NCBI GenBank assembly: GCA_016192075.1
Contig: JACPUU010000012.1
Span: 496,001-560,000, forward strand
Source: Bacteroidota bacterium
Lineage (GTDB): Bacteria; Bacteroidota; Bacteroidia; Flavobacteriales_D; Crocinitomicaceae
Length of the DNA stretch: 64,000 nt
Direction of reading: 5' to 3'
In this document: piece by piece, positions 1-64,000 of the stretch
Layout: every line of letters starts with the position of its first letter
Numbering within the stretch: the first letter of the stretch is position 1
Notes under the pieces: generated by a model
The model's input: the letters and a program-made list of their open reading frames with translations, nothing else
What the model was told of the DNA's origin: nothing
Databases searched by the model: none
Position numbers and translations under genes: made by a program

Positions 1-2
1 TA

Positions 3-1883
3 ACCGGTGCAATTACGGTAGAATTTAACTCCAACGCATCCGGCAACCAGGCCGGCTGGGTAGCTACTATCAGTTGCTGTTCGGCACCGCTTTTCTGGTT
101 TGAAGACCTGGATGGTGATGGTTTTGGAAACATGTTCAGCGCCCCGGTTTATGCCTGTACCGCTCCGGTTGGTTACGTAGACAATGCCGATGATTGTGAT
201 GATGCCGCTACCTTGTATGAAGACATGGACGGAGACGGGTTTGGCGGCACTACAACCGTTGGCTGCGGCGCGTACAACAACGCTGATTGTGATGACAACC
301 TACTGACTTACCAGGACAATGACGGAGATACGTATGGTGATCCAAACACACTTGTGGCCTGCGGTGTAACAGATAATACCGATTGTGATGACAACGATGC
401 CGGTGTTGGTACCGGAACCATGTATACCTGGTACCAGGACAATGACGGTGACGGCTTTGGAATTTTCTGGATGACCCAGGATGCCTGCACACAACCTGCG
501 GGCTATGTAAGTAACGCCGATGATTGTGATGATTTTTCCATAACCTATGCGGATGTGGATGCTGACGGATTCGGAGATCCGGCTGTGACAGACCCTTGCG
601 GGGTATACGATAACTCTGATTGTGATGACAACCTGGTGACCTATGCTGACAACGACGGGGATACCTTTGGAGACCCGAACATTTTTGACCCGTGTGGTGT
701 TGCCGATAATACTGATTGTGATGATACCGATGCCGGAATTGGTGGCGGAACAATAACAGTCTATTACGCTGATAACGATGGTGACGGCTTCGGAGATATG
801 TCCAATACACTCGCAGCCTGTACACCGCCAGCCGGTTATGTTGCCAATGACCTGGATTGTGATGATTGGTCAATAACCTATGCAGACAATGATGGGGATG
901 GATTTGGTGATCCGGCCGTGACAGACCCCTGCGGCGTCTATGACAATTCAGATTGCGATGATAACCTGCTGACCTATGCGGATAATGACGGTGATAATTT
1001 TGGTGATCCGAACATGCCGGCGCCTTGCGGTATTACAGATAATACCGATTGTGACGACAATGATGCCGGAATTGGCAGTGGAACCATAAATACCTATTAT
1101 CCTGATTCAGATGGCGATGGATTTGGTGCGCCGTGGTGGCCGGTTTATGCCTGTTCACAGCCTGTTGGTTTTGTAACTGATTCGTCCGACTGTGATGATT
1201 GGTCAGTTACCTATGAAGATCTGGACGGAGATGGATATGGAAATTCAGCTGTACAGGTACCTTGCGGTGTCTACGACGGCAGTGATTGCAACGATAACCA
1301 GTTGACCTACGCTGACAATGATAGTGATACCTTTGGTGATCCAAATGCTACAGCGCCTTGTGGTGTAACCAACAATACCGATTGTGATGATACGGATGCA
1401 GGCATAGGTGCCGGAAGCCTGGTGGCTTATTTTATGGATACAGATGGCGATGGTTACGGACAGCCGGGCTTTATGTGGTGGAGCTGCACGCCAATACCGG
1501 GAATGGTTACCGACAGTACAGACTGCAATGATTTTGACAATGCTGTTAACCCGGGTGAAACTGAAGTTGCCGGAAATGGCATTGATGATAATTGCGATGG
1601 CTACATTGATCCGGTTGCCGGCATTGAAACGGCTGCGGATTTTGATTTTAACCTCTATCCAAACCCGGCCAGAACGTTGGTCAACATTCAGTGGGCAACT
1701 GCCCTTACAACCGATAGCCGCATTGAATGTATAGGAATGAACGGCCAGATCCTGTTTACCCAGGTTGTTGCATCCGGCACAAGCCAATCTGAACTCATGC
1801 TGGACAGTTTTGAACCGGGAATCTATTTTGTACGCCTGCTCAATGCAGAAAGTACAGCCACAAAGATCTTGATTGTTGAATAG
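3..1883 (+). CDS. MopE-like Asp-rich repeat protein with N-terminal CUB-domain remnant and C-terminal T9SS type A sorting domain (5' end outside window)
   Basis: Frame stays open upstream of the listed ATG: TGAITVEFNSNASGNQAGWVATISC resembles the end of a CUB domain. It is followed by repeated DCDD...D.DGDGFGD units, a NGIDDNCDG motif and a C-terminal LYPNPARTLVNIQW...GIYFVRL domain. Confidence 0.85.
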   Translation, partial: TGAITVEFNSNASGNQAGWVATISCCSAPLFWFEDLDGDGFGNMFSAPVYACTAPVGYVDNADDCDDAATLYEDMDGDGFGGTTTVGCGAYNNADCDDNLLTYQDNDGDTYGDPNTLVACGVTDNTDCDDNDAGVGTGTMYTWYQDNDGDGFGIFWMTQDACTQPAGYVSNADDCDDFSITYADVDADGFGDPAVTDPCGVYDNSDCDDNLVTYADNDGDTFGDPNIFDPCGVADNTDCDDTDAGIGGGTITVYYADNDGDGFGDMSNTLAACTPPAGYVANDLDCDDWSITYADNDGDGFGDPAVTDPCGVYDNSDCDDNLLTYADNDGDNFGDPNMPAPCGITDNTDCDDNDAGIGSGTINTYYPDSDGDGFGAPWWPVYACSQPVGFVTDSSDCDDWSVTYEDLDGDGYGNSAVQVPCGVYDGSDCNDNQLTYADNDSDTFGDPNATAPCGVTNNTDCDDTDAGIGAGSLVAYFMDTDGDGYGQPGFMWWSCTPIPGMVTDSTDCNDFDNAVNPGETEVAGNGIDDNCDGYIDPVAGIETAADFDFNLYPNPARTLVNIQWATALTTDSRIECIGMNGQILFTQVVASGTSQSELMLDSFEPGIYFVRLLNAESTATKILIVE

Positions 1884-1906
1884 GTTTATTTACAATTAAA
1901 TGAAGG

Positions 1907-1937
1907 AATCGGGAGCAGGGTCTCCCGATTTTTTTTT
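1907..1937 (+). terminator. Rho-independent terminator
   Basis: AATCGGGAG cagggt CTCCCGATT followed by a T run, 3' of the 3..1883 gene. Confidence 0.8.
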
Positions 1938-2098
1938 GCGGCTATAATTTCAACAATTCCGCTAATCAGAATCTGTAATTTGTTTGTTATCAATTAGAAT
2001 GAATTAAAAAATGGTTAATAACTAATAACTTAGTTCAAAGATAATTCCCCAAAACTCCGGCGGGTAATTCTTACTTTTGGAGTCTCAAAACCCAAAAC

Positions 2099-2557
2099 AT
2101 GAAACTCATCAGACTGCTGACGGTATTTGCCGCAATTTTCGTCTTATTGTCCTGCAAAAAAGAAATCTACGGTTGTACAGACACGCAGGCCGCCAATTAT
2201 TCAACACTGGCCACCAGCAATGACGGCAGTTGTTTCTACGATGAGTCTGATGTAAAGTCAACCACCGTTACCATTTCAACCTGGTCTCAAAGCGGGAGTG
2301 ACTGGGCAACCACCATACCGTACGGTGAAATTACGGCAGATGTAATTGAAAACGGGGCTGTGGTCTGCTACATCAACAGCGGTATGGAAAATGTATGGCA
2401 AGCTCTACCTTTAACAATTTATCAATCAACTTCATACTCAAGTACAATTGAAGTTTCAATTACAGTTGGCCAGGTTTTAATTTACTGGAAAAACTCAGAC
2501 GGAACCTTGCCGGCCAACCCAGGGGAACGAATGTTCAAGATTACCGCAATTGCCTGA
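2099..2557 (+). CDS. Small lipoprotein with a GCTD..A.NY...A..NDGSC motif
   Basis: Lipobox-like LLSCKK, then YGCTDTQAANYSTLATSNDGSCFY, a motif common in Bacteroidota secreted proteins. Confidence 0.65.
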   Translation: MKLIRLLTVFAAIFVLLSCKKEIYGCTDTQAANYSTLATSNDGSCFYDESDVKSTTVTISTWSQSGSDWATTIPYGEITADVIENGAVVCYINSGMENVWQALPLTIYQSTSYSSTIEVSITVGQVLIYWKNSDGTLPANPGERMFKITAIA

Positions 2558-2566
2558 TTCAGCTAT

Positions 2567-3763
2567 TTAGTGAACATTACCTTCCTGCACAATCTCAAGA
2601 GAATAGGGGAGTGTACCGTATTGTATCCGGTTTGCCAGGTTTTGAGCCTGTTCTTTGGAAAAATTATTGCTGATCACACAAATTCCCTGCGGAATAGGGG
2701 TCATAACCCTGGGGGCACATACAATGGATCCATCAACCAGTATTGCAAGAAAACGGTCTACATTGGACGATGTTTGTATAAACCACTTCAGGGCCCCTTG
2801 GTCTGTCATAGTTAGTTTTACCTCCCACACAGTTGGATCATAGCTTGATTCGACTGCACTTACATCTGCTATATCAGAAGAGATGATATTCCGTTCAGGG
2901 TAAAAAGGATACAGAAAATAGAGCTTGAAATAATCTCCCGGCATGTCAAGCGCCTTCTCCCAAGCGTGCTCCATGTAATTGGGAGAGTTGTAACGGGTGG
3001 CATTTAACGCGGAATTTATGTATGCTGTATCCCGCACATCAGCAGTACCAGCCCAAACCTGGTAAGGGTTTAACTGATTTTCCAGGTACATTAATGGTGG
3101 CAGCTTCAGGTAACTGAATAAGCTTTTGTTCATACCGGTTAATGAATCCCGCACCGTACTGAACGACTCCACAAACAAAAAATGATCCATAACCTCAGAC
3201 AACATACAAACGTTGCGCATCACTAAAACATCCGACCGGGTGCCTGACAACCGGTCTTTAACGACTTGCTTTTTGTCTGAAGTTTTTAGTTCAATAATCA
3301 GATTTAAATCATTATTAATAAATATGTTATGAATTATTGAGTCGACTTCCAGCTGATCGTGCAGCCGCTCCAGGCAATAGCCTGTTTCAGTCGTATATAG
3401 CTCTTCCAGTTTTTGCTGAATTTCGATGTTTGAAGTGCATTCTCCAAACAAGTCCGGGTTGGCCTTAGCCAGATATTTGGTTAAATTATACGTTTTTTCG
3501 TCGGCCAGTTCAGTAATCCGCTGAAAAGCAGCATGTGGGCTTTGGTTATCACTGGTTGATTCAGCCAATATGCTTCGCAGATCAGGATCAGTATACCCAT
3601 TTAAATGGCGCGACATAAATTTCGCCACCAGAATCTGAACCTGGAAACGATAAGCATCAGGCGCCTGACTCAAATCAAAAGCCTCATAACCTTGTTCCTT
3701 TTTACCAGCGCAGGAGACTGAAATACAAGCTATAACAAGAAGTGTATAAAGAACAAAACGCAT
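2567..3763 (-). CDS. Lipoprotein with C-terminal SecD P1-head-like domain
   Basis: Signal/lipobox ISVSCAGKK. C-terminus ILVDGSIVCAPRVMTPIPQGICVISNNFSKEQAQNLANRIQYGTLPYSLEIVQE resembles the SecD P1 head subdomain; no SecD transmembrane region. Confidence 0.6.
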   Translation of the reverse strand: MRFVLYTLLVIACISVSCAGKKEQGYEAFDLSQAPDAYRFQVQILVAKFMSRHLNGYTDPDLRSILAESTSDNQSPHAAFQRITELADEKTYNLTKYLAKANPDLFGECTSNIEIQQKLEELYTTETGYCLERLHDQLEVDSIIHNIFINNDLNLIIELKTSDKKQVVKDRLSGTRSDVLVMRNVCMLSEVMDHFLFVESFSTVRDSLTGMNKSLFSYLKLPPLMYLENQLNPYQVWAGTADVRDTAYINSALNATRYNSPNYMEHAWEKALDMPGDYFKLYFLYPFYPERNIISSDIADVSAVESSYDPTVWEVKLTMTDQGALKWFIQTSSNVDRFLAILVDGSIVCAPRVMTPIPQGICVISNNFSKEQAQNLANRIQYGTLPYSLEIVQEGNVH

Positions 3764-3832
3764 GGTTATGGGAAAAATGAAACCGAAAATACCTTTTTTC
3801 AGGATATAACCCCTAAAAACAGCTGAACGGAA

Positions 3833-4483
3833 TTAATGAATGCGCTCAATGGTCAACGGTAGAAAAGATACATGAACAAGTGCCCGGTCTAATATGCCGG
3901 TTTCGTAGAAATACTCACTGATGTTACCGTTTACCGGATTGGTAACCTGGTAATGCCCGGTTTTTACCTTTTGAATAGGTTTGTCAACACCGTCAAATTC
4001 TGAATAAACACTCTCTTTATCAAGCGGTTCATTAAAATAAAGCAGCGATTCAGCAAAGGTAATGGCCTTAGGGTAAACCCATTCATCGTCGTCTTTTTTA
4101 TACTGGTACTGACTTCCCGCACGAACCGTTTTGGCAACCGAATTAACCGTGTTATTGCGGTACGTTATGACAGAATTGGAATAAAGCTGGTTGTTGTGGT
4201 ATACGCTGCTCAGCACGTATTTGACATTAACCCGCATGACAAGCTGAACAGAAAACTGGCTGACTACTGAAATTTTGGTAACGGTATCAGTCTGGCTGCT
4301 GTTTACCTTAAGCTGGCCAATAAGTTCGCGCGTATCGGAATAAATGGCATACAAACCAGAACGGGTTTGCGCAAATCCTGAGCTGCAGGCCAGGAACAGG
4401 GTGAAAAAAACGCAGACTTTGACGAATGCGTTCCGGTGTGTCGGTTTCATTTGCTTTTGCAGTAATCTGAATTCAAAGCGCAT
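3833..4483 (-). CDS. Hypothetical exported protein (possibly DUF6134-like)
   Basis: ORF with signal-peptide-like N-terminus CVFFTLFLACSSGFAQ; family assignment tentative. Confidence 0.55.
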   Translation of the reverse strand: MRFEFRLLQKQMKPTHRNAFVKVCVFFTLFLACSSGFAQTRSGLYAIYSDTRELIGQLKVNSSQTDTVTKISVVSQFSVQLVMRVNVKYVLSSVYHNNQLYSNSVITYRNNTVNSVAKTVRAGSQYQYKKDDDEWVYPKAITFAESLLYFNEPLDKESVYSEFDGVDKPIQKVKTGHYQVTNPVNGNISEYFYETGILDRALVHVSFLPLTIERIH

Positions 4484-4808
4484 GATTTTGCGCTAACGCG
4501 ATAAAATTACGGCTTTTGGAGTTGCCGATCAATGCAGCCGACATGATTTATATCAACGGGGCTAACTGACAATTATCCTGAACAGTGGGCACACCAAAAC
4601 CAATAAAAAGGTTTCGGATAGCCTGGTAAGGCCTGTTTAAAGGACTCCCTTTTGGAATATAATATATATTATGTTAAATAGTATTATAAAGTAAATCAAT
4701 TAAATAGATGATAAAACAATAAAACATACTACCGAAACCCCTACTTCTGCGCTTAACCAGAAATAATTGATTTTGTGTTATCTTTCCGGCTTCGAACACT
4801 TAAAAAAC

Positions 4809-5351
4809 ATGTATTACTTCCCGCTTGCCAACCTGACTTTTGTGAGTCCTTTATCGGACGAAGATATTGCCGGCCGCATTGCCCGAAACCTGGAACCACA
4901 AAAAATGCGCTACGACCATTGGGTCTTAGCCAAAGAAAAAACCAAACTTTTTGAGGGAACCCTTTTCAATAATCGATTCAGGATGAAACGTGTGGAAAAT
5001 CATGCATCAATCTGCAACCCGCTGATCATTGGAAGCGTTAAACAACAGGTTTACAACAAGTCAGTCATCACCTTGAAATTCAGAATCACAGGTATCAACG
5101 CCGCTGTGCTTTTCATGGGGTTGCTAATCAGCTCGCTCATTGGAATTATTGGAATCGCTAATCTTTTCAAAGACGGCCAGCTTCAGACATTTAGCCTGGG
5201 TTGTATCGGAGTTTGGGTAGCGGCCTATGCGCTTACGTTGTGGCGGTTTAATACAATTATGTCAAAGAACGTACATGATCTGTCAACGTTTTTTGAGGCA
5301 CAGCCTGATCAGTTTACCACTGCAGAAAGCCACCATTACTCCCCTCCATAA
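4809..5351 (+). CDS. Hypothetical membrane protein
   Basis: ORF listed from 4767; MYYFPLANLTF start preferred. Two hydrophobic segments (AAVLFMGLLISSLIGIIGIANLF, LGCIGVWVAAYALTLW). Confidence 0.55.
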   Translation: MYYFPLANLTFVSPLSDEDIAGRIARNLEPQKMRYDHWVLAKEKTKLFEGTLFNNRFRMKRVENHASICNPLIIGSVKQQVYNKSVITLKFRITGINAAVLFMGLLISSLIGIIGIANLFKDGQLQTFSLGCIGVWVAAYALTLWRFNTIMSKNVHDLSTFFEAQPDQFTTAESHHYSPP

Positions 5352-5644
5352 TACTTTGAAACAGCCTCCAGACAAACCTGGCGAGCTGCTTTCACTGAGT
5401 CAATTTCTACCTGTATTTCAAGCGCCTTTTCAATATTAAAAACCTGTAGCCGTTTCATTTTACGGTCAAGTTTCTCCCACTCATCGGCCACTTGCCTGTT
5501 CCATTCGGCACAAAACTCATCAGCCGGGGCTAATGCACCAGACAAGCAATCACACAGATTCTTTTCGGCTTGTGCATATTCCTTGACAGAAACGCAGCCA
5601 GAAAGCAATGCTCCACTTAAAATGAGAAAGAAAGGTCGTGCCAT
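5336..5644 (-). CDS. Small lipoprotein, hypothetical
   Basis: Internal start MARPFFLILSGALLSGCVSVKEYAQAEKNLCDCLSG gives a clear lipobox (LSGC); the upstream extension of the listed ORF overlaps the helicase antisense frame. Confidence 0.6.
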   Translation of the reverse strand: MARPFFLILSGALLSGCVSVKEYAQAEKNLCDCLSGALAPADEFCAEWNRQVADEWEKLDRKMKRLQVFNIEKALEIQVEIDSVKAARQVCLEAVSKYYGGE

Positions 5645-5693
5645 AGGTATCCTGAAATTAAACAAATTCAGGGAAATTACCGCAATGCGTTGA

Positions 5694-7025
5694 TTAACGT
5701 CGTTTTTTAAAGAATTTCCGTTTTTCACCACCACCGCCAGCATTAGCGCCATCACCCGATTTGCGGTTTTGACCGCTGCTTTGGGATTTTCCTGAGCGCT
5801 GGTTGTTTGATTGCTGACGACCTCCCCGGTTATGTACCGGTTTTGGCTTGCCTTTATTGGCTTCGTGATCCGCTTCATCCCGTTCGTTAATTGGAAACGG
5901 ATGATTGGCAATTACCGGAATTTTAAGTTTGATAAGTTTCTCAATATCTTGTAGATACGGTCGTTCATCGATATCACAGAATGAAATAGCTGTTCCGCTT
6001 GCGCCGGCCCTTCCTGTACGCCCAATACGGTGTACATACGACTCGGGCTCGTTGGGTAAATCGTAATTAATCACCCACTGCAAACTGTCAATATCAATTC
6101 CGCGCGCTGCAATATCAGTAGCTACAAGCACGGTAATTTTACGTTCTTTAAACTGTGCCAGTGCTTTTTCACGGGCTCCCTGGCTTTTATCACCGTGTAT
6201 AGCTGAAGCCGGAATACCAGCCTTAGCTAATTCCCTGGTAATCCGGTCTGCCCCATGTTTGGTGCGTGAAAAAACCAATACCTGCTGCATGGCTTTTTCA
6301 TGAATTACATGTTTCAGCAAATTGCGTTTCATGGATTTCACAACGTGATACACCTCCTGCTTTACTTTTTCAGCGGTAGATGACACCGGATCAACCTTTA
6401 CCATTTCAGGGTTTGTGAGAATTGAATTGGCCAGGTTTGCTATGGAAAGCGGCATGGTTGCTGAAAAAAACAGGCTCTGCCGTTTCTTTGGCAGTTTAGG
6501 CAAAATACGGTTGATGTCATGAATAAAGCCCATGTCCAGCATGCGGTCAGCCTCATCCAGCACAAAAAAGTCAATGGTATCCAGGCGAATATGGCCCTGG
6601 TTCATTAAGTCAAGCAGCCTTCCCGGCGTGGCAACCAGAATGTCTACCCCCTGTCTCATTTGGGCCACTTGTGGATTCTGATTCACACCGCCAAAAATAA
6701 CAGCATGTGTTAAATTGAGGCCTTTGCCATAAACACGAATGCTTTCACCAATCTGGGAAGCCAGTTCGCGTGTTGGTGTCAGTATAAGTACTTTCAGCGT
6801 TCGTTTGCCTTTTCCGTCACCAAATCCGCGCTCATGAAGCAATTGCAGAATGGGAATGGAAAATGCGGCCGTTTTTCCGGTTCCGGTTTGGGCACAGCCC
6901 AATAAATCGGTTCCTTTTAAAAGTATTGGAATAGCTTGTTGCTGAATTGGAGTTGGTTTTTCGTATCCTTCTGCGTGAAGTGATTTTAAAATGGTATCTA
7001 TAATTCCGAGATCGGTAAATTTCAT
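5694..7025 (-). CDS. rhlE: DEAD-box ATP-dependent RNA helicase, RhlE-type
   Basis: [31 protein letters not shown] motifs; basic C-terminal tail KRKFFKKRR. Confidence 0.9.
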
Positions 7026-7227
7026 TCAGTTTGTTTGGTTAATAATGCTGCAAAGATACCTTGAATAAAGCGAGTTTGATGCTCACACTCAATTAAAAAG
7101 GTCAGCGCCCCTTGTCACCGCCTCCTTTTTTCTGAAAATCAAGGCATCCTTTGAGTTTGATAAAACGTCTCCTTAACATTACCTTAACATTGATTTTTTT
7201 ATTACATTTCCGCTATAACTGATTTCT

Positions 7228-8382
7228 ATGATAAAATTTTACACTTCTGCTTTCTCAATCCTTTTACTAAGTAGTGTACAAGCACAATACTGCACGGCGG
7301 TTGGCCCTTCCACCACGGCAGATTCTAATTTACAGTCGTTTAACTTATCAGGTGAATCAGCTACAGCCATTACGTTTACCGGGTGTCCGGGTGTTGCCGG
7401 ACTCGATGATCAGACATTTGCAGAATCAGTTGTGCTGAATGCAGGTACATCTTACACCGCCTATGCACAATTTGGTACCTGTGGCGGCAATTACTACGGT
7501 GTTGGACAAGCCTGGATAGATTACAACCAAAACCAGGTTTTTGAATCATCCGAATCTATTGGTACCTGGTCTGGTACTCCCCCAACAGCGTTATCAACCT
7601 GGGGATTCAATGTACCCGCCGGTGCCATTTCAGGAACCACCCGTTTGCGTGTTGTTCAGTTTGAAGGCGGCGCTTTGCCTATTGACCCTTGTGCCGTTTT
7701 TACCTGGGGTTCTACAACTGATTTTACGGTTCAGATCGGGGGCGGTATGGATTGCTCCGGTTATTTAGGTCAAAGTACGGCCAGCCCACGCCCGGTGTCA
7801 GCTCTTCCCTATTCTGAAAACTACAACAATTCCGTTTGTTACTACAACGTAATGCCCGTTTACGGTTCACCGGATGTTTTTTACCGCATTCTGCCGGTGC
7901 AGCTGGGCGCTCAGTATATTACCATATCGCTTTGCGGATCAGCCATTGACACTTACCTTTCTGTATTGGACGCTGATGGCAACGTGCTTTATTACAACGA
8001 TGACAATGCGGCCTGCGGCACTTCGTCCAAAATTCACTTCAATGCAGGCACACATGATACGCTTTATGCCGTTGTACAAGGCTGGGGATATGCAGTTGGC
8101 GCTTACTCCATTTTAGTTGAGGAAGAACTGGCAGGAATTTCTGAAAACAGCAATTCAGCCAATTTTGAGCTTTACCCCAATCCGGCAAACGACCGTGTAA
8201 AAATCTCAGTGAATGAGGTGAATGCATTGGTTCAAATTCATGATCTGAGCGGCAAACTGGTGTATACAACAACGATTCAGAATCAGCAGGAAATTGATCT
8301 TGCAGAACTGGGCAACGGAACCTACCTGGTGACTGTACTTACTGAAAAAGGAACATTTACTCAAAAGCTGGTGCTGCAATGA
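7228..8382 (+). CDS. GEVED-domain secreted protein with T9SS type A sorting domain
   Basis: QAWIDYNQNQVFESSE...TRLRVVQFEG is GEVED-like; C-terminus FELYPNPANDRVKISV...GTYLVTVLTEKGTFTQKLVLQ. Confidence 0.8.
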   Translation: MIKFYTSAFSILLLSSVQAQYCTAVGPSTTADSNLQSFNLSGESATAITFTGCPGVAGLDDQTFAESVVLNAGTSYTAYAQFGTCGGNYYGVGQAWIDYNQNQVFESSESIGTWSGTPPTALSTWGFNVPAGAISGTTRLRVVQFEGGALPIDPCAVFTWGSTTDFTVQIGGGMDCSGYLGQSTASPRPVSALPYSENYNNSVCYYNVMPVYGSPDVFYRILPVQLGAQYITISLCGSAIDTYLSVLDADGNVLYYNDDNAACGTSSKIHFNAGTHDTLYAVVQGWGYAVGAYSILVEEELAGISENSNSANFELYPNPANDRVKISVNEVNALVQIHDLSGKLVYTTTIQNQQEIDLAELGNGTYLVTVLTEKGTFTQKLVLQ

Positions 8383-9587
8383 AATGGATAACCGGTATAG
8401 GCCTTTTACTCTGCCTGTCTGCCTCAACAGACACGTTTTGCTACGAGGTATGGAATCAAAAAGCCAATTTTGGCGGTTCAGCCCGCCACCGGTGTACGGC
8501 CTTTTCTATTGGTAACAAAGGCTATATTGGATTGGGACACATTAATGCTGTCACCAATTTTTCATACGAAGATTTCTGGGAGTATGACCCTGCCACCAAT
8601 TCGTGGACACAAAAAGCCAATTTTGGCGGCGGTTTGCGCTATCACAGCATTGGTTTTTCAATCGGCTCAAAAGGCTATGTTGGTATGGGGCGTGAACAAA
8701 GCGGCAATTATGAAAACGACCTTTGGGAGTTTGATCCGCTTGCCAATACCTGGCTGCAAAAATCAAATTCCCCGGGGGGTAACCGCAGAGGTGCCGTGGC
8801 TTTTGTAATCAACAACATTGCCTATGTAGGATCTGGTGAAGTTCAGGGAGGCGCTGTTTCAAACGAATTTTACGCGTATGATGCCGCTGTTGATTTTTGG
8901 TATCCCGTAGCTACTTTTCCGGGCACAGCGCGTACATCTGCTGTTGCATTCAGCATTGGTGACAAAGGGTATTTTGGTACCGGTGGTATGGCCTTTGGTT
9001 CGACTGATTTCTGGGAATACAATCCTGCAACGGATCAATGGACACAACTGTCAGACGTGGGCCCTACAGCGCGCATGGAAGCCTGCGGTTTTTCTGTAAA
9101 CGGAAAAGGCTACATTGGAACCGGTGACGATTTTTCAAGCGGTAATAATTACAGTGATTTCTGGGAATACACCCCGGCAACAGATACCTGGGTTCAAATC
9201 AACGATTTCCCGGGTATTGCACGGCGCTATATGGTGGCGTTCACCATTGGCACTAAAGCCTATGCCGGTGTTGGAACCAATGGTACCAATTTCAGGGATT
9301 TTTGGGAATTTGATAAAACCCTGGGCGAATCAGCCTATAGCCAACCGGTTTCATTCACGCTGTTTCCAAACCCGGTTACGGATTATTTTACCATCACCTG
9401 TAACGAACCTGAATACCTGAACAGTACTTTCTACCTGCTGAATACCGCCGGCGAAATGGTAATGACAACCAAACTTACCGATTCACAAACCATTTTATCA
9501 CGCAATAACCTGGCTGCCTCTACTTATTACTACGTTGTACAGTCCGGTACCCATATTCTTCAAACCGGTCCCCTAATTTTGAAATAA
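8379..9587 (+). CDS. Kelch-repeat secreted protein, T9SS sorting domain
   Basis: Repeats like FSIGNKGYIGLG...DFWEYDPATNSWTQKANFGG; C-terminal LFPNPVTDYFTI; ATGA overlap with upstream gene. Confidence 0.85.
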   Translation: MKWITGIGLLLCLSASTDTFCYEVWNQKANFGGSARHRCTAFSIGNKGYIGLGHINAVTNFSYEDFWEYDPATNSWTQKANFGGGLRYHSIGFSIGSKGYVGMGREQSGNYENDLWEFDPLANTWLQKSNSPGGNRRGAVAFVINNIAYVGSGEVQGGAVSNEFYAYDAAVDFWYPVATFPGTARTSAVAFSIGDKGYFGTGGMAFGSTDFWEYNPATDQWTQLSDVGPTARMEACGFSVNGKGYIGTGDDFSSGNNYSDFWEYTPATDTWVQINDFPGIARRYMVAFTIGTKAYAGVGTNGTNFRDFWEFDKTLGESAYSQPVSFTLFPNPVTDYFTITCNEPEYLNSTFYLLNTAGEMVMTTKLTDSQTILSRNNLAASTYYYVVQSGTHILQTGPLILK

Positions 9588-9589
9588 CT

Positions 9590-10720
9590 ATGACTCTAAA
9601 ATCAAAAATGCTGCTGCTGTTGATTGGCTTTTCTGCAACAGGATTGAGCTCTGAAGCCTGGAATACAAAATCGAATTTTGGCGGTGTAGCACGACACCGC
9701 GGCACCGGTATCTCAGTTGGAAACCGCGGGTATATGGGACTTGGCCACTACAACGGCTCAGGCACCAATATTTTATTTAATGACTGGTGGGAATTTGATC
9801 CCGGCACCAACACCTGGAGTCAGAAAGCAAATTACCCTTTTCCTACCTATGCGGCATCCAGTTTTAAAATTGGCATGAAATGTTATGTTGGCACCGGTGT
9901 AAGTGCAGGCAACCTTTTCTATGCCTATGATCCCATTGCAAATACCTGGACAGCCATTGAACCGGTACCTATGGGGGCAACCGATCAGGTTGGTTTTAGT
10001 GTAAACAACAAAGGGTATTACCTTTATTCAAACCAACTGTATGAATATGATGCAACGCTGGATCAGTGGACATTGAAAAATACAGTACCGTTTTTCCCTT
10101 CAAGCTGGTGTTCAACATTTACCATTGGTGAAAAAGCCTATGTAAAAAGCGGAACGCAGCTTTATGAATACAAACCTGCAACAGATGAGTGGGCTGCCAG
10201 GGCCAATTTTCCGGGACTTGCCTCTGGCGGATCAGCCGCATTTGCTGTGAAGGGCAAAGGATACATTGTTTGTGGTTATATCGGCTGGTTATCTGAATTA
10301 TCAGATGAAGTGTGGGAATTTGATCCGGCTCTCAACGTGTGGACACAACTGGATGATTTTCCAGGATCAGCACGCCGTTTCTCTTCGGGTTTTGCCATTG
10401 GCAACAAAGGTTATATTGGCATTGGAACCACCGGCACCAACATGCGCGATTTCTGGGAGTTTGATGAATTACTGGGGGCTGCTGAAACTTCACTGCCGGA
10501 AGTCAGTTTATATCCCAACCCAACAACCGGTTATATCACCGTTTCAGGCATTACCGATGCAACCGTAAATCTCTATGATTTAACCGGAAAACTCGTTTAT
10601 TCTGCTTTACTGACCGGGTCAGACATGCTTGATCTGCGTGAACTGGAATCAGGAAACTACATGGTTGAAATTCTGACAGCAAATTCACGATCCACCCAAA
10701 AAATAATCGTTCAAAACTAG
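9590..10720 (+). CDS. Kelch-repeat secreted protein, T9SS sorting domain
   Basis: Paralogue of adjacent genes: WWEFDPGTNTWSQKANYP repeats; C-terminal LYPNPTTGYITVSG. Confidence 0.85.
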   Translation: MTLKSKMLLLLIGFSATGLSSEAWNTKSNFGGVARHRGTGISVGNRGYMGLGHYNGSGTNILFNDWWEFDPGTNTWSQKANYPFPTYAASSFKIGMKCYVGTGVSAGNLFYAYDPIANTWTAIEPVPMGATDQVGFSVNNKGYYLYSNQLYEYDATLDQWTLKNTVPFFPSSWCSTFTIGEKAYVKSGTQLYEYKPATDEWAARANFPGLASGGSAAFAVKGKGYIVCGYIGWLSELSDEVWEFDPALNVWTQLDDFPGSARRFSSGFAIGNKGYIGIGTTGTNMRDFWEFDELLGAAETSLPEVSLYPNPTTGYITVSGITDATVNLYDLTGKLVYSALLTGSDMLDLRELESGNYMVEILTANSRSTQKIIVQN

Positions 10721-10745
10721 TTTACTCCCCTCAAGAAATTACCTT

Positions 10746-11972
10746 ATGCGATTAACGAATACCTTCTTTTTACTGTTACTTTCTGCCAGTGTTATCAGTT
10801 TTGGCCAGGGGCAAAATTCCTGGACCAAAAAAGCAGCCTTTGGTGGATTAAAACGGGAGCGCGCTGTGAGTTTTTCGGTTGGAGGCTATGGTTATGTAGC
10901 TACCGGAGAAGACACCGTTAATATCACCCACAATGACCTCTGGCAATATGACCCTACCCTTGACAGTTGGACTCAAAAAGCTGATTTACCCGGCTCACCG
11001 CGCAGAAATGCAGTTGGTTTTGCATTGGATGACAAAGGCTATGTAGGCACCGGTATTGATAGTTCAGAATCGTCAATGGGAGTTGAGTTAAATGATTTCT
11101 GGGAATATGACCCTGCAACCAATACCTGGCTTCAAAAAGCAGATTACCCGGGTGCTGGCGGCTTTGGGGTGTATTATGCCGGTTCGTTTACTGCTGATAA
11201 CAAAGGGTATGTAACCTGCGGAAAATATGGGCCAAGTGCTTATGCGTTTGATTTGTGGGAATATAAACCCAGTACCGACAGCTGGTCACAACGGGCCAAT
11301 TTTCCAGGTGGTGTAAGGTATGCCGTCACCGCACTCGCTATTGACAACAAGGGCTATGTGGGTATGGGAATTGACCAGGATTTATACCGTAAAGACTGGT
11401 GGCAATATGACCCCGCAACCAATATTTGGGAACAGCGCTCTAACCTGCCCGGTACTGAACGCGGTGCCGCAAGTACATTTACGCTTGGCAGCAAAGGCTT
11501 TGTGGTATTTGGTGCTGATGGCGGATACAAGGATGAGTTATGGGAATATAATCCCTACACCGATTCGTGGAACATCAAAGCCAATTTTCCGGGTGGTGAA
11601 CGCCGCAATGCCATTGCTTTTTCAATAGGTTCCAAAGGATATGCCGGCATTGGAAAAGGACCAAGCGGCATTCGCCAGAATTTTTACGAGTACACTCCTG
11701 CACTGCCGCTGGCGGTTGACGATTATGAATTACTTAAAATTCAGGTTTATCCAAACCCGGCAACAGAATTGGTAAATGTATTTCTGCAACAGCATTCAGA
11801 TGCCCGTTTGATGGTGCTCACCGACAATACCGGAAACCTGGTAGAAACGCAGGCTGTAACCAGCCAGACCATTCAGATTATGCGTGATACCAAAGCAAAC
11901 GGAATTTACTACCTGACCATTTTGAATGATCAAAACAGACCTATTGCTCAAACCACCCTTATTTTCAATTAA
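10746..11972 (+). CDS. Kelch-repeat secreted protein, T9SS sorting domain
   Basis: DLWQYDPTLDSWTQKADLPGSPRRNAVGFALDDKGYVGTG repeats; C-terminal VYPNPATELVNVF. Confidence 0.85.
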   Translation: MRLTNTFFLLLLSASVISFGQGQNSWTKKAAFGGLKRERAVSFSVGGYGYVATGEDTVNITHNDLWQYDPTLDSWTQKADLPGSPRRNAVGFALDDKGYVGTGIDSSESSMGVELNDFWEYDPATNTWLQKADYPGAGGFGVYYAGSFTADNKGYVTCGKYGPSAYAFDLWEYKPSTDSWSQRANFPGGVRYAVTALAIDNKGYVGMGIDQDLYRKDWWQYDPATNIWEQRSNLPGTERGAASTFTLGSKGFVVFGADGGYKDELWEYNPYTDSWNIKANFPGGERRNAIAFSIGSKGYAGIGKGPSGIRQNFYEYTPALPLAVDDYELLKIQVYPNPATELVNVFLQQHSDARLMVLTDNTGNLVETQAVTSQTIQIMRDTKANGIYYLTILNDQNRPIAQTTLIFN

Positions 11973-11973
11973 G

Positions 11974-13182
11974 ATGAATTACAGACTTTTTACAGCTCTG
12001 ATTTTTGGCTTTTCAGGATTTGCCCAGGCGCAGGATACCTGGATTCAGCGTGACTCTGTCAACGGATCCGGAAAATCATCCGGTGCTGTATTTGCCCTGA
12101 ATGACGATGCTTACTTTTTGACCGGCCTTGATCAGTTTGGATTCAAACGCAGCATGGTTTCATACGACATTAGCCAGAATGACTGGGACGACGAAATAAG
12201 CCTGGGGGGTGAAACCGGTGACGGACTCAACCGCGGTTCTGCCATTGCATTTTCTGCCGGCGGGTTTGGCTTTTGCGGACTTGGGACCGGAAGTGTTGAT
12301 TACTTTAAAGACTTGTGGAAGTTTGATCCGGTAACCAATGTGTGGACTCAGATGGCTGATTTTGAAGGAACAGGAAGGCGCGAAGCCGTTTCATTTACGG
12401 TGGGTGAAAATGCCTACGTAGGCACCGGGCAGGATGAGTTTGGTTTAACCAATGATTTCTGGAAATACGATTACCTGACCAATGACTGGATTCAGATTGC
12501 AGATTTTCCGGGTACACCGCGCCGTGATGCCGTAGCCATAAGCATGGGCGGACAAGGTTACGTGGGCACTGGTATTGATGCATCAACTTACCTGGTTGAC
12601 TTTTGGGCCTATTATCCGCTTACAGATACCTGGCTGCAAAGAGCTGATTTTCCAGGTACTCCACGGCATGGTTCGGTAGGGTTCGGACTTTTTCCAACCG
12701 CATTTATTGCAACTGGTGAAGACAATACATTCACCTATAAAAAAGACACCTGGGAATACAATTACTTTTCCAATACCTGGACCCAGCGTTCTAACTTTCC
12801 AGGTCCCGGCCGGGCGCAAGCCATAGCCATTGTTGTAAAAGGCAGGGCCTTCGTTGGAACCGGGTATAACGGAACCCTCTTTGATGATTTTTACGAGTAC
12901 ACCCCCATGCTAAGCGTTGATGAAGAGCTCAATCTGATTTCAAACCTGTACCCCAACCCTGCTTCAACCGTTTTCTACCTGAACCTGGCAAATGCGCAAA
13001 ACCAGCCACAGGTACAGCTTTTCAATGAAACCGGGCAGGACATAACCAGCCAATTTGAAATTTCACAACCTTCACCTACACAGCTGGAAATCCGTTTCAA
13101 CAATATTGCACGCGGCCTGTACTATGTTTCTGTGAAAAATGATGCGGGTTATTTGTCTACCAAATCAATTCTGATTCAATGA
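11974..13182 (+). CDS. Kelch-repeat secreted protein, T9SS sorting domain
   Basis: Start moved from 11926 to MNYRLFTALIFGFSGFAQAQ (signal peptide), 1 nt after the previous stop; Kelch repeats; C-terminal LYPNPASTVFYLNL. Confidence 0.85.
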   Translation: MNYRLFTALIFGFSGFAQAQDTWIQRDSVNGSGKSSGAVFALNDDAYFLTGLDQFGFKRSMVSYDISQNDWDDEISLGGETGDGLNRGSAIAFSAGGFGFCGLGTGSVDYFKDLWKFDPVTNVWTQMADFEGTGRREAVSFTVGENAYVGTGQDEFGLTNDFWKYDYLTNDWIQIADFPGTPRRDAVAISMGGQGYVGTGIDASTYLVDFWAYYPLTDTWLQRADFPGTPRHGSVGFGLFPTAFIATGEDNTFTYKKDTWEYNYFSNTWTQRSNFPGPGRAQAIAIVVKGRAFVGTGYNGTLFDDFYEYTPMLSVDEELNLISNLYPNPASTVFYLNLANAQNQPQVQLFNETGQDITSQFEISQPSPTQLEIRFNNIARGLYYVSVKNDAGYLSTKSILIQ

Positions 13183-13568
13183 GATTGATTGGGTTACTTT
13201 TAGGATTTCTTCTGTTGTTTTCCTGTTCGTCAGAAACGCCTGCGTCTGATCTGCATTTTGATTCAGATACAGCCAGCCAACTGGCAGATACATCTGTACT
13301 TACTAACATTGACTCAAGCAGCACAAGCGTTGGTTATACCGCTGAAATTTTTGAAACACCGGGTTTGGGCTGGGGCTATAAAATTTATGACAACGGCACC
13401 TTGTTTATCAACCAACCGCACATACCAGCCATTCAGGGAAACAAAGGGTTTTCAACCAAAGAGAAAGCGCAGATAACTGCTGATTTTGCCATTCTGAAAC
13501 TGCAGCAGGGCTTTGTTCCCCCTACTATTTCGCCGGAAGAGCTCGATAGCCTGAACGTGCTGGATTAG
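13179..13568 (+). CDS. DUF4907-like lipoprotein
   Basis: LLFSCSS lipobox; GWGYKIYDNGTLFINQPHIPAIQGNKGFSTKEKAQITADFAILKLQQG; ATGA overlap with Kelch gene. Confidence 0.7.
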   Translation: MRLIGLLLGFLLLFSCSSETPASDLHFDSDTASQLADTSVLTNIDSSSTSVGYTAEIFETPGLGWGYKIYDNGTLFINQPHIPAIQGNKGFSTKEKAQITADFAILKLQQGFVPPTISPEELDSLNVLD

Positions 13569-13794
13569 TTTTTCGGAATCGGTTACTTTTCTTTACCAGG
13601 GCCACTATGCGGAAGACAAGAACGGTTAGTCCTAAAACCCGTTCATAATTTTCCAATACGTGAACACAATCAACGTTACCCTTTCAATATTCTGTTAGCC
13701 AATAAATTAACACTGATTAACAACTTATCACCTTTCACCGTGTGAATAAAAATCCAACGGTCGCGGGTGTATTAATCCGTAGTTTTGGCCCCCT

Positions 13795-15897
13795 ATGTTT
13801 TCACCGGAAAAAATACTGCAGGATTATTTTGGGTACAAAACCTTCCGTCCGCTTCAGCGTGAAATTATTGAACATACCCTGAGCGGTCAGGACTCCCTGG
13901 TTATAATGCCTACCGGTGGAGGAAAATCCATTTGTTTTCAAATTCCCTCGCTTGGCTTTGAACACATTACCCTGGTTGTTTCGCCGTTAATTTCACTGAT
14001 GAAAGACCAGGTAGATGCCTTGCATGCCAACGGTATCAAAGCGGCTTTCTTTAACAGTTCACTGTCAGAGTTTGAAAAATCGCAGTTAATGGATGATTGC
14101 GCAGGCAACCGCATCAAGCTGCTTTACATGTCACCTGAATCTTTGCTTCATGCCGTAAAAACCTGGCTGCGCAAAATTCCGGTTTCATTACTGGTGGTGG
14201 ATGAGGCTCACTGCGTATCCATGTGGGGACATGATTTCAGGCCTGAATATCAGTTGATTCATCACCTGCGTGAGGTTTTTCCTGATGCGCCAATGATGGC
14301 CGTTACTGCCACGGCAGATAAAATTACCCGGCGCGATATTGCTGAAAAACTGGGGCTGCGCAATTACCAACTTTTCCTGGCTTCTTTTCAGCGATCAAAC
14401 CTGAAACTGAGTGTACGTTCACAGGTTGCCAAAAACAAAAAAGAAAAAGAAATTGTTGAATTCATTCGTGAACGTGAGGGCGAATCTGGTATTTACTACT
14501 GCCTGTCACGCAAAGAAACCGAAGAATGGTCGGCTTTTTTCAATAGTAACGGAATCTCTTCACGCTTCTATCATGCCGGTATGGCCGCAGCTGAACGTGA
14601 AAAAGTACAAGATGGTTTTATACGTGATGAATATACCGTAATCTGCGCCACCATTGCCTTTGGAATGGGCATTGACAAATCAAACGTACGCTGGATTATT
14701 CACAACAACCTGCCTAAAAACATTGAAGGTTATTACCAGGAAATTGGCCGGGCCGGCCGTGACGGATTGCCCAGCGACACTATTCTTTATTACAATTACC
14801 GCGATGTTGTTTTACTGAATGATTTTATCAAAGACTCTGAATTCAAAGAGGTCTACCAGGAAAAAATCAAGCGCATGCTTCACTATGCTGAAGCCAGCAC
14901 CTGCCGGCGAAACATTGTGCTTTCGTATTTTGGTGAAACCATTACCGAAAATTGCGGTAATTGTGACAATTGCCTGAGTCCGCCTACCCTGTTTGATGGA
15001 AGCGTTTTAGCACAAAAAGCGCTTTCTGCCGTAAGCCGGGCGCATGAAGCGGTGGGTATTAATTTACTCGTTAACATTCTGCGCGGTGCTGATACCCTTG
15101 AAATTCACGAAAAAAAACTCAACCTCGTAAAGACTTACGGAGCCGGAAAAGAACACAGCTTTGCGGAGTGGCAACATTTCATTAACCAGCTGATAAACCA
15201 GGGTGTATTGGAGATTGCATACGATAATCACCTTCATTTAAAGCTGACAGACCTTTCAGGCCGGGTCTTAAAAGGCGATCAAAAAATAAACCTGGCTGCT
15301 TTGAAAGAGCGCGTTGCAGAAAAAAAATCAGAGCGAAAACAAAAATCGTCCCTTACAGCTGATGAACAAATACTGGAAGAACTAAAGGTCTGGCGAAAAC
15401 AAATTGCGGCTGAAAACAAGGTACCGGCTTATGTAATTTTTCATGACTCCACACTTACTGAAATTGCCGCCCGAAAACCACAGAATTCAAAGGAATTATT
15501 AGAAGTTCAGGGAATGGGTCAAACCAAATTTGAACGTTTTGGAAATACCATTCTGGAAATAGTAGCGTCGTTTAATGACAGCCCGAAAAAAGACAAACGC
15601 TCTACCTTTGAACAGACCTTTGAACTCTACCAGCAGGGACTCACGGTTGAAGAGATGGCGGTAAACCGGCAGATGACTGAAAACACCATTTACGGCCACC
15701 TGGCGCGCCTTTATGAAGAAGGTAAACCGGTAAACCTGCATCAGTTTGTTTCTGAATTTGAGGTTAGCAAAGTAAAAGAGGCCCGAAAAAAGCTGAACCA
15801 TACCAACCAGCTGAAACCCATTTTTGACGAATTAAACGGTGAAATGGATTACCGTAAAATAGGGCTTGCCTTAAGTATTCTGGCAGGGCAAATCTGA
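13795..15897 (+). CDS. recQ: RecQ-family ATP-dependent DNA helicase with HRDC and C-terminal helix-turn-helix domain
   Basis: MPTGGGKSICFQIP, DEAH, QEIGRAGRDG, zinc motif CRRNIVLSYFGE...CGNCDNC, HRDC-like region, C-terminal TFELYQQGLTVEEMAVNRQMTENTIYGHLARL. Confidence 0.92.
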   Translation: MFSPEKILQDYFGYKTFRPLQREIIEHTLSGQDSLVIMPTGGGKSICFQIPSLGFEHITLVVSPLISLMKDQVDALHANGIKAAFFNSSLSEFEKSQLMDDCAGNRIKLLYMSPESLLHAVKTWLRKIPVSLLVVDEAHCVSMWGHDFRPEYQLIHHLREVFPDAPMMAVTATADKITRRDIAEKLGLRNYQLFLASFQRSNLKLSVRSQVAKNKKEKEIVEFIREREGESGIYYCLSRKETEEWSAFFNSNGISSRFYHAGMAAAEREKVQDGFIRDEYTVICATIAFGMGIDKSNVRWIIHNNLPKNIEGYYQEIGRAGRDGLPSDTILYYNYRDVVLLNDFIKDSEFKEVYQEKIKRMLHYAEASTCRRNIVLSYFGETITENCGNCDNCLSPPTLFDGSVLAQKALSAVSRAHEAVGINLLVNILRGADTLEIHEKKLNLVKTYGAGKEHSFAEWQHFINQLINQGVLEIAYDNHLHLKLTDLSGRVLKGDQKINLAALKERVAEKKSERKQKSSLTADEQILEELKVWRKQIAAENKVPAYVIFHDSTLTEIAARKPQNSKELLEVQGMGQTKFERFGNTILEIVASFNDSPKKDKRSTFEQTFELYQQGLTVEEMAVNRQMTENTIYGHLARLYEEGKPVNLHQFVSEFEVSKVKEARKKLNHTNQLKPIFDELNGEMDYRKIGLALSILAGQI

Positions 15898-16097
15898 GAA
15901 AGTCACGCTGCATTTTGAATGTGCCAAAAACCTTCCCTGCGGTATGCAGCTGGTTAATCATTTAGCTAAATTCAACGCTTTTTTAGCACCGTTAATCTGC
16001 TGATTTTATTCACGACTCAGCCCTTGGTTGTTAATTCTGAATCAATTGATTGCCTGCCCTTTTTAATTTACCTAACTTTCGTTAAAATAAACCCATT

Positions 16098-18491
16098 ATG
16101 AAAATTTGTCTCCCCATTCTTTGTATGTTCTTTTTGATGCTGAACGGAATTTGTTCACGGGCACAAATCGTTACCATTCCGGATGGAAATTTTGTTACAT
16201 TTCTGCAAACAAACTATCCATCATGTATTACCGGCGATCAGTTGGATACACAATGTCCGGAAATACTGGCAGAAGATTCCCTGGACGTTTCATACAAAAG
16301 CATATCAGACCTTACCGGAGCAGAGTATTTTGTATCATTGACATGGCTAAAATGTTCGAACAATTCAATTGCAGCCTTACCTCCTCTTCCAACAGGTTTG
16401 ACAGGCCTTGTTTGCTTTGCCAATAATTTAACCGCCCTGCCTGCTTTACCCACTGGTTTGGTTTTTTTGAGCTGCGGTAATAATATGCTTACCACACTTC
16501 CCGCTTTACCAGCGGGGTTGGTTGAGTTTGACTGTTCCAGCAATTATTTTATTACTTCCCTGCCAACCCTTCCGGCTACGTTGGAAGGACTTGGTTGTTC
16601 AGGAAATGACCTGACTTCACTGCCTGCTCTGCCGGCAGGCCTGATTACATTATATTGCGGCGCCAATCAAATTACTGCTTTGCCTCCCTTACCTGTTACA
16701 TTAGAGCAGCTGGAGTGTGGTTCTAACTTACTAACCGTTTTGCCAAACTTACCAGACAGCCTTTTTTACCTGGGCTGCCAAAGCAATCAACTGACGTTTA
16801 TACCAACATTACCGCAAACCATGTTTATGCTTGATTGTGCAAATAATCTGCTTCAGACATTGCCTGACCTGCCAGGGGGACTGGAAACTATCAATATCAG
16901 TAACAACCCTGACCTGGCCTGTTTGCCGGTTTTGCCTCCGTTTTTGATCTCAACCAACGGTGTGACCTATGGCACCATTATGATTACCGGTACACAAATA
17001 ACCTGTATCCCCAATATTCCTCCACTGATGACACCAGGCCCATTCCCACTTTGCCAGGATGGAGACCTTGTAAATAATCCAAACGGTTGTGAAAATGCCG
17101 CTTTGATTTCAGGATCGGTTTATACAGATATCACAGGAAATTGCATTTTTGACATTACAGAAAGTGCAGGACCCGGAATTAAATTGCTTCTGATGGACGA
17201 TCTCAACGATACGGTTGGCGTAACATATACCACATTGTCTGGAAATTACAATTTCTTTATACCTGGTGCCGGTAGTTATACACTGGTTGTTGATACATTA
17301 AATAAGCCGTATGAAATTCAATGTATTTATCCAGGGGCTGATACCTCGTTTGTGTTGGCAACAGACAGTACTATTGATGTTCAGTTTGCTTTGAATTGTC
17401 CATCTGGCACTGATATCGGTGTTTTTTCGGTTTTGACAGAGCAGCTTGTTTTCCCCGGACAACAGCATACACTGCATGTTTTTGCAGGTGACCTGGTGAA
17501 CCTTTCCTTATCAGGCTGTTCATCAGCAAGCGTGAGCGGAACAGTTGAAATAACGGTAACCGGCGGTGTAAACTACATAAACTCGGCCCCATATGCACTT
17601 GTGCCTGCTTCTGTTTCAGGGAATGTATTTACGTACGTTATTCCTGATTTTTCAGTTGTTGAACCAGATTCAGCTTTCACCCTGTTATTCGAAACACAAA
17701 CCACAGCCTCGTTTGGAGACTCTATTTGTGTAGATGTTGTTATAAATACCGGCATCACTGATCTTATTCCATCCAATGACAGTTCTCATTTTTGCTATCC
17801 GGTTCTTAATTCACTCGACCCAAACATCAAAGAAGTTTATCCAACATTGGTAGAACCTGGTTACAACGATTGGCTCACCTACACCATTCACTTTCAAAAC
17901 ACCGGAAATGCACCTGCCTATAACATCAAACTGAAAGATACACTCAGCACATTGGTCAACCCAAACAGTTTTGAATTGCTGGCTTACAGTCATCCGGTTT
18001 CAGTAGAATTAAACGGGCCTTATGCTACTTTCAAATTTGATAACATCCTGTTGCCGGATAGTGTATCTGACCCTGAAGGTTCTATTGGATACATACAATA
18101 TCGTGTAAAACCGCTACCCAATTTGCCTGAAGGAACTGAAATCAATAACAAGGCCTATATCTTTTTTGATTACAATGCGGCAATTATAACCAACACGGCA
18201 ACGACCAGTTTTGAAATAGATGAGTCAGGCCTGGCAGAGACAGAAATCAATTCACTGACCCTGTATCCAAACCCGGGTAACGGCATTTTTAGTTTTGAAT
18301 TACCGGCATCTTACAGTGATGAGACAAGCCGGCTTCTCATTTACAACCTGGCGGGAGAATTGGTGCAGCAGGAACTGATTCAGAACACGGGGTTAATTAC
18401 GGTTAATGGCACTGATCTGAAACCTGGTATTTATTTCATGACTTTAAATGGCAATGATCAGACAATTACCTGTAAACTGGTCAAACAATAA
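16098..18491 (+). CDS. Leucine-rich-repeat (LPxLP type) secreted protein with DUF11/conserved-repeat region and T9SS sorting domain
   Basis: Repeats LPALPTGLVFLSCGNNMLTTLPALPAGL; later YTIHFQNTGNAPAYNIKLKDTLS; C-terminal LYPNPGNGIFSFEL. Confidence 0.85.
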   Translation: MKICLPILCMFFLMLNGICSRAQIVTIPDGNFVTFLQTNYPSCITGDQLDTQCPEILAEDSLDVSYKSISDLTGAEYFVSLTWLKCSNNSIAALPPLPTGLTGLVCFANNLTALPALPTGLVFLSCGNNMLTTLPALPAGLVEFDCSSNYFITSLPTLPATLEGLGCSGNDLTSLPALPAGLITLYCGANQITALPPLPVTLEQLECGSNLLTVLPNLPDSLFYLGCQSNQLTFIPTLPQTMFMLDCANNLLQTLPDLPGGLETINISNNPDLACLPVLPPFLISTNGVTYGTIMITGTQITCIPNIPPLMTPGPFPLCQDGDLVNNPNGCENAALISGSVYTDITGNCIFDITESAGPGIKLLLMDDLNDTVGVTYTTLSGNYNFFIPGAGSYTLVVDTLNKPYEIQCIYPGADTSFVLATDSTIDVQFALNCPSGTDIGVFSVLTEQLVFPGQQHTLHVFAGDLVNLSLSGCSSASVSGTVEITVTGGVNYINSAPYALVPASVSGNVFTYVIPDFSVVEPDSAFTLLFETQTTASFGDSICVDVVINTGITDLIPSNDSSHFCYPVLNSLDPNIKEVYPTLVEPGYNDWLTYTIHFQNTGNAPAYNIKLKDTLSTLVNPNSFELLAYSHPVSVELNGPYATFKFDNILLPDSVSDPEGSIGYIQYRVKPLPNLPEGTEINNKAYIFFDYNAAIITNTATTSFEIDESGLAETEINSLTLYPNPGNGIFSFELPASYSDETSRLLIYNLAGELVQQELIQNTGLITVNGTDLKPGIYFMTLNGNDQTITCKLVKQ

Positions 18492-18587
18492 CCAATCTTA
18501 TTTATCAGGGTACTGAACCAGCGTAACGGAGCAAAGAAGCCCTTTTCCTGCATCAAAGTCAGATAAATTCCGTTTTTAAACAGCCCC

Positions 18588-19619
18588 TCACTGATTTAAG
18601 CCACTTTTTCCGCCAGAAAGAAGTATGGCTATATTCCGCGTTTTTTCAAACTGACTCAGAATAATCATCAGTATAACGGTGATAGGCACACATAAAAACA
18701 TGCCGGCCACACCCCACAGAGCTCCCCAAAAGGTTAACGATAATATCACCACCAGCGGACTCAGATTCAGTTTTGTGCCAAGTACCTTGGGTTCTACAAA
18801 ATTCCCTATAACCAGTTCAATGCCTAACAACAGTGAAAATACCAAAACAGGTTCAAGGTACGAGCCAAATTGCAGCAGCGCAATCATCGACGGAAGAATA
18901 ACACCGATAAATGCACCAATGATTGGAATAAAATTGAACAAAAAAATCAGCAGGGCCCACAAGACTGCAAAATCAACGCCAATAAAAAGCATTACCAGGT
19001 AACTCAGAATACCTGCCAGCAAACACAAACTGGTTTTGACGGACACGTAGGAATGAATAGATTCATCAACCTGGCGGACAATGCTGAAAAAACGAACATA
19101 CTCTCCCCTGTCTTTAAAAATCAACTTTAGTTTAACTTCAAAAATCTGCTGCTCCAGCAACAAAAAAACAACATACAGTAAAACCAGGAAAAAGCTGGAT
19201 ACAAAGCCCAGGGAAGAATCTATGGCCCCGGCAAGCAGGCCCGGCAAATCAAATGACGATGTATAATCCACGTCCAGAAAATTCAGATCAAACGAAGATC
19301 CCAACTGTGATGTCAGCCTTACAAAATTGTTGTGATACCGGGGATATTGTGTTGTGAAAACCTCAAAGTTGGAAATTACCAGCTGGGTCAAAAATGTGGT
19401 GAGACCAATGAAGAGTATAAACGCAATGGCTAATTGCAATACCCGGGGCATTTCTTTTTTTCTGAACCGGATACGCCCAACCAGGTTAGCCAGTGAGTTA
19501 AGCAGGTACCACACCACCACTGCAACAACAAAGGGAATAATCAGGCTTTTGCCAACATATAAGCCAACCAGCACCAGGGCAATGATTATAAGTTGATTTG
19601 AAATGGAAGCCAATCGCAT
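18588..19619 (-). CDS. AI-2E family transporter (YdiK/PerM-like)
   Basis: Multi-pass membrane protein; FNFIPIIGAFIGVILPSMIALLQFGS...LGIELVIGNFVEPKVLGTKLNLSPLVVILSLTFWGALWGVAGMFLCVPITVILMIIL. Start moved from listed 19667 to MRLASISNQ. Confidence 0.85.
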   Translation of the reverse strand: MRLASISNQLIIIALVLVGLYVGKSLIIPFVVAVVVWYLLNSLANLVGRIRFRKKEMPRVLQLAIAFILFIGLTTFLTQLVISNFEVFTTQYPRYHNNFVRLTSQLGSSFDLNFLDVDYTSSFDLPGLLAGAIDSSLGFVSSFFLVLLYVVFLLLEQQIFEVKLKLIFKDRGEYVRFFSIVRQVDESIHSYVSVKTSLCLLAGILSYLVMLFIGVDFAVLWALLIFLFNFIPIIGAFIGVILPSMIALLQFGSYLEPVLVFSLLLGIELVIGNFVEPKVLGTKLNLSPLVVILSLTFWGALWGVAGMFLCVPITVILMIILSQFEKTRNIAILLSGGKSGLNQ

Positions 19620-19690
19620 GAACTGAATTTGTGCAGCTAAAGTAATCAAACCATGTGTACAGAGCAAATTGCTTCGATTCTTGTGCCCGG

Positions 19691-19720
19691 TTGGCTTTCT
19701 GAAAAAAAATAGTACCTTTA
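19691..19720 (+). promoter_or_regulatory. Candidate Bacteroidota-type promoter
   Basis: TTG at 19691-19693, 19-nt spacer, TACCTTTA at 19713-19720, upstream of the 19742 ORF. Confidence 0.45.
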
Positions 19721-19741
19721 CCCCTGTTAAACAGACAAATT

Positions 19742-20059
19742 ATGAAAAAATTATCCTTTTTAGTATTTTTTGGGTTAGGCCTTATACTAACCTCTTGCGG
19801 CGGACAATCAGAAGATGGAACCGCAACGGATTCTACAGCTACTGATACCACTTCAATGTGTTCACCGGAATGTGAAAAAGCATGTGGTGGTAAATGTGAT
19901 AAAGCAACCTGCGACAAACCATGCTGCAACAAAAAATGCGATAAATCAAACTGTGATACAACCAAATGTGATAAGTCAAAATGCGACAAAGACAGTGCTG
20001 ATGCGCACGGCTGTGAGCCGGGAGCATGTGAGCCTGGTGCTTGCGGCGGAGGCGAATAG
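19742..20059 (+). CDS. Cysteine-rich lipoprotein, putative metal-binding
   Basis: Lipobox LILTSCGG; then CSPECEKACGGKCDKATCDKPCCNKKCDKSNCDTTKCDKSKCDKD...CEPGACEPGACGGGE. Confidence 0.7.
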   Translation: MKKLSFLVFFGLGLILTSCGGQSEDGTATDSTATDTTSMCSPECEKACGGKCDKATCDKPCCNKKCDKSNCDTTKCDKSKCDKDSADAHGCEPGACEPGACGGGE

Positions 20060-20081
20060 TCACTACTCATAAATTTTCAGG

Positions 20082-20117
20082 GCCCGATCCGTTCTTCGTG
20101 AACGTCGGGCTTTTTTT
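20082..20117 (+). terminator. Rho-independent terminator
   Basis: GCCCGA...CGTTC ttcgt GAACG TCGGGC followed by TTTTTTT. Confidence 0.75.
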
Positions 20118-20133
20118 ATAACTTTATTTCACT

Positions 20134-20922
20134 ATGAATACAAAAGAAGAAATTGTAAATAACTGGTTACCCCGCTATACCGGATCAGGTTTGCAGGACT
20201 TTGGAGAATACATACTGCTCACCAATTTCAATAACTACCTTGAAATTTTTGCACAACGGTTTAATGTTGAAATCAAAGGCAGAGACAAGGCTATGCCAAA
20301 TGCAACAGCAAACGGTATTACCATGATCAACTTTACCATGGGCAGTGCCAATGCGGCAACCATTATGGACCTGTTGAGTGCCGTTAAACCCAAAGCCAGC
20401 TTGTTTTTAGGAAAATGTGGCGGACTTAAAAAGAAGACAGGTATCGGAGACCTGGTTTTACCCATTGCCGCCATTCGTGGGGAAGGAACATCGAATGATT
20501 ATTTTCCGGTAGAGGTGCCTGCCCTGCCAGCCTTTAACCTTCAACGGGCCGTTTCTACCACCATTCGTGAAGCAGGCAGAGATTACTGGACCGGTACTGT
20601 TTATACCACCAACCGCCGGGTGTGGGAACACGATGATAAATTCAAGGAATACCTGCGTAAAACCCGCGCCATGGCTATTGACATGGAAACCGCAACACTT
20701 TTCATTACCGGTTTTGCAAATAAAATTCCTACCGGGGCTTTGCTGCTGGTGTCTGATCAGCCCATGGTTCCAGACGGTGTTAAAACTGAAAAAAGTGATA
20801 AACTGGTAACAGAAAATTTTGTGAAAGAGCACGTAGAAATAGGTGTTAATTCGCTGCTTGAAATCAAGAATAACGGAACCTCTGTACGTCACCTCAAATT
20901 CCCCTACTCTGAAGAATTTTAG
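20134..20922 (+). CDS. amn: AMP nucleosidase
   Basis: PNP/UDP phosphorylase-family features: FLGKCGGLKKKTGIGDLVLPIAAIRGEGTSNDYFP, AIDMETATLF, LLVSDQPM. Confidence 0.88.
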   Translation: MNTKEEIVNNWLPRYTGSGLQDFGEYILLTNFNNYLEIFAQRFNVEIKGRDKAMPNATANGITMINFTMGSANAATIMDLLSAVKPKASLFLGKCGGLKKKTGIGDLVLPIAAIRGEGTSNDYFPVEVPALPAFNLQRAVSTTIREAGRDYWTGTVYTTNRRVWEHDDKFKEYLRKTRAMAIDMETATLFITGFANKIPTGALLLVSDQPMVPDGVKTEKSDKLVTENFVKEHVEIGVNSLLEIKNNGTSVRHLKFPYSEEF

Positions 20923-20927
20923 TTTGT

Positions 20928-22145
20928 ATGGGAATCTTTACACCAAAACACGCCTCGTTTGACTCGCACATAGAGCGCGCTAAGTTCTTAATGGTGTATC
21001 GGCTTACCCTGGCCTTTACGATTATATTTTTTGTTCTTTCCATTGTATTCTATAAGGTTGAGTTTTATGCATTGATCAGCTACCTGGCATCTTTTTCTAT
21101 TGCCCTGGGAGCATTGATTTACCTGCTTATTACCAAACGATATCAGCACCTTTTTCTGCTGTTTGCTGTTTTGGGGAGTATTATTGCCCAGTTTTCCTGC
21201 AATTTTTCCATGTCTACCACACATTATGTAGACTTTTTGTGGATGATGATTTGTGCCCTGCTTGCATTCACCGGTATGGGTAAACGCTGGGGGCTGGCAA
21301 TACTGGCCGTTAATACGGTTGGCATTGCATATTTTATTTTTGTACGCCTCAACCTGCACATTGAAATTATCAAACCGTTTTCATTTGTAGATTCGCTGGG
21401 GGCGTTTCTGGAACTGGTACTGGCCATTTTTGTACTATCCTACCTCATGTATCAGTTTATCTCATTCCAGAATTATTCTGAAGCTAAATTACGAAAAGCC
21501 AATTTTGACCTGGCCTATCAGAATAGCCTGATTACGGCTAAAAACAATGAAAATCTCACATTGATAAAAGAGATTCACCACCGCGTAAAAAACAACCTGC
21601 AAATTATTATATCACTGTTGCGTTTACAGCAAAGTGAAATTATTAATTCAGAGGCAAAGGCACATTTTACAGAGGCAATCAACCGGGTAATGGTTATGTC
21701 ATCCATTCACCAGCGTCTTTACAAAGAAAAAGAAGTGGCACGCATTGACCTGAAAGCGTATATGAATGACCTGGCAACTGATTTGAAAACCATTTTTCAG
21801 AATGAAAAAAGCATTGCCGTTCATATTGGAACCGATTACCGCGAAATTGATTTGAAAACCGTTGTTCCGTTAGGTCTTTTGCTGAATGAGCTTATTTCAA
21901 ACTCGTATAAGTATGCATTTCTGTCTAAACAAACAGGTGATATCCATATCCTGATTTCTGACGGAACCGATCAGTTTGAGCTGGTCTATTCAGATAACGG
22001 AACCTGGCAGGAGAAACCTTCAACCAACGGTGGATTTGGACTGGACCTGATCAACATTCTGGTGGAACAGCTGAACGGATCATTTGAATTTGAAACCAAT
22101 CAAAAAGGAACCCGGTATTATTTTACATTGAGTAAACTAGGCTAA
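20928..22145 (+). CDS. Membrane sensor histidine kinase (HisKA_2 type)
   Basis: N-terminal hydrophobic helices; LIKEIHHRVKNNLQIIISLLRLQ phosphoacceptor; HATPase motifs LLNELISNSYKYAF and GGFGLDLI. Confidence 0.88.
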   Translation: MGIFTPKHASFDSHIERAKFLMVYRLTLAFTIIFFVLSIVFYKVEFYALISYLASFSIALGALIYLLITKRYQHLFLLFAVLGSIIAQFSCNFSMSTTHYVDFLWMMICALLAFTGMGKRWGLAILAVNTVGIAYFIFVRLNLHIEIIKPFSFVDSLGAFLELVLAIFVLSYLMYQFISFQNYSEAKLRKANFDLAYQNSLITAKNNENLTLIKEIHHRVKNNLQIIISLLRLQQSEIINSEAKAHFTEAINRVMVMSSIHQRLYKEKEVARIDLKAYMNDLATDLKTIFQNEKSIAVHIGTDYREIDLKTVVPLGLLLNELISNSYKYAFLSKQTGDIHILISDGTDQFELVYSDNGTWQEKPSTNGGFGLDLINILVEQLNGSFEFETNQKGTRYYFTLSKLG

Positions 22146-22151
22146 CTGCGT

Positions 22152-23144
22152 ATGAAAACAAGAAGGCAATTTATAAAACTATCAGCTATGGGAAGTGCTG
22201 CTATTATTGGCTCATCAGCATTTGCTGCAACTACTGAAAAAACACGCGCCAAATGGGTAAGGGAAGTGAACAAGCCCATTGTATTGTCAACCTGGAATCA
22301 TGGGTTAGACGCCAACAAAGCTGCCTGGAAAATACTGGAAACCGGCGGCAATGCGCTCGATGCGGTTGAACAGGGTGTGCGGGTAACTGAATCTGACTTT
22401 ACAAACCTGAGCGTTGGCTTAGGCGGATTGCCCGATCGTGACGGCAATACCACACTTGATGCCTGTATTATGAATCACCGAAATCAATGCGGTTCGGTTG
22501 GTTTTCTGCAGTATATTGAAAACCCCATTTCAGTTGCACGCAAAGTGATGGAAGATACACCTCACGTAATGCTTGTGGGCGACGGAGCGTTGGAATTTGC
22601 ACTTTCCAAAGGCTTTACCAAAAATGAATTCAAATCAGAAAAAGCGCAGGAGGCATGGAAAGAGTGGCTTAAAACGGCAGAATATCAACCCATTATTAAC
22701 CGTGAAAACCATGACACCATTGGCATGATTGCGCTGGATGCAGCCGGCAATTTGTCGGGTGCCTGCACCACATCAGGCCTTTCTTATAAAATGCGCGGCC
22801 GCCTGGGTGATTCCCCTATTATTGGCGCCGGTTTGTTTGTAGACAATGAAGTAGGTGCTGCCTGTGCTACCGGTTTGGGTGAGGCAGTCATTCGCATTGC
22901 GGGTTCATCCATTGTTGTGGAGTTAATGCGGCACGGGTACACCCCACAGGATGCCTGCAAAGAAGCCGTGGAAAGGCTCATCAAAAAACACGAAAACAAC
23001 GTGGAAAATCTGCAGGTTGGTTTTATTGCACTGAACAAGTACGGTGAATGGGGATGCTATTCTGTCTACTCTGGTTTCAACGTAGCACACCGTGATTCAA
23101 AAAATGAAAAACTGGTAGATGCTGCATTTAATCGTCCGTGGTAA
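22152..23144 (+). CDS. N4-(beta-N-acetylglucosaminyl)-L-asparaginase (glycosylasparaginase), Tat-like signal
   Basis: MKTRRQFIKLS Tat-like motif; Ntn-hydrolase nucleophile region NHDTIGMIALDAAGNLSGACTTSGLSYKMRGRLGDSPIIGAGLFVDN. Confidence 0.88.
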   Translation: MKTRRQFIKLSAMGSAAIIGSSAFAATTEKTRAKWVREVNKPIVLSTWNHGLDANKAAWKILETGGNALDAVEQGVRVTESDFTNLSVGLGGLPDRDGNTTLDACIMNHRNQCGSVGFLQYIENPISVARKVMEDTPHVMLVGDGALEFALSKGFTKNEFKSEKAQEAWKEWLKTAEYQPIINRENHDTIGMIALDAAGNLSGACTTSGLSYKMRGRLGDSPIIGAGLFVDNEVGAACATGLGEAVIRIAGSSIVVELMRHGYTPQDACKEAVERLIKKHENNVENLQVGFIALNKYGEWGCYSVYSGFNVAHRDSKNEKLVDAAFNRPW

Positions 23145-23253
23145 GAATGAAAAATCAAAAACTTCAAACATTAAAATTTTACCACAAAATTCAAAATCAC
23201 GCATGCCGGTTTGTCAAACTAAAATAGCTCCAAAACCTCAAAGACAAAAGGAG

Positions 23254-25584
23254 ATGGGCCTTGGCCGTTTCTATAAAGAGCGACGTTCCATCCATTTTCT
23301 TTCTTCACTCCCACTCTTACTTTTACTCGCATTCTCACTCTGCAATTGTGGTGGTTCGTCAACCGCTGAAAAGGCAGAATACCAGCATGTCGATTCCCTG
23401 TTTTTAATTCCACAGCCCATTCACCTTGAAAAGCGTGAAGGTTCGTTCAAAATCAATTCAGAGACCTATCTTACCTATGCGAATGAACTTGTCAGTGAAG
23501 CAAGCTATTTCACAAAAATCATCGATTCGGCCTCAACCTTTTCACTCAGGCAAAACCCTGATACGAAAATCAACACAACTGAAATTGAACTGAAACTGGT
23601 GAATGATTTTCCGGCAGAATTACAGAACGGAGAAGCTTACAGGCTCATTATTTCACCTGAAAAAATGCAGATCACGGCTTTGACATCAACAGGCATTATA
23701 CGCGGCATTCAAACTGTCCGACAACTTTTTATACCTGCTTTTCACAGCGGTGAAAAACGTACAGCCTGGTTTTTGCCCTGTTTAAAAATTGAAGACAAAC
23801 CAGCCTTTGAGCACCGGGGTTTGTTGCTGGATGTCTGCCGTCATTTTTTTGAAAAAGAAGTCATTTTTAAATACATTGATGCCCTTGCTTTTTATAAAAT
23901 GAACATTCTGCATTTGCATTTGACAGAAGACCAGGGCTGGCGAATGCAAATAGACACGTATCCATTGCTTAATACAATTTCATCGTTCCGTACAGAAAAG
24001 GACGGAAACATTTACGGTGGTTTTTATACCAAAGAAGATTTGAAAGAAATTGTGGCTTATGCCTCAGAAAGGCACATTGTCGTTATTCCGGAAATTGAAT
24101 TGCCCGGTCACGCACAGGCTGCCCTTGCCGCTTATCCGCAGTATTCCTGCAACAGCGGACCAATAACCGTAGCAAACGACTGGGGTGTTTTCAAAGAAAT
24201 TTACTGCGCAGGCAATGACAGTACCTTCAAATTTCTGGAAGATGTTCTGACTGAAGTGATGGAAATTTTTCCGTCTGAATACATTCACATTGGCGGTGAT
24301 GAAGCCCCAAAATTCCGTTGGGAACATTGTGACAAATGCCAGAAACGCATGGCTGAAGAAGGACTTAAAGATGAACATGAACTGCAAAGTTATTTCATTC
24401 AGCGCATTGAAAAATTTCTGAATGCCAATGGACGAAAACTGATTGGCTGGGATGAAATTTTAGAAGGCGGCCTCTCTGAAAATGCAACCGTTCAAAGCTG
24501 GCGAGGCATGGATGGCGGACTCACTGCAGCGCAGCAGAAACATTATGTAATTATGTCGCCCACCAGTCATTGTTACCTGGATTATGGCCTTGATGCCATT
24601 GATCTGAAAAAAGTGTATTCGTTTAACCCGGTTCCTGAAAACCTGCAGCCCGAATTTTACAAATACATTTTAGGCGGAGAAGTGAATATGTGGACAGAGC
24701 ATGTGCCCGATGAAACCGACCTGGATGCCAAGGTATTTCCACGCCTGATTGCCCTGGCTGAAGTATTATGGTCAGGTCCTGATACAGCACGGTATGACAG
24801 CTTTTACAAACGCATTCAGGAACACTACCCTATTCTGAATTATTTTGGAATTAAATACGGCACAGAAACCGTACCGCTGAAAATTGAAACCTATGTTGAG
24901 GATCAGACAGCCTATATTTCAATCAACAAAAACCTTCCTGACCTGGAATTGAAATACCGCTATAGGTGTGAAGGTTGTGACACAAACCTGGTTGTTTACA
25001 AAGACCCCATACTCCTTGACAGGACAAGTGAGCTGGAGGTATATTGCTACAAAGACGGAAAGCAATACGGACCGGCCATTCACCAAAAATTAAGTGCACA
25101 CCTGGCACAGTTTTCTCAAGTTGACTACTATGGGCATTGGAACGATTGGTACCCTGCAGCAAGTGAAACGGCACTGATAGATGGAAAATTAGGCTCACTC
25201 AATTTCAGAGATGGAAACTGGCAGGGATTCTGGGGCAAGGATGCACATATTATCATAAACCTGGACAAAATCAGTACCATTTCAAGAGTTACTTTGCATT
25301 TCCTCGAATATTCAAATGCCTGGATTATGAATCCTAAATTAGTGTATGTTAATCTTGCTGATCTAACGTATGACGGAAACTGGTATAGTTTCCCCGGAAA
25401 AGCTGAATACAAGCAGTTGGAAACGAAAGACGGAATTTCAATTTCTGAAATAGTTTTTGAATTTGATGCCATTTCAACCAATGCCGTAAGCGTGGATATT
25501 TTCAACTATGGTAAACTGCCCGCCACTCACGAAGCTGCCGGACAAGACGCCTGGTTATTTATTGATGAAATTATCGTTGAATGA
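23254..25584 (+). CDS. Beta-N-acetylhexosaminidase, GH20
   Basis: Listed from 23119; lipoprotein start MGLGRF...LSLCNCGG preferred. HLTEDQGWRMQID, IPEIELPGHAQAALAAYP, HIGGDEAPKFRW motifs. Confidence 0.88.
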   Translation: MGLGRFYKERRSIHFLSSLPLLLLLAFSLCNCGGSSTAEKAEYQHVDSLFLIPQPIHLEKREGSFKINSETYLTYANELVSEASYFTKIIDSASTFSLRQNPDTKINTTEIELKLVNDFPAELQNGEAYRLIISPEKMQITALTSTGIIRGIQTVRQLFIPAFHSGEKRTAWFLPCLKIEDKPAFEHRGLLLDVCRHFFEKEVIFKYIDALAFYKMNILHLHLTEDQGWRMQIDTYPLLNTISSFRTEKDGNIYGGFYTKEDLKEIVAYASERHIVVIPEIELPGHAQAALAAYPQYSCNSGPITVANDWGVFKEIYCAGNDSTFKFLEDVLTEVMEIFPSEYIHIGGDEAPKFRWEHCDKCQKRMAEEGLKDEHELQSYFIQRIEKFLNANGRKLIGWDEILEGGLSENATVQSWRGMDGGLTAAQQKHYVIMSPTSHCYLDYGLDAIDLKKVYSFNPVPENLQPEFYKYILGGEVNMWTEHVPDETDLDAKVFPRLIALAEVLWSGPDTARYDSFYKRIQEHYPILNYFGIKYGTETVPLKIETYVEDQTAYISINKNLPDLELKYRYRCEGCDTNLVVYKDPILLDRTSELEVYCYKDGKQYGPAIHQKLSAHLAQFSQVDYYGHWNDWYPAASETALIDGKLGSLNFRDGNWQGFWGKDAHIIINLDKISTISRVTLHFLEYSNAWIMNPKLVYVNLADLTYDGNWYSFPGKAEYKQLETKDGISISEIVFEFDAISTNAVSVDIFNYGKLPATHEAAGQDAWLFIDEIIVE

Positions 25585-26285
25585 TTGATCTGGAAATCTG
25601 CGGAGACTCTTTTGAATCAGCCAAATCAGCAGCTGGTTTTGGATTTAAACGCATTGAATTGTGCGCCAATTTAACTGAAGGCGGAACGACGCCCAGCTTT
25701 GGCATGATACAAAAATGTGCATCACTGAAAAGCATGGAGGTACATGTCATGATCAGGCCGCGACCCGGATCATTTGTATGCGCAGAATCTGAACTGGATA
25801 TAATGGCCCGCGACATTGTTACCGCTGGTATTGCCGGTGCAAAAGGGGTTGTGTTTGGGTGCCTGACACCGGAAAATAAGCTGGACCTTTCCGCAACACT
25901 TTTTCTGGCTGAAATTGCACTGAAACAAAACCTGGAATTCACCTTTCACCGGGCCATTGACAGTACTCCTGATCCGCTGGAAACATTGGCTCACCTGCAC
26001 AACATGGGGTTTACACGCGTTTTGACATCAGGCGGAAAAAATACAGCAGCCGACGGAAAAGAATTGCTAAAAAAAATGGTTGATTTCAGCCTGAAAAACC
26101 CAATCCAGGTAATGGCCGGGGGCGGTGTAAATACAACAAACGCCAAACAACTGGCCGGCCTTGGTATTCACGCCTTACACTTTACCGCACGAAAAAAAAT
26201 CAATTCCAATCTACCAGCCGATATGGGGGATGATTACAGCGTGGATAAAGAAAAAATCAAGGCCATTTTAAACACACTTCAATAA
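25581..26285 (+). CDS. cutC: CutC family protein
   Basis: ALYCANLTEGGTTPS-type motif (RIELCANLTEGGTTPSFG), HVMIRPRPGSF, FTFHRAIDSTPDPLE, RVLTSGG. Confidence 0.9.
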   Translation: MIDLEICGDSFESAKSAAGFGFKRIELCANLTEGGTTPSFGMIQKCASLKSMEVHVMIRPRPGSFVCAESELDIMARDIVTAGIAGAKGVVFGCLTPENKLDLSATLFLAEIALKQNLEFTFHRAIDSTPDPLETLAHLHNMGFTRVLTSGGKNTAADGKELLKKMVDFSLKNPIQVMAGGGVNTTNAKQLAGLGIHALHFTARKKINSNLPADMGDDYSVDKEKIKAILNTLQ

Positions 26286-26439
26286 AGCTCGATGCAGGAA
26301 CAGTCATTTCGACTGCATCGCTTGCGCTAAACACATCACCTATCTATTCTTCCAGAACACATAGCGCTGTTTCACCATCGTTCTGTTTTTTCTTCGTGTC
26401 TTTGTGCTGTTGTGGCAATAAATCCAGTACTTTAGAATC

Positions 26440-28755
26440 ATGTTTCGGCTCCTGCTAACCAGCTTCTTTCTGTTCGCTTTTTGGTCTTTTGCACAAGAGA
26501 AAAGAATGACGTTGCATGACTGGAAATTCAGACTGGACCTGCCCTCCGGAAATCTCCCACCCGCCCCTGAATATCCGGCAACAGTGCCCGGTGTTATTCA
26601 TCTTGACCTGGTAAAAAATAACCTGGCACCTGATTTTTATGCCGGGTTTAACGAACAAAGTGAACTGGCAAAAGAGCTGGAATTGCAAAACTGGATTTAC
26701 AGCACCACCTTTGAATTAACAGAAAAAGATCTTCAACAACAGCACATAGACCTTGTTTTTGAAGGGTTGGATACCTATGCCAAAATATACCTGAATGATT
26801 CATTACTGCTCAGTGCAGACAATATGTTCCGCACCTGGACCATTCCGGTAAAAAACCATCTCAAAACCGGTACAAACAGATTGCGTGTTCACTTCACCAG
26901 TCCGTTAAATTACCACCGTGAAACGGTTCAGAAAGCGGCGTATGAATTGCCATCGGGCAACGAGTCTGTTGATTTGAAAGTAGCAGCATACACGCGCAAA
27001 GCGGCCTACCATTTTGGCTGGGACTGGGGTCCGCGTTTTGTTACCTGTGGCATCTGGCGCCCTTGTTATATCAGAATGTGGAATGACTTCAGGGTTTCTG
27101 ACGTCTATGTTCAAACAAAAAGTTGTTCGGCTGAAAAAGCGTTGCTTAACATACAGTTCAACCTTGAATCAGATTTTATGCATGCGCGGCCGTTTTATGC
27201 GCAATTCAAAGGAACCGTGTACCCGTTTTTCACCATGAATCACCTCAATCACATTTCATTTGATGTAACGGTAGATAAGCCGCAGCTTTGGTTCCCGAAC
27301 GGGCACGGCACCTCCTATATTTACAGCGATACGCTGGTGATCAGCGATGATTCAACAGGCAGTGGATTTCTCAACTATCCGGTTTCTTTCGGTATCCGTA
27401 CCGTGGAATTGGTCAATGAAAAAGATTCCATTGGAACAACGTTCTACTTCAAAGTAAACGGCAAACCCATTTTTATGAAGGGAGCCAACTACATTCCGCA
27501 AGATTTGTTTTTGCCTCGTGTAACCCATACACAAACTGAAAATTTGTTACAAACCGTGCAGGAATCAGGCATGAACATGCTGCGGGTATGGGGCGGCGGT
27601 ATTTATGAGTCTGATTTTTTCTATACAAAATGTGACGAACTTGGAATTTTAGTCTGGCAGGATTTTATGTTTGCCAATTCCATGTATCCGGCAAATGCCG
27701 GATTTCATAAAAACATAGCCGCAGAAATTGAAGACAACGTAACGCGTTTGCGCAATCACCCGTGCATTGCCCTTTGGTGCGGCAACAATGAAATTGAAGT
27801 AGCCTGGCACAATTGGGGCTGGCAAAAACAATATGGCTATTCAGCAAAAGATTCAACTGAAATATGGGCCAATTATAAAACCGTTTTTCATCAGTTAATT
27901 CCGGATAAACTGAAAGCGCTTGATCCTTCCAGGGCCTACATTCCATCAAGTCCGCAAAGCAATTGGGGCAAAGCTGAAAACTTCAATCACGGTGCCATGC
28001 ATTACTGGGGTGTCTGGCATGGGAAAGAACCCATTGAAAATTTCAAAACCAATGTGGGCCGTTTTATGGTGGAATATGGTTTTCAGTCATACCCCAATGC
28101 TGATTTACTGCTGAAATATCTCAGTCCGGCAGATTTGAATTTTGATTCTGATGCCTTTAAAAATCTTCAGAAAAGCTATATCGGCAATGGGTTGATTCAG
28201 GCTGAAGTAGAAACCTGTTTTGGCGAAATTAATACCTTATCAGAGTGGCTTTATGCCACGCAATATGTCCAGGCGCAGGCTTTAAAAGCCGCCATTATTG
28301 CACACCGGTTAAAGGCTCCTCATTGTATGGGAACACTCTTTTGGCAATTGAATGACTGCTGGCCGGGCGCAAGCTGGAGCATACTTGAATACAACCAGGA
28401 CAAAAAAGTATCGTTTTTTGAAGTAGAAAAATGGTTCTCACCCACCATTGCCGTTTTAGAAAAGAGCAACGACTCCTTGCGCTTAACCGTTCATTCAGAT
28501 TGTGATTTTGCCGGAACCGTTACGCTCAATGTCTGTTCAGAGTCCACCGGTCAAAGCCTGAAAATGATTGAAATTCCGTGCAGCCTTGCATCACTTCAAA
28601 CTCAAAGAATATGGGCTTTACCGCTGAAAAAATTCACAAAAAAACAAGACTTGAAAAACATTACAGTAGGTGTATCTATCCGGAATGAAGAGGACACGGA
28701 GGTATTTTCTGACCTGGTCAGATTCCGGAAGCTGAGAATAGATGAGATTCATTAA
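26440..28755 (+). CDS. GH2 beta-mannosidase
   Basis: MNMLRVWGGGIYESDFFYTKCDELGILVWQDFMFANSMYP, CIALWCGNNEIEVAW, GMQSYP-like EYGFQSYPN, WQLNDCWPGASWSILEY. Confidence 0.9.
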   Translation: MFRLLLTSFFLFAFWSFAQEKRMTLHDWKFRLDLPSGNLPPAPEYPATVPGVIHLDLVKNNLAPDFYAGFNEQSELAKELELQNWIYSTTFELTEKDLQQQHIDLVFEGLDTYAKIYLNDSLLLSADNMFRTWTIPVKNHLKTGTNRLRVHFTSPLNYHRETVQKAAYELPSGNESVDLKVAAYTRKAAYHFGWDWGPRFVTCGIWRPCYIRMWNDFRVSDVYVQTKSCSAEKALLNIQFNLESDFMHARPFYAQFKGTVYPFFTMNHLNHISFDVTVDKPQLWFPNGHGTSYIYSDTLVISDDSTGSGFLNYPVSFGIRTVELVNEKDSIGTTFYFKVNGKPIFMKGANYIPQDLFLPRVTHTQTENLLQTVQESGMNMLRVWGGGIYESDFFYTKCDELGILVWQDFMFANSMYPANAGFHKNIAAEIEDNVTRLRNHPCIALWCGNNEIEVAWHNWGWQKQYGYSAKDSTEIWANYKTVFHQLIPDKLKALDPSRAYIPSSPQSNWGKAENFNHGAMHYWGVWHGKEPIENFKTNVGRFMVEYGFQSYPNADLLLKYLSPADLNFDSDAFKNLQKSYIGNGLIQAEVETCFGEINTLSEWLYATQYVQAQALKAAIIAHRLKAPHCMGTLFWQLNDCWPGASWSILEYNQDKKVSFFEVEKWFSPTIAVLEKSNDSLRLTVHSDCDFAGTVTLNVCSESTGQSLKMIEIPCSLASLQTQRIWALPLKKFTKKQDLKNITVGVSIRNEEDTEVFSDLVRFRKLRIDEIH

Positions 28756-28973
28756 CCCGCTTCTTATGAAGATAACAATCTAAGATTTTGGATTTATTAC
28801 AAAAAACTTCTGAATTCAAACTTCGTTAATCCTTGTTCGTAAATCAACCTGTTGAATGGGCTCCCTTAGTCCCCGTTCAAAGAGCGAAATAACAGCACTC
28901 CCAAAATAACTTTCGCAAATTCGCTTACCTATCCTTTAATTCCCTACATTTAAAATACCAACCTCCCTCCCCT

Positions 28974-29606
28974 ATGAATAAAACACAAATGGCTGTGGAT
29001 GTCTTTGACAACAACGCCAAAGCTTACCAGGAAAAATTCATGAATGTAGATTTATACAATGAATCGCTTGATGTTTTTTGTGACGCCGTCAAAACAACAA
29101 ATGCTGCCATTCTTGAGCTTGCATGCGGTCCGGGCAACATCACCAGATACCTGCTGAACAGACGGCCTGATTTCAAAATTACCGGAACAGACTTAGCCGT
29201 GAACATGCTGGAGTTGGCTAAAAGCAACAATCCGTCGGCAACTTTTCAACTGATGGATTGCCGTGATTTGCATAAAATAAAAAACAAATACGATGGCATT
29301 GTATGCGGGTTCTGCCTGCCGTATGTTTCAAGAGAAGAGGCTATTAAAATGATTCACGACGGAGCCAAAATTCTAAACCCGGGCGGTGTGCTCTACCTGA
29401 GCACCATGGAAGATGATTACAGCAAATCAGGTCTGGAAACAACTCCGGCAGGCAACCAGCTATTTATGCATTACCATGAAGCGGGTTACCTGACTGAAAC
29501 CCTCAAAAAAGAAGGGTATGAAATTATTCACGTAGACCGCAAAGAATATACAGATGCGGCCGGTAAACCGGTAAAAGATTTGATGCTTGTGGCAGTGAAA
29601 CAGTAA
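28974..29606 (+). CDS. Class I SAM-dependent methyltransferase
   Basis: ILELACGPGNITRYLL, GTDLAVNMLELAK, LNPGGVLYLSTM. Confidence 0.85.
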   Translation: MNKTQMAVDVFDNNAKAYQEKFMNVDLYNESLDVFCDAVKTTNAAILELACGPGNITRYLLNRRPDFKITGTDLAVNMLELAKSNNPSATFQLMDCRDLHKIKNKYDGIVCGFCLPYVSREEAIKMIHDGAKILNPGGVLYLSTMEDDYSKSGLETTPAGNQLFMHYHEAGYLTETLKKEGYEIIHVDRKEYTDAAGKPVKDLMLVAVKQ

Positions 29607-29697
29607 CAATTCATTTTAGTGCGGTTACTTTTTGAAAGTTCTTACATCAATCATGTAATCAACCCTACAGGATTCATTTTTTAAAACCGGAACGTTT

Positions 29698-30051
29698 ATG
29701 CCTTCAAAAATGCGCTGTTTTCTTTTACTGTTCCTACTTTTTTCAGGCCTGGTGCCGTATGCACAGCAATGTACAATCAATGATTCAACTGACTGGCAGC
29801 AGGTAGAACTGCGGGTTATGGAAAAAAAGAATCAGAAAGACATCGACGTTATGGGAGAAAGCTTTGTAAAAGTGAGCAGCACCATTCATTCCCTGGTTGA
29901 TTTATCTGAAGCTGAAATAGCTGTGATGAAAAAGAATGCAGCTAAATATGGGTATTGCATTGTTTATGTAGATATTGCCGGACACTGGGACAATCCGGCT
30001 TTTCCACACCCGGGTGAGCTCTATTATTATTTTGGCAACCCAAAACCGTGA
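29698..30051 (+). CDS. Hypothetical exported protein
   Basis: ORF with signal peptide CFLLLFLLFSGLVPYAQQ. Confidence 0.55.
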   Translation: MPSKMRCFLLLFLLFSGLVPYAQQCTINDSTDWQQVELRVMEKKNQKDIDVMGESFVKVSSTIHSLVDLSEAEIAVMKKNAAKYGYCIVYVDIAGHWDNPAFPHPGELYYYFGNPKP

Positions 30052-30077
30052 AATAGAATATTGGCTATCTTTCATTC

Positions 30078-30827
30078 ATGAATTTACCGGTATTCATACC
30101 CCTCACTGCTATTACACTTCTCATTATTTGCTGCAGCAGCCTTACCACTGACAGGGAATATAAGACCATTGACTTTAAAGCATTCCAGCTTACAACGCCT
30201 GGCAACTGGAACGAATTTCAGTTTCAGGGTATAGATAGTTACGTGGGTGGCATAACAAATGGTGATGATTCCTTAATCTTTGATTATGGTCAGTACTCAT
30301 ACGACTTTGTGCATGAATCACCTGATCAATACTACTTTTCAACCGATACCGTAAATGGCAAAAAGGCAAAGACACTGCGGCCTAAAATTCCGGGTGAGGG
30401 TATGCTTGGCATTTACATTGAATCTGCTTACAACGGCAACCATTTTAGCCTTGCCGGCAGCCAGATTAAAGAAGAAGAACCCGTTTTGGCTATTTTCAGA
30501 ACAATACGTTTTCCGGATAGCGATACCACGCTGAATTCATTAAACTTTGCCCGTAATTTTGAAGCAGCGGAAAACCAAAAAGAAGCCGAATCTGTCTTTA
30601 AGCGAAATTGTGCATCGTGCCATTATCAAAGTGATAAACTGATGATTGGGCCAGGATTCAGTACTATTTCAAAACAGCGGTTTGATCTCTGGTTCTCTGA
30701 CTCAACCTTTGATTTTGTGTCGACTGGCAATTTTTCAAAGCAGTACGGACCTGAATATCATCGTACCTTTTTAAAAACACTCCCTGAAACAGAGCTTGTA
30801 TTACTGCGGCAACTTTTCAAAGAATGA
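30078..30827 (+). CDS. Lipoprotein with C-terminal c-type cytochrome-like heme motif
   Basis: LLIICCSS lipobox; NCASCHYQ (CXXCH) near C-terminus. Confidence 0.6.
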   Translation: MNLPVFIPLTAITLLIICCSSLTTDREYKTIDFKAFQLTTPGNWNEFQFQGIDSYVGGITNGDDSLIFDYGQYSYDFVHESPDQYYFSTDTVNGKKAKTLRPKIPGEGMLGIYIESAYNGNHFSLAGSQIKEEEPVLAIFRTIRFPDSDTTLNSLNFARNFEAAENQKEAESVFKRNCASCHYQSDKLMIGPGFSTISKQRFDLWFSDSTFDFVSTGNFSKQYGPEYHRTFLKTLPETELVLLRQLFKE

Positions 30828-30996
30828 GTGCTTCACACACTATTTGCTTCATTTTTGAATCAAATTTCACCGAACATCGGTATAATTCGATAAATTTACA
30901 GAACGTACGCCTTTTTGGTTTGTGGCTTTGAATTGAGTAATTCACTGAAACGCAACAAAATAAACAGGTCAAGCACCGTATAGAACAGCACAGATT

Positions 30997-32649
30997 ATGT
31001 CAAAAAATTTAAGCGAATTATCAGGCCGCAAAGGACTTCAGGAAAACCTCTTTGAAGAATTGGGTGTTGCAGCCAAACGATCAGGCACTGTTTCCAAAGC
31101 CAAAATGGAAGAAATGGCTGATAAATTCCTGGTTGGAAAAGGGAACATCTATGGAACTACCAGCTTCTATGATTTTCTGAAAGAAGAAAACAAAGGCAAG
31201 CAGGTTTATGTTTGTAACGGAAGCGCCTGTATGACGGCTGGCACGCAAGACGATGTACGCGCCAAACTGGGCAGTGTTTTTAAAACTGAAGAAATTGGCG
31301 AAATGTGCTGCATGGGCCGCTGTCATGAAAATGCAACGTTCAATTACAAAGGAAAAAACTATTCCGGCGCTGATATTGATAACATTCACACCATCAAAGA
31401 AGGTACCGGTAAAACCAAAGAAAAATACAACGTCGATTCATTGGGTACACAAATATTGACGACCCTTTTTCCGGGTGTTGATTATTATTATACCACGCTG
31501 GCTGTAGCCTTGAGAAGAAGCCGTGAAGATTTACTGAATGAATTGAAAGAATCGAACCTGCGCGGCCGCGGCGGTGCCGGATTCCCGATTGCGTTCAAAA
31601 TGAATACCGCCAAAGACATGGACAGCGCGGTAAAATTTGTTGTCTGCAATGCAGATGAGGGTGATCCGGGTGCTTACTCTGACCGCTACCTGCTGGAAGA
31701 ACAACCGCACTCGGTATTGCTGGGTATGATGATTGCCGGTTATATTATTGGCTCTGAAACCGGTGTACTTTACATTCGCGCGGAATATCCTGAAGCAATT
31801 GACATTGTTCAGAAAGCCATTGATCAGCTGCGCTCCAAAAAACTGCTCGGAAAAAACATTCTGGGAACCGGATTCAATTACGATTTTAAAATCATCAAAG
31901 CACAGGGAGCCTACATTTGTGGTGAAGAAACAGCCCTGCTCTCTTCCATTGAAGGGCAACGGCCCGAAGTACGTGTTCGTCCGCCTTACCCGGCCCAACA
32001 AGGATTATTCAACAAACCTACCATTGTCAACAACGTAGAAACACTTGCCTGCATTCCCTACATCATTCAAAACGGCGGTGCTAAATTCGCAGCAATTGGC
32101 CGCGGCAAATCTACCGGAACAAAACTGGTTTCACTCGATGGATTCTTTAATAAACCCGGAATCTATGAAGTGGACATGGGCACCCCGCTTGACACTGTTA
32201 TCAAAAAATTAGGCGGCGGATACACCAAAAAAATAAAAGCCTTACACATTGGCGGACCGCTCGGAGGACTTGTTCCTGCCAACAAAACCAAAGAACTGAC
32301 CATTGACTTTGAATCATTTGCTGAAAACGGATTCTTATTAGGCCATGCTTCCGTTGTGTGTCTGCCGGATGAATTCCCAATCATTAAATACATTCAGCAC
32401 CTGTTTCAGTTTACAGCACATGAAAGCTGTGGAAAATGTTTCCCCTGCCGGCTTGGGTCTACCCGCGGATCAGAACTTCTCAAAAAAGCAACAACCGAAC
32501 AATACAAAATTGACCGTGAACTTTTTAAAGATCTGCTTGACACCCTTGAAACCGGATCTCTCTGCGCATTAGGCGGCGGCCTTCCGCTGCCGGTAAAAAA
32601 TGCCCTGCAATACTTTGACAAAGAACTTAAACAATACTTTACCAAATAG
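30997..32649 (+). CDS. NuoE/NuoF fusion, NAD-dependent formate dehydrogenase beta subunit (FdsB-like)
   Basis: 2Fe-2S NuoE-like VYVCNGSACMTAG...GEMCCMGRC, NuoF FMN/NAD site LRGRGGAGFPIAFK, CGEETALLSSIEG, 4Fe-4S ESCGKCFPCRLG. Confidence 0.88.
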   Translation: MSKNLSELSGRKGLQENLFEELGVAAKRSGTVSKAKMEEMADKFLVGKGNIYGTTSFYDFLKEENKGKQVYVCNGSACMTAGTQDDVRAKLGSVFKTEEIGEMCCMGRCHENATFNYKGKNYSGADIDNIHTIKEGTGKTKEKYNVDSLGTQILTTLFPGVDYYYTTLAVALRRSREDLLNELKESNLRGRGGAGFPIAFKMNTAKDMDSAVKFVVCNADEGDPGAYSDRYLLEEQPHSVLLGMMIAGYIIGSETGVLYIRAEYPEAIDIVQKAIDQLRSKKLLGKNILGTGFNYDFKIIKAQGAYICGEETALLSSIEGQRPEVRVRPPYPAQQGLFNKPTIVNNVETLACIPYIIQNGGAKFAAIGRGKSTGTKLVSLDGFFNKPGIYEVDMGTPLDTVIKKLGGGYTKKIKALHIGGPLGGLVPANKTKELTIDFESFAENGFLLGHASVVCLPDEFPIIKYIQHLFQFTAHESCGKCFPCRLGSTRGSELLKKATTEQYKIDRELFKDLLDTLETGSLCALGGGLPLPVKNALQYFDKELKQYFTK

Positions 32650-32655
32650 ACTGAT

Positions 32656-35406
32656 ATGAGCAATGTAGCCTATATTGATAATAAACCTTACGAAATTGAA
32701 GCCGGAGAAACCATTCTATCGTTTATAAAAAGAAACTTCGGAAAAGATTACGTTCCTACCTTGTGCGACGCCCCCAACCTGGACCCGTTTGGAGCCTGCC
32801 GCGTGTGCAGCGTAGATGTGGCTTTATCTGAAAACGGAAAAACCAAAGCACAGGCATCCTGCCATACACCGGTGATTGCTAACTCATACATTTATCCGCA
32901 TTCTGAATCAGTTCAGCGGCTGCGAAAAAACATTGTGGAACTGGTGTTGTCTGACCACCCGCTTGATTGCCTGACCTGTGAAGTAAACAACAATTGTGAA
33001 CTTCAAACCGTTGCTGCAAAAGTGGGTATCAGAGACGTGCGTTACCCTGAAGGCAAAAATCACCTTGATCGTAAAAAAGACCTCAGTCATGCCTACATGA
33101 CTTCTGATTTTTCAAAATGCATTAACTGCTCTCGCTGTGTACGTGCCTGTGATGAAGTGCAGGGTGAATTTGTACTCAGCATGGCCGGCCGCGGATTTGA
33201 TGCACATATCATTAAAAGTTTAAATACCACATTTGAAAATTCAGACTGTGTAAGCTGTGGTGCCTGCGCACAAGCCTGCCCTACTTCTGCTATCTCTGAC
33301 ATTTTTGAATCCAAATCAGTTGCCAATGTGCAAAAAACACGCACCGTTTGTACTTACTGCGGTGTAGGTTGTAACCTCGAAGTGGCTACCGTAAACGGAA
33401 AAGTAAAATCCATTCAGGCTCCTTACGAAGCTGAAGCAAACCAGGGACACACCTGTCTGAAAGGCCGCTTTGCTTTCTCTTTTTACAATCACCCTGAAAG
33501 GCTGCGCACGCCGCTGATCAAAAAAGACGGTGAGTTTGTACCGGCAACCTGGGATGAAGCCTATGATTTTATTGCCAATAAACTAACATCTATCAAAGAA
33601 ACATACGGTGCTGATGCCATTGGCGGTGTATCATCTGCCCGCTGCACCAACGAAGAAAACTACCTGATGCAGAAATTTATACGGGCGGTTATCGGAACCA
33701 ACAATATTGATAGTTGTGCCCGTGTTTGTCACTCACCTACAGCGCTTGGTATGCAGCGCACATTTGGAACCGGTGCCGCAACAAATTCGATCAAAGACAT
33801 CAAATTTGCTGAGTGTATTCTGGTTATTGGTGCTAACCCAACCGATGCGCACCCGGTAACCGGTGCAAAAATCAAACAACAGGCCATGAAGGGGAAAACG
33901 CTGATCGTCATTGATCCGCGCAGAACCACCTTGGCAAAATACGCGCATTATCACCTGCAGTTAAAACCCGGAACCAACGTAGCCATTCTGAACATGATGC
34001 TCTATTACATCATTTCAGAAGGTTTGGTAAACCAGCATTTTATTGACCAGCGTACCGAAGGGTATGAAGAATTTAAAACGCAGGTACTGGCTCAAAACAT
34101 GGATGAAATGGAAGCTGTTACCGGGGTCAGAAAAGAACTGGTACGTGAAGCAGCTATGGCTTATGCCAGCTCAAAAGCAGCCATGTCATTCCACGGCTTG
34201 GGTGTTACTGAACATTCGCAGGGAACATTCACCGTTATGCTTATTGCTGATTTAGCCATGCTTACCGGCAACATCGGCCGCAGAGGCGTTGGCGTGAATC
34301 CGCTACGCGGACAAAACAATGTACAGGGTGCAGCAGATATGGGCTGTCAGCCGCATCAGGGAGCCGGTTATTATGACGTAACCGTACCTGAATATCATGC
34401 CATGTACGAGAAATTTTACAATGTAAAACTACCGGATTATGCCGGGCTGAAAACACCGCAAATGTATGATGCCGCTATCGCCGGTAAATTCAAAGCACTG
34501 TGGTCAATGGGTGAAGATATGGTGCAGACCGACCCTAACACACATCACGTAAAAGAAGCTATTTCAAAACTTGAATTGTTTGTTGTTCAGGAACTGTTTA
34601 TGACTGAAACAGCTAAACTGGCTGATGTTATTTTGCCGGGTGCCTCATTCCTTGAAAAAAGCGGAACCTTTACTAACGGTGAACGCCGCATTCAGCGCGT
34701 TAACAAAGTGGTAGAACCGTTGACCGGCACCAAAACAGATGGTCAGATTATGGCTGACATCATGAACAAAATGGGCTATACACAACCTGATTACAACCCT
34801 GAAACCCTGCTTGACGAAATTTCACAAATCGTTCCGTTCTTTGAAGGTGTAAAATGGAATGAACTGGGTTCAAACGGCAAACAATGGCCGGTTACCAAAG
34901 GTGGTAAAGACTCTGACCTGTTGCATGTTGAAACGTTCAAACGCGGCAAAGGCAAGTTCATTCACAATTCATATAAGGAATCGCAGGAACTTGAAGGTAA
35001 CAAAGAGCTGTTCCCATACATTATTACAACCAACCGTGAACTGGAGCATTACAATTGCGGCACCATGACACGCCGCACCAACAATGCTAAAATTCTGAAA
35101 GAAGATTACCTGCTCATCAATCCTGAAGACGCTAAAAAGCACGGTATTAATGCAGGCGACCTGGTTTGTATTACATCCGCCCGCGGAAAAGTAGATGTGC
35201 GTGCTAAGATCAGTGATGAAGTGAAGCCGGGAATTTTAAGTTCCACCTTTCATTTTCCTGAAATTGAAATGAATAATATCACTTCCAGTATTGCTGATTC
35301 AGAAGCGCTGTGCCCTGAATACAAAGTGGTAGCGGTGAATATCCGCAAAAGCAAAGGTGCTGCCAAGGCAGAGGCGGAAGCTGTTTTAAGCCAGTCTGAA
35401 GGATGA
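32656..35406 (+). CDS. Formate dehydrogenase alpha subunit (molybdopterin, Fe-S), cysteine form
   Basis: N-terminal 2Fe-2S FGACRVCSVDV, ferredoxin clusters CINCSRCVRACDE and CVSCGACAQACP, TVCTYCGVGCNLEV; active-site region SSARCTNEENYLMQKFIRAVIGTNNIDSCARVCHSPT (Cys, no UGA). Confidence 0.9.
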   Translation: MSNVAYIDNKPYEIEAGETILSFIKRNFGKDYVPTLCDAPNLDPFGACRVCSVDVALSENGKTKAQASCHTPVIANSYIYPHSESVQRLRKNIVELVLSDHPLDCLTCEVNNNCELQTVAAKVGIRDVRYPEGKNHLDRKKDLSHAYMTSDFSKCINCSRCVRACDEVQGEFVLSMAGRGFDAHIIKSLNTTFENSDCVSCGACAQACPTSAISDIFESKSVANVQKTRTVCTYCGVGCNLEVATVNGKVKSIQAPYEAEANQGHTCLKGRFAFSFYNHPERLRTPLIKKDGEFVPATWDEAYDFIANKLTSIKETYGADAIGGVSSARCTNEENYLMQKFIRAVIGTNNIDSCARVCHSPTALGMQRTFGTGAATNSIKDIKFAECILVIGANPTDAHPVTGAKIKQQAMKGKTLIVIDPRRTTLAKYAHYHLQLKPGTNVAILNMMLYYIISEGLVNQHFIDQRTEGYEEFKTQVLAQNMDEMEAVTGVRKELVREAAMAYASSKAAMSFHGLGVTEHSQGTFTVMLIADLAMLTGNIGRRGVGVNPLRGQNNVQGAADMGCQPHQGAGYYDVTVPEYHAMYEKFYNVKLPDYAGLKTPQMYDAAIAGKFKALWSMGEDMVQTDPNTHHVKEAISKLELFVVQELFMTETAKLADVILPGASFLEKSGTFTNGERRIQRVNKVVEPLTGTKTDGQIMADIMNKMGYTQPDYNPETLLDEISQIVPFFEGVKWNELGSNGKQWPVTKGGKDSDLLHVETFKRGKGKFIHNSYKESQELEGNKELFPYIITTNRELEHYNCGTMTRRTNNAKILKEDYLLINPEDAKKHGINAGDLVCITSARGKVDVRAKISDEVKPGILSSTFHFPEIEMNNITSSIADSEALCPEYKVVAVNIRKSKGAAKAEAEAVLSQSEG

Positions 35407-35804
35407 AGGTTTTAATGCTGTTACTGGGATTGGTATGTCTGCCCTGCGCTTTCGGGCAGGATGAAAAAGAACCGGAACAGCTTATTTCATTTGAGGCCAT
35501 CAATGCAGGTATCTTACGCATTTTTCCAGAGGCGTATGAAGATTTTATGACTATTTCATTCATCCGGCGCAATGAATTTATTTTTCCTGAGGCCGCTTCT
35601 TTTATGATTCCTGATCAGTATTTCAAAAAGAAAAAACTGAACCAGAAAGAACTCGAAAAACGCGCAGCACTTTTAATGGATCAGCTGGAACTTTCACCTG
35701 CCTGTCAAACAATTTCTTTTGGTGAACCCGAGGAATATGCCTGGCAGGAATGGGATGATAAAACCGTACGAAAAGTAACGCTGAGTTTTGGCATTGGATG
35801 CTGA
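35403..35804 (+). CDS. Hypothetical exported protein
   Basis: ATGA overlap with the formate dehydrogenase gene; signal peptide VLMLLLGLVCLPCAFGQ. Confidence 0.5.
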   Translation: MKVLMLLLGLVCLPCAFGQDEKEPEQLISFEAINAGILRIFPEAYEDFMTISFIRRNEFIFPEAASFMIPDQYFKKKKLNQKELEKRAALLMDQLELSPACQTISFGEPEEYAWQEWDDKTVRKVTLSFGIGC

Positions 35805-35993
35805 ACCTGGCCATACTGCATCAACAGGCAAAAATGCTTTTGGTAAGTCTGATATTTCGAATTGGGCGCTAAAAATACCGGTATGGTTCAATTCTGATTG
35901 CGCCGGTGATTGCTCCCCGGCAGACGATTACAAAGCCCGTCTGAAGAGATTAAAGCGCTACTACTCATCAATATTTACTACTTTTGAGGGGAA

Positions 35994-38114
35994 ATGAAAA
36001 ACTGCCTCGTCTTTCTTCTTTTTCTGTTTGTTACAGGCATTACAACAGAAGCTAACGGTCAAATGACCGCCGAAGAGGCGCATACGGTTGATTCACTGAA
36101 AAAAATCACCCTGTCCGGTGCGCATGATACCATTGTGCTGAGCGCTTACCTGGATTGGGACAACATCATTTATTATTACGATACCGAACTGGATATTGAA
36201 CTCAACCAAAAAATTCTGGAAATAACCAAACAGGGGTTGAAAAAAAACAACATCACGATCCAGGAAAAAGAAGCTTATTTCGGTTATAAAGGACTTGCCC
36301 TGAACAACCTTGGATTAATCTACATTGATTACGGTAATTACTTTGACGCACTAAAAAGCCTTCAGGAAAGCCTCCAGATTGCTGAATACTTTAAAGACAG
36401 CACCAAACAAGGCAATTGCCTGAACAATATTGGCATGATCTATAAACACATGGACATGACAGATAAGGCACTTGAGTACTATGACCGAAGCCTTCAGTTT
36501 ACCGGTGAAGATCATTATTCCCTCGCTACCTACTATAACAATGCCGGTATCTGTTACCTGGATATGGGAAATGACAGCATGGCCCTTGAATGTTATGCCA
36601 AAAGTATTGTCCATGCTGATTCTTGCAATGATAATGTGGGAAAAGGGAATACGCTTGCAAACATTGCGTTGGTTTACATGCGTGACAGTTTGTATCAGGA
36701 AGCACTCACCTACCTTCAGCAAGCCATTGAAAACTATGACAAGGTGGGTGAACAAAGCGGGCTTGCCTTTGCCATAAAAAACATAGGCGTCTGCTACCTT
36801 GAACTGGGAGACCTGACCAAAGCCATGGACTATTGCTCACGCGGACTTGGATTGGCTACAGAAAATAAATCACTCTCTGCCCAAAAAGAAAGCTGTGACT
36901 GTTTATACCGGGTATACAAACAAAAGGGCGATACAAAAAATGCACTGCGTTATCATGAGCTCTTTCACGTTTTTCGTGATTCATTGCAGGGAGCAGAGAA
37001 AAATGAAGAACTTTTGAAACTTGATTTTCAGTTCAATTCTGAACGGCAGCACCTGGCAGACAGTCTTGAATTTGCCAATGCACAGAATATTCAACGCCTG
37101 ACGTATGAAACAGATTTGCATAAAAAGGAAAAGACCCAGTATGTTTTATTTGCCGGTATCGGCATTCTGTTACTGGCCGGTATATTCATCTACCGCAGTT
37201 ACTATTTGAAAAAACGCGATGCTGAAATCATTGCCCGGCAAAAAGAAGAAGTAGAAACACAAAAACACCTGGTTGAAGAAAAAAACAAAGAAATTACCGA
37301 TAGTATCAATTATGCCAAGCGCATTCAGGAAGCAATTCTGCCAGGGCAACAGGTTTTTTCAAAATGTCTGCCGGACAGTTTTATTCTCTACAAACCAAAA
37401 GACATTGTAGCCGGTGACTTTTACTGGCTTGAAGAGGTGGGTGAAAAAATCATTTTTGCAGTAGCAGATTGCACCGGGCATGGTGTGCCAGGCGCTATGG
37501 TGAGTGTGGTTTGTCACAACGCACTTAACCGTTCCGTGAACGAATTTAAACTGACAGACCCCGGAAAAATACTGGACAAAACCCGGGAATTGGTTGCCGA
37601 GACATTTGACAGTACCCCCAACCAGGACAAACTTTCAGGTACAATACGCGATGGAATGGATATCAGCCTTTGCGTACTCAATAAACAAACGCATGAACTA
37701 AAATTTTCAGGCGCCAACAACAGCCTTTACCTTGTCCGTGATCAGCGCTTAACCGGCATCACCAACGCTAATATAGCCAGTGAAAAAATGACTGCTGCAA
37801 ACGGTCATTATTTAATGGAAGTAAAGGCAGACAAACAGCCCATTGGAAAATACGCCGATGAAAAACCTTTCTCCACTGTGCAGCTTAACCTGCAAAAAAA
37901 TGATATTCTTTACCTTTATACAGATGGTTACGCCGATCAGTTTGGCGGACCGGATGCTAAAAAATTTAAATACAAACAACTAAAAGAACTGCTCGTCAGA
38001 AATGCCAGTAAAAACCTTGATCAACAGGCACGCATGCTGAATGAATCATTTGAAAAATGGAAAGGCAATCTCGAACAAGTCGATGATGTCTGCCTGATGG
38101 GCGTTCGAATCTAA
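35994..38114 (+). CDS. TPR-repeat membrane protein with SpoIIE/PP2C-type phosphatase domain
   Basis: TPR-like repeats (ALEYYDRSLQFTG..., ALECYAKSIVHADS); one TM; ADCTGHGVPGAMVSVVCHNALNRSV, LYLYTDGYADQFGG. Confidence 0.88.
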   Translation: MKNCLVFLLFLFVTGITTEANGQMTAEEAHTVDSLKKITLSGAHDTIVLSAYLDWDNIIYYYDTELDIELNQKILEITKQGLKKNNITIQEKEAYFGYKGLALNNLGLIYIDYGNYFDALKSLQESLQIAEYFKDSTKQGNCLNNIGMIYKHMDMTDKALEYYDRSLQFTGEDHYSLATYYNNAGICYLDMGNDSMALECYAKSIVHADSCNDNVGKGNTLANIALVYMRDSLYQEALTYLQQAIENYDKVGEQSGLAFAIKNIGVCYLELGDLTKAMDYCSRGLGLATENKSLSAQKESCDCLYRVYKQKGDTKNALRYHELFHVFRDSLQGAEKNEELLKLDFQFNSERQHLADSLEFANAQNIQRLTYETDLHKKEKTQYVLFAGIGILLLAGIFIYRSYYLKKRDAEIIARQKEEVETQKHLVEEKNKEITDSINYAKRIQEAILPGQQVFSKCLPDSFILYKPKDIVAGDFYWLEEVGEKIIFAVADCTGHGVPGAMVSVVCHNALNRSVNEFKLTDPGKILDKTRELVAETFDSTPNQDKLSGTIRDGMDISLCVLNKQTHELKFSGANNSLYLVRDQRLTGITNANIASEKMTAANGHYLMEVKADKQPIGKYADEKPFSTVQLNLQKNDILYLYTDGYADQFGGPDAKKFKYKQLKELLVRNASKNLDQQARMLNESFEKWKGNLEQVDDVCLMGVRI

Positions 38115-38119
38115 AAAAC

Positions 38120-39373
38120 ATGAAATTTAACGAATTTAATTTAGACAGTTCTATACTCGAAGCCATATCCTATATGGGGTTTGAGAATGCAACCCCCATC
38201 CAGGAATTTTCAATTCCGGTAATTCTGCAAAACAAAGACCTGATTGCCTGCGCGCAAACAGGTACCGGAAAAACCGCCGCTTTTGTTTTACCTATTCTCA
38301 ACAAACTCAAAGACAAAAAAGAATCGTCTATTGACACCTTGATAATTGTTCCAACCCGCGAACTTGCCGTTCAGATTGAGCAGCAGATTCAGGGCCTCTC
38401 CTATTTTGTTTCAGTGGGTTCTGTGGCTATTTACGGCGGTGGTGACGGCAAAGGATGGGATGTACAAAAAGATGCCCTGGTTAATGGTACGGATATTATT
38501 GTAGCAACACCGGGTAAATTATTATCTCACCTCAAAATGGGGTATGTTGATTTCAGTAAAGTGAAACACCTGGTGCTTGATGAGGCTGACCGCATGCTGG
38601 ACATGGGTTTCAGTGATGATCTCAATAAAATCATTTCATACCTTCCGCAAGAGCGGCAAACGCTGATGTTTAGCGCCACCATGCCAAACCAGATCCGCAA
38701 CCTGGCCAAAAAAATTCTGAACAGTCCTGAAGAAATTTCACTTTCTATTTCAAAACCTGCTGCTGGTGTTTCACAATTCGCTTACCTGGCACACGAAGAT
38801 CAGAAAGACAAAGTGGTTAAACTCATTCTTGACAGCCGCAAAGAATACGATAGCATCATCATTTTTACATCGGCTAAAATGAAAGTAAATTCCATAGTGC
38901 GGTCTTTGCGTAAAAACGGTTACCAGGCCAAAGGTATTTCGTCAGACCTGGAGCAGGATCAACGTGAAGAAGTGCTGCAGGAATTCCGCTCAAAACGCCT
39001 GAAAGTGCTGGTAGCTACCGATGTTATGAGCCGCGGAATTGACATCAAGGAAATAAACATGGTGATCAATTACGATGTACCGCACGATGCTGAAGATTAT
39101 GTACACCGTATTGGAAGAACGGCACGTGCCAATACCAAGGGTGAAGCTTACACGCTTGTAAGCGGGCACGATATGCACAAGCTGCGGCGTATTGAAAAGC
39201 TGATTGAAATGGAGGTTCCCAAACTAACATTACCTGAAGAATTTGGCCCGGTACCGGTTGCCGGTGCTGCTTCTGAATCAGCCCCGGGCGCAAAGAAAAA
39301 GAAAAAGTTTTTCAAGAAAAAAAAGAAGCCGTCTGGTCAAAACAATACACCCGCGCCGCAAACAAAGGCTTAG
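38120..39373 (+). CDS. DEAD-box RNA helicase
   Basis: [31 protein letters not shown] motifs; Lys-rich tail. Confidence 0.9.
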   Translation: MKFNEFNLDSSILEAISYMGFENATPIQEFSIPVILQNKDLIACAQTGTGKTAAFVLPILNKLKDKKESSIDTLIIVPTRELAVQIEQQIQGLSYFVSVGSVAIYGGGDGKGWDVQKDALVNGTDIIVATPGKLLSHLKMGYVDFSKVKHLVLDEADRMLDMGFSDDLNKIISYLPQERQTLMFSATMPNQIRNLAKKILNSPEEISLSISKPAAGVSQFAYLAHEDQKDKVVKLILDSRKEYDSIIIFTSAKMKVNSIVRSLRKNGYQAKGISSDLEQDQREEVLQEFRSKRLKVLVATDVMSRGIDIKEINMVINYDVPHDAEDYVHRIGRTARANTKGEAYTLVSGHDMHKLRRIEKLIEMEVPKLTLPEEFGPVPVAGAASESAPGAKKKKKFFKKKKKPSGQNNTPAPQTKA

Positions 39374-39376
39374 TCT

Positions 39377-40324
39377 TTACTGTGGCGTTACCAGGTCTTT
39401 TACAATGGCTGCAATGGGCCTTATAGCTGTTACATTTTCAATGCTTGGCCCTGCACACCACACGGTTTTGTAGGTTGCCCCAAATGCTGATTTTTCAAGC
39501 GATTTCATGCCTTTAACAAACGTGAGCATTTTTACCCACTTTTTGAGCCGTTTATTTTTGCTGAGAAAACGTTCAAACCGGTTTTGCCGGGTTCCTATTT
39601 TCTGCACATAAGGGGTATTAATGACGGTACAAGGTGTGCCAGATACTTTTGTACTCATAACAATATCTTTGGCGCCATAATCCACACACGCCTGCTTATA
39701 TTCTTTGGACACGTCTGACTCATCACTGGCAATAAACAAGCTGCCCACAGAAACGCCGCAGGCCCCCATGTTCAGCATTTTCTGCAGCTCGTCGTAGTTA
39801 CCCACCCCACCTGCTGAAATAACCGGTATACTGCAGTTTTTTACAAGCACAGGTACTAATTCTTCGGGCGATAAATTTCCCGCATGGCCGCCGGCACGGT
39901 TGTTTACAGCAATAACCGCATCAGCCCCCAGCGATTCCACTTTTTTTGCATACGCCAGGTCAACCACATCACAAAACACTTTAATGCCGTGCGGTTTACA
40001 GGCCTTAATAACTGTTTCAGGTGAACCAAGCGATGTAATAATATAATCAACCTTTAACTCTACACAGGTTTTCAGGTGCTGCGCAGCTTTGGGGTTTGAT
40101 TTGTTGACAATAATGTTTATGCCGATAGGTCCTGTGGTTTTTGATCGGATTTCCGCAATTGCCGCCCTGAATTCTTCATCGGTGCGGTAATTTAATGCCG
40201 GCACAGCACCTGAGATTCCAGCATTACCTGCGGCTATCAGCATTTTTGCATTTGACACCAGGAACATGGGCGCCATTATAACCGGGTATTTAATTCCGAG
40301 AATTTCAGTGAGTGATTTTGACAT
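39377..40324 (-). CDS. Nitronate monooxygenase (2-nitropropane dioxygenase-like)
   Basis: YPVIMAPMFLVSN, GINIIVNKSNP, NNRAGGHAGNLSPEELVP, GGVGNYDELQKMLNMGACGVSVGSLFIAS. Confidence 0.85.
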   Translation of the reverse strand: MSKSLTEILGIKYPVIMAPMFLVSNAKMLIAAGNAGISGAVPALNYRTDEEFRAAIAEIRSKTTGPIGINIIVNKSNPKAAQHLKTCVELKVDYIITSLGSPETVIKACKPHGIKVFCDVVDLAYAKKVESLGADAVIAVNNRAGGHAGNLSPEELVPVLVKNCSIPVISAGGVGNYDELQKMLNMGACGVSVGSLFIASDESDVSKEYKQACVDYGAKDIVMSTKVSGTPCTVINTPYVQKIGTRQNRFERFLSKNKRLKKWVKMLTFVKGMKSLEKSAFGATYKTVWCAGPSIENVTAIRPIAAIVKDLVTPQ

Positions 40325-40347
40325 AGTTCCAAAGTTAGATAAAAAAA

Positions 40348-40415
40348 GAAAGAGGCAAGAGCCATAAGGCGACGGAGAATTGACTCCCCTGACCCTCTTT
40401 ACGCTTGCCTCTTTC
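40348..40415. repeat. Intergenic inverted repeat
   Basis: GAAAGAGGCAAG (40348-40359) and CTTGCCTCTTTC (40404-40415), perfect 12-bp arms, with inner GGAG AATTGA CTCC hairpin. Confidence 0.6.
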
Positions 40416-40453
40416 CTGCGCTGTAGTAAGCGCTTTTTACTCTTGCCTGAAAA

Positions 40454-41425
40454 TTATTGTCCCAGTACGTAAGCAAAAATCAACGGTGCCACAATGGTAG
40501 CATCTGACTCTACAATAAATTTGGGCGTATTGACATCCAGTTTACCCCAGGTGATTTTTTCGTTGGGAACAGCACCTGAATACGATCCGTAACTGGTGGT
40601 TGAATCAGATATCTGGCAGAAATAAGCCCAGAAAGGGACATCGTGCATTTCCATATCCTGGTAGAGCATTGGCACCACACAAATTGGAAAATCGCCGGCA
40701 ATTCCACCACCAATCTGAAAGAAACCAATTCCTTTCCCACGTCCGTTTTTGGTATAATAATCAGCCAGCCACATCATGTATTCAACACCTGATTTCATGG
40801 TTGTTGGCTTGAAAGTACCTTTGATGCAGTACGATGCAAAAATATTTCCCATGGTTGAATCTTCCCAGCCGGGAACCACAATTGGCAGATTTTTTTCTGC
40901 AGCGGCAATCATCCAGCTGTCTTTCGGATCAATTTCATAATACTGTTTCAGTACGCCTGAATTCAGCATCTGGTACATAAACTCGTGTGGAAAATAGCGT
41001 TCTCCTTTTGAGTCAGCATTGTTCCAGATTTCAAACAGGTGTTTTTGCAATCTGCGGAATGCTTCTTCTTCCGGAATGCAGGTATCTGTTACACGGTTGT
41101 AGTGATTTTCCAGCAAATCCCACTCTTCCTGCGGGCTCAGATCACGGTAGTTTGGAACACGTTTGTATGAATTGTGAGCCACCAGGTTCATAATGTCTTC
41201 TTCCAGGTTTGCACCTGTGCAGGAAATGATGTGAATTTTATCCTGGCGAATCATTTCAGCCAGTGATTTTCCAAGCTCAGCAGTACTCATAGCACCGGCC
41301 AGCGTTACCATCATTTTACCGTTGTCCAGCAAATGTGTCTCATATCCTTTTGCGGCATCAACCAGCGCAGCTGCATTAAAATGCAGGTAATGTTTTTCAA
41401 TGAATTGTGAAATTGGTCCTTTCAT
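40454..41425 (-). CDS. Deoxyhypusine synthase family protein
   Basis: SGAVPNEKITWGKLDVNTPKFIVESDATIVAPLIFAYVL resembles the C-terminal DHS active-site region; ISCTGANLEEDIMNLVAHNSYKRVPNYR. Confidence 0.87.
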   Translation of the reverse strand: MKGPISQFIEKHYLHFNAAALVDAAKGYETHLLDNGKMMVTLAGAMSTAELGKSLAEMIRQDKIHIISCTGANLEEDIMNLVAHNSYKRVPNYRDLSPQEEWDLLENHYNRVTDTCIPEEEAFRRLQKHLFEIWNNADSKGERYFPHEFMYQMLNSGVLKQYYEIDPKDSWMIAAAEKNLPIVVPGWEDSTMGNIFASYCIKGTFKPTTMKSGVEYMMWLADYYTKNGRGKGIGFFQIGGGIAGDFPICVVPMLYQDMEMHDVPFWAYFCQISDSTTSYGSYSGAVPNEKITWGKLDVNTPKFIVESDATIVAPLIFAYVLGQ

Positions 41426-41501
41426 TTTTTTTGTTTTTTTTCATCCGACAAAGCTTGCACCACTGCTAAATTTCAGGCGGCACGCAATTAACTCAGGCGG
41501 A

Positions 41502-43070
41502 TTATTCTATTGGTAATTGTTTAATTGTTCGTTTTGGTTTTGGTGTGTTTTTTACTTTGCTTTTAGGCTCCGCTTTAACAGGCGTTTTTTTCTCTGTCCC
41601 CTCTTCTTTTGGTACCCGCACTGCCTTTTTTACCGGCTTTACTTCTTCAGTCGACTTGAGTGATGTTTTAATGGCCGGTTTGGTTTTTTTCGGATACCCG
41701 AGAATGCCCAGCATATCATCAGCAGTCTGCTCTTCTGAAAAAACGGTTACGTTCTCTTCGTCATCAATAATGACATGTTTGGGTTGTGGAATCAGGCAGT
41801 GGTGAATGCCTCCGAAACCGCCGATACTTTCCTGGTAAGCACCAATATTAAAGAAACCAATATAAAGCGGTTTTTTAGGGTTAAATACCGGCAGGTAAAT
41901 GGCGTTGACGTGCTGCTCTGAGTTGTAATAATCATCGCTGTCACAAGTCATACCACCCAACAAAACCCGCTGATAACGATCGTTCCAGCGATTGATCGGC
42001 AGCATAATAAACCGCTTGTTGATAGCCCATGAATCAGGCAGCGTGGTAATGAATGATGAGTTAATCATGTTCCACTTTTCACGATCGTTTTGTTTTTTCT
42101 GGTACAATACTTCGTAAATAATACCACCGCTTTCACCTACTGTAAAAGAGCCAAACTCCGTAAAAATATGCGGTTCACGCACCCCGTGTTCTTTACAGGC
42201 TGCCTTGATCTGTGCTACAATTTCATTCACCATGTAGCGGTAATCAAAATCAAAAGCCAGTGAGTTTTTGATGGGGAAACCACCGCCAATGTTAAGGCTG
42301 TCAACTGACGGACACACTTTTTTAAGGCGGCAATAAACGTCCAGACATTTGGATAGTTCATTCCAGTAATAGGCTGAATCGTTGATACCGGTATTGATAA
42401 AGAAGTGAAGCATTTTCAGTTCAAATTTTTCATTTGGCTGAATTTCTTCTTCGTAAAACGATACGATGTCTTTATACCCGATTCCCAAACGGCTGGTGTA
42501 GAACGGAAACTTCGGCTCCTCTTCAGATGCAATACGAATACCAACTTTAAATGATTTGTCAGTGGCTTTGTTGAGCAGCCCCAGCTCTTCGTAATTGTCA
42601 ATGATCGGAATGGTGTTTTTAAACCCGTCATTGATCAGGTCAGCAATATTCTGAATGTAAGCACCGCGCTTAAAGCCGTTGCAAATGATAAAATTTTCTT
42701 TGTTGAGCTTACCTGCATCAATAAGGCTGCGCACAATGTTTACATCAAAAGCTGAAGAGGTTTCAATGTGTACTTCATTATCTACCGCTTCATTAATTAC
42801 ATGTGAAAAATGTGAACTTTTGGTGCAGTAACAATAATGGTAATTGCCGCGGTATTTTGTGTTTTCAAACGCACGGGCAAACCAGCGTTTGGCGCGTTTG
42901 ATGTTGTTACCAATTTGTGGAAGATAGGTAAACCGCAGCGGCGTACCATGTTGTTTGATCAGTTTCATTAAATCTACGCCATGCCAGCGTAGGTTATCTT
43001 TTTCAAGGGTGAACTCTGCTTGTGGAAAATCAAAGGTTTGTTCAATGAGGTCTTTATATTGCGTTTGCAT
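41502..43070 (-). CDS. Arginine decarboxylase-like PLP enzyme (fold III), basic C-terminal tail
   Basis: CYCTKSSHFSHVI (PLP lysine region), LNIGGGFPIKNS, EFGSFTVGESGG; C-terminal Lys/Pro-rich extension. Confidence 0.78.
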   Translation of the reverse strand: MQTQYKDLIEQTFDFPQAEFTLEKDNLRWHGVDLMKLIKQHGTPLRFTYLPQIGNNIKRAKRWFARAFENTKYRGNYHYCYCTKSSHFSHVINEAVDNEVHIETSSAFDVNIVRSLIDAGKLNKENFIICNGFKRGAYIQNIADLINDGFKNTIPIIDNYEELGLLNKATDKSFKVGIRIASEEEPKFPFYTSRLGIGYKDIVSFYEEEIQPNEKFELKMLHFFINTGINDSAYYWNELSKCLDVYCRLKKVCPSVDSLNIGGGFPIKNSLAFDFDYRYMVNEIVAQIKAACKEHGVREPHIFTEFGSFTVGESGGIIYEVLYQKKQNDREKWNMINSSFITTLPDSWAINKRFIMLPINRWNDRYQRVLLGGMTCDSDDYYNSEQHVNAIYLPVFNPKKPLYIGFFNIGAYQESIGGFGGIHHCLIPQPKHVIIDDEENVTVFSEEQTADDMLGILGYPKKTKPAIKTSLKSTEEVKPVKKAVRVPKEEGTEKKTPVKAEPKSKVKNTPKPKRTIKQLPIE

Positions 43071-43331
43071 TTACGGACATTTATTTATTTTTTTGTTAAT
43101 GCGTGAATTACCAGTAAAAAATAAATGTCACTCAGATTCGAATGCTCAGAAATCTGAAAATCAAGCTATAGTGTTTCATCGTTTGTTAAACCTTTTTTGG
43201 TCATGACCTCCGGCGCCGCTTCATTTCGCCGATCAGGCTTTTGCATTTTGCCGCTAAATTACAGAAAAAATAAACCCACAGCCTTTTTTTTTATTAAATG
43301 GGAATTAACATGCTGTAGGATAAAGGTGGCC

Positions 43332-43462
43332 TCGGCTACGCTCGGCCACCGTTTATTCCCTATACTGAGTTCTGATTCGGCTACGCTCGGCCACCTGTTT
43401 TAACCCTGGATCTAAACTCATTTATTCAGCAGAACTGCACACTGAGCGTAGTCGAAGTGTGC
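43332..43462. repeat. Intergenic repeat cluster: two TCGGCTACGCTCGGCCACC copies plus a GAGCGTAGTCGA-type hairpin
   Basis: Identical 19-mers at 43332-43350 and 43377-43395; GCACACTGAGCGTAGTCGAAGTGTGC at 43437-43462. Confidence 0.7.
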
Positions 43463-43470
43463 GGTTTAAT

Positions 43471-44418
43471 TTAATCCCTATAGATAGCCGTAGCAATTTC
43501 TTCACCCTGCTTCACTGACGCCCGGTACATCCCTTCTGAATTAAACGGCAGTTCAATGTTACCATTGGCATCAAGGGCCACCAGGCCCCCTTCACCCCCA
43601 ATTTTGACAAGCTTTTTATGAACCACTTCATCACAGGCATCTTTCAGTGAAAGCCCTTTGTATTCCATCAGGCAGGAGATGTCATAAGCCACCACCGAGC
43701 GGATAAAAAACTCACCATGCCCGGTACAGGACACGGCACAGGTTTTATTGTTGGCATAGGTGCCAGCTCCAATAATGGGGCTGTCACCTGCCCTGCCGAA
43801 TTTTTTGTTGGTCATACCGCCTGTGGAGGTAGCTGCTGCTATGTTTCCATGAACGTCCAGGGCAACAGCGCCTACCGTGCCGAATTTCTTTTTGTTGTCT
43901 TCTGCACTTGCCTCACCGCTGTGATCCAGAAAAACACGGTCTGTCTTCTTAGCCTCCTGCAACTGATCGTAACGGGCCTGTACAAAAAAGTACGCATCAT
44001 CAGCAAATTCAGCATCGATGGACCGCGCAAAAGTTGCTGCACCTTCACCGCACATCAATACGTGTTCTGATTTTTCCATGATGGCACGCGCCAGCGAAAC
44101 CGGGTTTTTAATGTTTCTGACTCCCGCAACGGCTCCGGCTTGCAGCGTATCACCCCGCATGATGGAAGCATCCAGTTCATTCTTACCGTCATTGGTAAAA
44201 ACGGCACCCCGGCCGGCATTAAACAGCGGATTATTTTCCAGGCTCCGTACGGCAGCTTCTACCGCATCAAGTGCCGTTCCCTTGTTTTTGAGAATTGCTT
44301 CACCCGCCTCAATAGCATCTTTTAATCCCTGACGGTATTGATTTTCCTTTTCAGGTGTCATCAACGATTTCAGAATAGTTCCGGCTCCGCCGTGAATGGC
44401 TAATGCGTAGTTGGTCAT
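43471..44418 (-). CDS. Isoaspartyl peptidase/L-asparaginase (Ntn hydrolase)
   Basis: IHGGAGTI, LDAVEAAVRSLENNPLFNAGRGAVFT, KFGTVGAVALDVHGNIAAATSTGGMTNKKFGRAGDSPIIGAGTYANN. Confidence 0.9.
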   Translation of the reverse strand: MTNYALAIHGGAGTILKSLMTPEKENQYRQGLKDAIEAGEAILKNKGTALDAVEAAVRSLENNPLFNAGRGAVFTNDGKNELDASIMRGDTLQAGAVAGVRNIKNPVSLARAIMEKSEHVLMCGEGAATFARSIDAEFADDAYFFVQARYDQLQEAKKTDRVFLDHSGEASAEDNKKKFGTVGAVALDVHGNIAAATSTGGMTNKKFGRAGDSPIIGAGTYANNKTCAVSCTGHGEFFIRSVVAYDISCLMEYKGLSLKDACDEVVHKKLVKIGGEGGLVALDANGNIELPFNSEGMYRASVKQGEEIATAIYRD

Positions 44419-44493
44419 GTCCGTTTTAGTTTGCCGTGAAGGTAGTGAAAAGGGATCAGTTATGCGGATGAAATGACGTTTTACTGTCGGTGA

Positions 44494-45066
44494 TCACCAC
44501 ACCGGGCGCTTGTAGATACGGCCATTGCAGAACAATGATTCCGTTGTTTCATTTTTCAGGTGACAGGTCACTTCATAGGTTGTATCATGCTCATAATCTT
44601 CAGCAACCAGGCATTGTTTTTCTTCATCCGGTTCAGCGTCATACTTCTCCACTTCCTGATCGGGCCCGGCTGAAAATACAAGCTGAAAGCGATCAAATGA
44701 TTTTGGAATTACCTGCAGATACGATTCGTTTTCACCATCCCAATGGCCCAGGAGTGAATCTGTAAAATTACCCAAGTAAACTTTTAACAGGTTGGTTTCA
44801 AGGATCATACTCCTAACATTTTCGATCACCTGCATTGCATTATCCGTCTCTGACACAACGGTATAAATGGTGGTTTGCTGTTTTCCGTTTTTGCGGTAGA
44901 TCATTTCAAGTATCAGCTTATCTCCCTCACGCCGCCATGATTTGCCGGTAAATAAATCCCAATTCAGCAATTTCAATTCTCCGTTTGGTCTCAGCTCATA
45001 GCCGTCATAGCCACCCATTTTATTATCCATCCACCAGATCTGGTTTGAAATTACTCTGTCTTTCAT
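44494..45066 (-). CDS. Hypothetical protein
   Basis: Long ORF, no recognised motif. Confidence 0.5.
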   Translation of the reverse strand: MKDRVISNQIWWMDNKMGGYDGYELRPNGELKLLNWDLFTGKSWRREGDKLILEMIYRKNGKQQTTIYTVVSETDNAMQVIENVRSMILETNLLKVYLGNFTDSLLGHWDGENESYLQVIPKSFDRFQLVFSAGPDQEVEKYDAEPDEEKQCLVAEDYEHDTTYEVTCHLKNETTESLFCNGRIYKRPVW

Positions 45067-45290
45067 TGTGCTTATACCGTTTGTTTCTGATCAGTGACTG
45101 CAAATGATACCTAAAAAAAGTAGTTATGCGACGCTTTGTTTTTATGCAGCTAGCAAAAAGAAAACCGACCAAAAATGAAATCTAACTACCGGTGGTGATT
45201 TTAGAGCGAGCGGTAGTGAATCGCTTTTTAAGTGGGAAGCCTGGCTATGCCAAACCTTTCACTGCGGATTCGTGCTACAGCCAGAGATCT

Positions 45291-46052
45291 TCAGTTTATT
45301 GTTATTCCAATATTTTCTTTGTTCACTTCGTAAAACCGGAGTAAGTCATTTTTCAAATCCGCGTCATTCTCCATGTAACTATAACATTCCTGTTTCACCT
45401 TTTCAAGGAGATCAGCAGGTTTCAAATCAGCCTTTTTATGTTTTTTTGTCGATAATGAAATATAGGATTCAAAGTTTTTTTGAAATCCGGGTTTCCGTTT
45501 CAGCCCCAAATAGTGAAAGATGGCTTCAAAGCAAAATGCTTCCAGCAACGTATAATCCCTGTCTGACGTCAGTTCTTTTTGCCCGTTCATTCCAATACAT
45601 ATATGGTAACCAATGTCGAGTTTGGTTTCGTTTATTTTGTCACACAGAAAAAACCGGGATGCTATTTTCAGCATTTCTGATTGCGTAAAAATTATTTTTT
45701 CTTTGTTTTCATTTGCTAAGGCGCTGAAGTAAGAATGATTGTCAGGGCTATTCAAATTTTCGCAAAACGCTTCCTTCATTTTTACGGTATCCGGCAATAA
45801 ATCAGAAATTTTAGAAAAATCAATGCGGTTATAAAGTATATAATCAAACCTGTTTTGATGTTGTTTTATGAATAACCCCAGTGTGTCCTCTTTTCCTTCC
45901 AAGCGTTCTATCCAAATACTGTGGTTGGTTTTTCCATCTGTCTCATTTATTTCTACCGCCAATTTAAAGTAGTTACAATAATTAATTTGCACGTATGAAT
46001 GAATTGCCCACAGGAATGTTAACGCTGAAACTAATACTATCTTCATAAGCAT
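45291..46052 (-). CDS. Hypothetical exported protein
   Basis: ORF listed from 46100; MLMKIVLVSALTFLWAIHSYVQ start gives a signal peptide. Confidence 0.5.
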   Translation of the reverse strand: MLMKIVLVSALTFLWAIHSYVQINYCNYFKLAVEINETDGKTNHSIWIERLEGKEDTLGLFIKQHQNRFDYILYNRIDFSKISDLLPDTVKMKEAFCENLNSPDNHSYFSALANENKEKIIFTQSEMLKIASRFFLCDKINETKLDIGYHICIGMNGQKELTSDRDYTLLEAFCFEAIFHYLGLKRKPGFQKNFESYISLSTKKHKKADLKPADLLEKVKQECYSYMENDADLKNDLLRFYEVNKENIGITIN

Positions 46053-46211
46053 ATTGTATAAGGTTTTGCAGTTTGGCACCGTTGCAGATTTGAAAAACAA
46101 AACGGCCTGACCGAAAAACAGTATTAAAAGTACAAAAGGAAATTAGCAAATGCCAGAAATTTTGTGTTTTGTACTCTTGCATTTGTGAACTTGTAGAAAT
46201 CTGGGAGAACG

Positions 46212-46281
46212 CTGTTCACGCGAAAGGATTTGCTTAATAGCTGGGGAGTCTGCTCACGCGAAAGGATTCGCGTGATAGCTG
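46212..46281. repeat. Two imperfect 32-bp direct repeats, the second containing a perfect 9-bp-stem hairpin
   Basis: ctgttcacgcgaaaggatttgcttaatagctg (46212-46243) and ctgctcacgcgaaaggattcgcgtgatagctg (46250-46281); TCACGCGAA agga TTCGCGTGA at 46254-46275. Confidence 0.7.
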
Positions 46282-46371
46282 CTTAATCTAATTAACGGCC
46301 ACTTTTGCTCTAGAATGTGCAGCGACTGACATTATAATTTACACGGCTTAATAACTACCTTTGCCCCACAA

Positions 46372-48990
46372 ATGCAAGATTACATTACAAATACAAACCT
46401 CCCCATTGTTGACGTTCTCCCTGAACTTCAGCTTGGTCTTGCTCAAAACGCAACCCTGATTTTGAGCGCTCCGCCCGGCGCCGGAAAAAGTACGCTGGTT
46501 CCGCTGGAATTATTGGATGCAGCATGGTTGGGCAATCAAAAAATTATCATGCTTGAACCGCGCCGGCTGGCTGCAAAAACAGTTGCCATGCGTATGGCTG
46601 ATTTGCTGAATGAATCAGTTGGTGAAACGGTGGGCTATCGCATTCGTTTTGAGTCACGCGTATCTGCCAAAACCAGAATTGAAGTAGTCACTGAAGGAAT
46701 TCTGACCCGCATGCTGCAATCAGACAACTCGTTGGAAGGTGTTGGTATTGTTATTTTTGATGAGTTTCATGAACGCAGCATTTTTGCCGATGTTGCACTG
46801 GCACTGAGCCGTGAAGCGCAACAGATTCTACGCGAAGATTTGCGCATCCTGGTGATGTCAGCAACGTTGAATCTGACAGAACTAAAAACATTACTAAACG
46901 CACCCGTTGTTGAAAGTTCAGGAAAACAATATCCGGTTGATTTGATTTACACCGATCAGCAGGATGAACGCCTGATGGCTGAAGTCTGCGCGCAAACAGC
47001 GATACGGGCCCTGCGTGAACAACAAGGAGATATTTTGATTTTTTTACCCGGCGAAGGTGAAATTCGTAAATGTGAAGAAATTCTCCGTAGCATGGGGTCG
47101 CGACCCTATGCTACGGAGAACATATCGCGACCCCACACCACGGAGAATCTGGAAATTCATCCACTCTACGGAAATCTGCCGCCGAATCAACAAATGGCAG
47201 CCATTATGCCATCGCGCAGCGGCGCGCGAAAAGTTGTCATTGCCACCTCTATTGCAGAAACCAGTTTGACCATTGAAGGCATTAAGGTTGTCGTAGATTC
47301 CGGTTTTGGGCGTGTGCAAAAATTTGATCCGCGTTCTGGTTTATCTAAATTAGAAACCATTTTAATTTCCAAAGACAGTGCTGATCAACGCGCCGGTCGT
47401 GCGGGAAGGTTATCTCCCGGAGTCTGTTACCGCTTGTGGTCAAAACCGGCACATGCACGTCTGGCTGATCACCGGAACCCTGAAATCATTGAAGCGGATC
47501 TGGCATCGTTTGTTCTGGATATGGCCATGTGGGGTGTGAAAGATATTAATTCACTCACGTGGCTCACTCCTCCTCCACCGCATCACGTAAAGCTTGCTAC
47601 CGAACTGCTGGAAGAACTCAATGCCCTTGAACCTGTTGTAGGGTCCGGTCGCGATCAAATTGTACGGTCCGGTCGCGACCGGACCCTCACAGAACATGGA
47701 AAAAAAATGCATGCGTTGCCTTGTCATCCGCGCATTGCGCACATGATGCTGATGGCTGCCAATATGCGATCAGGTAGTGAACGGTCCCTGACACTGGCGG
47801 CTGATATTGCAGCCCTTTTGGAAGAGCGCGATCCTTTGGGAAAAGAAGGAGGCATTGATATTAATTTACGCATTGAAGCCATGCGCCGGCAGCGCAGCAG
47901 AACCTCTTCGTCCTCTGCCAAAGGAGGGGCCGGGGGAAAATTCGGGCGCATTCTAAAAATAGCCGAACAATACCGTAAAATGTTTGACGCACCTGAAAAT
48001 AACGATGCTGTTGATCCATTTGAAACCGGCGTTTTACTGGTATATGCCTATCCTGAACGTATTGCTTTTGCAAGACCTGGCAACAATGCACAATTTCAAT
48101 TATCAGGCGGTAACCTGGCGATGGCCTCACACCAGGACGACCTGGCGCATGAGCCCTGGCTGGCAATTGCAAACCTGGATGCACGCGACGGCATGGGAAA
48201 AATATTTTTAGCCTCCCCGTTAAATCCTAAAGACCTGATGCCGCTTTTGAAAGAACGCGAAATCATTACCTGGAATACCAAAAAAGGCGGACTCACTGCA
48301 GCGCGCGAAACACGGCTGGGAAGTATTGTTTTGAAATCAACGCCGCTGCCAAATCCAAACCCGGCACAAATTCAGCTGGCTATTTGCGAAGCCATTCAAA
48401 AAGAAGGCGCGCATTTGCTGGACTGGAATAATGCTGTTACACAATTTCAAAACCGCATTCTTTCTTTAAAGAAGTGGAATGAAAACCAGGATTGGCCGGA
48501 TGTTTCCACATCCACACTACTCGCTCAAACGCAAGACTGGCTTTTACCTTATCTCAACAATATCAAGTCAAACGATGATTTGAAAAAGCTGAATCTGCAT
48601 GATATGCTGTACCATTTTCTTGATTTTGAAAAACAGAATCTGCTGAATAAACTGGCACCTACAAAACTTGAAGTTCCCAGCGGATCACAAATTACCCTGG
48701 AGTATTTTGCCAACGGATCAGCACCGGTTTTGGCTGTGCGTATTCAGGAAGTTTTTGGACTCGAAGACACACCTGCAGTAAACAACGGAAAAGTAAAAGT
48801 ATTGATGCACTTGCTTTCACCCGGCTATAAACCCTGCCAGATTACCGGTGATTTGAAAAACTTCTGGCAGAACACGTATTTTGAAGTCCGTAAAGAATTG
48901 AAACCGCGTTACCCCAAACACGCCTGGCCGGATGATCCGTGGAATCACCCCGCTATTCGCGGAACGAAAAAACAGAATGGATTAAAATAA
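46372..48990 (+). CDS. hrpB: ATP-dependent helicase HrpB (DEAH-box family)
   Basis: APPGAGKSTLVPLELL, EPRRLAAKTVAMRMA, DEFHERS, SATLN, DQRAGRAGRLSPGVCYRLW; C-terminal RYPKHAWPDDPW. Confidence 0.93.
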   Translation: MQDYITNTNLPIVDVLPELQLGLAQNATLILSAPPGAGKSTLVPLELLDAAWLGNQKIIMLEPRRLAAKTVAMRMADLLNESVGETVGYRIRFESRVSAKTRIEVVTEGILTRMLQSDNSLEGVGIVIFDEFHERSIFADVALALSREAQQILREDLRILVMSATLNLTELKTLLNAPVVESSGKQYPVDLIYTDQQDERLMAEVCAQTAIRALREQQGDILIFLPGEGEIRKCEEILRSMGSRPYATENISRPHTTENLEIHPLYGNLPPNQQMAAIMPSRSGARKVVIATSIAETSLTIEGIKVVVDSGFGRVQKFDPRSGLSKLETILISKDSADQRAGRAGRLSPGVCYRLWSKPAHARLADHRNPEIIEADLASFVLDMAMWGVKDINSLTWLTPPPPHHVKLATELLEELNALEPVVGSGRDQIVRSGRDRTLTEHGKKMHALPCHPRIAHMMLMAANMRSGSERSLTLAADIAALLEERDPLGKEGGIDINLRIEAMRRQRSRTSSSSAKGGAGGKFGRILKIAEQYRKMFDAPENNDAVDPFETGVLLVYAYPERIAFARPGNNAQFQLSGGNLAMASHQDDLAHEPWLAIANLDARDGMGKIFLASPLNPKDLMPLLKEREIITWNTKKGGLTAARETRLGSIVLKSTPLPNPNPAQIQLAICEAIQKEGAHLLDWNNAVTQFQNRILSLKKWNENQDWPDVSTSTLLAQTQDWLLPYLNNIKSNDDLKKLNLHDMLYHFLDFEKQNLLNKLAPTKLEVPSGSQITLEYFANGSAPVLAVRIQEVFGLEDTPAVNNGKVKVLMHLLSPGYKPCQITGDLKNFWQNTYFEVRKELKPRYPKHAWPDDPWNHPAIRGTKKQNGLK
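47081..47147. repeat. GTCGCGAC-core palindrome plus half copy, in frame inside hrpB
   Basis: TTCTCCGTAGCATGGGGTCG|CGACCCTATGCTACGGAGAA (47081-47120; 20-bp arms, 1 mismatch), then half copy TCGCGACCCCACACCACGGAGAA (47125-47147). Confidence 0.8.
47640..47687. repeat. GTCGCGAC-core palindrome with upstream half copy, in frame inside hrpB
   Basis: GGTCCGGTCGCGACCGGACC perfect palindrome (47666-47685); outer AGGGTCCGGTCGCGA (47640-47654) pairs with TCGCGACCGGACCCT (47673-47687). Confidence 0.8.
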
Positions 48991-48999
48991 ATCGTTACC

Positions 49000-49039
49000 C
49001 GTGTAGTAGATGCAAGTCGCGACTTGTATCTACTACACG
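49000..49039. repeat. GTCGCGAC-core palindrome, intergenic, immediately 3' of hrpB
   Basis: CGTGTAGTAGATGCAAGTCG|CGACTTGTATCTACTACACG; 20-bp arms with 1 mismatch. Confidence 0.8.
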
Positions 49040-49170
49040 AAATAAATCCAACACCTCCTTGTTAATTATTTCTCCCCAACAATTTTGAACGGGTAAACTT
49101 TTTTTATACTTTCACGTAAATCTTTACGCAGTTTACCTGCTGAAAATTTAATAACCAAAAACTAAAAATT

Positions 49171-49281
49171 ATGGCAAAAGGAATGGGCATTCAAAAAGCC
49201 GTGAAAAAAGAAGCTACTAAAACGCTGAAAGAAAAACGCGCTGAGAAAAAAGCAAAACAAGCCGCTAAAAAAGGAAGCTAG
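49171..49281 (+). CDS. Small highly basic protein (36 aa)
   Basis: MAKGMGIQKAVKKEATKTLKEKRAEKKAKQAAKKGS*; followed by a terminator; not in the supplied ORF track because of length. Confidence 0.6.
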   Translation: MAKGMGIQKAVKKEATKTLKEKRAEKKAKQAAKKGS

Positions 49282-49303
49282 TACTTCCCTTTTAAAAAGA
49301 CGA

Positions 49304-49332
49304 AGCACTCCACCGGGGTGCTTTTTTTTTGC
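49304..49332 (+). terminator. Rho-independent terminator
   Basis: AGCACTCC accg GGGGTGCT followed by a T run. Confidence 0.75.
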
Positions 49333-49400
49333 ATGTGATTTTTTAAAATAAGCGATGGTTTAACTGTCTTTCCGAACCAGGTGAGAAATAATAGCTGCTC

Positions 49401-49630
49401 CCGGTTAACTGAGCGTATCTGACACTTAACCGGTCACTGAGCGTAGCAGACACTTAACCGGTCACTGAGCGTAGCAAACTCTTAACCGGTCACTGAGCGT
49501 AGCCGACACTTAACCGGTCACTAAGCATAGCCGACACTTAACCGGTCACTGAGCGTAGCAAACTCTTAACCGGTCACTGAGCGTAGCCGACACTTAACCG
49601 GTCACTTCGGCTACGCTCAGTGACCGGTTA
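49401..49630. repeat. 28-bp tandem repeat array ending in a perfect 24-bp inverted repeat
   Basis: Unit AACCGGTCACTGAGCGTAGCMRACWCTT at 49428, 49456, 49484, 49512, 49540, 49568 (degenerate copy from 49401); TAACCGGTCACTGAGCGTAGCCGA (49567-49590) inverted at 49607-49630. Confidence 0.9.
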
Positions 49631-49873
49631 ACGGTATCCGAAATCTCTTTTAATGGGTGTAAGTAAAGATTCCAGCCCATTCAGTTTGATTTCATACATG
49701 GTTGACAGCAAAACGCCAATATTGCCGGGCGGAAACCCCTTGCCGCTGTACCACACCAGGTAAAATTCAGGCAAATCACAAACCAGCCTGCCCTTGTACT
49801 TACCAAAAGGCATGCGCGTTGTTACCAGTTGAATCATAATTTTGCGGTGATCAGGAAGCTCCACGGGCGCCAA
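49628..49873 (-). CDS. DUF3820 family protein
   Basis: TRMPFGKYKGRLVCDLPEFYLVWYSGKGFPPGNIGVLLSTMYEIKLNGLESLLTPI. Confidence 0.8.
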   Translation of the reverse strand: MAPVELPDHRKIMIQLVTTRMPFGKYKGRLVCDLPEFYLVWYSGKGFPPGNIGVLLSTMYEIKLNGLESLLTPIKRDFGYR

Positions 49874-50263
49874 TTAATTATGAGCCGTTTTAACTTCCAT
49901 TTTTGAAATGTCTTCACCAAACCTTGCAATCAAAGCCCTTTCAACCGGATCTGCCGGCGGAAATGCTTCTGCTACCTGCTCAATCACAGCAATGAATTGC
50001 TTTTTAACTTCAGGGGTCAGGTAATATTTACCCGTTTCAAACGCATGCATGGCCCAGGTGTATACGTCTTTAAAACCCATTTTGTCTTTTTGAAGGAGCT
50101 GAAAAATAATGTCAGTATAGGTAAAGTCTATCTCATGCTGAATGCCTTCATTCACAATTTCCTTTACTTTTTCACGCTCTTCTGCCTGAACTTTGCCATC
50201 TGCTTTAGCTACAGCATAAGCCAATGCTCCAAGGGCATAATAAAGATGTTGTTTTGCATCCAT
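49874..50263 (-). CDS. TerB-like family protein
   Basis: ALAYAVAKADGKVQAEEREKVKEIVNEGI resembles TerB-type helical domain. Confidence 0.65.
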   Translation of the reverse strand: MDAKQHLYYALGALAYAVAKADGKVQAEEREKVKEIVNEGIQHEIDFTYTDIIFQLLQKDKMGFKDVYTWAMHAFETGKYYLTPEVKKQFIAVIEQVAEAFPPADPVERALIARFGEDISKMEVKTAHN

Positions 50264-50330
50264 AAACCTGTTTTTTTCTAAAGGTATTACTTTTCATTAA
50301 ACCCGGGTAAGATGGTCTTCATCCATATCA

Positions 50331-50362
50331 TTGATTTTAATCATCTTTCCTCTTTATCTTTG
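50331..50362 (+). promoter_or_regulatory. Candidate Bacteroidota-type promoter
   Basis: TTG at 50331-50333 and TATCTTTG at 50355-50362, just upstream of ATG at 50371. Confidence 0.4.
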
Positions 50363-50370
50363 CTTCAGCT

Positions 50371-50892
50371 ATGGAGTATACGTTTAAAGGTAAATTGGAG
50401 TATATAGAAAGCAGCCTGGGCTGGCATTGTTTTATACCCGTACCGGATAAAATCACCAAAAAGCTGATTGAGGGAAAAGACCGCCGGGTAGTTTGCCGCA
50501 TCAATGATAAACTAACCCTGCAGGCTGCCCTTATGCCCAGTAAAGAAGGGTATCATTACATTCTTTTGAACAAAGAAAACCGTACCAGACTGAAAGCGCA
50601 GCCGGGTGATGCAGTAAACGTGGTATTAACCAAAGACAACAGTGAATACGGAATTGCCACGCCTGATTTTTTTAAAGTTTTTTGTGATGAAGACCCTGAA
50701 GGGAGTAAATTGTTTCATCAGCTTACAGCCGGTTTACAGCGCTCACTGCTTTACCTGATTACCAAACCCAAATCAGAAAATAAACAGCTTGAAAAAGCCT
50801 GGATCATTTTTGACTATCTCAAATCAGTTGACGGAAAGCTTGATTTCAAAGAGCTTCAGGCAGCTTTCAAAAACAACCGGTTTACCAAGTAA
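50371..50892 (+). CDS. DUF1905 / YdeI-OmpD-associated-like protein
   Basis: YTFKGKLEYIESSLGWHCFIPVP...RRVVCRINDKLTLQAALMPSKEGYHYILLNKENRTRLKAQPGDAVNVVLTKD. Confidence 0.6.
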   Translation: MEYTFKGKLEYIESSLGWHCFIPVPDKITKKLIEGKDRRVVCRINDKLTLQAALMPSKEGYHYILLNKENRTRLKAQPGDAVNVVLTKDNSEYGIATPDFFKVFCDEDPEGSKLFHQLTAGLQRSLLYLITKPKSENKQLEKAWIIFDYLKSVDGKLDFKELQAAFKNNRFTK

Positions 50893-50898
50893 CCCCTT

Positions 50899-51795
50899 TC
50901 ACAGCAATTTGGTTTGTTTCGTATCTGTCAAGGTTACCGGCACATGCAGGTTTGACTTTAATGAGGCATTCATTTTTTTGATAAGATACGCCGACAGCAA
51001 GGGCGATTCCATTTCAATATTCTGATGAACAAAAAAATTAACCTGTTTCAGTCCCTGATCCTGCCAGGTTTTCAGGCGCTCTGTCCACGCATCAAGTCTT
51101 GGATAATCACTTGGATGATTGGCGCCCACATAGCGGATAAAGGCACGGTTGTTTGTCAGCCGCATGTGAAGCAAATCACGTCGCCCGGCCGTATCTGTAA
51201 TAATATTAGCAATGTTATTGGCCTCCATTAAACTGTATAACTCGCCCGCAACTGAAGAATCGTTGTACCAGTTGGTATGCCTGAATTCAATTGCCAGCGG
51301 AATTTCTTTGGGCCAATATTCTGCAAAATGAACTACCCGGTCAAAATCTTTTGGTGCAAAATTGTTGTGCAGCTGCAAAAAAACGCAGCCCAGTTTTTCT
51401 TTGAGATGAACCACCGCATCTACATAAACGTCTGCCAGTTTTTCAAAATCATTCAACCGTTTAAAATGGCTGATATCCTGCGTGACTTTAGGGAAAAAGC
51501 GAAACCCTTCAGGCGTTGTTTGATACCACTTTTCAAACTGTTCTTTTGGAAAAAAACGATAGAACGTAGCATTCAGTTCAATGCTGTTAAACTGCCCGGC
51601 ATAGTACCCCAGCTCGTCTTTGGTACCCCGCGGATAAAAGTTCTTCAGGTCCGTTTTATTCCATTTGGCACAGCCTACATAATGCCCGGGTTTTGCTTTG
51701 CTTTTATGCCTTTTTAAAGCACCCTCTGTGTCTGAATGATCAACCGGTAAGCTGAAATCAACTTTGCCGGGATCAGCTACTTTTCCAAAGTCCAT
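50899..51795 (-). CDS. DUF72 domain-containing protein
   Basis: YVGCAKWNKTDLKNFYPRGTKDELGYYAGQFNSIELNATFYRFFPKEQFEKWYQTTPEGFRFFPKVTQDISH; LQLHNNFAP; IEFRHTNWY. Confidence 0.88.
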   Translation of the reverse strand: MDFGKVADPGKVDFSLPVDHSDTEGALKRHKSKAKPGHYVGCAKWNKTDLKNFYPRGTKDELGYYAGQFNSIELNATFYRFFPKEQFEKWYQTTPEGFRFFPKVTQDISHFKRLNDFEKLADVYVDAVVHLKEKLGCVFLQLHNNFAPKDFDRVVHFAEYWPKEIPLAIEFRHTNWYNDSSVAGELYSLMEANNIANIITDTAGRRDLLHMRLTNNRAFIRYVGANHPSDYPRLDAWTERLKTWQDQGLKQVNFFVHQNIEMESPLLSAYLIKKMNASLKSNLHVPVTLTDTKQTKLL

Positions 51796-51868
51796 GTCTT
51801 TTTTGTTTCAAGTTACTAATTCTGTATAACCGTGGTTAACATCTTACAAACAACCCTGTAAGGCCCCG

Positions 51869-52618
51869 TTAATCCAGCAATTCGTCATTATCTTTTAACC
51901 CGTAGCGCCGTTTGAGTATACCAACAAAAAAATAGAAAAACGGCGTATCACTCAACGCAAAAATGACCTTAAATAAAAAACTGCTGCCAAACAGCATCCA
52001 GAAAGCCTCCCATTTGATGGTTCCAAAACTGCAGAGCAGCATCAGTACAACAGTGGTGTCAAAAAGCTGCGAAACGATGGTTGAAAAATTATTTCGAATC
52101 CAGAGGTGTTTGCCTTTTGTAACTCGTTTCCAGAAATGAAATATGCGGATATCAATAAACTGCGCAATGAGGTATGCCACCATAGATGCACAAACCGCGG
52201 GTAATGTAAGCCCAAAGACTTTGGAGAATATGTGATCATTGACCGGTGAAAAATCAGTAGCCGGGGCTGCTTGTGCAATCATAACAATACCCATTACAAT
52301 AAAAGCGGCTATAAGTCCGGCCTTAACCACATTATTGGCTTTACGCTCACCGTAAATTTCAGAAATGATATCGGTTACCAGAAATGTAAGCGGATACGGC
52401 AATAAACCGGCTGAAAATTTAAATTCATACCAGCCAAAGGGATTCCAGGTAATAAATTTTTGAAAGATCAGGTTGCAGCTTACAAGCAGCGCAATGAATG
52501 TTCCTCCGAGTATGAGGTAGACATACTCAGACTCTTGTTTTCTTTTTAAATCCACATGTTGAGTTTCGGTTTTCAAATTTAAGGTTAATTCCGGTATCTG
52601 ATTCTGCTGAAAAACCAT
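51869..52618 (-). CDS. Queuosine precursor transporter (YhhQ/VUT family)
   Basis: Multi-pass; PLTFLVTDIISEIYGERKANNVVKAGLIAAF, FWKRVTKGKHLWIRNNFSTIVSQLFDTTVVLML. Start MVFQQNQ preferred over listed 52669. Confidence 0.85.
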   Translation of the reverse strand: MVFQQNQIPELTLNLKTETQHVDLKRKQESEYVYLILGGTFIALLVSCNLIFQKFITWNPFGWYEFKFSAGLLPYPLTFLVTDIISEIYGERKANNVVKAGLIAAFIVMGIVMIAQAAPATDFSPVNDHIFSKVFGLTLPAVCASMVAYLIAQFIDIRIFHFWKRVTKGKHLWIRNNFSTIVSQLFDTTVVLMLLCSFGTIKWEAFWMLFGSSFLFKVIFALSDTPFFYFFVGILKRRYGLKDNDELLD

Positions 52619-52669
52619 GACAAAGTATTGTTCAAACTCACTATATTTGCACAACCAAAATAGAATCAA

Positions 52670-53515
52670 ATGAGACTGGGGCAGCTTTCACGTAAACTGG
52701 ATTTAAAACCAACCGAAATCAGGGAATTAATCCGCAACGAATTTAATGTGGAAATTGACCTGGACCTGAACACACGCATTGAAGACAGCTATGCAGCCGC
52801 TTTAAGCGCCAGGTACCAGCCCGCAGCGGTTGAAAAACAAGAACAGGCTGTACCAGTTATAGCGGAAAAAGCAGAACAGGCTGATACAAAAACTGCGGAT
52901 ATTGAAGAAAACGGGAATGAAGAAGAAGCACCCGTTCACGCACCCATTGAGGTACCTCATTACCACGCCTCAACAAACGGTACTGATACAACTGAAAACA
53001 AAGATCCCTTTATTCCACTGCCGGTTGATCCGGATGCGGAGCTGATCAAAGCACCAAAAATCAAACTGGAGGGATTGAAAGTGATTGGAAAAATTGACCT
53101 GCCGCAGCCAAAAGAAACCGCCCCGGCGCAGGAGGATGAGGCAGCTGCTTCAGAAAATGGAAACCACAGCACACCTAAATCATTCAAAGAACGGAGATTG
53201 AAAAATGCGCCGGTTTTGGAAAGTGACGACGAAGAATATTCGATTTACAAAGACAAAAAAGGGATTTATCACTTTAGTCAGACACAGCGCGAAAATCGTA
53301 AAAACAGCCTGGAGCGGATCAAACGCGAAAAGGCAGAAGAAGCCCGCAAGCAAAAAAAGATCAAACACTATCAGCAAATTCTGGAGGTTGAAAAAAAGAC
53401 AGAATCACCCGCTAAAAAGGTTAAAAAACAAACCCAAAAAGAATCTGGCAGACAGGTTGAAAAACCACAGCGCAAAGGTATTTGGGGAAAGTTTCTGAAC
53501 TGGCTTAACGGTTAA
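52670..53515 (+). CDS. Hypothetical protein with N-terminal IF-2 N-domain-like region and basic C-terminus
   Basis: MRLGQLSRKLDLKPTEIRELIRNEFNVEIDLDLNTRIEDSYAAAL; Lys-rich coiled region near C-terminus. Confidence 0.6.
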   Translation: MRLGQLSRKLDLKPTEIRELIRNEFNVEIDLDLNTRIEDSYAAALSARYQPAAVEKQEQAVPVIAEKAEQADTKTADIEENGNEEEAPVHAPIEVPHYHASTNGTDTTENKDPFIPLPVDPDAELIKAPKIKLEGLKVIGKIDLPQPKETAPAQEDEAAASENGNHSTPKSFKERRLKNAPVLESDDEEYSIYKDKKGIYHFSQTQRENRKNSLERIKREKAEEARKQKKIKHYQQILEVEKKTESPAKKVKKQTQKESGRQVEKPQRKGIWGKFLNWLNG

Positions 53516-54261
53516 TCAGCACTCATTAAAGTCTTGATTTTGTCACGCTGCTCAGCCGCATACATTTCATGGGCAGGAGCCACATCTGCCGCATACGAAT
53601 AAAATTCCAGCGCTTTTCGATAATCACCTTCAAGCAAAGCACGATCGGCAATTACTATAAGATCTTCATAATAGGCTGAGTTGCGCACCTTGCTCCAATC
53701 AACCTGCCGGACTGAGGCTGCATTGTTTTTATAAAAATCCCTGCCGATAAAACCAATGATACGGATATCAATTCGCCGGTTAACCTGGTGAAGCACCTCA
53801 CAGGTATATTTGTCATGCAGGTAACGGTTGATGATTTCATCCGGTACAATGGGTTGTGTTTCTCCTTTTCCAACAGGCAGCAAACGTTCCGTAAAAATAA
53901 ATTCATCACCATACTGCGTTATCAGCTGTGACACCACTGCTTTGGCCCGGTATAGTGACAGTCGCAGATTTGCATCAGCCTGCCCGCGCGTATCAGAGTG
54001 TACCTGAATTTCAGTAAGTATAAAGGGATTTCTGCGGTAAAATTCAGCCAGCTTTTTGAATGAACTGTCAGATTCCGGCATAAAGCCGTGTCCGCTTAGT
54101 TCAAACCAGATTTCGGGTGCACGCAATACATCTCCTACTTCAAAAACAGAATCTGAAAGTGTTTTGGTATAGTAGGCTGCATAGACCGAATCAACATTAA
54201 TTGCTGCCCCGGCAATCAGGTTCCAGCCAAAAATCAACCCGGTAAAAAGCCTGTTTATCAT
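53512..54261 (-). CDS. OmpA family protein
   Basis: ILTEIQVHSDTRGQADANLRLSLYRAKAVVSQLI...VNRRIDIRIIGF OmpA C-terminal domain; signal peptide. Confidence 0.82.
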   Translation of the reverse strand: MINRLFTGLIFGWNLIAGAAINVDSVYAAYYTKTLSDSVFEVGDVLRAPEIWFELSGHGFMPESDSSFKKLAEFYRRNPFILTEIQVHSDTRGQADANLRLSLYRAKAVVSQLITQYGDEFIFTERLLPVGKGETQPIVPDEIINRYLHDKYTCEVLHQVNRRIDIRIIGFIGRDFYKNNAASVRQVDWSKVRNSAYYEDLIVIADRALLEGDYRKALEFYSYAADVAPAHEMYAAEQRDKIKTLMSAD

Positions 54262-55520
54262 TTCACACGTTCAGGTGAAACCCACTCATCCCAGGTATGG
54301 GCATAGCCTTCGTACGTAACAAAAAGGGCTGTGTCCGTTTTTTCCAGGATATAGCCCGGATACCAGGCTCCCTCCCATTTGATGGATTTGTAAATTTCTT
54401 TTCCGGTACGTATGCGGTCATACATCACCCATTCGTCATACGAATTATCATAGCCGGTGTAATGAATGTACATAAAAGCATCGTTCACTGCCGTTATTTC
54501 AGCCGGATAGTATTTTCCCTCCCAAAGCACTTCAATTTTCTGTCCCTCTTTGTAAACCGGAAAATAAATGGGACGAATGCCATACGGTTCTTCTTCCAGA
54601 TCAAGTTTCACGGAATAATTATAAAACTGGCAGGTATGTGTACCGTTTACTGATTTAAGAACACGTGCCGTGCGCCAGTTATTGTTTTCATCAAGCGCAT
54701 AAACATAGGTTCCGCGCCGGTGAACAGCACCCGTTGAAACCGGTTTGCGCACTGCGGGCGGACATTTGCCAACAATGGTTTTTTCAGGGTCTACGTTGTA
54801 AACAGCATACCCGCTCAACTGATATTCACGGTACTTCATAGCCTGTTTAATTTCATCTGCGGTTTCTGTCAGGGTGACGCTGTTATCACCATTCTGATCT
54901 GCCAGCAAATCACCGCGCAAATTATCCAGCAGGGTTTGGGTAAATGTCCAGTTGCCGGTAGAGATGTTGGAAGAGGTAGCCGAGGTAAGTACAATTACCT
55001 CTTTGCCCAAATCAGCAATTTTTTTACCTACTGCCAGAAGTGAACCGGAATAACAGCAATCAGCCATAAGTACAATTCGTTTACCCTTAAAATTAGCTGC
55101 CGCCAGATCATACAACGTGCTTACATCAAACATGGATGCCGGTTGTTTACCCATGTCGTAATTGCAGAAATAATAATCAGTTCCAAGTTTGCTGCCGTGA
55201 CCGGCGTAATAAAATACAAACGTAGATTCTGAATTACAGGCGCGCATTTGTTTTTTAATGGCGCGGTTCATTTTATCCAATGTTCCGTCACTATCAAGCA
55301 GCAGCGTATTTGCACTGTCTGCAATACCCATCATGGCCAGTAAATCATGTAACTCCTGGTCTTTCCGGTTTTCATCACTGAAAGAATTTACAGCAGGGTC
55401 CTGCCATTTCAATACACCTGTCAAAACCACATGGGTATTGGCCGGATCACAAATCATCTGCGCATGCGCAACGACTAAAAAACTGCTAAAAAGAACGGCA
55501 GAAAAAATCTTACGAAGCAT
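54258..55520 (-). CDS. Exported caspase-family (peptidase C14-like) protein with C-terminal Tudor/chromo-barrel-like repeats
   Basis: Signal peptide; STFVFYYAGHGSKLGTDYYF and MADCCYSGSLLA give a His/Cys dyad; DQNGDNSVTLTE EF-hand-like loop; WEGKYYPAEITAVNDAFMYIHYTGYDNSYDEWV and WEGAWYPGYILEKTDTALFVTYEGYAHTWDEWV. Confidence 0.82.
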   Translation of the reverse strand: MLRKIFSAVLFSSFLVVAHAQMICDPANTHVVLTGVLKWQDPAVNSFSDENRKDQELHDLLAMMGIADSANTLLLDSDGTLDKMNRAIKKQMRACNSESTFVFYYAGHGSKLGTDYYFCNYDMGKQPASMFDVSTLYDLAAANFKGKRIVLMADCCYSGSLLAVGKKIADLGKEVIVLTSATSSNISTGNWTFTQTLLDNLRGDLLADQNGDNSVTLTETADEIKQAMKYREYQLSGYAVYNVDPEKTIVGKCPPAVRKPVSTGAVHRRGTYVYALDENNNWRTARVLKSVNGTHTCQFYNYSVKLDLEEEPYGIRPIYFPVYKEGQKIEVLWEGKYYPAEITAVNDAFMYIHYTGYDNSYDEWVMYDRIRTGKEIYKSIKWEGAWYPGYILEKTDTALFVTYEGYAHTWDEWVSPERVK

Positions 55521-55526
55521 GCAGTA

Positions 55527-56687
55527 TTATTGTTTTACCAGTTTTTCGACACTGAAACCAGCCTCTGTTTTAACCATCACAAAATAAATACCGCCCGCCA
55601 GTGCAGATACATCAACCTGCCCGTTCTGACCCAGGTGTACTTTTTGTTCGGCCCCCTGGTTGTCAAAAATACGCACCGACTGAATTTTCTGATCAGCATT
55701 CAGCGTTATCAAATCACCTGCCGGGTTTGGATAAATAAGAAAGGTTGATTCAGTCAATTCAGTTAAACCAACCTGCCAGTTGAAAACGGTAATGTCTACC
55801 TGGGTGGTGTTATTTGACCAGTGATATGCATCTCTGACACGTACATCATAACTGTCATTCCCTGAAAAGCCGGCGTTGGGGGTATATGTGAGTGAAGCCA
55901 GTTCATTGCTGTATACGGTATCTCCGGCGGCAAGCGGCGTACCGCTTAATTCAAGCGTACCATTTGGCGGCAGGGTTTCAATACGCACCATGCCAATGGT
56001 GTCTGTATCATAATCAGACATGGCGGCATCAAAATCAGCTTTTTGAAATGAAAGTACATTGTCTTTGAATACTGAAAGTGCCATGTTATTCAATGTGGGT
56101 TTATGGTTTACCCAAAGGTTTAAAACCAGATGTGCAGAGGCAAAACCTATAGCACTGTATTCGGTTGGTTCAGGAATTCCACAACCTGCAGCAGCAATGT
56201 AAGATGGGCTGGATTCAACGTATGGGTTGGACCCGGGAAAGAAAATAATGGCTCCGTTTAATGGCGCAAACACTTCGGTAACCAAGGTATCACCCGGCAG
56301 TGTATACCCATCTTTCATTGGTATGTTCATTTTGTAAATGGTTGAATCAGGATATACGGCTGCCGTATCTGCCGCAATCAGGTTCATGTTTGCAAACACC
56401 AGGCTTCCGTCCAGTTTATGAACTCTGCCAATAAGGTCGTACGCGCCGCCACTGGTTGATTCTACACCCAATTGAATGTAGACAAAAAAGGCGGTATCCT
56501 GAATGTTAAAATCATCGGTATCAAAAACCCGGATAAAGCTGTTGTTGTGTATAGTACCAGGACCGCTGGTTGTGCAGGCAGCAGAATTTGAGCTCCAGAC
56601 ATTCTGGTTAGAACTATGCGTTAGCATAGTTTGAGATGTTGCTGCAAGCGAAACAAAAAAGGAAAGCGAGAGTAGTTGTTTTTTCAT
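55527..56687 (-). CDS. T9SS-secreted protein with cadherin/tandem-95-like repeat
   Basis: Start MKKQLLSLSFFVSLAATSQ (listed from 56744); LASLTYTPNAGFSGNDSYDVRVRDAYHWSNNTTQVDITV; C-terminal IYPNPAGDLITL. Confidence 0.78.
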   Translation of the reverse strand: MKKQLLSLSFFVSLAATSQTMLTHSSNQNVWSSNSAACTTSGPGTIHNNSFIRVFDTDDFNIQDTAFFVYIQLGVESTSGGAYDLIGRVHKLDGSLVFANMNLIAADTAAVYPDSTIYKMNIPMKDGYTLPGDTLVTEVFAPLNGAIIFFPGSNPYVESSPSYIAAAGCGIPEPTEYSAIGFASAHLVLNLWVNHKPTLNNMALSVFKDNVLSFQKADFDAAMSDYDTDTIGMVRIETLPPNGTLELSGTPLAAGDTVYSNELASLTYTPNAGFSGNDSYDVRVRDAYHWSNNTTQVDITVFNWQVGLTELTESTFLIYPNPAGDLITLNADQKIQSVRIFDNQGAEQKVHLGQNGQVDVSALAGGIYFVMVKTEAGFSVEKLVKQ

Positions 56688-56760
56688 ACAAAGAATAGAA
56701 TAAGAAGTAATAGCTAATGTACTACTTTTTATGAAGTAGATCAAGCGCCGGAAAAGGGTA

Positions 56761-56787
56761 AAAAAAAGCCCACCCGAATAGGTGAGC
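56761..56787 (-). terminator. Rho-independent terminator
   Basis: On minus strand GCTCACC tattc GGTGGGC TTTTTTT, 3' of the 56817 gene. Confidence 0.7.
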
Positions 56788-56816
56788 TTCTTGTAACGAT
56801 CGTTCTTTTCAGGTGC

Positions 56817-57980
56817 TTAATCCTTGATAAAACGGCTGGTAAAAAGGCCGCTGGCGGTTTTAACCTCCAGAATATAAACCCCGTTTTCCAATTTGGAAAT
56901 ATCTACCAGCGTTTCGTCTGAAACACGGGTCATCAGTAACTTTCCTTCAACTGTAAAAATGCGGATTTGCTGTATGGTTTCTGTAACCTGAACGGTGATT
57001 TGCTTTGATGCCGGATTAGGATAAAGACTTACACTGCCTGTTTGATTTTCAACCAAACCAGCCTGGTAATCAGTAACAGTTATGTCAACAACCGCAGGGG
57101 TATTTGACCAATGAGTTGTGTCACGGGCAATGAGTGAAAAATTATCAGAACCAACGTAACCGCTGTTTGGTGTATAGGTTACTGTGCTCAGTTCTGTATC
57201 AAGAATGGTATCTCCTACAGCCAGTGCTGTTCCACCTAAATCCAACACCCCGTTTGCAGGCACCGTAACAACTTTCATCATGGTTAAGCCATCACTGTCA
57301 CCATCCGCAAACTGGGATGTAAAATCTGTTGCAAGAAAATTCAATTGTGCATTATTTAAAACATTTGTAGCAAACCCGGCCAAGGTTGGTTTTTGATTCA
57401 CATAAATATTCATGATCAGATGCATATCCGGAAAACCTACCGCAGACATTGTTGTCAGGTCCATAATACCGCATCCGTCAGCAACAATATAGGTAGGGTT
57501 GCTTTCGGGAGAGGCGTTGGATCCCGGAAAAAAAGAGGCAGTACCGCTAATTGGCAAATTAAACTCACCTGCAAGGGAATCACCCGGAAGTGCATAACCA
57601 CCGGTGAACGGTATTTCAGTCAGGTACATGGTTGCATCGGGCGTGGCGGCAACAGTATCTGAAATAATCAATGTGAGGTTGGCCAGGTTTGCAGTACCAA
57701 CAGCGCTGTGCATTTTGGCTACAATATCGTAGGCCCCGCCGGCAGTAGATTCACAGGCCACCTGCATGCGGATAAAAAAAGCAGTATCCGAAATGTTTAC
57801 ATAATCGGCCAGATCAAAATATTGGAAAAAATGATTCTCAACCGAATTAACACCGCTGTTACAGGTTACTGAATTACCGGTAGTAATTGTCAAATCAGGG
57901 TTATTGGTAAGTTTTGTTTGAGCAAAAGAAGATGCAGTGAGCACAAAAAGCGCCACACCAGAGAGTAGTGTTTTTTTCAT
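56817..57980 (-). CDS. T9SS-secreted protein, paralogue of 55527..56687
   Basis: LSTVTYTPNSGYVGSDNFSLIARDTTHWSNTPAVVDITV; C-terminal LYPNPASKQITVQV; same layout as neighbour. Confidence 0.8.
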   Translation of the reverse strand: MKKTLLSGVALFVLTASSFAQTKLTNNPDLTITTGNSVTCNSGVNSVENHFFQYFDLADYVNISDTAFFIRMQVACESTAGGAYDIVAKMHSAVGTANLANLTLIISDTVAATPDATMYLTEIPFTGGYALPGDSLAGEFNLPISGTASFFPGSNASPESNPTYIVADGCGIMDLTTMSAVGFPDMHLIMNIYVNQKPTLAGFATNVLNNAQLNFLATDFTSQFADGDSDGLTMMKVVTVPANGVLDLGGTALAVGDTILDTELSTVTYTPNSGYVGSDNFSLIARDTTHWSNTPAVVDITVTDYQAGLVENQTGSVSLYPNPASKQITVQVTETIQQIRIFTVEGKLLMTRVSDETLVDISKLENGVYILEVKTASGLFTSRFIKD

Positions 57981-58036
57981 AAAATAGTTTAAATAATCCG
58001 GCTAATGTACTGAAAAAACAAGCAATACAGGTTAGA

Positions 58037-61000
58037 CTACTTCAGTATAACAATCGGGAAATCCTGCCCAAAGCTATAACTGGTTGGGTATTGCGCTGTG
58101 CCATGATATTGCTCAGACAATTCAGGTACGCGTTCTTCAACATACACTTTTAACTCACTGATGGTGATTTTTTCATCTCCGTTATTGCCGCGCTGCCCAT
58201 TTAATATTTCAAGTAATGCATACGTAAATAAACCATGCTGCAGGTCACCTGCTTCATTGGCATATTGCGCATCCTGCGAGGCGGTGATAAAGAAGGTACC
58301 GGTACTGCGTGCCAGCTGTGCCAGTGTTTTTTCACGGCCATCTCCACGCGATGCAAAGGCGTCCAATGCACCCCCTGAATGGCAGGCATCCAGAATAAAA
58401 AGTTGTTTTTCAGCACTGATGAGTTTTGAAAACTCCATCAGCTCGGTAGCTGAAAGTGCTTTCTGCCGCAGCACTTCCGTTTCACTGTAAAGGTTGGTAA
58501 TATCATGCGTTACAATAAAAAAATCTGAATTTTCTGCCAGTTTTTCAACACTCATTACACCGTGTCCGGCATAATAGAATACAAAAACATCTTCAGGACC
58601 AATTTCTTTCCTGATCTGGCTGACAGCGTCACTAATGTTGGCTTTAATAGCCTGCTCATTAAAAATTTCAAATGTTTTGATGCTGTTAAAAAGTGAATCA
58701 GCCCCGGCTGAAATTGCTTTTACAAATGATTGGGCATCATTCACCGCATAATCCAGGTTATACTGCGGATTTTTATAGGTATTTATGCCTACTGATAAAA
58801 TGAACAAATCGGTCAGGGCAGCTACTCCATCATACAAAACAGTCAGTTCAACCGGGCTTGATTCTGTGCGGTCAGAATTGATGACAACAGCGGAGAGCTC
58901 ATTTTCACCATCGGTCAGCGGAATTTCAAAATGCCTGACATCTTTGGTCTCACCCCTAAAAACGAGGTCAGTTTGCATAGATTCCTGAACAACCAGTTTT
59001 CCATTGTTGTACACACGAATTTCATCAATGGTTTGTCCCTGGCTGTTAATTCTGATGCCTAACGGTAAAACTGCTTGTTTCCAGGAGATAACAGAATCAG
59101 GATCCAATACCGAACGGGAACCTGTTTCAGCTAATTCAAATGCAATTTGCGGTGATGTTTTAAGAATATTGTGCAAATTCTCTCCCGTAGTGGTTGATCT
59201 TTCACCCTTCATAATTTTTTCAATCAGCCCGGGTGTGTAATACTTATCAAAAAGAGAACCTACCGGTAAAACTTCCATTCCGGACACATAATTCACCAGT
59301 TCCAGTGATTTGGATGATCCGTCAAAAGCCCCGTCAGTACTGGTTGCCAGCCATTCGTTGCGGCTTATTTGAATACGTGAGTATAGCGCCTTGCGGTTTT
59401 CAATGTCCCACACTTTTACCATGCCCTCTGCATCACATGAAATCAGCCGTGTACCATCAGCGTTGAAGGTAATGGAAGTAACCGGGCTGGTATGCCCTTT
59501 CAGGTAGTAGAACGTATTCAATTCCGTGATCCATAAAATAATATCATTGTCAGCGCTGCCTGATGCAATAAAACGTGCTTTTGGATCATAACAAACGCTG
59601 TAAACGGGTCCATCGTGTTCGGTCATTTTTGCAATAAGCATACCTGTTAAAATATCCCACACTTTTACTTTGCCGTCCCAACTGGAGGTTACAATTTGTT
59701 TTCCATCCGGGCTAAAATCAAATGCAGAAATAACGCCGGTATGACCAACCAGGGTTCTGAATGAACTGCCTGCATCCATTTCCCAAAAATCAACGTTACG
59801 GTCTAAATCACCGGTAACAGCATACAAGCCGTTATTGGTAAACCCAACTGCATACGGTGAAACATTGCCTAAATCCATGCGGTAATATTCACCCAGGTCA
59901 TTCATATCCCAGATTCGCATGGTACCATCCCAACTGCCGCTTGACAGTTTGCTGCCATCTGCATTAAACGCCAGGTCAAAAATCAATTCGCCGTGCCCGG
60001 TCAGTTTTTTAATCAATTCGCCGGTTTGGGTATTCCAGAGACAAATGGTTCGGTCTCCGCCTGCTGTTGCCAGCATTTTACCATCAGGGCTATAATCAAG
60101 CGCAAATACAACTTTGGTGTGCCCGCTGAGCAGGTGAACTATTTTACCCGTTTCAAGACTTAAAACAAGCGCGGTTGAATCCACGTTTCCAATGGCAATG
60201 TGTTTGTTGTCGGGACTCAGGGCCACATTCCGCTTCAGTGAAATGAATTTTAGAATACGCTCATCCGTCCAATACGAATCATTAAAACGTAAACCATCGT
60301 CCCGCTTTTTATTCAAAAAACCCTGCAATGATTTCTTTTTACGGCCTGTTTCAACGTCATAGATCATGGCTTCATTGTTGCTGCCGGGCACGAGAATCAT
60401 TTTACTGTCAGCTGAAAAATTAAAATCAAAATAATCGATGTTATCTGCCGTAAGGTGAATTTTTTCTTTGCCGGTTTTCAGTTCGTAAACAAATACGTCC
60501 TGATCAAATGAAAGCAAGATGTGCGAGTCGTCCGGACTGAATTTAAGGCCGTAGGGCCGCTCCCGGAATGATGAAAATGACCGGATTTTTGTACCGGTGG
60601 CCAGGTCCCAGGCAATAGCATCTACCTTACTTGACATGGTAACCAGGTATTTGCCGGAATTTGAAAAAACATGTTTGGTATTGCACCCATCACACTCTTC
60701 TTCCCCATCTCTGAGATCATACAATTCTTTACCCGTGGCGGCATCAAAAACTTTGGTAAACAGTTTGGTTGAACTTGCTGCAATATACTTTTCATCAGGG
60801 CTGAAAGACATCAGGAATGGCTTGTCAAATTCAATATCACTTAATGTATCGCCACTGACCAGATCACACACGTAGAATTTTTCATAATTGTACGCCGTAA
60901 TAATTTTGGTGTTGGCTTTATTGATAATACCGTTATAATTCATCAAACCATAACTGCGGCTGAGTGTTTGAATTTTTTTGCCGGTTGTTGCATCATAAAC

Positions 61001-61432
61001 ATGCATGCCATCACGGCTATCGAAGAGTACAACATGCGTCCCTGCCGGGCTGTAAAAAGCCTGCTCCAGTTCATCATCGGCCAGTTTGATGGTAATTAGC
61101 AGCCGGCCTGTGCTTATTTCAAATACTTTAGCCGAATTATCTGCCGATGCGGTGAGTATGTGCGTTCCGTCAGGACTGAAAAAAACAGACAAAACAGGTT
61201 CACTGTGCCGGTTAAAAACCCTTATCTGGCGGCCATTTTCAATATTCCATAAAATCACAGAATTATCTGAACTTCCGGTTACAACATAACGCGAGTCGGG
61301 ACTAAACGCATAACAGGTTATTTTTTTAGCGTGCCCTTTTTGCAGCACTGCTTCCAGCGTATTTGATTCTTGCCCATAGACCAGGGGCACCAGCAAAAAC
61401 TGTAGCACAGCCACAAAACGCATTAACTTCAT
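58037..61432 (-). CDS. WD40-repeat protein fused to C-terminal caspase-family domain, exported
   Basis: Start MKLMRFVAVLQFLLVPLVYGQ preferred over 61474; many WD40 units (GHTGVISAFDFSPDGKQIVTSSWDGKVKVWDI); VFVFYYAGHGV and LFILDACHSGGALDAF. Confidence 0.9.
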   Translation of the reverse strand: MKLMRFVAVLQFLLVPLVYGQESNTLEAVLQKGHAKKITCYAFSPDSRYVVTGSSDNSVILWNIENGRQIRVFNRHSEPVLSVFFSPDGTHILTASADNSAKVFEISTGRLLITIKLADDELEQAFYSPAGTHVVLFDSRDGMHVYDATTGKKIQTLSRSYGLMNYNGIINKANTKIITAYNYEKFYVCDLVSGDTLSDIEFDKPFLMSFSPDEKYIAASSTKLFTKVFDAATGKELYDLRDGEEECDGCNTKHVFSNSGKYLVTMSSKVDAIAWDLATGTKIRSFSSFRERPYGLKFSPDDSHILLSFDQDVFVYELKTGKEKIHLTADNIDYFDFNFSADSKMILVPGSNNEAMIYDVETGRKKKSLQGFLNKKRDDGLRFNDSYWTDERILKFISLKRNVALSPDNKHIAIGNVDSTALVLSLETGKIVHLLSGHTKVVFALDYSPDGKMLATAGGDRTICLWNTQTGELIKKLTGHGELIFDLAFNADGSKLSSGSWDGTMRIWDMNDLGEYYRMDLGNVSPYAVGFTNNGLYAVTGDLDRNVDFWEMDAGSSFRTLVGHTGVISAFDFSPDGKQIVTSSWDGKVKVWDILTGMLIAKMTEHDGPVYSVCYDPKARFIASGSADNDIILWITELNTFYYLKGHTSPVTSITFNADGTRLISCDAEGMVKVWDIENRKALYSRIQISRNEWLATSTDGAFDGSSKSLELVNYVSGMEVLPVGSLFDKYYTPGLIEKIMKGERSTTTGENLHNILKTSPQIAFELAETGSRSVLDPDSVISWKQAVLPLGIRINSQGQTIDEIRVYNNGKLVVQESMQTDLVFRGETKDVRHFEIPLTDGENELSAVVINSDRTESSPVELTVLYDGVAALTDLFILSVGINTYKNPQYNLDYAVNDAQSFVKAISAGADSLFNSIKTFEIFNEQAIKANISDAVSQIRKEIGPEDVFVFYYAGHGVMSVEKLAENSDFFIVTHDITNLYSETEVLRQKALSATELMEFSKLISAEKQLFILDACHSGGALDAFASRGDGREKTLAQLARSTGTFFITASQDAQYANEAGDLQHGLFTYALLEILNGQRGNNGDEKITISELKVYVEERVPELSEQYHGTAQYPTSYSFGQDFPIVILK

Positions 61433-61675
61433 AACAGATTGGTTTAGTTGCATTAACAGAAATAGTTGAATCAAAAGTAATCACTTCCTTCTGTTTCGCA
61501 TCACCCTGCATCTGCGTATTGTGCAGAATTAACCAAATCTCTTCTAAACATACCAGAAACAGGCCCTTTTGTTTAATGGCTGATCAGATACGGCTTATTC
61601 TTCGCTATACCTGGAAAGACAAGGACCCCGGATCTAAGTCCAGGGCTTAGGTATGATCCCCTTATCAGAGCAGAA

Positions 61676-61697
61676 ATTCGTGCCGGCCGGCACGAAT
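61676..61697. repeat. Perfect 22-bp palindrome
   Basis: ATTCGTGCCGGCCGGCACGAAT. Confidence 0.8.
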
Positions 61698-61699
61698 GC

Positions 61700-61722
61700 A
61701 AAAAGGGGCTATTGAAGCCCCT
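61700..61722 (-). terminator. Rho-independent terminator of the 61764..62072 gene
   Basis: Minus strand AGGGGCT tcaat AGCCCCT followed by TTTT. Confidence 0.7.
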
Positions 61723-61763
61723 CTCTGATTATTTAAGAAAACCAAATGTTCAAAAACGGTGAA

Positions 61764-62072
61764 TTATGCTACCAGGTTGTAGATAATCACCAATACATCA
61801 ATTGCAAAAGCTATAATTGAAGTTGTAACAATTACTCTCATTGGAGCAACTGCTAAAATCATTGAAAGAGCAACCATGGTTGGCAATACAAGCATAATTA
61901 ATTGAATTACGCTGTCAAGTGCTCCAAGTCCCACCGCTATTCCGCCGCCGCAACCTACAAACAGCAATAGAATGGAAATAATACCGTAACGGTTTGTGTT
62001 GTGATCGTAGAACAATTTGTTCAAAAATCCGATGTTGGACAGTTTTTCATCATCAGAGTGTGCGTGAGCCAT
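61764..62072 (-). CDS. Hypothetical small membrane protein
   Basis: ORF with three hydrophobic segments (YGIISILLLFVGCGGGIAVGLGAL, LIMLVLPTMVALSMILAVA, IIAFAIDVLVIIYNLV) and a terminator downstream. Confidence 0.6.
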   Translation of the reverse strand: MAHAHSDDEKLSNIGFLNKLFYDHNTNRYGIISILLLFVGCGGGIAVGLGALDSVIQLIMLVLPTMVALSMILAVAPMRVIVTTSIIAFAIDVLVIIYNLVA

Positions 62073-62290
62073 AGCTTTAAGTTTTAGTTAAACTCAAAAT
62101 TAGAGTAGAGCCACAGAAAAAAAAATGATCTGAATAATGCTGAAACATGACAAAAGTCATATTTTGAAAATTCACCCGTTTTTTCACCGACATATTTAAC
62201 AGGTTAAAACTATTTAGTACAAAAAGCAACCTCTTTTTGCCTTTAATCGTCTTCCTTTTAATTTTACCGATAAAGTAACAAATTCGTTCT

Positions 62291-62662
62291 ATGAAACTTA
62301 CCCTGAAAAAAATGAGCAAGGTTATACTTGCAGCTGGTTTTGTCCTTTTGAGTACCACTTCATTTGGTCAGACACAATGGCCTGATAACTATGGTCAGGG
62401 AACAATCAATACCGATTATTGTGTTACAATAGACACCACCAAACCTTTGGAAGAATTTTACAGGATTGACATTTCACATTTGAATTTTGCCTCTGAAGCA
62501 GACGCTCAAAAGGTGTTTGGCGCCATTTCAAATAACCGGTTAACGTACAAAGTTGACTTTACCAACCAGGTTGCTTACCTGAAAGTACATGCTGACCGCA
62601 CCCAACATCCGCAGGATGTAATATGGTGGAATAATTACATTGACAGTCTTTGTAAAAACTAA
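62291..62662 (+). CDS. Hypothetical exported protein
   Basis: ORF with signal peptide KVILAAGFVLLSTTSFGQ. Confidence 0.55.
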   Translation: MKLTLKKMSKVILAAGFVLLSTTSFGQTQWPDNYGQGTINTDYCVTIDTTKPLEEFYRIDISHLNFASEADAQKVFGAISNNRLTYKVDFTNQVAYLKVHADRTQHPQDVIWWNNYIDSLCKN

Positions 62663-62674
62663 TCGATAGCAGTC

Positions 62675-64000
62675 ATGACAAACTCTAAGTTATTGACCCG
62701 GTTTACGTTAGCGTTTTCACTTGCTTTACCGGGAGGGTCTCTGTTTGCCCAATTAACCGGCACCGGAGCCTATTTTATGGGAAACGTGGCTGAAATTGCC
62801 ATTCACAACAATGGTCATGAGGGTACCGCAGACATTGCCGGCTCACATTCACGCTCAGATCAGTGGGATGCTTCCGTTTACTTTGGGTTTGTTGCCAATC
62901 CGCAAAACGATGGCTGGGGTAATTACGACGGCGATTTTTTTACACCTGGTTCACCTGAAAATGGTTTTGGTATTGAAGTAAACGGAATGAATTATTCCAA
63001 CAACTCATCCTATTACAATGAAATTCCAGGTTCACTGTCAAACTATGTTGTTGACGGAAACTGCCTTTCTGTTGACTGGAATGGAACAGTTGCAGGTGTG
63101 GGTGTAGCCATTACGTATAAATTTATTACTACTGAACTCTACTATACAACCGAGGTAACACTAACCAACAATACCGGTGCTGCTTTGACTGATCTTTATT
63201 TCTACCGCAATTTTGACCCTGACAACAATGTCAGCATCAGCTTTGACTATACCACGCAGAATACCATTGTGGCACAACCTACACCGGCTTGCCCTAAAGC
63301 ACTGGTATCAGCAACCTCCAGCAATCCATGGCTTTCATACGTTGGTATTGCCGCAATTGGTCAGCAATTCCGCGTTGCACACGGCGGTTTTGCCAACCGT
63401 GATGCTTCAGATATCTGGAACGGTGCCTGGCCATTAACCGGTGTATTGGGCGCCAGTGTTTTTATGGATGAGGCCATTGCAATGGCTTATAAAATAACCT
63501 CATTGCCGGCTGGTGCATCTGAAACATTTGAATTTGTAATCGTTCTGGACGACACACAGGTTGATGAAGCATTTGCGCAGCTTTATGAATTTAACTTTAC
63601 GGGTTATACCGGCACAGGCAGCGTTTGCAGCCCGGTGATGGATACGGCTTACCTGCCTTGTCCCGGCGCTTCTATTGTCCTGGATGTTACCGGCCCGGGA
63701 GTTACAGATTATAACTGGGCATGGTCGCCTGGTACAGGTCTGAGCTCAACTACCGGATATTCTGTAACTGCCACACCGGCTACTTCAACGCTTTATACAG
63801 TAACCGGAACACCAATCAACCCTTGTCTGTCAATGACCATTGTCAAAGAAATTTATGTGAATGTAGGTGTTGGACCATTGGTTCAGATTACGCCGCCTGC
63901 ACCTGTTTGCGGACCATTTGACTTAACTACGCTGGTTGTTACAGATGCCAACAACATTCCCGGTACCACTACCACATTTCACTCCGCTATTCCTGCCAAT
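62675..64000 (+). CDS. Secreted protein, 3' end outside window (probable T9SS cargo)
   Basis: MTNSKLLTRFTLAFSLALPGGSLFAQLTGTGAYFMGNVAEIAIHNNGHEGTAD...; frame open to window end, 12 nt after preceding stop; absent from the ORF track because it has no in-window stop. Confidence 0.7.
   Translation, partial: MTNSKLLTRFTLAFSLALPGGSLFAQLTGTGAYFMGNVAEIAIHNNGHEGTADIAGSHSRSDQWDASVYFGFVANPQNDGWGNYDGDFFTPGSPENGFGIEVNGMNYSNNSSYYNEIPGSLSNYVVDGNCLSVDWNGTVAGVGVAITYKFITTELYYTTEVTLTNNTGAALTDLYFYRNFDPDNNVSISFDYTTQNTIVAQPTPACPKALVSATSSNPWLSYVGIAAIGQQFRVAHGGFANRDASDIWNGAWPLTGVLGASVFMDEAIAMAYKITSLPAGASETFEFVIVLDDTQVDEAFAQLYEFNFTGYTGTGSVCSPVMDTAYLPCPGASIVLDVTGPGVTDYNWAWSPGTGLSSTTGYSVTATPATSTLYTVTGTPINPCLSMTIVKEIYVNVGVGPLVQITPPAPVCGPFDLTTLVVTDANNIPGTTTTFHSAIPAN

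Follow-up and report, generated by a model that had tools for sequence, protein, structure and literature searches.

Double-foot REPs, associated with TnpA_REP subclass 2.4, are abundant in Cyanobacteria and Bacteroidetes, and some have inserted into RAYT genes without a shift of frame (Quentin et al. 2018, PMC6006769). The RAYTs of this subclass carry the motifs NH[IFV]H, WQ and YIxNNP, and DHVH is also given for subclass 2.7 (PMC6006769). The main text of Di Nocera et al. 2013 (PMC3733652) names genes for DnaE2, an RNA helicase and tRNA synthetases as hosts of GTAG REPs, with feet that supply TAG stops, and mentions a CGTC REP in Rickettsia dnaE. Template switching is a process that both creates and maintains perfect stems (PMC8794818). 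Here, we describe palindromic insertions in the hrpB gene of a member of the Crocinitomicaceae, located in a 64-kb stretch of DNA, the whole of which is called the window. Very probably, the hrpB insertion is a 'double-foot' GTAG REP-type mobile element that was mobilised in trans by a RAYT, persists as an in-frame loop passenger and had its arms rewritten by template switching.

The hrpB gene (46372..48990, plus strand) encodes an ATP-dependent RNA helicase of 872 aa, as indicated by the ORF, a full-length HrpB match of its product (TIGR01970, 963 bits) and the comparison with homologues, and its frame is intact despite two in-frame palindromic insertions. Site 1 is a 40-bp palindrome at 47081..47120 with GTAG/CTAC feet (CCGTAGC..GCTACGG), the halves of which, TTCTCCGTAGCATGGGGTCG and CGACCCTATGCTACGGAGAA, form 19 of 20 pairs (95%) without a loop around the centre GTCGCGAC (47097..47104), which a genome-wide family comparison identified as conserved. 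The even-palindrome score of site 1 is 17, compared with a maximum of 11 in 100 first-order resamples of the window, and as folded single-stranded DNA its stability is far above that of shuffled sequences (z -7.8). The outer arms TTCTC/GAGAA extend into the host EEILR codons. A diverged half copy consisting of one arm and the centre follows on the minus strand at 47125..47148; it pairs with 47080-47103 at 88% and is read as SRPHTTEN, and site 1 plus half copy are translated in frame as RSMGSRPYATENISRPHTTENLE. Thus, the preliminary description of this DNA was right in reporting a near-perfect in-frame palindrome at this position and in tracing the second repeat peptide to the half copy. A search with the exact 12-mer GGGTCGCGACCC yields a single hit in the genome and misses the family, which we defined by the shorter centre GTCGCGAC and paired arms.

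Site 2 (about 47638-47687) is likewise in frame and is composed of the half copy GTAGGGTCCGGTCGCGA, an arm plus centre at 47638..47654 on the plus strand, and the full palindrome GGTCCGGTCGCGACCGGACC at 47666..47685, which together encode the extra residues GSGRDQIVRSGRDRT. Site 3 is a 40-bp palindrome (49000..49039) with the same centre at 49016-49023, situated in the intergenic region just past the hrpB stop. Its feet are GTAG..CTAC; at site 2 the half copy keeps GTAG and the foot of the full copy is degenerate. Further downstream, the window contains a tandem array of seven copies of the 28-bp unit ACTGAGCGTAGCAGACACTTAACCGGTC (49408-49606), closed by an inverted copy at 49607-49631.

Pattern searches covered the 4.65 Mb genome, of which about 1.13 Mb was also read in stretches. 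The genome has few GTCGCGAC sites, 22 compared with 132 of the reversed control, and most of them are element centres: 16 lie at the centre of a palindrome that broadly follows AGGN5GTCGCGACN5CCT and has GTAG/CTAC feet, degenerate to varying degrees. Three further palindromes centred on GTCGTGAC or GTCGCAAC were found in the 1.13 Mb that were read, giving at least 19 in the genome; C12:272706 and three GATCGCGAGGTGTCGCGAC-like repeats were left out of the family as different. Six of the 19 are intragenic, namely two in hrpB, two in a dnaE-like gene, one in a pyruvate dehydrogenase E2 linker and one at the rsmI C-terminus; the dnaE and E2 sites were assigned solely from ORF and domain. The other 13 are intergenic at a distance of up to about 35 bp from the 3′ end of a gene, and at seven of them the TAG of one foot is the stop codon of a neighbouring ORF. 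Similar palindromes elsewhere in the genome, including inside ORFs, are what the preliminary description had led us to look for. Among 240 genomes of the taxonomic family, 22 contain the pattern AGGN5GTCGCGACN5CCT and 1 contains its reversed control.

Forty-two distinct elements, selected only by AGG...GTCGCGAC...CCT, served for a test of the arms: the five free positions per side were paired in 87% of cases, compared with 42% (sd 3) when the right arms were swapped, and several different, fully paired arms were present within single genomes (G063, G000). For the pairing beyond the foot, we took 59 elements on the basis of their inner arms; in most of these, arm positions 8-10 are A-T, T-A and G-C. 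Positions 13-16 were paired in 61% versus 27% (sd 3%), and the excess was gone by about position 22. The centre and foot are therefore conserved, the arms are free yet paired, and pairing continues a few bases into the host DNA. Five loci show the same composite, in which a half copy that stops at the centre is separated from a full palindrome by some 4-13 bp: hrpB sites 1 and 2, dnaE (G000:C17 about 62680), G000:C8 about 68790 (C8:68814) and ileS of G092 (L201). The half copies likely arise by replication slip at the hairpin.

The origin of the outer arms can be examined in a gene that, from its LAWTTTPWT motif, we take to encode isoleucyl-tRNA synthetase (IleS). The loop before this motif contains an in-frame TCGCGA element in three genera (G036/G081, G023/G084 and G224), contains other palindromes in G053, G092, G001 and G105, and is empty in G050, G130, G134, G040, G112, G017 and G062. 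Across the ileS loci L111, L112, L123, L130 and L189-L217, this loop is a hotspot in three genera: palindromes of several families, each with its own centre, have entered it, and one genus can include both occupied and empty sites. The reverse complement of the conserved right flank CATTTTTTGGC recurs, minus one base, as the left outer arm GCCAAAAATG in G081 and G036. The empty sites of the same genus (G050, G130, G134) possess this right flank and lack the left reverse copy, which favours fold-back copying of the host flank and disfavours insertion into a pre-existing hairpin at IleS. Several intergenic copies lie in terminator-like hairpins, e.g. C19:201422, and for these a ready-made hairpin may have been the chosen target. 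At site 1 of hrpB, the left flank ATTCTCCG is part of the conserved EEILR codons (GAAATTCTTCGT in the homologue L011), so that the GGAGAA on the right is probably the reversed copy.

Y1 transposase genes were inspected in ten pattern-positive genomes. Weakly scoring genes in G063, G154, G069 and G117 adjoin GTCGCGAC palindromes (GTTGCGAC in G154), whereas IS200-like ones do not. The four RAYTs scanned match NF047646 REP_Tyr_transpos with E 1e-14 to 1e-17, under the curated cut-off, and a profile built from those of G063, G154, G069 and G117 detected relatives in 85 of the 240 genomes. TCGCGA-centred palindromes flank the clade around this profile, and more distant RAYTs are accompanied by palindromes with GGGCATGCCC, GGAAAATTTTCC, GAATGATTATTC, CAATGCATTG and other centres. 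In 14 related genomes (G063, G154, G069, G117, G112, G017, G081, G036, G050, G130, G115, G084, G001 and G053), palindromes of the same kind as in hrpB are located beside or within a RAYT gene, and in G081, G036, G050 and G130 the element lies in frame within the RAYT gene itself. In a tree of 26 RAYTs, TCGCGA and the other centres are split by a 100/99 branch, with the one-base variant of G154 as the sole exception; the centre label changes 2 times on this tree versus 7.2 times when shuffled, and none of 500 shuffles was as low. The clade is characterised by the motifs DHVH/DHAH, WQ or WH in most members, and YI..NP.

The search for a RAYT suggested in the preliminary description was thus successful in related genomes, where a cognate clade bears the same palindromes, but not in the host genome, where none of the RAYT-like genes inspected is flanked by GTCGCGAC. 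As these genes carry other centres or none, the cognate RAYT of this genome is missing, lost or unrecognised, and the hrpB copies may be relics. Other Y1 genes of the genome (L104, L106, L108, L177, L178) have flanking palindromes of their own, and in several of these the centre is conserved and the arms vary but are paired (CCCGGGAATTAATTCCCGGG, GCGAGCGTCCCGCTCGC, GCGCAGGACAnnnTGTCCTGCGC, GGAAAATTTTCC).

In line with the short loop that the preliminary description gave for other HrpB proteins, the residues of site 1 are missing in ten HrpB homologues from the same family and in E. coli HrpB (6eud); relative to these, the HrpB of the window has about 13-15 extra residues at site 1 and 15 at site 2. 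The nearest hrpB with an empty site is only about 62% identical, and the insertion event and its exact ends are hence not directly readable at this gene. A scan of genome contigs for named close relatives returned HrpB from Stenotrophomonas alone, and the host genus is without a second genome. In two Stenotrophomonas species (L055, L057), the site 1 loop contains an unrelated insert of about 36 residues encoded by hairpin-forming DNA (CCCCTCCCCCTCCGGGGGAGGGG; CCTTCTCCCGCAGGGAGAAGG). Judged from these sequences, the HrpB loop at site 1 is an example of a protein loop that tolerates such cargo. A structure prediction from five sequences drew both inserts as coil, with a mean pLDDT of 42 and a pTM of 0.28, too weak to rely on.

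The inserts or their RNA hairpins might have been co-opted to regulate hrpB or to alter helicase activity, as three copies in or next to one gene could suggest and in line with the speculation, in the main text of Di Nocera et al. (PMC3733652), on a function of REPs in replication, repair and RNA-binding genes. We regard this as unlikely, given that the sites lie in length-variable loops and that different genes read the centre in different frames, all three being used (SR, RD, VA), with peptides that differ between sites, which argues that no particular peptide is kept. Furthermore, Rfam yielded no family at gathering score and only three sub-threshold matches, one of them (mir-1329) over the palindrome, which we take as chance. 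The simplest account is that the extra HrpB residues would be neutral passengers.

Rickettsia palindromic elements (RPEs), which the preliminary description had compared to this insertion, are similar in that palindromic DNA lies in frame inside many genes and the proteins stay functional, just as the copies studied here lie in frame in several unrelated genes whose proteins are left intact. That the family is a selfish palindrome of this type, gene-invading in its own right and unrelated to REPs and RAYTs, is nevertheless highly improbable, because the majority of copies, with their GTAG feet, lie between genes at 3′ ends and because the family is linked to a single RAYT clade, while RPE-4 and RPE-6 are CGTC-tagged and CGTC REPs are without a transposase link according to the main text of Di Nocera et al. 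(PMC3733652), a difference that rests on the descriptions. The mobile in-frame palindrome proposed in the preliminary description is supported, but of the described elements the nearest to it is the double-foot GTAG REP, not the RPE. Growth of the HrpB loop by local duplication and template-switch errors, with a hairpin formed by chance, would suit the arm homogenisation and half copies, which resemble the template switching known to make perfect stems (PMC8794818), and the long loop in Stenotrophomonas, but it is equally improbable and as a full explanation already refuted by the genome-wide family, with the 8-bp centre and GTAG feet common to at least 18 other loci of the genome and to 21 other genomes. 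The resampling, in which no palindrome of such strength arose by chance, also speaks against it.

For the double-foot GTAG REP, we propose an element unit consisting of a GTAG foot, a short variable arm and the conserved palindromic centre GTCGCGAC, followed by the mirror image. It would be mobilised, now or formerly, by a RAYT from the clade that is flanked by the same palindromes; RAYTs are HUH tyrosine transposases that act on single strands. Landing would occur mostly at gene 3′ ends, and intragenic copies would persist if they are in frame and in a surface loop. After insertion, the arms would drift and stay complementary, most likely via fold-back template switching at replication; the same process would reverse-copy a few host bases (TTCTC to GAGAA) and leave a half copy beside the full copy as a recurrent by-product. 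It is conceivable, though we hold it only tentatively, that the mobile unit comprises just the centre and foot, each RAYT clade recognising its own 8-10 bp centre, and that the remainder is rewritten by fold-back copying during or after insertion. In that case, host flank would become palindrome arm, and intragenic copies would create protein segments consisting partly of reversed host sequence. The family bears on the way in which a RAYT selects its REPs and on the causes of covariation in REP stems. The presence of many RAYT clades with clade-specific centres in one bacterial family makes the recognised bases directly testable, and the IleS loop, filled and empty in the same genera, makes the insertion event readable.

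Compared with the described systems, the family shares with the double-foot REPs of subclass 2.4 the GT[AG]G at the 5′ end with its complement at the 3′ end, the long stem, the location flanking RAYT genes and the in-frame insertion in such genes (PMC6006769), but differs in that the centre GTCGCGAC is conserved, the arms vary freely and bases beyond the foot, in host sequence, are still paired. In the RAYT clade, DHVH stands where subclass 2.4 has NH[IFV]H, and the clade may belong to this subclass or to another one. With the GTAG-tagged REPs, as presented in the main text of Di Nocera et al. (PMC3733652), it has in common the GTAG foot, alternative complementary stem residues, the location at gene 3′ ends, the TAG stops and DnaE, RNA helicase and tRNA synthetase hosts. 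The foot is unpaired in canonical GTAG REPs, whereas here it pairs with CTAC and the pairing extends further, and HrpB, rsmI and pyruvate dehydrogenase E2 are not named as hosts in that main text. In-frame insertion of a palindrome or REP is thus already known, and the hrpB element adds one more member; what goes beyond these papers (PMC6006769, PMC3733652, PMC8794818) is that each RAYT clade has its own palindrome centre while the arms covary freely, that host flank has probably been copied in reverse, and that one loop of IleS has been hit repeatedly.
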